Shown: positions 1 through 26,231 of the stretch, piece by piece
How positions within the stretch are numbered: position 1 is the stretch's first letter
How the letters are laid out: each line of letters starts with the position of its first letter
IMG/VR virus record: IMGVR_UViG_3300037486_000592
Location: 1-26,231 of that record
DNA: 26,231 nucleotides
Source of the DNA: a virus
Direction: 5' to 3' (one strand)
Made by a program: the position numbers and the translations under genes
Notes under the pieces: model-generated
What the model was told of the DNA's origin: nothing
What the model saw: only the letters and a program-made list of their open reading frames with translations
Database searches by the model: none

Positions 1-42
1 CCATTCCTCTGCCTCTGTCAATATTCCAGGGGGGGTATTTTG

Positions 43-513
43 ATGGGACAACCAGGAAGACCATCTGTTCCTGCCCGGATCAAGGAGCTTTCGGGCACGC
101 TTCGCGCTGACCGCATGAAGTCCGGGGTGAAGTTCGAGCTTGTTACCGCTATCCCAAAACCCGAAGTCTGGCTATCATCAAAAGGAAAAAAGAACTTCAC
201 GGATCTCTGCGAGCTGCTGATCCGGCACCAGCTCCTGGATATTGCCAACGTCCAGCTGGTGGCAATCATGTCTGAAGAGTGGGCTATGTATGAGAAAGCA
301 TGTCGCGAATTGAAGAAGGAGGGAGAGGTAATGGAGCTTAAGGGTGGGTATAGACAGGCATCGCCCTGGGTAAGCATCAGAAACCAGGCACAGAAAAACT
401 ACCGTGAGGTGGCTGCAATGTTCGGCCTGGACCTGCTCAGCTCCCAGAAGATAGGTCCGGCAGCCCATGACCAGGGAGATGAATTTGACAAACTGACAAA
501 AGCATATGAATAA
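43..513 (+). CDS. Phage terminase small subunit (P27-like)
   Basis: This is the likely DNA-recognition subunit of the packaging motor, working with the ATPase/nuclease encoded at 2476. The 156-residue product opens with the GRPSVPARIKEL-type N-terminus seen in P27-family small terminases. A helical middle (FTDLCELLIRHQLLDIANVQLVAIM) and a YRQASPWVSIRNQAQKNYREVAAMFGLD stretch near the C-terminus, split here by description, match the family pattern of a conserved PWVSI...Q...YR...FGL block. The ATG at 43 is preferred over the TTG at 40 because it sits 6 to 7 bases after a G-rich run (30-36) that can act as a ribosome binding site. The gene overlaps the next one by 8 bases. It is unusual only in being separated from terL by three glycosyltransferase genes. 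Family assignment is by pattern recognition. Confidence 0.85.
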   Translation: MGQPGRPSVPARIKELSGTLRADRMKSGVKFELVTAIPKPEVWLSSKGKKNFTDLCELLIRHQLLDIANVQLVAIMSEEWAMYEKACRELKKEGEVMELKGGYRQASPWVSIRNQAQKNYREVAAMFGLDLLSSQKIGPAAHDQGDEFDKLTKAYE

Positions 514-1183
514 GAACACTGAAGTAACGGCCATCTTCTTCTCCTGCACCAGGCTGGACCTGCTGGCCCGGACCATACAGTCCTTCATGGCATACAATAC
601 TTATCCGATGAAGGAGATCATTATTGTTAATGACTCAGGACAGAGGGCCATTCATGAACAGCTCAAGAAATCTTATAGGGAGTTTACCCTGGTCTTGAAT
701 GTTGAAAATGTTGGCCTCATGAAATCTATTGACCAGGGTTACGCGCATATAAAGACAGAGTATTTCTACCACTGCGAGGATGACTGGTGCTGCAATGGCA
801 GAGGCGGCTTCATTGAAAAGTCCCTGGCTATAATGCAGAAGCTCCCGGAGATCGAAGAGGTCTGGCTTGCGGATTATAATGAGCATCCACTTCATGAAGA
901 AATCAGGGAAGTCAAGGGGGTGCAGTTCAGGGTTGCCCAGGACCATCAGTTCGGCGGGATCTGGCACGGGTTCACAACAGCCTGCGGACTGAAGAGAATG
1001 AGTGATTATCGAAGGGTGGGTCCATACTCTGAGATAGCACGCGGGGAGACAATATGGCATCATGAATGTGCCATAGGGCAGAAGTATTTTGACCTGGGAT
1101 ACCGCACTGCCTGCCTACTTGATGAGTATGTGATCAACCTGGGCATGGGGAAGAGTGAATATAAAACCGGTTATGAGAAATAA
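506..1183 (+). CDS. GT-A fold glycosyltransferase, first of three
   Basis: Predicted family 2-like glycosyltransferase of 225 residues. The N-terminal strand and turn (TAIFFSCTRLDLLARTI) is the usual nucleotide-sugar binding start of GT2 enzymes. NDS at residues 42-44 follows the second strand, and the metal-binding DxD equivalent is EDD at 91-93 in the context YHCEDDW. A later HHE at 185-187 may supply the catalytic base. There is no signal peptide or membrane segment, so it should act in the cytoplasm. It begins 8 bases inside terS and its end overlaps the next glycosyltransferase, so it is translated with the late packaging operon. The donor and acceptor cannot be read from the sequence. 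Candidates are virion proteins, phage DNA or host glycans. Confidence 0.85.
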   Translation: MNKNTEVTAIFFSCTRLDLLARTIQSFMAYNTYPMKEIIIVNDSGQRAIHEQLKKSYREFTLVLNVENVGLMKSIDQGYAHIKTEYFYHCEDDWCCNGRGGFIEKSLAIMQKLPEIEEVWLADYNEHPLHEEIREVKGVQFRVAQDHQFGGIWHGFTTACGLKRMSDYRRVGPYSEIARGETIWHHECAIGQKYFDLGYRTACLLDEYVINLGMGKSEYKTGYEK

Positions 1184-1904
1184 ATTTGAGCTGAAAATTG
1201 AAGTCTTTGCGATCTGCTACAATGAGGAGATCCTGCTTCCTTACTTCCTGAGGCATTACTCCACGTTCTGTGACAAGATTACGATCTTCGATAATTATTC
1301 AACCGACCGGTCGGAGGAGATCTGTAAAGCAAACCCGAAGGTTGAGGTGATCAAATATGACAGCGGCGGCCAGATCCGCGACGATCTTTATCTGAAGATC
1401 AAGAATAATTGCTGGAAAGGATCCACGGCTGACTGGGTTATTGTTTGTGATATAGACGAGATGCTTATCCCTTCCGGGGAGCTTACTGTCGGATGCGCAT
1501 CTATCATCAAGCCTCTCTGGTTTGATATGGTCTCCGAAACATTGCCGACAACCGACGGACAGATCTATGATGAGCTTCATCACGGAGTTCTCAACCCGGA
1601 ACCAAAGTGCCTCGTATTCCGTCCGAACCGGATCCAGGAGATTAACTATTTACCTGGCGCGCACTTTATAGAACCAAAGGGAGACGTCTGCATCATGACA
1701 TCTTCATTAATGAAGACGCTCCATTACAAGTATATATCACTGGAGTATGTACTTGCCAGGTATGCTCTCTTTGCATTGAGGCTCAGCGCCATTAACAAAA
1801 GGCTCAAATGGGGCTTCCATTACTTATATCCTCCGGAGCAGATCACTGCAGAATTTAACGACAAGCTAAGTAAGCGAACAGACGTATGGGAAAACTTAAA
1901 ATAA
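1173..1904 (+). CDS. GT-A fold glycosyltransferase, second of three
   Basis: Predicted family 2-type glycosyltransferase (Glyco_tranf_2_4-like), about 243 residues. Visible signatures are EVFAICYNEEILLPYFLRHY at the N-terminus, FDNYSTDRSEE in the second strand region, and the DID metal motif in the context VCDIDEML. A C-terminal stretch with HYKYISLEYVLARY and many aromatic residues resembles acceptor-side helices of this group. The start is uncertain. A GTG at 1155 would add six residues and lies directly after GGGGAAGA, while the ATG at 1173 fits the usual N-terminus better. The gene overlaps its upstream neighbour by 11 bases (29 with the GTG) and the downstream one by 19. No membrane segment is seen. 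Substrate is unknown. Confidence 0.83.
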   Translation: MRNKFELKIEVFAICYNEEILLPYFLRHYSTFCDKITIFDNYSTDRSEEICKANPKVEVIKYDSGGQIRDDLYLKIKNNCWKGSTADWVIVCDIDEMLIPSGELTVGCASIIKPLWFDMVSETLPTTDGQIYDELHHGVLNPEPKCLVFRPNRIQEINYLPGAHFIEPKGDVCIMTSSLMKTLHYKYISLEYVLARYALFALRLSAINKRLKWGFHYLYPPEQITAEFNDKLSKRTDVWENLK

Positions 1905-2476
1905 TCATGGTTGCATACCAGCGTGTGATCCCTCTCCGGATCGCCATTGACTGCATACTATTGCAGACGGATCCAGACTGGGAGCTGTATATCATTCATG
2001 ACGGCAAGGCCCCGGCCGAAGTAAAGAGAGTGATCGAGGAGAGGGCGGATCCCAGGATATTCTTTTGTGAGAGCTCCTCGGTCAACGGCAAGTGGGGCCA
2101 TCCTAACAGAAGATACATGCTTGAGAATATTAGTGCCAACGCGCGGGAGTTTGTTCTGATCACCAATGATGACAATTATTATGTTCCTACATTTATCGCG
2201 ATGCTGCGTGGCTATCAAGGTCCGGGAGTGGGGATGATCTATTACAATACCCTGCACAGTTACTTTGATTATGTGGTTCATGAAAGCATAATAAAAGAAT
2301 GCCATATCGATATGGGCGCTTTCATTGTTCGCGGGGATGTGGCCAAGACGGTAGGATTTAACCATGACAAAGGTTCTGCAGACGGGCTGTATGCCGAGGA
2401 GTGTGCCAGGTACTGCCAATCATATAACCTGAAGATTTCATATATCCCCACCAAGGTTCCGTTCATTCACAACTGA
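1886..2476 (+). CDS. GT-A fold glycosyltransferase, third of three
   Basis: Predicted compact glycosyltransferase of 196 residues. The start KLKIIMVAYQRVIPLRIAI is a GT2-like first strand and helix. HDG at residues 38-40 follows the second strand, and NDD at 94-96 in the context LITNDDNYYVP is the metal/nucleotide motif. YAEECARY around 169-176 may hold the catalytic acid or base. This small form, with WGHPNRRY before the metal motif, resembles stand-alone GT-A enzymes found in phage genomes. An ATG at 1907 is an alternative start but would remove the first strand. The stop overlaps the terL start as TGATG, so the two are translationally coupled. Function beyond sugar transfer is not visible. 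Confidence 0.8.
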   Translation: MGKLKIIMVAYQRVIPLRIAIDCILLQTDPDWELYIIHDGKAPAEVKRVIEERADPRIFFCESSSVNGKWGHPNRRYMLENISANAREFVLITNDDNYYVPTFIAMLRGYQGPGVGMIYYNTLHSYFDYVVHESIIKECHIDMGAFIVRGDVAKTVGFNHDKGSADGLYAEECARYCQSYNLKISYIPTKVPFIHN

Positions 2477-4149
2477 TGAGCCGCACGGCAGAGAAATATA
2501 TCGACGAAGTTTTAACCGGGAAGATCTCTGTCTCTGCCACTACCAGGCTCACCTTTGAAAGGCATGCCAGGGATCTCAGGGTGGCGCCGGAGAATGGGTG
2601 GTATTTCGACAAGCGGGCAGTGAAGAAGGTCCTCGATTTCTGTACTCTCCTGAGGCACTCGCCAGATAAGAAGACCTGGGTTCCGTTCCACCCGGAGCCC
2701 TGGCAAGAGGCAGTCATGTATATCGTCTTTGGCTGGCATAAGAAAGACGGGACCAGGCGTTTCAATTATGCCTATGTTGAGATCCCGAAGAAGAACGGCA
2801 AGACAACCTGGTCAGCGGTGATCGCTAATTACCTTCTCTTCTTCGACGGGGAGAACGAGGCTGAGATCTACACCGCGGCAACCATTGAGAAGCAGGCAAA
2901 GATCTGTTTCAACATGGCAAAGAAGATGATCGAGAAATCCCCCGCCCTGGCTAAGCGTGCCCGGGTACTTACCCGCAATGTCACCTATGCAGAGACATCG
3001 AGTAAGCTTGAGCCCCTGGGCCGTGACAGCTCTTCAATGGAGGGTATCAACCCTCACGGCGGGGTTCTCGATGAGCTTCATGTCTGGAATACTTTTGAAG
3101 TGTTTGAGAACATGCAGTCTGCTTCAGTGAATCGAAGGCAGCCGTTGTTCTGGATCATCACCACCTCAGGAAGGGATAAGACTCTGCCATGCTTTTCATA
3201 CCGGCAGCTGGTTATCGATATCCTGAAGGGGATCAAGACCCAGCCGGATACCTTCGGGGTGATCTATACCCTGGACGAGACTGATGACTGGAAGGATCCC
3301 GCTGCCTGGAAGAAGGCCAACCCAAACTGGAATGTGAGCGTTCTGCCGGACCGGTTCCAGAGCGAGTTCCAGGGAGCGCTCAATGACAGCGCAAAAGAAG
3401 TCAGCTTCAAGACCAAGAATCTAAACCTATGGGTTGATGCTCCGACCGTCTGGATCCCGGATGAGAAATGGCTGCTCTGTTCCTTCGGCACGGATCCGGA
3501 GACACTCAAGGGGAAACGCTGCTACTGGGGCCTTGACCTGGCATCGCATGTTGACATAAATGCCCTGGCATTATACTTCCCTGATATTGACGGTCATCCG
3601 GTCTTTAGGATGTACTACTGGATCCCGGAGGCAAAGGTCACGGAAAAGAAGGATAAGGTTGATTATGCCTCATGGGTCAATGCGGGGTATATAAAAACAA
3701 CGCCTGGGGATGTGATCGATATAGACACAATGGTTGCTGATATCCTGAAGATTGTAAAGGAATATGATTGCCAGGGGATGGCCTTCGACCCTGCCAAAGC
3801 ATACCACGGAGTTATCCAGGGACTGATGAGGGACGGATTCCCTGGAGATAAAATGGACGAGTTCTCCCAGGGGATCATGACCATGAGTGCCCCGACCAAG
3901 GAGTTTGAGCGCCTGGTGATGAGCGGCCAGCCTGATCATCTGAACGATCCGGTGCTCCGGTGGATGCTCGGCAACGTGCAGATCTACCATGATATCAATG
4001 ACAACATCAAGGCGGACAAGAAGCGCAGCCGCGACAAGATCGATGGGATAGTTGCCCTGGTAATGGCTATTGGTGAATGCATGACTATCAATGACAGCAA
4101 GGATACGAAAGCAATATATACTCACGGACATTCACTCAGATTAGTATGA
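2476..4149 (+). CDS. terL: Phage terminase large subunit
   Basis: ATPase and nuclease of the DNA packaging motor, docking on the portal at 4473. The 557 residues show the expected order. An N-terminal ATPase carries a Walker A variant PKKNGKTT at 104-111 and a Walker B GGVLDE at 195-200, followed by ITTSG near 228-232 as the coupling motif. The C-terminal RNase H-like nuclease has acidic residues in GLDLAS (Asp354), AFDPAK (Asp438) and KIDGIVAL (Asp523). Length and motifs match the Terminase_1/YmfN group used by HK97-like phages with P27-type small subunits. Such phages commonly package from cos sites, and the HNH nuclease at 24629 would fit that mode, but no cos site was identified. The start codon overlaps the upstream glycosyltransferase stop. 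Confidence 0.97.
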   Translation: MSRTAEKYIDEVLTGKISVSATTRLTFERHARDLRVAPENGWYFDKRAVKKVLDFCTLLRHSPDKKTWVPFHPEPWQEAVMYIVFGWHKKDGTRRFNYAYVEIPKKNGKTTWSAVIANYLLFFDGENEAEIYTAATIEKQAKICFNMAKKMIEKSPALAKRARVLTRNVTYAETSSKLEPLGRDSSSMEGINPHGGVLDELHVWNTFEVFENMQSASVNRRQPLFWIITTSGRDKTLPCFSYRQLVIDILKGIKTQPDTFGVIYTLDETDDWKDPAAWKKANPNWNVSVLPDRFQSEFQGALNDSAKEVSFKTKNLNLWVDAPTVWIPDEKWLLCSFGTDPETLKGKRCYWGLDLASHVDINALALYFPDIDGHPVFRMYYWIPEAKVTEKKDKVDYASWVNAGYIKTTPGDVIDIDTMVADILKIVKEYDCQGMAFDPAKAYHGVIQGLMRDGFPGDKMDEFSQGIMTMSAPTKEFERLVMSGQPDHLNDPVLRWMLGNVQIYHDINDNIKADKKRSRDKIDGIVALVMAIGECMTINDSKDTKAIYTHGHSLRLV

Positions 4150-4391
4150 AGAAATCTTATGCCAAACCTGCGGCCAGGAAAGTCGAGATCGATTCTGACG
4201 TCGTTCGCATGTTCACCCGCCAGGGATTTATTGAGCTTTTTTGGGAGCGGCTATGTGAGGCCCGCAAGGAAAACCCCACTGTATCTCAGGAAGAGGTTTT
4301 TAATATTCTAAATGAGCGGTGGTATGAGGCAATGAGAAGCTACAGATACGGAAGCTTTGATTCTTTCAGGAAAGTACGCGATAAAAAATAA
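4146..4391 (+). CDS. Small protein of unknown function between terL and portal
   Basis: An 81-residue, mostly helical, charged protein that I do not recognise. It starts inside the terL stop codon (ATGA overlap), so it is expected to be made together with the large terminase. A basic N-terminus (KKSYAKPAARK) leads into an amphipathic helix with FTRQGFIELFWERLCEARKE, and several Tyr/Arg residues lie near the C-terminus. No cysteine pair, membrane segment or recognisable domain is present. Its position between terminase and portal could suit a packaging accessory factor. That is only a positional guess. Confidence 0.7.
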   Translation: MKKSYAKPAARKVEIDSDVVRMFTRQGFIELFWERLCEARKENPTVSQEEVFNILNERWYEAMRSYRYGSFDSFRKVRDKK

Positions 4392-4443
4392 TTGAATTTT
4401 CCGGAACAATGTTCCAGTCGTAATACAATTTGACCACCGAATT

Positions 4444-4466
4444 TTACATTGAGTTAATCAGTGTAA
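4444..4466. promoter_or_regulatory. Imperfect dyad just upstream of the portal start
   Basis: In the 81-base gap between the small gene after terL and the portal gene there is a 23-base dyad. Its arms are TTACATTGA and TCAGTGTAA around GTTAA, with 8 of 9 arm positions complementary and the ninth a T/G pair. It ends 6 bases before the portal ATG (4473). It could be a protein-binding site or an RNA hairpin that controls portal translation. No clear Shine-Dalgarno sequence or Bacteroidota promoter pair is visible here. A shorter repeat, GGAAC-AAT-GTTCC, lies earlier in the same gap. Confidence 0.4.
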
Positions 4467-4472
4467 AAATCG

Positions 4473-5678
4473 ATGAGTTTAAGAGAGCGCTTTGCAGCCT
4501 TTTTAAATCCTCAGAAAAGATCGTCCACTTCCGGACTTTCAAGATCATTCTCCGATTTTATAGGCGTTTCCGATTCCGGCATTGTTGTCAATGAAGACAC
4601 TGCCCTGAAACTCTCTGCCGTCTGGTCCTGCATCAGGCTGCTATCCGAGCTGCCTGCATCGCTTCCCATAGAAGTGTACCAGGAGAAAGGCAATACCCGC
4701 ACGCCGATCGATCACCCGGTCAAAGATCTGCTGATGAAGCCGAACTCGATCATGAACCGCTTCACCTGGCATGAGCTTATGAATGCCTGGCTGGAAGGAT
4801 GGGGGAACGCTATCTCAATTATCGAGCGCGGACCCTCGGGTTATCCCGTGGCCCTGATGCCCGTTCACCCGGCAAACATAGAAGCGAATTATGTCGATGG
4901 CAAGATCTTCTACAAGATCGATGACCGGGACCGTAATATCAAAGGGACCTATTTTGCAGATGAGGTTCTTCATTATAAGATGTTCAGCACTACAGGCTTC
5001 TGGGGAAAGAGCCCGATACAGGTAGCCAAGGAGAACATCGGCCTGGGATTAGCTGCTGAGAAGTTCGGTGCAAAGTTCTTCTCACGCGGAGGGAACCTCA
5101 AGGCAGTGATCGAGGCCGAGGGTCACATGAACGACCAGGAGTTTGTTGAGTGGAAGCGCCGCTGGGAGCAGTTCTATTCAGGAACGACCGGCGATCATAC
5201 TACTCCGATCCTTGAATACGGCCTGAAGTACAAGACCCTGGGGATCCCTCCGGACCAGGCACAGTTCATTGCAACCCGGCAGTTCCAAATACAAGAGGTG
5301 GCCAGGATCTTCAATGTCCCGCCTCACATGATCGCGGAACTTTCACATGCCACATTCAGCAATATCGAACACCAGGATATTCAGTTTGTCAAATATACAC
5401 TTCGTCCAATCCTTCGCCGGCAGGAGATGGAGCTTGAGGAAAAGCTTCTCACTCCGATGGAACAGGGGACCATTCGCATCAGGTTCAATCTCGACGGTCT
5501 GCTCCGGGGAGACCTGGCGGCTCAGACAAACCACATCAGGGAGATGGTCCTCTCCGGGGTCATGTCACGCAATGAGGGAAGAACCATTCTGAACCTTAAC
5601 CCTGTTTTGGGCGGCGATGAGCTCTATACTCCGGCAAACATAGTTGGTAAAAATAACACAACAGGCAATGATAAATAA
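4473..5678 (+). CDS. Portal protein (HK97 family)
   Basis: Dodecameric ring protein at the capsid vertex through which DNA is packaged and released. The 401 residues follow the HK97 portal pattern: a variable basic N-terminus, LKLSAVWSCIRLLSELPASLP at about 46-66 (shown with its family-typical V..C...I...ASLP), PNSIMNRFTWHELMN, GNAISIIER and LMPVHPANI in the body. The later section ARIFNVPPHMIAELSHATFSNIE is the conserved stem and crown boundary, and TPMEQGTIRIRFNLDGLLRGD follows near the end. Length is normal for the family. The downstream protease start lies within its last codons, the usual portal-protease coupling. Confidence 0.96.
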   Translation: MSLRERFAAFLNPQKRSSTSGLSRSFSDFIGVSDSGIVVNEDTALKLSAVWSCIRLLSELPASLPIEVYQEKGNTRTPIDHPVKDLLMKPNSIMNRFTWHELMNAWLEGWGNAISIIERGPSGYPVALMPVHPANIEANYVDGKIFYKIDDRDRNIKGTYFADEVLHYKMFSTTGFWGKSPIQVAKENIGLGLAAEKFGAKFFSRGGNLKAVIEAEGHMNDQEFVEWKRRWEQFYSGTTGDHTTPILEYGLKYKTLGIPPDQAQFIATRQFQIQEVARIFNVPPHMIAELSHATFSNIEHQDIQFVKYTLRPILRRQEMELEEKLLTPMEQGTIRIRFNLDGLLRGDLAAQTNHIREMVLSGVMSRNEGRTILNLNPVLGGDELYTPANIVGKNNTTGNDK

Positions 5679-6453
5679 AAGATACGGGTACGGATCCCGG
5701 GCTGACATTCCATCCGGAGCTGAGGAGAGCCGGATAATTCCGTTTGTGCTTTCCACTTATACCAGGGACCGGCACAGTACGGTCCTTAACCAGGAAGGCT
5801 GGCAGCTGGATAACTACCGCAAGAACCCGGTGGTTGCCTACCAGCACACCCTCTCCGGGGGCATGTGCACAGATCCGGATCCGGACTATGTAATCGGCAA
5901 GAGCATACGGATAGATCTTGAAGGCATGGGCCGGGACCGGCGCCTGATCGGCGAGGTGCAGTTCGAGCCGGCCGAAGTGAATCCCCTGGCAGAAAAGATA
6001 TTCAGGAAAGTATTGTTCGGATCCTTATCCAGGAGCTCGGTAGGGTTCATGGAAATAGGAGAGGGCAAATGGGGCGAAGGATCCGAGAGCCGGGGCGGCG
6101 AGAATGAGACATATTATTTCGCCGGGCAGGAACTTGTTGAATGGTCAATCGTCAATATACCTTCAAACCCTGACAGCGGTAAGCGTGAACTGACACTCCG
6201 CCGGATGAGGGAAGAGGGATATGTTGCATTGATGTACGCTTTCCGCGAGCTGGGCGGGAGGTTTCGTCTGAGTGAAATCGAAAACATGACAGTACGGAAC
6301 ATTCTCGACCTGCTCGACGGAAAGGATTTGGACATTCGGGAGAAGGATCCGGAGAAGGTCCGGGAGATTCTCCAGAACCCAGAGATTAAAGCTGAGCTGG
6401 CCAGACGCCAGGGACGCATGAGACAATTGAAATTTAAGGCCATAAAAGGCTAA
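5668..6453 (+). CDS. Prohead protease (S78, HK97-like)
   Basis: Serine protease that removes the N-terminal scaffold (delta) region of the capsid protein during head maturation. From the ATG at 5668 it is 261 residues. A TTG at 5644 would add eight. Family signatures are clear: FVLSTYTRDRHSTVLNQEGW, then NYRKNPVVAYQH with the likely catalytic His60, and SLSRSSVGFME with the likely nucleophile Ser124 (numbered from this ATG). WSIVNIPSNPDSG is the typical strand near the end of the fold. The charged C-terminal helical tail (about 180-261) fits the part that targets proteases of this type into the prohead. The gene overlaps the portal gene by 11 bases. Confidence 0.93.
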   Translation: MINKRYGYGSRADIPSGAEESRIIPFVLSTYTRDRHSTVLNQEGWQLDNYRKNPVVAYQHTLSGGMCTDPDPDYVIGKSIRIDLEGMGRDRRLIGEVQFEPAEVNPLAEKIFRKVLFGSLSRSSVGFMEIGEGKWGEGSESRGGENETYYFAGQELVEWSIVNIPSNPDSGKRELTLRRMREEGYVALMYAFRELGGRFRLSEIENMTVRNILDLLDGKDLDIREKDPEKVREILQNPEIKAELARRQGRMRQLKFKAIKG

Positions 6454-6486
6454 TTATATATTCATGTTTAACAATTAAAAACGAAG

Positions 6487-7761
6487 ATGAAATCAGTCGA
6501 ATTAAAACAAAGACGTGATGGCCTTCTGGCGGAACTCGATGTATTAGCCAATAAGGCCGAGAAACTCACTGACGAGGAAACCTCGCGGTGGGAGAAACTT
6601 TACCAGGACGTTGACGGAATGAACCGCGACATTAAGTTCGAGGAACAGAAGGAAAGTGTCCAGCGTATCAAAGCAGCTCAGTCAACCCTGGACGTTTCCA
6701 CCAAGGAAGTCAGGACGCTGCAGCAGTATTCATTCGTGAAAGCCATCCAGGAGTTCATGAGAACAGGCAGGCTCACCGGTCTTGAGGCAGAAATGCACCA
6801 GGAAGCAGAGCGTGAGATGAGTCTGATCGGACAGAATGTTTCAGGTTTCGGAGTGCCGAGTAAGGTCCTCCGGATCGGAAGCCAGAGCCGTGCCGTTGTA
6901 ACAACCGGTACAGCTCCGATGGTTCCCACCGACATGATTGGTTTCATAGATGCTCTCTATGCAAAACTGGTTTGCGTTAACCTGGGTGCCACTGTATGGT
7001 CAGGACTGACCGCAAACCTGAGCGTTCCAAGAGTTGCCACAGCTGCAACAGCAGGCTGGGCCACCGAGGTCGCTGACGCTGGCGATGCCGGATCTGACAC
7101 TGAGGCAGTGACAATCACGCCGAAGCGCCTTACCTGTTACCAGGACATATCAAAACTCCTAATCCTGCAGTCACCTTATAATGTTGAAGGTATCATGCGT
7201 AACCTGTTTATCAGCGCCATGCAGGTAGCCCTTGACAATGCTCACCTTGAAGGAGCCAGCAACGGGCCAACCGGTATCCTGGCAACATCAGGTATCGGTG
7301 ACGTAGCCGGTGGAACAAACGGTGTAGCTCCTACCTTGGCCAATATCCTTGCACTCACAAAAGAGGTCGCAATTGATAATGCTGATTTCGGAAAGCTTGC
7401 ATTTGCCACCAACCCAAAGGCTCGCTGGAAGCTTATGAGCACAGCAATAGAATCGGGCCATCCTGAGAGGGTATGGAATGTTCTGCAGCCTGATATGCTT
7501 CTTGGATACAGGGCAGCTGTTTCAACAGCCGTTCCTGGTGATCTTACAAAAGGATCTGCTTCCGGGACCTGCTCAGCGATTATATTTGGTAACTGGGAAG
7601 AGATGATCATAGCACAGTTCGGTGGTCTTGACATAACTGTTGACCAGTACAGCCAGGCAATAGGAAATAAAGTCCGTATCGTTCTCAACAGTTTCTGGGA
7701 CTCTGTCCTCAAACATCCGGCCAGCTTCGCTGCCATGAAGGATGCTCTCTGCGATTCGTAG
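6487..7761 (+). CDS. Major capsid protein (HK97 fold)
   Basis: Shell-forming protein, 424 residues. Residues about 5-70 form a charged coiled coil (LKQRRDGLLAELDVLANKAE and following), which is the delta/scaffold region removed by the neighbouring protease. The mature domain probably begins around residue 105-130. FGVPSKVL, then MVPTDMIGFIDALYAKLV, belong to the N-arm and spine helix. LTCYQDISKLLILQSP, ALDNAHLEGA and GPTGILAT match the conserved P-domain and A-domain sections. A 33-base AT-rich spacer precedes the ATG, and a strong hairpin follows the stop (7792-7820), as expected for a highly expressed gene. Whether the capsid is chemically cross-linked as in HK97 cannot be judged here. Confidence 0.96.
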   Translation: MKSVELKQRRDGLLAELDVLANKAEKLTDEETSRWEKLYQDVDGMNRDIKFEEQKESVQRIKAAQSTLDVSTKEVRTLQQYSFVKAIQEFMRTGRLTGLEAEMHQEAEREMSLIGQNVSGFGVPSKVLRIGSQSRAVVTTGTAPMVPTDMIGFIDALYAKLVCVNLGATVWSGLTANLSVPRVATAATAGWATEVADAGDAGSDTEAVTITPKRLTCYQDISKLLILQSPYNVEGIMRNLFISAMQVALDNAHLEGASNGPTGILATSGIGDVAGGTNGVAPTLANILALTKEVAIDNADFGKLAFATNPKARWKLMSTAIESGHPERVWNVLQPDMLLGYRAAVSTAVPGDLTKGSASGTCSAIIFGNWEEMIIAQFGGLDITVDQYSQAIGNKVRIVLNSFWDSVLKHPASFAAMKDALCDS

Positions 7762-7791
7762 AGGAGTTCAGTTTATTGGGGTTAGTTAGGT

Positions 7792-7820
7792 AAGGGGGGC
7801 CGGCGGGGCCGGCTCCCCTT
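7792..7820 (+). terminator. GC-rich hairpin after the capsid gene
   Basis: Arms 7792-7804 (AAGGGGGGCCGGC) and 7808-7820 (GCCGGCTCCCCTT) pair over 13 positions with one G/U wobble around a GGG loop. The hairpin lies 30 bases after the capsid stop and 17 before the next start codon. The following bases, ATAATAAAA, hold no uridine run, so it may be a partial terminator or an mRNA-stabilising 3' end that lowers expression of the downstream genes relative to capsid protein. Confidence 0.65.
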
Positions 7821-7837
7821 ATAATAAAACAGAGGCT

Positions 7838-8140
7838 ATGAAATATATCAAGGTGAAATTCATTAAGGCTGCTCCGAAGTTTGCATATACTGCAGGCGAT
7901 GTGGGCATGATCGATGCCGACAGGGCACCTGATCTGGTCAAGGGTGGATATGTCATTCCGCTTCCTGACGAATATGAACCGGTAAAGAACCCGCTTCCTG
8001 AAGATCTACCCGGGAGGGATAAGCTCTTTGAGGCCGGGTTTGATACTGTCAAAAAAATTAAAGAGGCCGGTGATGGCCTGCTTGACGCTGGCATCAGCAA
8101 GACCATGCTGACAAAAATCAAGAAGTATTTAATCCAGTAA
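7838..8140 (+). CDS. Small head-module protein with helix-hairpin-helix-like C-terminus
   Basis: A 100-residue protein between capsid and head-tail connector genes. The N-terminal half (YIKVKFIKAAPKF, then GDVGMID, GGYVIPLP) looks like a small beta-barrel of the kind used by capsid-associated or connector proteins. The C-terminal half (DKLFEAGFDTVKKIKEAG, then GISKTMLTKIKKYL) has the two-helix pattern of helix-hairpin-helix modules, as in the RNA polymerase alpha C-terminal domain, which often bind DNA or proteins. I infer a head or neck accessory role from its position. The exact family is not recognised. Confidence 0.8.
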   Translation: MKYIKVKFIKAAPKFAYTAGDVGMIDADRAPDLVKGGYVIPLPDEYEPVKNPLPEDLPGRDKLFEAGFDTVKKIKEAGDGLLDAGISKTMLTKIKKYLIQ

Positions 8141-8150
8141 AGATCCGGGT

Positions 8151-8729
8151 ATGGATATCAGGTATAAACTTAAAACTGCGCCGACGCTTTATCCGGTATC
8201 ACTCACCGAGCTGAAGGCAAATCTGCATATCCTGAACACTGATCAGGATACGTTGCTGCAGGACCTGATATATGCTGCCGTAGCAGATGCCGAGGCAATC
8301 ATGGGGCGCCAGATTATGCGTGCTACCTGGAACGCCTATCTCGACGGATATCCGGAAGATGATAACCTGGAGATCACACTGGGCCCGGTCGATGCTATAA
8401 CATCCGTGAAGTACCTGGCTGATGGCGCATCAGTCTGGACCACTGTAAGCAGCTCCTACTACCAGCTGGATAACAGTGAGCTCACAGCCAGGATCCGCTT
8501 CCTAAACTCTTTCTCCCCGGATCCTGATAAGCTCAGCACCGTGGACATAGAGTTTACAAACGGATGGGCCGCAGCGGCCAATGTCCCGAAGACGATAAAG
8601 CAGGCAGTCATTCTCCTGGCATCAGAAGCATACCTGCATCCGGAGAACCAGATGCTGAATTTTGGGGCGAGCCTGAGGACAACAGCTGCAGAGAGAATGC
8701 TGAGAAACTATAAAGTGAAAAGATACTGA
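8151..8729 (+). CDS. Head-tail connector protein (HK97 gp6-like)
   Basis: Predicted adaptor ring under the portal. The 192 residues show the Phage_connect_1 pattern: YPVSLTELKANLHI near the N-terminus, DQDTLLQDLIYAAVADAEAIMGRQIM as the main helix pair (family-typical D..L...I.AA...E...GR.L), and a central beta section with LGPVDAITSVKYLADG. PKTIKQAVILLASEAYLHPE forms the C-terminal helix. It lies between the capsid-linked small gene and the stopper gene, the standard place for this protein. Its stop overlaps the next start as TGATG. Confidence 0.9.
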   Translation: MDIRYKLKTAPTLYPVSLTELKANLHILNTDQDTLLQDLIYAAVADAEAIMGRQIMRATWNAYLDGYPEDDNLEITLGPVDAITSVKYLADGASVWTTVSSSYYQLDNSELTARIRFLNSFSPDPDKLSTVDIEFTNGWAAAANVPKTIKQAVILLASEAYLHPENQMLNFGASLRTTAAERMLRNYKVKRY

Positions 8730-9052
8730 TGCAAAACCCCGGGACCTTTGAGAGAAGAGTTTCATTCTGCGCGGTGACTTCTACGAAGAGCGCGATGGGA
8801 GCACCGTCAAAGACTTATACTCATTCATTCTACCTGATGATGAGCCGTGAGTCTGCAGGCCAGGGGCAAGAGCAATATTTGAATAATCGCCTGGTGGTCC
8901 CGGTGAGGTATATATACCGGGGGCACTACAGGACTGTGATCGATGAGACCTATCAGATAGTTGACGGGGGCGAGAAGTTCAACATACTTTCGATCAACCC
9001 CATTGAACGGAATATGTTTATTGAGATCCTGGCTGAAAAGATAACGGAATGA
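8729..9052 (+). CDS. Head-tail joining/stopper protein
   Basis: A 107-residue protein with the features of the SPP1 gp16-type stopper (Phage_H_T_join): an N-terminal PGTFERRVSFC strand, a middle loop with KTYTHSFYLMMSRES, VVPVRYIYRG and YQIVDGGEKFNILSINPIERN, ending in a strand that fits the small beta-barrel. It should close the connector to stop DNA leakage and provide the docking site for the tail. Gene order (connector, stopper, gp10-like, terminator) supports this. It overlaps the next gene as ATGA. Confidence 0.85.
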   Translation: MQNPGTFERRVSFCAVTSTKSAMGAPSKTYTHSFYLMMSRESAGQGQEQYLNNRLVVPVRYIYRGHYRTVIDETYQIVDGGEKFNILSINPIERNMFIEILAEKITE

Positions 9053-9555
9053 GCGAGACGAATTTCACGGTTGACGGCTTCGACAATATCGTTACGATAA
9101 TGCGGGAGATGCCAGAAGATGGTTATCGCAAGCCCGTTATCCAGGGGTTCAAGAAAGCGGCCCTGCCGGTTAAGCGTGCCATGATCGCATCATTACCATC
9201 AGGGGTCAGATCATTAAAATCTATAATCAAAGCAAAGCCCGGAAAGGGTAAGAGCATGACCCTGGCAGTGGGGGCCTATGGACGCCAGGGGATGTATGTC
9301 AACCGCAGGGGTCAGCACTGGGATCCATACATGCTACTGTACTGGCATAACTATGGAACACTTTCCATGAGAGATCCCGGGCATCATTTTATTTATCCCC
9401 GAAAGAAGCCTTCCCTGAACTGGAAGGGTGGAATAAGACCAAAGAATTTCATTGACCGGGCATGGGAGTCATCCAGGAGTGAAGCTCTCAGAGTATTTGA
9501 ATCAGAATACGAGAAGGCGCATTTGGACTTTTTAAGGGTGAGGGCAGCACAATGA
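9049..9555 (+). CDS. HK97 gp10-like tail completion protein
   Basis: Neck or tail completion protein of 168 residues. The early section (FTVDGFDNIVTIMREMP then KPVIQGFKKAALPVKRAMI) is the helical N-terminus of the gp10 family. LYWHNYGTLSM and GHHFIYPRK give the usual WHNYGT-like block, and RPKNFIDRAWESSRSEALRVFE is the closing helix (conserved F...A...). The function is inferred from family and position between stopper and tail terminator. It is joined to both neighbours by ATGA overlaps. Confidence 0.85.
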   Translation: MSETNFTVDGFDNIVTIMREMPEDGYRKPVIQGFKKAALPVKRAMIASLPSGVRSLKSIIKAKPGKGKSMTLAVGAYGRQGMYVNRRGQHWDPYMLLYWHNYGTLSMRDPGHHFIYPRKKPSLNWKGGIRPKNFIDRAWESSRSEALRVFESEYEKAHLDFLRVRAAQ

Positions 9556-9917
9556 TCAGCACGGCGATACAGACAACGGTGGCCGCCATCATTCCAAACA
9601 CTTACATGGCCATGGGTGATGAGAAGATCATTACCCCGTACTCTGTTCATAAGGAGGTGGGAACACCAATTTACCTGAAGAGCGGGATAGCCGGATATTC
9701 ATATGATGTTGAGATCGCCATCATAGATGATCTCCCGGAGGCTGTTGAGACACTGGTGCAGAGTGTCAAGAATGCTATCCTGGCCCTGGCGGGGACGACC
9801 GTGAGCTCAACTTATTTTGAAAGCGTGATATGGGAGAATGATGAGCCGGACTTTGACATGGAAGCGAAGATGTATATAAGCATTATAAAGTTCACTATAG
9901 AAACAAGTAACCGTTAA
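9552..9917 (+). CDS. Tail terminator-like protein (DUF3168-like)
   Basis: A 121-residue protein expected to cap the top of the tail tube and join it to the head connector. The pattern ISTAIQTTVAAIIPNTYMAM, then ITPYSVHKEVGTPIYLKSG, YSYDVEIAIIDD and AVETLVQSVKNAILAL matches DUF3168-type terminators: an N-terminal helix, a strand pair, and a helix that ends in a LAG turn. It lies directly before the major tail tube gene, the usual order. Similarity is by pattern, so confidence in the exact role is moderate. Confidence 0.78.
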   Translation: MISTAIQTTVAAIIPNTYMAMGDEKIITPYSVHKEVGTPIYLKSGIAGYSYDVEIAIIDDLPEAVETLVQSVKNAILALAGTTVSSTYFESVIWENDEPDFDMEAKMYISIIKFTIETSNR

Positions 9918-9929
9918 AAAAAGAATACG

Positions 9930-10361
9930 ATGGCAGTAACAAAAGTAAAAGGGTACAACCTGAACCTGAAATGGGGTACCAAGCTGATCCGAGGTCTTGT
10001 AACCACCGGGCTTAAAGTGAAGCCCAATTATGAGGAGATCCTTCTGAAATCCAGCTCCGGCGTTCCGGCTGATGAACTGATTGACTATGATGTTGAGATC
10101 ACATTCAGCGGTCAGACCTATGAGCGCGACTCAACTGAGACAGCAACATACGAGGACTTTGAAACTCTTCGCCAGGCTGCTTCAGTAGGAGCGGAAGTGG
10201 CATTCGTTTATGGTCGCTTCACCTCAGGAGAGAAGATCGTTACCGGCACCGGGCAGATCCAGGAGTATTCCGAAGAAGGAAACTCGAAGGATACCGGGTC
10301 ATTCAGCGGAAGCATCAAAGCCAAGAAGGGATCCGTAGGGTTCATAACCTACACGGCATAA
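9930..10361 (+). CDS. Major tail tube protein
   Basis: Hexamer-forming tube subunit, 143 residues. It begins AVTKVKGYNLNLKWG and contains ITFSGQTYERDS, FVYGRFTSGEKIVTG and YSEEGNSKDTGSFSGSIKAKKG, typical of the tail tube beta-barrel with its late GNSKDTG loop. Position between the tail terminator and the tail assembly chaperone pair is the standard place. The first 138 residues are closely repeated (about 70 percent identical by eye) at the N-terminus of the 590-residue protein at 15105, including the same start region at the DNA level, so the two arose by duplication. Confidence 0.92.
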   Translation: MAVTKVKGYNLNLKWGTKLIRGLVTTGLKVKPNYEEILLKSSSGVPADELIDYDVEITFSGQTYERDSTETATYEDFETLRQAASVGAEVAFVYGRFTSGEKIVTGTGQIQEYSEEGNSKDTGSFSGSIKAKKGSVGFITYTA

Positions 10362-10362
10362 C

Positions 10363-10713
10363 ATGCAGGTTGACTATCTGACATTGAGTGATGGCCGCCG
10401 CGTGCGTATCATGTGGAACATGAATGCCCTGGGTGACTTCACCAGGGCCACGGGCAAGGAGATCAGTGATCTGTCCGGTGGACGTGCAGACGTGGGCACG
10501 CTCCGGACGATCGCCTGGTGCGCGGCGAAAGAGGGTGAGGCAGCTGAAGGCAAGTTTCTTGAACTGACAGAAGAACAGTTTGGGCGCCTGATGAGCATGT
10601 CATGTATTGTGCAGTTCTCTGAAATACTTGCCACCCAGAGCGGCGGGGCAGGACAAAAAAAAAGCCCGGATCGGGGGCGGCAACCGCTGATATTCTTCAG
10701 GAAGAAGGATTAG
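10363..10713 (+). CDS. Tail assembly chaperone, short form (gpG-like)
   Basis: Short 116-residue product of the tail assembly chaperone gene, found between tail tube and tape measure genes. The body runs from VDYLTLSDGRRVRIMWNMNA through FTRATGKEISDLS to LMSMSCIVQFSEILA. The 3' end crosses nine adenines (10655-10663) and then reads a short tail ending RKKD. By analogy with lambda gpG, most ribosomes would finish here and a minority would shift to the -1 frame to make the longer form listed separately. It starts one base after the tail tube stop codon. Confidence 0.85.
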   Translation: MQVDYLTLSDGRRVRIMWNMNALGDFTRATGKEISDLSGGRADVGTLRTIAWCAAKEGEAAEGKFLELTEEQFGRLMSMSCIVQFSEILATQSGGAGQKKSPDRGRQPLIFFRKKD

Positions 10714-11105
10714 ATGTCAGTGAGATAAGCCGCTTCACCTGGACATATATGAGGCGCTTTTCCCTGGGTTGCCTCAGATACTCGCCGGCAAGATTTGGTA
10801 AGATGATGGTCGGCGATTTCCTTGACGCGATGATTGGTTATAACGAAGGGGAGAGCGAAAGGATCAAAGCCCTGGCTGAGCTGATAAGAATGTCAACTGC
10901 CATACAGGTGAATATTCAGCTTGAGCGCAGGGACAAGGTAACAGCTCATGATCTCTGGCCGTTCCCCTGGGATAAGGAGCCATCTCATAAGATTGAGATC
11001 ATAACCGAGGAGGAGAAGAAAAAGAGAGAAGATGCAATGTTGAAAGTATTGAATAAGATAATGCCAGATCCTATAAAGAATGGGAACAGTAATATCAAAC
11101 CTTAA
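10363..11105 (+). CDS. Tail assembly chaperone, -1 frameshift form (gpGT-like)
   Basis: Predicted fusion made by a -1 ribosomal shift on A-AAA-AAA at 10656-10662. After the shift the frame stays open to 11105, reading KKKPGSGAATADILQEEGLD, then EISRFTWTYMRRFS, SPARFGKMMVGDFLDAMIGY and a charged C-terminus. The product is about 247 residues. The -1 frame is open well upstream of the first ATG in it (10749), and the protein-like sequence before that ATG (RFTWTYMRRF) argues that translation enters by shifting and not by a separate start. Partner proteins are expected to be the tape measure and the tail tube. The 3' end overlaps the tape measure start by 26 bases. Confidence 0.82.
10656..10662 (+). 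other. Programmed -1 frameshift slippery site
   Basis: The heptamer A-AAA-AAA lies within a nine-adenine run, read GGA CAA AAA AAA AGC in the zero frame. Two short GC hairpins could follow: CCCG/CGGG at 10665-10675 and GCGG/CCGC at 10677-10687. Neither is convincing as a stimulator. Direction and gene position match the lambda G/GT arrangement. Confidence 0.8.
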
Positions 11106-12633
11106 AGCGCGTTTCGGCGTCGATACTTCAGATTTTAAGAAGGGTCTGAAGGACGGCGAAAAAGCTGTATCCGATTTTAAGGGAGCAGCAGGGGATATCC
11201 TCGAGAAGTTCGCTGCCATGTTCGGGGTGAACATGAGCGGGGTTAATGATGCCATCGGCACGGCAGGCAAGTCACTTAATTTTTTCAGCACGTCACTCAA
11301 GGGAGCTGCCACCGGGGGCAATGTCCTGAGCATTGCCATGAAGGCCCTGAAGGTCGCTCTCATATCAACTGGCATCGGTGCCCTGATTGTTGCCCTGGGA
11401 TCCCTGATTGCTTATTTCACGAAATCAGGCGAGGGGGCTGATAAGTTTGCGAAGATCATGGCCCAGGTCAAATCTGTGTTTGATAACCTGATTGAGGTGG
11501 TTGTCCAGTTCGGTGGTGGCCTGGTTGATATATTCACCGGTAAGTTCAAAGAGGGATGGGAGAAGATGAAAGATGCCTTCAAGGGCATCGGGGAAGAGAT
11601 CAGGACTGACTGGCAGGAGGCCGGCAAGCTTGCCGAGGCGGAGGACGCCTTGGAGGACCGTGAGATCGCATTAATAAACTCTCTTGAAGAGCGTCGGGCC
11701 AAGGTCGCTGAACTGCGTCTCCTGGCAAAGGAAGAGCAGGAGGACAGCAAGAAGAAGCTAAGTCTGCTCCAGGAGGCCGAGAAGATAACGAAGGGCGTAT
11801 ATGCTGACCAGGTATCCCTGGAACAGGAGCGCCTCAGGATCATGAAGGAGAAACTCGCCCTTCAGACCTCGGATCCCACAGATGAACAGAGACGCGAAGT
11901 TGCTGAACAGGAGGCAAAGATCAACAGCTTGCTGAGAGAACAGTCAATGGAGCTCAAGGGTATAGCCCGGGAGAAGAATACAGCTGTAGCTGCTGTCGAG
12001 AAAGAGCTTGCCCTGGAGAAGGAAAAGGAGAAGGTCCTGGGCAAGATGGTTGAGTCTGCCAAGGCTCAGTCTATGCAGTTATTTGATGTAAGCAAGATAA
12101 GCGGCCAGCTCGCCCAGGTGCAGACGATCGTCACGGATACGATGACAACCCTCGAGAAGTCACTTGTCGATACGGTGAATAATACTTTCGATAACCTTGC
12201 CGTGGGCCTTGGTGAATTTTTCGGCAAACTTGCCACTGGGCAGGTAGGTGTTGAGGGATTTGGTCAGATGGTTGCCGGAGTCTTTGCCGATATGGCAATT
12301 ACAGTTGGCAAGATAGCGATCGCAACAGGGATCGCTACCCTTGGGATCAAGGCGGCCCTGGAGACTTTGAACCCTGCGGTTGCAATAGCTGCAGGAATTG
12401 CCCTGGTTGCCCTGGGCACTGCTGTTAAGGGCGCTCTTTCAAATGTTGCATCCGGGGGATCGGCAAGCACCACAGCGGTAGCAGCAGCAGGTAGCAGCTT
12501 TACCTATGACAACCGGACCCCGGCAGGGGCAGCTGCCAATAAGTTTGAGATATCAGGTAAACTGACAGCAGAAGGCAGTGACCTGGTATATGTTTTCAAT
12601 AAAGAGAATGCAAGGCGCAAGGCTACGACCTGA
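11080..12633 (+). CDS. Tail tape measure protein
   Basis: Tail length-determining protein and probable DNA-injection aid. It is 517 residues, helix-rich, with a TMP-like N-terminus (LKARFGVDTSDFKKGLKDGE). Hydrophobic stretches lie at about 85-113 (VALISTGIGALIVALGSLIAYF region) and 420-470. A long charged coiled coil lies between about 195 and 340, and a Gly/Ala/Ser-rich segment leads to the C-terminus. At the usual 0.15 nm per residue it would specify a tail of about 78 nm, short for a siphovirus. No peptidoglycan hydrolase domain is visible. It starts inside the chaperone gene and its stop overlaps the next start as TGATG. Confidence 0.92.
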   Translation: MGTVISNLKARFGVDTSDFKKGLKDGEKAVSDFKGAAGDILEKFAAMFGVNMSGVNDAIGTAGKSLNFFSTSLKGAATGGNVLSIAMKALKVALISTGIGALIVALGSLIAYFTKSGEGADKFAKIMAQVKSVFDNLIEVVVQFGGGLVDIFTGKFKEGWEKMKDAFKGIGEEIRTDWQEAGKLAEAEDALEDREIALINSLEERRAKVAELRLLAKEEQEDSKKKLSLLQEAEKITKGVYADQVSLEQERLRIMKEKLALQTSDPTDEQRREVAEQEAKINSLLREQSMELKGIAREKNTAVAAVEKELALEKEKEKVLGKMVESAKAQSMQLFDVSKISGQLAQVQTIVTDTMTTLEKSLVDTVNNTFDNLAVGLGEFFGKLATGQVGVEGFGQMVAGVFADMAITVGKIAIATGIATLGIKAALETLNPAVAIAAGIALVALGTAVKGALSNVASGGSASTTAVAAAGSSFTYDNRTPAGAAANKFEISGKLTAEGSDLVYVFNKENARRKATT

Positions 12634-15092
12634 TGGCATACGGGACAAAATATCAGCTTTACTGCAAGGGCAAGGATGGCGTGACCTCTAAGGTGGTCAT
12701 CTCTGAGGACGACTATACCGGATCTGAAATAGACCGCAATGTCCCGTACAATCCTTTTATCCTGCGCAAAGATGCTGCCGCTGTCATCTGTGGTACTTCA
12801 CTTGAGTTCCTGATCAGGGAAGAGACGGATTTCGAGTTCCTTGAGTTCTATACAAACAACCCGAAGAAATATAAGATTGAGTTCTATTGGCCGTCTACCA
12901 CACTGCTCTGGACCGGATGGCTGAACACCCAGCAATATGAGGTTCCATACAAGCCCGGGCCCACCAACGTCAGGCTCCAGGCAACAGATGGCCTGGGCCT
13001 GCTCAAAGAAGAAGATTTTACACTGACGGGAACCAACTCACAGCTGGCCATCATTCGCCATTGCATTGATAAGATTGGGATCTCGCTTTCATATTCCATT
13101 GCAATCAATCTCTGGGAGGTTAATCATGATGATGATTACTGTCCCCTGGCACAGACCTATGAGGATTGCGAGAAGTTTGAGGACATGAACTGCTATGAGG
13201 TACTTGAAGCTTTACTTAAAAAGTTTGATGCATCAATAACGCAATGGGCCAACAAGTGGTATATCACATCATATAAGGATAAAAAAGTAACCAGGCTGAT
13301 TTATACATCAGCTGGAGTATACAGTACCACTGAAGCTGCAGCCACGGTCCTGGATCTCGGGATGAAAGGAGAGAGCGGGGTGGAGGTTTATCCAAACGGT
13401 TGCCTGACTTTATCCCTGATGGCAGGAGGGAAGAGGGTACACATCACCAGCGACTATGGCCTGAAAACGTCGGTGCTTGACAATTACAGGTTCGAGCAGT
13501 ATGCATCATTGATGTTTACGGGCTGGACCAAGAGCGGAACATTCACAGTTTACCAGGGACTGAAGGACGGTACATATTATGCCGTTCTAAGCAGCTATTC
13601 AAATGTTGATACAGATTATATATACCAGGCGAAATCAGTCGTGAACGGTTATGGCCAGGATTTCAAGTTTGATATTGATGTCTGCCCAATAGGCTACTCT
13701 CTTTTCACTTATAAGTTCACCGCCATCTCGATGCAGGTCAGGATCCAGGTGACCTTGCTTGTAGGCAGCACAACTTATTATCTAACCACATCAGGATGGG
13801 GGACAACTGCTGGCTATATCACCCAGACGATCACATCAGCAATCTTTGCCAGTGATATTGTCTGGAGCAGGATATCAATAGCGACGAATGATCTTCCGGG
13901 GAATGGTACGCTCACAGTGAAACTGATGAGGTTTAAATCACCGACTCCGGGAACGAGCATTCACTATATCGGGGTTGCCTTTGCGCTTCCTTCGCCACAC
14001 TTTCTGTATAACAGCGAGGAGTTCGAGGATGCATTTGATGACACTGCAAACTTTGATGACAGCACCGAGTCGGCAGACCTTGAGGACATTGAAGTGATAG
14101 GAGCTGATGTGCCCACTTATGAAAATGCAAGCATGCTATATGATCGGGTGATGAGGCTGAGCACCGGCGTGCCGACTGTATCATGGCGATTTTCTCAGTC
14201 TGATACAGCATACACCCTGATCAATGCCCTGGTAAAGATGTTGGCCAGCCGTAATCTTCACGCCAGGCAACAGCTCAGGGGCACGATCAAGGGATCCGGT
14301 ATCACTTTCCAGAGTCTGATAAAGCATGCTTATAACAGCAATCGCGAGTTTGAATTATATGAATGCGAGTGGGATGTCTTCGCTGCGAAGTTTGCAGTGA
14401 CACTGCTTGAGTTCATTGCCTTCGCTGACCAGGATGTGACATTCGATTCCGGCACCATCCTGGGCGATGCCGCGAACCTGACGGTCGCATCTGTCAGCTG
14501 CGGATCTGGCTTCTTCGTAAGCGATCCAATTAATGCTACAGTTCATATTGATAACTCGGGAGATAGCCCAGGACAACAGTTTATCGACTGGAAGGTGGTC
14601 GACGGATCCGACGTCACCCAGAGCAGTGGCACCCATCTCTCCGGGATTATCCCGGCATCAGATGATGAGGATCATGTGATCTCAATGTATGCGCCATCAA
14701 CAGCCGGAACCTATTATGTGAAAGCTAAGATATCCACGGACTCATCCTGGGTAAGCAGCTCAGCGATAACCGTAGCCGCAGCGCCTGATGTGACCCTTGA
14801 AGCTATATATACTGTTGCTGATGGTTATGCAGGTGGCGACTTGACCATTATGTTTGCGGCTACTAATGCCGGAGGCGCAGGGTTAATGACAGTATTCTGG
14901 CGGATAAGAGACTCAAGCCATAACACTTTTGATGGCGGATCTGGAAATTTCTATTTTTCTGTAGGCGACGCAGATTATTATTACAATGGTTTATACTATC
15001 CGGGCTCTCCAGATACAGATTATGATGTTGAGCTCTCCCTTGACGGATATAACTGGATCACAAGTAATCATTTTGAAAGTTTATCACCTTGA
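12633..15092 (+). CDS. Distal tail/tip protein with C-terminal Ig-like domains
   Basis: An 819-residue protein directly after the tape measure, where distal tail and hub proteins lie. The N-terminal 250 residues (YGTKYQLYCKGKDGVTSKVVI, WTGWLNTQQYEVPY, VRLQATDGLGLLKEEDF, YEVLEALLKKF) resemble the first tail-tip protein of Bacteroides-type phages and suggest baseplate-hub folds. The middle (about 290-470) is beta-rich. Two tandem Ig/CARDB-like domains close the protein at about 611-719 (ending SSAITVAA) and 720-819, each with a Tyr/Asp-rich strand pattern. Such domains often sit on the virion surface and bind glycans. A role as tip protein is inferred mainly from position. Confidence 0.78.
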   Translation: MAYGTKYQLYCKGKDGVTSKVVISEDDYTGSEIDRNVPYNPFILRKDAAAVICGTSLEFLIREETDFEFLEFYTNNPKKYKIEFYWPSTTLLWTGWLNTQQYEVPYKPGPTNVRLQATDGLGLLKEEDFTLTGTNSQLAIIRHCIDKIGISLSYSIAINLWEVNHDDDYCPLAQTYEDCEKFEDMNCYEVLEALLKKFDASITQWANKWYITSYKDKKVTRLIYTSAGVYSTTEAAATVLDLGMKGESGVEVYPNGCLTLSLMAGGKRVHITSDYGLKTSVLDNYRFEQYASLMFTGWTKSGTFTVYQGLKDGTYYAVLSSYSNVDTDYIYQAKSVVNGYGQDFKFDIDVCPIGYSLFTYKFTAISMQVRIQVTLLVGSTTYYLTTSGWGTTAGYITQTITSAIFASDIVWSRISIATNDLPGNGTLTVKLMRFKSPTPGTSIHYIGVAFALPSPHFLYNSEEFEDAFDDTANFDDSTESADLEDIEVIGADVPTYENASMLYDRVMRLSTGVPTVSWRFSQSDTAYTLINALVKMLASRNLHARQQLRGTIKGSGITFQSLIKHAYNSNREFELYECEWDVFAAKFAVTLLEFIAFADQDVTFDSGTILGDAANLTVASVSCGSGFFVSDPINATVHIDNSGDSPGQQFIDWKVVDGSDVTQSSGTHLSGIIPASDDEDHVISMYAPSTAGTYYVKAKISTDSSWVSSSAITVAAAPDVTLEAIYTVADGYAGGDLTIMFAATNAGGAGLMTVFWRIRDSSHNTFDGGSGNFYFSVGDADYYYNGLYYPGSPDTDYDVELSLDGYNWITSNHFESLSP

Positions 15093-15104
15093 AAAAATAA
15101 TGAT

Positions 15105-16877
15105 ATGGCAGTAACAAAGGTAAAGGGCTACATGCTCAATATAAAGTGGGGAGACAAGCTGATCCGCGGCCTGCAGACCAGCGGCATTAAGATGAAGCCT
15201 AACTATGAAGAGGCCCTATTGAAGGTCTTGAACGGATATCCACTGGATGAAGTTATCGATTATGACAGCGAGTTCACTGCCAGCGGCCAGACCTATGAAA
15301 TGGACTCAGGGGAGAGCGGAACCTATGAGGATTTTCAAACCCTCCGTGAAGCTGCAGCTGCGGGAGCTATTGTGGCATTTATCTATGGTAGGTTCACTAT
15401 AGGGGAGAATATTGTGACGGGGAATGCTCAAATTACTGATTATTCAGAGGAGGGCAACTCGAAAGATACTGGGACATACAGTATAACATTCAAAGCGGTC
15501 AGGGGTTCTGTTTCGTTCACGGCTCAGCCAAGTTCATTTATAAGTCAATATGGTGCTATATATGATGTGTTTGTGACAAAACCACCTTCCGATGTTGCTA
15601 CTGCACAAAATGCCATTGTTGCCTCTTTAGTGACTGCTGGTATCTGGGCAAAACTCGATCGTTTTTTCCTTTATCAAAATTACAGCAATGGCGATGGTGA
15701 AAGTTTAAAAGATTGGATACATCCAACAGGTGCAAGTGCCGAGCTGGCGATCGGTGCGGGTGGAACTACAGCACCAGCATTTACAAGCCTTAAAGGTTTC
15801 AAGGGTAATGGAGGTACGGCCAAAGGTTATATTATTTCTAATTATAATCCGTCAACTCAAGGTGTATTGTTTACTCAAAATTCCGCGACCGTTGGTGCTT
15901 ATATTATTACAAAAAGCGATGGCGGAGACATACTTATTGGTAATGCAGGTACAGGGAACACAGCACTTGCACCCTACTACGTTGGTTTTCGTTCCGCATT
16001 AAATAATTTAAGTGTTGATTGGACCGATAGGTCACCAAGCGTAGCTACCGGCCATGTCGCCATTGTAAGAGACGCTGCAAATAAGATTAATGTTTACAGG
16101 GGAAAGACTGAAAGTACAGATATAAGTTCAGAAAGTGCTGCGATAAACAATTTTGACCTTAATATACTGCGCGGGAATGGGAATTATTATTCTACCGCCG
16201 AAGTTGGTATGGCCTATATGGGTGGTGCTTTGACTGAATCTGAGATTGGTGTAATTAACGATGCAATGGTAGCTTATCAAGACGCACTTGAAGAATATAC
16301 TTACGACATATTGAATACGGCTGCCTTTTTGGGAGACAGTACCATAGGAACTTACGGAGCAGGGGCAGCTGTTTGCACCTTAATGAATGCAACGGGTAAG
16401 ACTTTTATAAATGCTGCAGTGTCCGGTGGTACTTTTGCGTCCCAATACGCAGCCTGGCAAGCCCTTGGAGCGAAGCGCAAGGTAATGGATTATGTGTTCA
16501 TTGAAATAGGCTTGAATGATATTGAAACATATACGGTACAGGAGTGCGCCGCATTGTGCCAGACTTTTGTAAATAATATACGTTCTGATATTGGCACTGG
16601 TGGACGCATTGTACTCTGCACAATGACACCGGCCAGAGGGAGTTCTCGTGATTATAATAAGTGGCTTGGACTTAATGAAGCTATAATGGGTACCGGTTCT
16701 TATGCTATAACTGGGGCTGATAGACTATGTGATACTGCTAATTCAATCCTTAATGATGGCAGCGGTTATTTAAAGGAAGAGTACAGGTTAGCTGGAGACT
16801 ATTTACATGAAAATAATGCTGGCAGGCAAGTGATTGCTAATATGTGGGATGCGATAATAAACGAGTTGGGGTTTTAA
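15105..16877 (+). CDS. Tail-tube domain fused to LamG-like and SGNH esterase domains
   Basis: A 590-residue three-part protein. Residues 1-140 repeat the major tail tube protein almost over its full length (AVTKVKGYMLNIKWG, FIYGRFTIGENIVTG, EEGNSKDTG). Residues about 150-395 look like a concanavalin/LamG-type beta sandwich ending in YMGGALTESEIGVINDAMVAY, a common end for such tail domains. Residues about 405-590 are an SGNH hydrolase: block I FLGDST with nucleophile Ser412, block II SGG at 440-442, block III GLND at 469-472, block V DYLH with Asp565 and His568. All catalytic positions are present. It probably deacetylates or de-esterifies host surface glycan at the tail. Codon use and base composition become AT-rich after about 15530, so the last two domains were probably acquired separately from the tube domain. 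Confidence 0.9.
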   Translation: MAVTKVKGYMLNIKWGDKLIRGLQTSGIKMKPNYEEALLKVLNGYPLDEVIDYDSEFTASGQTYEMDSGESGTYEDFQTLREAAAAGAIVAFIYGRFTIGENIVTGNAQITDYSEEGNSKDTGTYSITFKAVRGSVSFTAQPSSFISQYGAIYDVFVTKPPSDVATAQNAIVASLVTAGIWAKLDRFFLYQNYSNGDGESLKDWIHPTGASAELAIGAGGTTAPAFTSLKGFKGNGGTAKGYIISNYNPSTQGVLFTQNSATVGAYIITKSDGGDILIGNAGTGNTALAPYYVGFRSALNNLSVDWTDRSPSVATGHVAIVRDAANKINVYRGKTESTDISSESAAINNFDLNILRGNGNYYSTAEVGMAYMGGALTESEIGVINDAMVAYQDALEEYTYDILNTAAFLGDSTIGTYGAGAAVCTLMNATGKTFINAAVSGGTFASQYAAWQALGAKRKVMDYVFIEIGLNDIETYTVQECAALCQTFVNNIRSDIGTGGRIVLCTMTPARGSSRDYNKWLGLNEAIMGTGSYAITGADRLCDTANSILNDGSGYLKEEYRLAGDYLHENNAGRQVIANMWDAIINELGF

Positions 16878-16893
16878 ATTATATCAATTTAAA
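16873..16893. terminator. AT-rich dyad between convergent genes
   Basis: TTTAAATT (16873-16880) and AATTTAAA (16886-16893) form an 8-base dyad around ATATC. The stop codons of both convergent SGNH genes lie within it. It may act as a weak two-way terminator, though it has no GC in the stem. Confidence 0.35.
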
Positions 16894-17597
16894 TATGGTT
16901 CCAAAATCTTCCTTAAAAGCAAGTACCCACTGCCATTTAAATGGAGGCCGTCAAAGTAATAATTTGGTTTTAAATTATTATCTAAAACAAAGTATGGGTA
17001 TAGATCAATGAATGTTATATACCTCGAGTTTGCTATATTTTTTATCTTATGATTAAGAATTTGAATAGTATCGTTGGAAAGTCCCTTCCAGTTGTTAACG
17101 GGAAGGACACTCAGAATATAAAGTTTGGTTACTGGACAATCCTTTTCAATAATACTGACAATGCTATCAATATTAGATGCAATCTCAGAGGAATATTTTT
17201 TTAATAAAAGATCATTTATGCCAATTTCAAGAAATATTTTACGAGGACAGCATTGCGTAACTTCAAATAGACGTTGCATTACTCCTGTGGTTGCATCACC
17301 AGAAATGCCTCTGTTTATTATTTCTCCATTATGGAATAGTTCACTCCATTCGCACCTTTCAGTAATGGAATTACCTATAAATACGATATCGTTGGAGTCT
17401 ATTGGAATTACTTCAAACAAAGAAACCCGGGATCGCCAATGGTTGTCTATTTTGAAATCAGTTTGCAGTTCTTTCCCTCTGAGTTGGCTTGTTTTAGCTT
17501 CGAGATATTTCATACCTCCTTTTTTGTATACGGCAAATCCAGCGAGGCATATAAACAGAACATTCAAAATAAGTGAGGCAATAAAATACTTTTTCAT
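16884..17597 (-). CDS. Membrane-anchored SGNH/GDSL hydrolase (lysogenic conversion candidate)
   Basis: The only gene on the minus strand, 237 residues. A positively charged start (MKKY) and a hydrophobic run at about 5-24 form an uncleaved signal anchor or signal peptide, placing the enzyme in the periplasm or cell surface. The SGNH blocks are IVFIGNSIT with nucleophile Ser77 (GNS in place of GDS, a common variant), NRGISGDAT around 95-103, GIND at 126-129, and DGLH with Asp216 and His219. The type matches acetylhydrolases of host surface glycans and is not a virion domain. It has its own promoter and opposite orientation inside the late region, the signature of a gene expressed from the prophage. 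Low GC compared with neighbours points to later acquisition. The acetyl or acyl substrate is unknown. Confidence 0.88.
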   Translation of the reverse strand: MKKYFIASLILNVLFICLAGFAVYKKGGMKYLEAKTSQLRGKELQTDFKIDNHWRSRVSLFEVIPIDSNDIVFIGNSITERCEWSELFHNGEIINRGISGDATTGVMQRLFEVTQCCPRKIFLEIGINDLLLKKYSSEIASNIDSIVSIIEKDCPVTKLYILSVLPVNNWKGLSNDTIQILNHKIKNIANSRYITFIDLYPYFVLDNNLKPNYYFDGLHLNGSGYLLLRKILEPYLN

Positions 17598-17617
17598 AAG
17601 GAAAGACTTTGAGGGTA

Positions 17618-17650
17618 TAAATATAATGCATTAATGTGGTTACTGTCAAA
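17618..17650 (-). promoter_or_regulatory. Bacteroidota-type promoter for the SGNH gene
   Basis: On the minus strand TTTG (17650-17647) is followed after 21 bases by TATATTTA (17625-17618), a 7 of 8 match to the TAnnTTTG element. The expected RNA start is about 17611, only about 14 bases before the ATG at 17597. The upstream element overlaps the start codon of the gene on the other strand at 17650. Confidence 0.6.
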
Positions 17651-18033
17651 TGTTAAAGAAGATAATAGACTACTCAAAATATATAATAACCATCGCTGGT
17701 GCGGCAACCATTCTATGGGGAGCAGTTAGGTCAATTAACCGATCTATTGACAGCGTTACCAGGCAGACCGAGGTGATCCAGGCGGTAAGAGATCAGCAGG
17801 CGGTAGTTCTGGATAGCATTTATTCCCTGAGCAAACAGATACAGGGTCTATCTCTTCAGGTTGATGGGATAAATGACAATACAGTCCTAATTGGCAATTA
17901 CGTCGAAGGAATAAATAAATCATTTAGCTATCATTTGAAGCGTTCTCCGGAGGTGACAAAGGAAGACTATGCTGCAATGATGCAGATCATTGAGGAGTTA
18001 AAAAAAAACGACGGGCCGACAGTCTGGCAGTAA
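17650..18033 (+). CDS. Membrane-anchored coiled-coil protein, lysis module
   Basis: A 127-residue protein with one N-terminal membrane segment (about 9-26, IITIAGAATILWGAVRS region) followed by a heptad-rich coiled coil (about 30-85) with alternating QAVRDQQAVVLDSIYSLSKQ. The C-terminus is soluble and charged. I do not recognise the family. As the first gene of the lysis set it may assist the holin or anchor lysis proteins at the inner membrane. The start codon lies inside the promoter of the opposite gene. Base composition returns to the typical phage value about here. Confidence 0.72.
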   Translation: MLKKIIDYSKYIITIAGAATILWGAVRSINRSIDSVTRQTEVIQAVRDQQAVVLDSIYSLSKQIQGLSLQVDGINDNTVLIGNYVEGINKSFSYHLKRSPEVTKEDYAAMMQIIEELKKNDGPTVWQ

Positions 18034-18070
18034 AGTATAAACCAAAAATAAAGGTCCGAAAGATTGACAA

Positions 18071-18535
18071 ATGACAGCCAAGAAGCCTACAACCACAGAT
18101 GATCCTGAACTCCAGACAGAGTTAGGATGCGTCTGCATGTCCAAGGAGGCCCTGGCAAAGATGTCACTCAATCCATATGACCAGCTCTTTATCTGCAGAC
18201 TTCTCAATCTTAGGGATGATGCGGTAAAAGATGAGATTTCACAGAGCTTGGCAGATGTCTTGCTGGCCCATTTTAACCAGGTATTCAAAGCTCAGGATGC
18301 TCAAAATAATCAGCTTGGAGAAATTGCCCGAGATATTAAAGACATAAAGTTTGATATCAAGGATATAAAGACCAGGCTAAAAGAAGTAGAGAATCAGGTC
18401 ACGGAGGAGGAGAAAAGGATAACCCGGCTTGAGAGGAGTCAGCGTTGGTGGAATATTGCTCTGAGGATAGCCATTGCCGTGGCCATTGCAACAATCATAA
18501 CTCTAATCATTCATTATAACGTACCACTAAATTAA
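18071..18535 (+). CDS. XhlA-like coiled-coil protein with C-terminal membrane anchor
   Basis: A 154-residue protein with a soluble helical N-terminal domain (about 20-75), a coiled coil at about 80-124 (DIKDIKFDIKDIKTRLKEVE), the signature ERSQRWWNIALRIA, and a single membrane segment at about 127-149. This build resembles the hemolysin XhlA group, which helps holins in several phages. Two Cys residues (20, 22) lie near the N-terminus. It sits just before the holin candidate. Similarity to XhlA is by architecture and the RLERSQRWW turn, so the role is tentative. Confidence 0.75.
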   Translation: MTAKKPTTTDDPELQTELGCVCMSKEALAKMSLNPYDQLFICRLLNLRDDAVKDEISQSLADVLLAHFNQVFKAQDAQNNQLGEIARDIKDIKFDIKDIKTRLKEVENQVTEEEKRITRLERSQRWWNIALRIAIAVAIATIITLIIHYNVPLN

Positions 18536-18541
18536 AAGAAA

Positions 18542-18958
18542 ATGAAAAAGCTATTTGCATTTTTGGCGTTTGCCTTATTGGCTACAATTACGCTTGTGGC
18601 CCAGGATACTATACCTGTCCCTGGCGATGTTTATGATATTGTTACAAATATGAATCAGTACTTTGGGTCCCTGGCGGGTATTGCCGTTGTTGCTGCATTC
18701 TTTGCCGCAATGCTTAATGGCCTGATGAAAGTCGAAAAGAACATAATAAAGCAGCTGGTCGCCTGGGCTGTTGCTATCGCCCTGATGGTCGTCACGGATC
18801 TTTTGAACTTTGGCTTTGCTGCAGATTTCTCAATCCTGAAGGCGGTAATCTATGGCATCGGTGCCGGCCTGGTAGCGAATGGAGTGTTTGACATACCAAT
18901 AGTTAAAAGCATTCTCGATAAAGTTGAGGGTTGGTTTAAGCCCCGGGTGAATGGATGA
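18542..18958 (+). CDS. Putative holin
   Basis: A 138-residue hydrophobic protein. It begins with a signal-like segment (KKLFAFLAFALLATITLVAQD) and then has three further membrane segments at about 43-60, 69-90 and 97-115, with short charged loops. Size, hydrophobicity and position directly before the endolysin gene fit a holin that opens the inner membrane at lysis. The predicted cleavage site after Ala20 (VAQD) would leave the N-terminus outside. The gene overlaps the endolysin start by 8 bases. No sequence-level family is recognised, so the call rests on topology and context. Confidence 0.7.
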   Translation: MKKLFAFLAFALLATITLVAQDTIPVPGDVYDIVTNMNQYFGSLAGIAVVAAFFAAMLNGLMKVEKNIIKQLVAWAVAIALMVVTDLLNFGFAADFSILKAVIYGIGAGLVANGVFDIPIVKSILDKVEGWFKPRVNG

Positions 18959-19388
18959 TTTCGAGGTGCATGAACTGGTTTGCCAGCATGTATTCCGGGT
19001 CCACGGGACCGCTTCCCTGAAATTTGCAGATCCCAGGCTGCTCAAGTGGCTCAGCTGGTTTCGCACTGCCATCGACCGGTCGGTCCATATTAATAACTAT
19101 GGGTTCCCGGGCGGTGGTAAATACAGCCAAAGAGGGTACAGATGCAACCTCTGCGCCCTGGTAAAGGATAATACTGATACCGGCCAGTTATATCTTTCTG
19201 CCCATACCAGGTTCCAGGCGATTGATTTCAATGTTGAGGGCATGCTCGATGAGGAGATCCGCCAGTGGATTGAACGTCATAAAAGCCAGATGCCGGGATA
19301 CATAAGGATCGAAAAGAATACTGTCGGATGGGTCCATGTTGATGTTGCTAATGACACTTACCAGAAAATAATCTATTTTGAAGGATAA
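18951..19388 (+). CDS. M15-type peptidase endolysin
   Basis: Peptidoglycan-cleaving enzyme, 145 residues. The zinc site of the D-Ala-D-Ala peptidase family (M15) is visible: SAHTRFQAID gives His85 and Asp92, and GWVHVDV gives His129, the SxHxxxxAxD plus WxHVD pattern. The upstream block FRTAIDRSVHINNYGF followed by RGYRC matches the substrate-binding front of these enzymes. It has no signal peptide, so release needs the holin. It sits in the lysis cassette with holin before and spanin after. The expected cut is in the peptide stem or cross-link of host peptidoglycan. Confidence 0.88.
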   Translation: MDDFEVHELVCQHVFRVHGTASLKFADPRLLKWLSWFRTAIDRSVHINNYGFPGGGKYSQRGYRCNLCALVKDNTDTGQLYLSAHTRFQAIDFNVEGMLDEEIRQWIERHKSQMPGYIRIEKNTVGWVHVDVANDTYQKIIYFEG

Positions 19389-19392
19389 GTAA

Positions 19393-19863
19393 ATGAAAAT
19401 ATTATTGAGGATGCTGGTGCCATGCCTACTGATCGGCGGCTGCGCCACACAGCAGAGGTGCATGGAGAAGTGGCCGCCGGTTATGGAGGTGATTGTCAGG
19501 GATACGGTGATCTACAGGGATACGGTTCTTTATGTTACCCTTCCCCCGGATACAGTCACAAACGCTGACACAATATACGTCGATAAAGAGGGTCAGCCAT
19601 TCACCCTTGCCATGCTTGTCACTGAGACTGACTTTGCCAGGGCTGAGGCATGGGTTAAAGACAGCAGATTATATCAGCGGATATTCAATAAGGATACTGC
19701 CCTCGAATTAAGATATGACAGCCTCCTGAAGGAGAAGCTGAAGGTTGTCACTATCACGGAGACCGTCAGGATCCCGCCGAAGTTCAACGGGATCCTCTGG
19801 CAGATCATAGCCCTTGCCGTGCTCCTGGTACTGCTTGTCTTTATGCTGAAGTTTCTCCGCTAA
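19393..19863 (+). CDS. Unimolecular spanin-like lipoprotein
   Basis: A 156-residue protein that begins with a lipoprotein signal (KILLRMLVPCLLIGGC, lipobox LIGGC with Cys17) and ends with one membrane segment at about 134-153 followed by a basic tail (KFLR). The N-terminus would be held in the outer membrane and the C-terminus in the inner membrane, the defining plan of unimolecular spanins such as T1 gp11, which fuse the two membranes at the last step of lysis. The middle has repeated VIVRDTVIYRDTVLYV-type strands and a helical part. The location just after the endolysin supports this role. Alternatively it is a lipoprotein of unknown function. Confidence 0.75.
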   Translation: MKILLRMLVPCLLIGGCATQQRCMEKWPPVMEVIVRDTVIYRDTVLYVTLPPDTVTNADTIYVDKEGQPFTLAMLVTETDFARAEAWVKDSRLYQRIFNKDTALELRYDSLLKEKLKVVTITETVRIPPKFNGILWQIIALAVLLVLLVFMLKFLR

Positions 19864-19939
19864 CTAATTGACCCGTTATTCTTTATTTCCAGATACCTGG
19901 CCAGACTCCGCTATGTGTTAATATTGTCGTTTATGTTGT

Positions 19940-19957
19940 TGATAACTTTTGTTATCA
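19940..19957. repeat. Perfect inverted repeat, terminator-like or operator
   Basis: TGATAAC (19940-19946) and GTTATCA (19951-19957) pair over 7 positions around TTTT. The following bases GATAATATTATTT are AT-rich but lack a uridine run. It may be a weak terminator for the lysis operon or a second protein-binding site. Confidence 0.45.
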
Positions 19958-19980
19958 GATAATATTATTTATATGGCCTT

Positions 19981-20002
19981 CGTTTATACATTTGTGTAAA
20001 CG
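19981..20002 (+). promoter_or_regulatory. Operator-like dyad over a TAnnTTTG promoter element
   Basis: The 22-base dyad runs from CGTTTATACA to TGTGTAAACG with nine of ten arm pairs matched and one T/G. A perfect Bacteroidota -7 element, TACATTTG, lies inside it at 19987-19994. The matching -33 TTTG is weak. RNA would start near 20000, about 20 bases before the ATG at 20021. A repressor bound here would block the early promoter. Confidence 0.6.
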
Positions 20003-20020
20003 AAAATAATTATTTCAAGA

Positions 20021-20281
20021 ATGAGCTTGGCCCAGACAAATATAGATCTCAACAAGGAGCTCAGCAAGACATATCATGAGCTTCCTGATGATATCGTTCT
20101 GATTGTCCGGGATGAATTATGCAAGGAGCTGTCCTGGTCACGGCCAACATTTTACAGCAGAACGTCAGGTCAGCGATTTATATTAAAGCATGAGGTACCT
20201 GTCATCAGGGAAATATTCAAGAAATATGGGTTTGATATATTCATAGAAACTAACCAGGAGAATAGCTTGTCTTATCTATAA
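20021..20281 (+). CDS. Small HTH-type DNA-binding protein
   Basis: An 86-residue protein with a helix-turn-helix-like centre: DIVLIVRDELCKELSWSRPTF and YSRTSGQRFILKHEVPVIREIFKKYGFD. The pattern LSWSRPTFY followed by a second conserved helix is seen in small regulators of Bacteroidota mobile elements. It is the first gene of the early block and its promoter carries an operator-like dyad, so it is a good candidate for self-repression and control of the early genes. No repressor with a protease domain was found in this window. The function is inferred from context and the helix pattern. Confidence 0.7.
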   Translation: MSLAQTNIDLNKELSKTYHELPDDIVLIVRDELCKELSWSRPTFYSRTSGQRFILKHEVPVIREIFKKYGFDIFIETNQENSLSYL

Positions 20282-20333
20282 TTAATATTATCGAGAAATC
20301 AATTAGCTGATTTTTAGCATAATAGCAATTAGG

Positions 20334-20361
20334 AAAGACAAACGTTTAAAGAGTTGTCTTT
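20334..20361. repeat. Inverted repeat with T-rich tail
   Basis: AAAGACAA (20334-20341) and TTGTCTTT (20354-20361) pair over 8 positions around a 12-base loop, followed by TATATTTTG. This may be a terminator for the preceding small gene, or a binding site at the start of the next gene. Confidence 0.4.
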
Positions 20362-20373
20362 TATATTTTGCTT

Positions 20374-20892
20374 ATGTTAAGAATCAAACTTACCCCGCCC
20401 CACCTTGTCAATCGAAAGTACGTCGTATTTCTTGACCGGGATCTTAGGAAGTCATTTACCAGCAAGCGCAAGGCAGACGACTTTGTGACCAGGCTCGAGA
20501 ACGAGCTCAATGAAGCACTGCTCTTCATTAATGAGGCATTCTGCAACCTCACAACCTTTTACCGAACTTACTTTCTGGCGGACCGGGACTTCAAGTTCAA
20601 ATACGAGGTCGAGAACCACCTGGATCTTATCAACAACCGCCTCAGTTACATCTCCTGCCACAGCGGATCGGAGAACTACAATACAATGATTTCGCATTCC
20701 CTTAATGTCTGCTTCGATGCGCTTATCGAGGCGTGCCAGGCTATTGATGCGAAGAGCCGTCAGCGATACGATATGTTGACCCGTCGCAGGATCCAGCTTC
20801 ATAAGAAGGTTATCACCCAGTACCGGGATTCATTTGAATATTTTAAGGTTACGGCAATATCATCAAGTGTAATTAAATGGTCTGCAGCATGA
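20374..20892 (+). CDS. Unknown helical protein, early region
   Basis: A 172-residue protein from the ATG at 20374. A TTG at 20368 would add two residues. The N-terminus reads RIKLTPPHLVNRKYVVFLDRD, with a KSFTSKRKADDFVTRLENEL helix after it. Most of the rest is helical and rich in Tyr, Arg and Asn (NHLDLINNRLSYI, RQRYDMLTRRRIQLHKKV). There is no membrane segment or catalytic motif that I recognise. The KYVVFLDRD...SFTSKRKAD front resembles the arm-binding part of some integrases but the catalytic domain is absent. It starts the row of early genes and is coupled to the next small gene by an ATGA overlap. Confidence 0.75.
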   Translation: MLRIKLTPPHLVNRKYVVFLDRDLRKSFTSKRKADDFVTRLENELNEALLFINEAFCNLTTFYRTYFLADRDFKFKYEVENHLDLINNRLSYISCHSGSENYNTMISHSLNVCFDALIEACQAIDAKSRQRYDMLTRRRIQLHKKVITQYRDSFEYFKVTAISSSVIKWSAA

Positions 20893-20996
20893 AAAGAAAG
20901 ATCAAGATTGACCTGGCACTCCTGCTGATGTGCGTACTGTTCAGCTGCGGCTGGACCTATGTGATCATCGCCATAATATACCTCCTGGATAAATAG
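20889..20996 (+). CDS. Tiny membrane protein (35 residues)
   Basis: Small reading frame with an ATGA overlap to the upstream gene. It encodes KRKIKIDLALLLMCVLFSCG, then WTYVIIAIIYLLDK. The basic start plus a hydrophobic run ending LFSC resembles a lipoprotein signal with Cys20, and a second hydrophobic segment follows. It probably sits in the membrane. Real-gene support is the overlap, the basic-hydrophobic plan and the next gene beginning two bases after its stop. Function is unknown. Confidence 0.6.
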   Translation: MKRKIKIDLALLLMCVLFSCGWTYVIIAIIYLLDK

Positions 20997-20998
20997 CC

Positions 20999-21163
20999 AT
21001 GAAGGTCCTGGTAGCATTTCATCGGCTGATCTGCCCCTTTTGCGATGGAGTTATCCGTAAGGGAGAGACCTATATCGAGAAGGAGGGGCGCCGGATCTGC
21101 CTCAGGTGCGGCCTGCCGGCCCGGAGACTGAAACCAATAAATCACAGCATAACAACTAACTAA
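20999..21163 (+). CDS. Small zinc-ribbon protein (54 residues)
   Basis: Starts two bases after the preceding stop. Cys12-x2-Cys15 (LICPFCDG) and Cys34-x2-Cys37 (RICLRCGL) are spaced like a zinc ribbon. The rest is basic (RKGETYIEKEGRR, ARRLKPIN). Such small proteins often bind nucleic acid or a partner protein. It ends 8 bases before the glycosyltransferase at 21172. No more specific family can be assigned. Confidence 0.7.
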   Translation: MKVLVAFHRLICPFCDGVIRKGETYIEKEGRRICLRCGLPARRLKPINHSITTN

Positions 21164-21171
21164 CAACAAAG

Positions 21172-22152
21172 ATGAAAATCCTATTCATTACCCCAAACAC
21201 AACAGACAGCTGCTCCTTCTACAGGACAGCCGGCATTGCCCCGGATCTCCGGGAGAAGCTCAAAATGGAAATTTATGTCACTTCCCTGGATAAGGAGAAG
21301 TTTACCTGGCAGAACCTGCTGGATTATAACCTGGTCATGTTCCAGAGGCCATTCTCTGATACATCGCTTCAGATGGCCCTTTATATTAAGAACATGGGGA
21401 TTCCGTTATGGGTTGACTTCGACGATTATCTACTGGACATTCCCCTTGGCAATCCTGCCTATGAGGTGATAACCAAAGCCCGGGAGGTTATTAAGAAGAT
21501 GACTGCCATCGCTGATGTTGTTTCTGTCACCACAGATCTCCTGAGGCAGCAGCTGGAGCCTTATTCAAAGAACATCCGGGTGATTCCGAATGCCTTTAAT
21601 GACTATGTATTTAAAAAGAGAAAGAACCAGGACGAGCGCTCGAAGATGATACTCTGGCGAGGGGGTGATTCACATCTTCCCGATCTCATGATGTTTGCAG
21701 AGCCTGTAACCAGGGTAATGAAAGATTACCCTGAGTGGATCTTCACCTTCATGGGAATGCTCCCCTGGTTTTTGGATTACAGTGAGAATATGTACCACAT
21801 GCCCGCCCAGGATCCGATCTTCTATTTCAATAGCATTGCCTCAATGGCATCGTCGGTCCTCCATGTTCCGCTCATTGATAATGTGTTCAACAGGTGTAAG
21901 TCAAACATCGCTTTTATCGAGGCAGCTTACGCCGGATCCGCTTGCATAGCTCCCGCCTGGGATGAATGGCAGAAGCCCGGGGTCATGAACTATACTGATG
22001 AAGTCGGATACTTTGCCTGGATCGAGAATGTGATCAAGGGAGAGGTCAATATCAAAGAAAGATCTGGTCAGTCCTGGGAATATGTCATGGACTGCCTGAT
22101 GCTGAATAAGATCAATGAGCAGAGAGTTAACCTGGTGAGATCCTTAATCTGA
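21172..22152 (+). CDS. GT-B fold glycosyltransferase (GT4-like)
   Basis: A 326-residue enzyme of the GT-B type. It starts KILFITPNTTDSCSFYR, the first nucleotide-fold strand with an early Gly/Ser loop, and WVDFDDYLLDIP follows in the N-terminal domain. The C-terminal domain has VIPNAFN, then ILWRGGDSHLPDL, and CKSNIAFIEAAYAG near 244-257, which holds the acidic residue that contacts the donor sugar in GT4 enzymes. It is shorter than typical GT4 proteins (350-400). It lies in the early region, away from the three GT-A enzymes, so it may serve a different step such as host surface glycan, DNA or early protein modification. Confidence 0.85.
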   Translation: MKILFITPNTTDSCSFYRTAGIAPDLREKLKMEIYVTSLDKEKFTWQNLLDYNLVMFQRPFSDTSLQMALYIKNMGIPLWVDFDDYLLDIPLGNPAYEVITKAREVIKKMTAIADVVSVTTDLLRQQLEPYSKNIRVIPNAFNDYVFKKRKNQDERSKMILWRGGDSHLPDLMMFAEPVTRVMKDYPEWIFTFMGMLPWFLDYSENMYHMPAQDPIFYFNSIASMASSVLHVPLIDNVFNRCKSNIAFIEAAYAGSACIAPAWDEWQKPGVMNYTDEVGYFAWIENVIKGEVNIKERSGQSWEYVMDCLMLNKINEQRVNLVRSLI

Positions 22153-22157
22153 GAGCT

Positions 22158-22604
22158 ATGGAACTGAATGATAAGAAGATCATGGCTGAGCATCTCAGAG
22201 ATGCGATGAACAGGGAGGATCTCTCGACCAGGGAAGCTGCCCGTTGCCTGAACCTGGCCCCATATTATCTGAGCATGTCACAGAACGAAAACTCCTGGGC
22301 GGCAATGGGAAGATCGCCCTGGGAGAGGATTGAGCAGTGGCATAACACCAGGGAGAAGCTTACCTCCTTCCGGATCCCGGAGGGAGAGGAGATATGGAAG
22401 CCTAAAGAGAAATCTGTGGATCCACCAAAAAAGTCACCTGTCATCAAGGAAAAGGTAGCAGTTGAAAAGAACGCTGAGGATCTGCCGGGCGTTATTGAAA
22501 TCAAACATTCTCAGGCATATTCTCCTGAAATACAGAGGCTGAAAGTAGCCCTGGATATTGAGATAAACCTTACTGTTAACGGTCAAAAGGTTCAGCTGCG
22601 ATGA
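22158..22604 (+). CDS. HTH-containing protein of unknown role
   Basis: A 148-residue protein. Residues about 8-60 contain a helix-turn-helix-like section (KIMAEHLRDAMNREDLSTRE, AARCLNLAPYYLSMS, ERIEQWHNTREKL) that suggests DNA binding. A proline- and lysine-rich linker (about 78-105) leads to a short beta-type C-terminal part (LKVALDIEINLTVNGQKV). The gene begins 5 bases after the glycosyltransferase stop and ends in an ATGA overlap with the next winged-helix gene. Together they look like a small regulator or replication-accessory pair at the front of the replication block. No exact family is recognised. Confidence 0.7.
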   Translation: MELNDKKIMAEHLRDAMNREDLSTREAARCLNLAPYYLSMSQNENSWAAMGRSPWERIEQWHNTREKLTSFRIPEGEEIWKPKEKSVDPPKKSPVIKEKVAVEKNAEDLPGVIEIKHSQAYSPEIQRLKVALDIEINLTVNGQKVQLR

Positions 22605-22879
22605 TTGAAGACAAGGATTGCTCGACACAGATGCGGATCTACTTCCCGACAACACCCATGTCCACGGAAGGGATCAGCGAGATGCAGGCCCGGGTGAGGG
22701 GCCAGAACCTGGATATCCTGCGGTTCTTCATGAGAAACCCCGCCAGGACCTTTACTCCGTTTGAGGTGCTGGAACATACAAAGATGAATATCCCGATCAC
22801 ATCGGTCCGGAGGGCCATCACTACACTCACAAGTCAGGGCTACCTGATAATGACTGGTGAGATGCGCCAGGGAGCCTAA
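22601..22879 (+). CDS. Winged-helix protein
   Basis: A 92-residue protein with a winged helix-turn-helix look: GQNLDILRFFMRNPARTFTP, FEVLEHTKM, ITSVRRAITTLTSQGYLI, then a short wing (MTGEMRQG). The final strand and conserved Gly fit a MarR/ArsR-type DNA-binding unit. There is no visible ligand domain. Position directly before the replication gene suggests control of, or help with, replication. It overlaps the upstream gene by four bases. Confidence 0.72.
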   Translation: MIEDKDCSTQMRIYFPTTPMSTEGISEMQARVRGQNLDILRFFMRNPARTFTPFEVLEHTKMNIPITSVRRAITTLTSQGYLIMTGEMRQGA

Positions 22880-22904
22880 GGAGCTACAAACCACACATGG
22901 AAAT

Positions 22905-23690
22905 ATGCTAAGTGATATGGAGACCGGGAAAAACTCACAATACTTTCCGCATGACTGTAATGCGAAAGACGATCCGAAGATCATGCTCCTAATGTCCCAG
23001 CTGGGCCTTGAGGCTTATGGTATCTACTGGATCCTGATTGAATATCTCCGGGAACAGCCAGGATACAGAGCTCCCCTGATCCTGCTTGATGCTTTGTCCA
23101 GGAGATATGGATCCAGCAAAGAAAAGTTTGAAGCCGTTGTATTTAAGTTTGATCTCTTTATCGCTGATGGAGAATACTTTATGTCTCAAAGTCTTGTCCG
23201 GAGAATGGGGCCGCTTGACAATAAGCGGGAAAAGATGAAAAGTCTCGCTGATAAAAGGTGGAAGGATGCGCACGCATATGCGTACGCATTGCCTACGCAT
23301 ATGCCTACGCAATGCAAAGAAGAGAAGAGAAGAGAAGAGAAGAGTAAAGTAAAGAAGAGTAAAGAAGAGAATAGTAAAGTAGAAATAGGTTGTGATCTCT
23401 TTTTGAAAATTAATTCTGATAATTCAAATCAGATCCTGGTGAAGAAGTTTCAGGAGTGGATCGAGTTCCGGAAGAAGATCAAAAAGCCCTACCGGACCCA
23501 GGAGGGAGCTGCTGCTGCCTATAACAGGCTCCTCTCCCTTTCGGATCATGTAAGCGACGTGGCTATTCAAATCATAGAACAAAGCATGGCCAATGAATGG
23601 CAGGGCTTCTTTCCGTTGAAGGATCTGCCCAGGCAGTCAAAAAGGGCCTCAGTTGAAGAATTAGTAAAACTATCAGAAAAGTATGAGTGA
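22905..23690 (+). CDS. Replication initiation/organiser protein (DUF4373-like N-terminus)
   Basis: A 261-residue protein from the ATG at 22905. GTG 22857 and ATG 22917 are alternatives. The N-terminal domain, with QYFPHDCNAKDDPKIMLLMS, GLEAYGIYWILIEYLRE and EKFEAVVFKFDLF, matches the Lin1244/DUF4373 group found in phage replication genes. A low-complexity linker (Ala/Tyr/Pro/Thr then Lys/Glu/Ser) joins it to a C-terminal domain of the DnaD/DnaB_2 type, with YRTQEGAAAAYNRL and IIEQSMANEWQGFFPLK. The linker DNA carries direct repeats and a purine run (23272-23385), similar in placement to the lambda origin inside gene O. It should bind the origin and recruit the helicase. The next gene overlaps its end by 8 bases. 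Confidence 0.82.
   Translation: MLSDMETGKNSQYFPHDCNAKDDPKIMLLMSQLGLEAYGIYWILIEYLREQPGYRAPLILLDALSRRYGSSKEKFEAVVFKFDLFIADGEYFMSQSLVRRMGPLDNKREKMKSLADKRWKDAHAYAYALPTHMPTQCKEEKRREEKSKVKKSKEENSKVEIGCDLFLKINSDNSNQILVKKFQEWIEFRKKIKKPYRTQEGAAAAYNRLLSLSDHVSDVAIQIIEQSMANEWQGFFPLKDLPRQSKRASVEELVKLSEKYE
23272..23315 (+). repeat. Four iteron-like direct repeats inside the replication gene
   Basis: Units ACGCATATGCGT (23272), ACGCATTGCCT (23284), ACGCATATGCCT (23295) and ACGCAATGC (23307) lie head to tail with steps of 12, 11 and 12 bases, about one helical turn. The first is a perfect palindrome. Units 1-2 and 3-4 are read in different frames, so the repeat is kept as DNA and not as peptide. Candidate origin iterons. 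Confidence 0.65.
23316..23385 (+). repeat. Purine-rich simple repeat, candidate unwinding element
   Basis: A stretch of AAGAG- and TAAAG-type repeats with almost no cytosine directly follows the iteron-like units. The translated linker is KEEKRREEKSKVKKSKEE, a flexible charged chain. Such a strand-asymmetric tract next to iterons resembles the easily melted part of lambda-like origins. Confidence 0.6.
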
Positions 23691-24255
23691 ACTGTCAGTA
23701 AGATATGCAGGCCACAAAGTATCGGAGGTACCACCTGCCGATCTAAGGCTGTTAATAGGTGATTTTATCGATGAAACAGATTTTATCATGTCTGCGAGCA
23801 CAGATAAAAATTACCTCGGTAAGCTCCTGGGATGGTCCTATAAATTTATCAATGAGAAATATTCATATATGCCCGTCAATCATATCAAGGCGGCTTATGA
23901 GTACGGATCCCAGGGCCAGAGAGAGGGAACGTCGAAATTATCTCCAAGAAATATTGCCATCTGGCTCAGCGAGCAGTGCAAGATCTTCCAGGAACAATAT
24001 GCGATCCACCAGCGCCAGGCTGATGAGAAGAAGAAAAGAGAAGAGATGAAGAGCAGAAACGCAATGGGCCAAAAAGTTGATTCCCTGGTTGGAACTGCAG
24101 TGAGAATCAAGGTAACATGGCTGGCAAACGGCGCAATTAACGGTGAACAATATGATTCCTTCAGCTCGCAAGCCATTTATGAGATGCTTAAAATGGGAAT
24201 ACCCGAGACAGATCTTCATCCCAGGGATTTTGTAAAAGATTACGGAAGGAGGTAG
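23683..24255 (+). CDS. Unknown protein, possible helicase loader-type partner
   Basis: A 190-residue helical protein overlapping the replication gene. It reads VPPADLRLLIGDFIDETDFI, then KLLGWSYKFINEKYSYMPVNHIK and SPRNIAIWLSEQCKIFQEQY, followed by a strongly charged coiled-coil part (about 108-124, RQADEKKKREEMKSRN) and a C-terminal helical unit. No P-loop or zinc motif is present, so it is not an ATPase loader of the DnaC type. Its place between an origin-binding protein and a DnaA-like protein suggests a replication accessory role. It ends with an RBS (AAGGAGG, 24246-24252) for the next gene. Confidence 0.72.
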   Translation: MSELSVRYAGHKVSEVPPADLRLLIGDFIDETDFIMSASTDKNYLGKLLGWSYKFINEKYSYMPVNHIKAAYEYGSQGQREGTSKLSPRNIAIWLSEQCKIFQEQYAIHQRQADEKKKREEMKSRNAMGQKVDSLVGTAVRIKVTWLANGAINGEQYDSFSSQAIYEMLKMGIPETDLHPRDFVKDYGRR

Positions 24256-24258
24256 GTG

Positions 24259-24729
24259 ATGAAAACAGCCAGGGAAATCCTAAACCAGCTTACAAATAAC
24301 GGAGAGAAGCAGTTGACCGAGGAGATAGCTATCCAGGCAATGGACGCATATCTCCTGCAGCTGACCCATGTTCATGTGGAACTGCGGGAGGTCCTGCTCG
24401 AGATCTGCGAGAACCTTCACGTCAATTATACTGAGGTTGTAAGTCCGCTGCGTAACCGGGAGCTGACTGATGCCAGGGCAATCTTTTGTCGTAGAGTTAA
24501 GGAAATTTATCCTGTAACTACCTGGAGGGTGATCGGGGAGATCATTGGCCGGGATCATGCATCAGCCATGCCAGCTGCCAGGAGAGCAGAACTGTTAAAA
24601 GATATCAATGATATTTATATGAAGCTATATGCCAAAAAGACCTCATTCTATTATACGATCATGGCTTCCGGCAGTTGCCAAACAGACGGAAAGGCTAAGC
24701 CTGAGGGAAAGGGATCCATTTTACCATAA
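24259..24729 (+). CDS. Stand-alone DnaA domain IV-like protein
   Basis: A 156-residue protein with the DnaA C-terminal DNA-binding pattern: VVSPLRNRELTDARAIFCRR, VTTWRVIGEIIGRDHASAMP, AARRAELL. The equivalents in DnaA are the basic loop, the recognition helix and the GRDHSTV signature that contacts DnaA boxes. The ATPase domain is missing. The N-terminal 60 residues form a helical unit. The ATG at 24259 follows a strong Shine-Dalgarno sequence (AAGGAGG, 24246-24252), and the GTG at 24256 would be too close. It may direct host DnaA boxes or repress initiation. Its C-terminal 34 codons overlap the HNH gene in another frame. Confidence 0.75.
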   Translation: MKTAREILNQLTNNGEKQLTEEIAIQAMDAYLLQLTHVHVELREVLLEICENLHVNYTEVVSPLRNRELTDARAIFCRRVKEIYPVTTWRVIGEIIGRDHASAMPAARRAELLKDINDIYMKLYAKKTSFYYTIMASGSCQTDGKAKPEGKGSILP

Positions 24730-24946
24730 GGAAAGGTGGAAGAGAGCCAGCAGGGCGTTCAGACAATCGCATCCGCTCTGCGAGTTGTGTCTTAAAGATA
24801 ATATTATCGAAGCCGGCGCCATTGTGGACCACATTATCCCCAAAGACGTCTGCAAAGATCCCTGGGAACGGAAGAACTGGCAGGTACTCTGTAAAAAACA
24901 TCATGCTCAGAAGAGCGCAACAGACAAAAAACACTTCAAAAAATGA
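24629..24946 (+). CDS. HNH endonuclease
   Basis: A 105-residue nuclease. Cys51-x2-Cys54 (PLCELC) and Cys88 with His91 (LCKKHH) form the zinc site, VDHIIP holds the catalytic His68, KNWQVLC gives Asn83 and His92 completes the HNH set. PFYHKERWKRASRAFRQSHP in the first half is normal for small phage HNH proteins. HNH proteins of this kind (HK97 gp74 type) help terminase make cohesive ends. The gene overlaps the DnaA-like gene by 101 bases and is coupled to the next by ATGA. No other start in this frame lies before the nuclease core. Confidence 0.88.
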   Translation: MPKRPHSIIRSWLPAVAKQTERLSLRERDPFYHKERWKRASRAFRQSHPLCELCLKDNIIEAGAIVDHIIPKDVCKDPWERKNWQVLCKKHHAQKSATDKKHFKK

Positions 24947-25224
24947 GCTTCTTGAAAGAAATAAAAATTAGGATCCAGCAATGGCGGTACATCAGGACCC
25001 GAAATGCCCAGCTGCGGCTTCTTGAGAAAAAAAAGGCGAGAGCAATGGAGGAGGCAGACCGGCTGTACCAGGTTGATGGCAAGAGAAGATATGTTCTTTT
25101 TCTGGTTGACAGATATGTTGTCCTGGATAACAGTATGATCAATGAGATCAACAGATCGCTACCAAGCGGCGCCAGATGGGATATTGTTACTGTGCTGAAT
25201 AATTGTGTGTATAAGACTAAGTGA
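24943..25224 (+). CDS. Small coiled-coil protein of unknown function
   Basis: A 93-residue protein beginning SFLKEIKIRIQQWRYIRTRN, then a helical charged stretch (LRLLEKKKARAMEEADRLY) and a beta-type end (GKRRYVLFLVDRYVVLDNS, then SGARWDIVTVLNNCVYK). It starts inside the HNH stop (ATGA). I recognise no family. Position between a nuclease and small membrane genes gives no clear role. Confidence 0.65.
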   Translation: MSFLKEIKIRIQQWRYIRTRNAQLRLLEKKKARAMEEADRLYQVDGKRRYVLFLVDRYVVLDNSMINEINRSLPSGARWDIVTVLNNCVYKTK

Positions 25225-25225
25225 T

Positions 25226-25387
25226 ATGAGCGATAAGATGACAAAAAAGGATTACTATAACCGCAAGACAGAAATGGACTGGATTGAGGAGCATTCAGGA
25301 GGTATGAAAGACTGTAGGAACCTGATCCTGGTTGTTACAATTCTGTGGGCAGCGATTGCCCTGGCAATTATTTTCCTGGCTAAGTGA
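25226..25387 (+). CDS. Small single-pass membrane protein
   Basis: From the ATG at 25226 it encodes 53 residues. A GTG at 25205 would add seven. The first half is charged (SDKMTKKDYYNRKTEMDWIEE), followed by one membrane segment NLILVVTILWAAIALAIIFLA at the C-terminus. No function is assigned. It ends in a GTGA overlap with the next gene. Confidence 0.62.
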   Translation: MSDKMTKKDYYNRKTEMDWIEEHSGGMKDCRNLILVVTILWAAIALAIIFLAK

Positions 25388-25644
25388 GATCGAGAAAGAT
25401 CATATTACTGCTGATCATGATGCTCTCCTGTGAGAGCGTTCCAGGCAAGCAGTGTTATCAGTGTGAGATCTCAACAAAGAAAGAATACTGCACTTATTCT
25501 GAGACTACAAGAGTGATTGAAGATCTGAGATGCGGCTGGACCGAGGAAGAGATCCGGCAGTATGAAACAAAAACAACCTTCATCATGATCGAGAAATGTT
25601 TCACTGTTTACCAGGTATGTAAATGTCATAAAATTAATCAATGA
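25384..25644 (+). CDS. Cysteine-rich putative lipoprotein, GTG start
   Basis: An 86-residue product starting at GTG (GTGA overlap with the previous stop). RSRKIILLLIMMLSCES is a lipoprotein signal with lipobox-like LSC at Cys16, and the mature part holds several cysteines (CYQCEIS, EYC, RCGW, KCF, VCKC) that may form disulfides in the periplasm. It sits before the integrase gene and may be another lysogen-expressed surface gene. Alternatively it is a small secreted protein of unknown function. Confidence 0.65.
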   Translation: MRSRKIILLLIMMLSCESVPGKQCYQCEISTKKEYCTYSETTRVIEDLRCGWTEEEIRQYETKTTFIMIEKCFTVYQVCKCHKINQ

Positions 25645-26231
25645 GATCTGATAAACCCATACTCGACCTGGTTGATGAGTTCCTGGCTAACCAGGATATC
25701 ATGAAGAACTCAAGACAGAAATATCGGGACAATATGAACGTCTTCATTAACTGGTTGAGTATTAATGGGGATGTGAGAAACCCTCAGAGATCTGATATCA
25801 TACGTTACAAGGAATACCTGGTTAACCTGGGCAGAACAGCTCAGACTGTTGACAATTACCTCTCAGCAATCAGACAGTTCTTTCATTACCTGGAACAGAA
25901 TAACATCTATGATGATATAGCGGCTGGGGTGAGATCTCCACGGAAGAGTAAGGAATACAGGAAGGATCATCTTACCCAGGACCAGGTATGTAACCTGCTA
26001 TCTTCGATAAACAGATCCACAATAATAGGGAAGCGTGATTATGCCATCATTAACCTGATGGTCCGTACAGGAATGAGATGTGTTGAGGTAAAGAGAATGA
26101 ACATTGCTGATATGATTATTGAGCGTGAATCATGGGTGATTGCCATCCAGGGTAAAGGTAGCACGGATAAGGATCGTTACCTGGGAATAACAGAAGCAGT
26201 GATCAATCCAATCAAAGACTATCTTAATGAG
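25641..26231 (+). CDS. int: Tyrosine recombinase/integrase, 3' end cut by the window
   Basis: Site-specific recombinase that would insert and excise the phage. The visible 197 residues comprise an N-terminal SAM-like core-binding domain (about 5-90, ILDLVDEFLANQDIM, TVDNYLSAIRQFFHYL) and the start of the catalytic domain. LMVRTGMRCVEVKRMN holds the first catalytic arginine (Arg146), and GKGSTDKDRYL holds the catalytic lysine (Lys172). The HxxR, second His and Tyr lie beyond 26231. The gene begins in an ATGA overlap with the lipoprotein gene. No attachment site was recognised in the window. Confidence 0.93.
   Translation, partial: MRSDKPILDLVDEFLANQDIMKNSRQKYRDNMNVFINWLSINGDVRNPQRSDIIRYKEYLVNLGRTAQTVDNYLSAIRQFFHYLEQNNIYDDIAAGVRSPRKSKEYRKDHLTQDQVCNLLSSINRSTIIGKRDYAIINLMVRTGMRCVEVKRMNIADMIIERESWVIAIQGKGSTDKDRYLGITEAVINPIKDYLNE

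What the first reader, a model, noticed from the sequence alone, without database searches (positions are those of the whole stretch)
15105..16877. A second tail-tube domain used as a carrier for a LamG-like and an SGNH esterase domain
The first 140 residues repeat the major tail tube protein (9930-10361) at about 70 percent identity by eye, including near-identical DNA at the start. The rest is a LamG-like region and an SGNH hydrolase with a full catalytic set (Ser412, Asp565, His568). This suggests a duplicated tube subunit that carries an enzyme, either placed within the tube so the tail is decorated, or forming the ring at the tip. I know of tube proteins with Ig-like extensions, but an esterase on a tube paralogue looks unusual.
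Basis: partly seen in the sequence, partly recalled or inferred. Interest (0 to 1): 0.85.

Follow-up and report, generated by a model that had tools for sequence, protein, structure and literature searches.

The report
Tail-tube paralogue carrying lectin and esterase
A Bacteroidota-type phage has copied the protein that builds its tail tube and fused the copy to a sugar-binding-like domain and an esterase-like domain; relatives use the same genome slot for tube copies with other cargo, which suggests a reusable way of hanging adhesins and enzymes on a tail.

Summary
ORF 15105-16877 (590 aa) begins with a gapless 138-residue copy of the phage's own major tail protein (MTP, 9930-10361; 97/138 identical, E 1e-62). 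A LamG/ConA-like jelly roll (residues ~145-394) and an SGNH hydrolase domain (~405-585) with Ser412, Asn471, Asp565 and His568 follow. The tube domain is under purifying selection and keeps 49 of 53 positions invariant among subfamily MTPs. The gene sits 12 bases behind a gpJ/Tal-like hub gene. In relatives the same slot repeatedly holds a second tube domain with other C-terminal parts (FN3-like/beta-helix, another domain, 70-95 aa tails); Flavobacterium phage 11b (gp44) and Cellulophaga phage phi10:1 (gp089) have one too. These post-hub tubes do not form one clade (p-AU 0.0002), so the slot was filled more than once. Elsewhere tube domains head fibre-like proteins of 1077-1504 aa. Best reading: a tube-domain anchor mounts lectin-esterase cargo on the tail, in a ring near the tip or scattered along the tube. 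Virion incorporation, position and activity are untested. The principle resembles CBM-decorated MTPs, evolved Dits and specialised Hcps; an SGNH enzyme on a separate tube paralogue was not found elsewhere in what I searched. New variant of a known kind.

The parts
9930..10361 (+). Major tail protein (tube subunit), 143 aa; source family of the duplicated domain
   Evidence: PHROG 1407 major tail protein 1.2e-7; family profile hits RcGTA tail tube Rcc01691 3e-9 and Sf11 tail tube gp24 5.7e-7
11080..12633 (+). Tape measure protein, 517 aa
   Evidence: PHROG 3336 tail length tape measure protein 1.5e-7; syntenic in relatives
12633..15092 (+). Tail-tip hub protein, gpJ/Tal-like, 819 aa
   Evidence: AF2 pLDDT 87.5; three best Foldseek hits are lambda, T1 and Ur-lambda tail-tip complexes, with VgrG1 and diffocin baseplate lower down; low global TM-scores
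15105..16877 (+). Fusion protein, 590 aa: tube domain + LamG-like jelly roll + SGNH hydrolase
15105..15521 (+). Tube domain of the fusion (residues 1-139)
   Evidence: 70% identity to the MTP over 138 gapless residues; 49 of 53 invariant MTP positions kept
15537..16286 (+). LamG/ConA-like jelly roll (residues 145-394), a mobile phage module
   Evidence: 71 ORFs in the fetched loci share it; AF2 and Foldseek
16317..16859 (+). SGNH hydrolase domain (residues 405-585); S412, N471, D565, H568
   Evidence: PF13472 1.2e-7; 39% identical to the C-terminus of Vibrio phage 1.013.O gp28 with catalytic motifs conserved

Best explanation
The protein is a tail-anchored adhesin/enzyme. Its N-terminal domain is a duplicated tube subunit that can form or join hexameric tube-type rings. 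Its C-terminal jelly roll and SGNH esterase would then hang on the outside of the tail, about six copies per ring: the jelly roll binding a surface glycan and the SGNH domain removing ester groups (probably O-acetyl) from it during adsorption. Most likely the subunit makes one or a few rings next to the hub at the tail tip. Shown here: homology and conservation of the tube domain, the LamG-like fold, the SGNH catalytic set, the position behind the hub, and recurrence of post-hub tube paralogues with changing C-terminal parts. Inferred: presence in virions, ring formation, exact position, substrate and activity.
For: Gapless 70% identity to the own MTP, dN/dS about 0.09 (dS saturated), 49/53 invariant MTP positions kept. 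Post-hub second tube domain in 22 of 78 hub-bearing loci in at least six sequence groups (many near-duplicates), and in phages 11b and phi10:1. Different C-terminal parts on these tubes. Post-hub tubes are not one clade, p-AU 0.0002. Hub resembles lambda-type tail-tip proteins. SGNH domains on phage tail fibres are active esterases (PMC13123978); MTP extensions with CBMs bind hosts (PMC6669499).
Against: No virion proteomics for this phage or for a close relative. No multimer model could be run. Only 2 of about 19 subfamily loci have a post-hub tube, so it is dispensable. No second contig with the same three-domain order was found. The SGNH score is borderline and its AF2 model is poor.
Confidence: 0.55

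Rival explanations
1. Minority tube subunit: the fusion co-polymerises with the MTP at scattered positions, decorating the whole tail like the frameshift-extended MTPs of SPP1 and lactococcal 936 phages.
For: The tube domain is closer to its own MTP (71%) than to the L081 carrier (67%), and L081's is 77% to its own MTP; MTP-like conservation; precedent in MTP-TpeX (PMC6669499).
Against: The gene lies with the tip genes, not with the MTP; in other groups the post-hub tube is only about 20-32% identical to the MTP of the same genome, which suggests a dedicated position there.
Confidence: 0.27
2. Dit-like role: the post-hub tube domain replaces a distal tail protein and forms the essential ring joining tube and hub, the cargo being an 'evolved Dit' extension.
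For: No separate Dit gene was recognised between tape measure and hub; the Dit ring domain shares the MTP fold (PMC7291167).
Against: Most subfamily members lack any post-hub tube, so it cannot be the only Dit; gene order is tape measure-hub-tube rather than tape measure-Dit-Tal.
Confidence: 0.1
3. Non-virion protein: the tube domain is a relic and the lectin-esterase acts free, for instance on debris or on the infected cell's surface.
For: No proteomic evidence of incorporation; a second, membrane-anchored-looking SGNH gene lies next to it.
Against: Purifying selection on the tube domain with no gaps argues against a relic; no signal peptide is apparent at the N-terminus (it begins with the tube domain); it lies within the tail operon.
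Confidence: 0.06
4. Assembly artefact: the contig joins an MTP-like fragment to an unrelated gene.
For: The window is a single metagenomic virus record; no second contig with the same three-domain order was found.
Against: The frame is intact with its own start behind the hub, and an independent contig (L081) has a post-hub tube fused to another C-terminal domain in the same place. The tube copy is 30% diverged from the MTP, so it is not a duplicated read stretch.
Confidence: 0.02

Closest known systems
CBM-extended major tail proteins (TpeX of lactococcal 936 phages; SPP1 frameshift-extended MTP; lambda MTP Ig-like domain)
   Same: A subset of tube subunits bears a C-terminal surface-binding domain; TpeX was shown to bind host cells (PMC6669499)
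   Different: There the extension is on the MTP itself or made by a programmed frameshift; here it is a separate paralogous gene behind the hub, and the cargo includes a hydrolase
Evolved Dit proteins of siphophages infecting Gram-positive bacteria
   Same: A ring protein with an MTP-like fold at the tail tip carries glycan-binding modules (PMC7291167)
   Different: CBMs are inserted in the galectin-like domain of Dit; here the carrier is a recognisable MTP paralogue with a C-terminal fusion, encoded after the hub
Specialised (evolved) Hcp proteins of type VI secretion, Hcp-ET
   Same: Tube protein with a C-terminal enzyme domain; such fusions are scattered over the Hcp tree (PMC8262886)
   Different: T6SS tubes deliver effectors into cells; a phage tail would display the enzyme outside; no Hcp family relation was tested
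Post-hub tube genes of Flavobacterium phage 11b (gp44) and Cellulophaga phage phi10:1 (gp089)
   Same: Second PHROG 1407 tube gene directly behind the hub gene
   Different: Short (170-171 aa), deeply diverged from their own MTP (25-32%), no enzyme domain
SGNH-bearing phage tail fibres (E. coli G7C gp63.1; Klebsiella prophage receptor-binding proteins)
   Same: Virion esterase of the SGNH fold thought to act on the receptor polysaccharide (PMC13123978)
   Different: Those are trimeric fibres or spikes; here the anchor is a tube domain

Membership tests
Siphophage tail tube / major tail protein (PHROG 1407, PF06199, TP901-1 type) | Sequence homology of the N-terminal domain to tube proteins | tested here: met
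   70% to the own MTP; PHROG 1407 3.8e-8; family profile hits RcGTA and Sf11 tail tubes. P0001 itself does not hit PF06199; several relatives do, above cut-off
Siphophage tail tube / major tail protein (PHROG 1407, PF06199, TP901-1 type) | Forms hexameric rings in the virion tail | not testable with these tools
   Single-chain prediction only; no proteomics at hand
SGNH hydrolase | Blocks I (GDS), II (G), III (GxND) and V (DxxH) | tested here: met
   GDS 410-412, G441, N471 in IGLND, D565-H568; shared with the Vibrio phage homologue; PF13472 0.1 bit under cut-off
SGNH hydrolase | Fold and esterase activity | tested here: inconclusive
   AF2 confidence in this region is mostly below 60; weak profile hits to acetyl xylan esterases, best E 0.0022; activity not testable here
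LamG/ConA-like lectin fold | Jelly-roll fold | tested here: met
   AF2 of the region with 30 relatives' rows; Foldseek to ConA/LamG-like domains of AbnA and trans-sialidase and to phage LamG/ConA proteins
LamG/ConA-like lectin fold | Glycan binding | not testable with these tools
   No ligand or binding data
MTP-TpeX / frameshift-decorated MTP | Extension made by a programmed frameshift from the MTP gene | tested here: not met
   Separate gene with its own start, 4.7 kb downstream of the MTP
Evolved Dit | Dit protein encoded between tape measure and Tal, with CBM inserted in the galectin-like domain | tested here: not met
   Gene lies after the hub; MTP-type domain with a C-terminal fusion
Specialised Hcp (T6SS) | Hcp family tube domain in a T6SS locus | tested here: not met
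   The locus is a phage with terminase, portal, HK97-type capsid and tape measure

The most novel reading that the evidence does not exclude
These phages keep a post-hub cargo slot that is repeatedly refilled by duplicates of tube genes, so that binding domains, enzymes and fibres are mounted on the tail through tube-type rings rather than through baseplate proteins or trimeric fibres: a modular display system based on tube paralogues, with enzyme-bearing subunits making part of the tail catalytic.
Probability: 0.35. Interest if true: 0.78.

Novelty: new variant of a known kind. Interest (0 to 1): 0.58.

Why it matters
It joins two known ideas, decorated tail tubes and receptor-modifying esterases, in one gene, and gives sequence evidence that tube paralogues recurrently serve as carriers in these phages. 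If right, it names a class of likely host-range determinants that annotation now hides under 'major tail protein' (PHROG 1407 covers both MTPs and post-hub tube genes). It also offers a testable case of how a tail can hold two kinds of tube ring, a question shared with T6SS Hcp fusions.

Tried and rejected
A single-protein scan of viral contigs with the whole fusion found no relative, and a scan with the SGNH pair found none. tblastn of the fusion in 50,697 phage records gave no record covering 80% of it; the listed matches were to the LamG-like or SGNH parts. MTP tblastn gave no hit. A combined tube+LamG alignment for structure prediction was dropped because MAFFT laid the LamG rows on the tube domain (A5). 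The PDB hit 9occ_A named 'neck whiskers' suggested a neck position, but its paper calls gp24 the tail tube. Recent gene conversion between MTP and fusion was rejected because synonymous sites are saturated. A tube domain hidden in the hub was not found. Separate duplications in the window and L081 lineages are not shown: one origin is not rejected (p-AU 0.26). The L081 C-terminal domain is not detectably of the same LamG-like family. A search of 396 genomes drawn from the phylum of the L082 MAG found tube domains in 8 and no long fusion frame. Foldseek hits of the jelly roll to neurotoxin binding domains reflect the common ConA-like fold only. The SGNH part of the AF2 model was too poor to use.

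Full report
OBSERVATION. The ORF at 15105-16877 is an intact 590-aa frame that starts 12 bases behind the preceding gene. Its first 138 residues align with the 143-aa MTP at 9930-10361 without a gap, 97 identical (70%), E 1.2e-62. The two genes share their first 14 bases; the first 20 codons are 78% identical in DNA, less than 'near-identical', and the synonymous distance over the domain is saturated (dS 2.8, dN 0.24). So the copy is old and kept by purifying selection. Of 53 positions invariant in six MTPs of the subfamily the fused domain keeps 49; leave-one-out for real MTPs gives 88-100%, so it is conserved like a tube subunit.

WHAT THE PARTS ARE. Tube: PHROG 1407 major tail protein; a 40-sequence profile hits the RcGTA tail tube Rcc01691 (3e-9), the Sf11 tail tube gp24 (5.7e-7) and 'Antigen A' 8qhs, whose nature I could not establish (1e-18). 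Middle: residues 145-394 belong to a module found in 71 ORFs of the fetched loci, standing alone, repeated two or three times, or at the C-terminus of proteins of about 1100 aa; none of the others has a tube domain. AF2 gives a jelly roll, and Foldseek matches ConA/LamG-like domains such as AbnA domain 4 and trans-sialidase and phage LamG/ConA proteins. C-terminus: an SGNH hydrolase (PF13472 1.2e-7, 0.1 bit under cut-off) with S412, G441, N471, D565 and H568, 39% identical to the C-terminus of a Vibrio phage tail-operon protein. Its weak solved relatives are acetyl xylan esterases, and it weakly hits a tail-fibre PHROG.

SURROUNDINGS. The order is terminase, portal, protease, HK97-type capsid, MTP, tape measure, 819-aa hub, fusion. 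The hub model (pLDDT 87.5) has lambda, T1 and Ur-lambda tail-tip proteins as its three best Foldseek hits by E-value, with VgrG1 and diffocin baseplate lower in the list; global TM-scores are low because the protein has many domains. I call it gpJ/Tal-like with moderate confidence.

RELATIVES. A scan with the hub gave 76 loci. Gene-order mapping shows a second tube domain directly after the hub in 22 of 78 hub-bearing loci, many of them near-duplicates, while many other contigs end before that slot. They fall into at least six sequence groups: window, L081 (451 aa), L024 (466+ aa with FN3-like and pectate-lyase-like parts), a 234-aa group, a 202-206-aa group, and L071 and L076. Flavobacterium phage 11b gp44 and Cellulophaga phage phi10:1 gp089 sit in the same slot. 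Curated models confirm the tube domain in several (PF06199 above cut-off in L034, L042, L060, L071). Other loci have tandem tube genes at the MTP position, or a tube domain at the head of fibre-like proteins of 1077-1504 aa upstream of the MTP.

EVOLUTION. On a 43-tip tree the post-hub tubes need five label changes, at least three forced by well-supported branches, and one clade is rejected (p-AU 0.0002). The window and L081 carriers group with their own MTPs (71% and 77%, against 67% to each other), and L024's carrier pairs with its own MTP (42%). The others are older, about 20-32% identical to the MTP of their genome. For window and L081 a single shared duplication is not rejected (p-AU 0.26). 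Fourteen further subfamily loci show that only these two have a post-hub tube; others have tandem MTPs or other proteins behind the hub. So the slot is variable and its tube occupants arose more than once.

MECHANISM. Shown: homology, conservation, domain order, position, recurrence. Inferred: the tube domain makes or joins a hexameric ring, placing about six jelly-roll/SGNH arms on the outside; the lectin binds and the esterase de-esterifies a surface glycan. Each step has a precedent: CBM-extended MTPs bind hosts (PMC6669499), evolved Dits carry CBMs on a ring with an MTP-like fold (PMC7291167), SGNH tail fibres are active esterases (PMC13123978), and Hcp tube proteins carry fused enzymes scattered over the Hcp tree (PMC8262886). 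Position is undecided: a tip ring is favoured by gene order and by the diverged groups, scattering in the tube by the similarity to the own MTP.

VERDICT. It works like a decorated MTP, an evolved Dit or a specialised Hcp. It is a member of the tail-tube family by its N-terminus and of the SGNH hydrolases by motif, and of none of the decorated-tail classes exactly. New variant of a known kind.

Noticed in passing
window 16884-17597 (-): A second, unrelated-looking SGNH hydrolase gene (PF13472 1.5e-20, PHROG 14008) on the opposite strand right behind the fusion, with an N-terminal hydrophobic stretch like a signal anchor; 21% identical to the fusion's SGNH domain.
   Followed up: partly
L060 2984-6217, L041 2752-6039, L030 3-4517: Tube domain at the head of 1077-1504-aa fibre-like proteins encoded upstream of the MTP (PF06199 1.7e-11 and PHROG 21973 tail protein 3e-32 in L060).
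   Followed up: partly
L081 9454-10809 and L172 8095-8820: Both have a stretch of about 65-75 residues inserted in the tube domain at a similar place; the L081 insert weakly hits PHROG 165 tail sheath.
   Followed up: no
L003 5494-6355, L168-L171, L175, L177, L011, L013, L014, L019, L046, L051: Two tandem tube genes at the MTP position; in the window's subfamily no locus has both tandem MTPs and a post-hub tube.
   Followed up: partly
L082 11517-12701, L175 8624-9730, L176 11517-12701, L007 13208-14428: Genes whose proteins read like family-2-type glycosyltransferases lie in the tail region behind the hub in relatives (not run through Pfam).
   Followed up: no
L083 10730-11242 and L086 11730-12245: Post-hub tube genes of phages 11b and phi10:1 match PHROG 1407 'major tail protein' far better (about 1e-35) than the window's MTP does, so this label does not tell MTP from post-hub paralogue.
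   Followed up: no
PDB 9occ_A: Sf11 gp24 is named 'putative neck whiskers protein' in the PDB entry while its paper describes it as the tail tube.
   Followed up: yes
G200:C29 616707-617273 (-): Two tube-domain matches follow each other in a 288-residue open frame of a genome drawn from the phylum of L082.
   Followed up: no
L096, L097, L124: The LamG-like module occurs as two or three tandem copies in single phage proteins.
   Followed up: no
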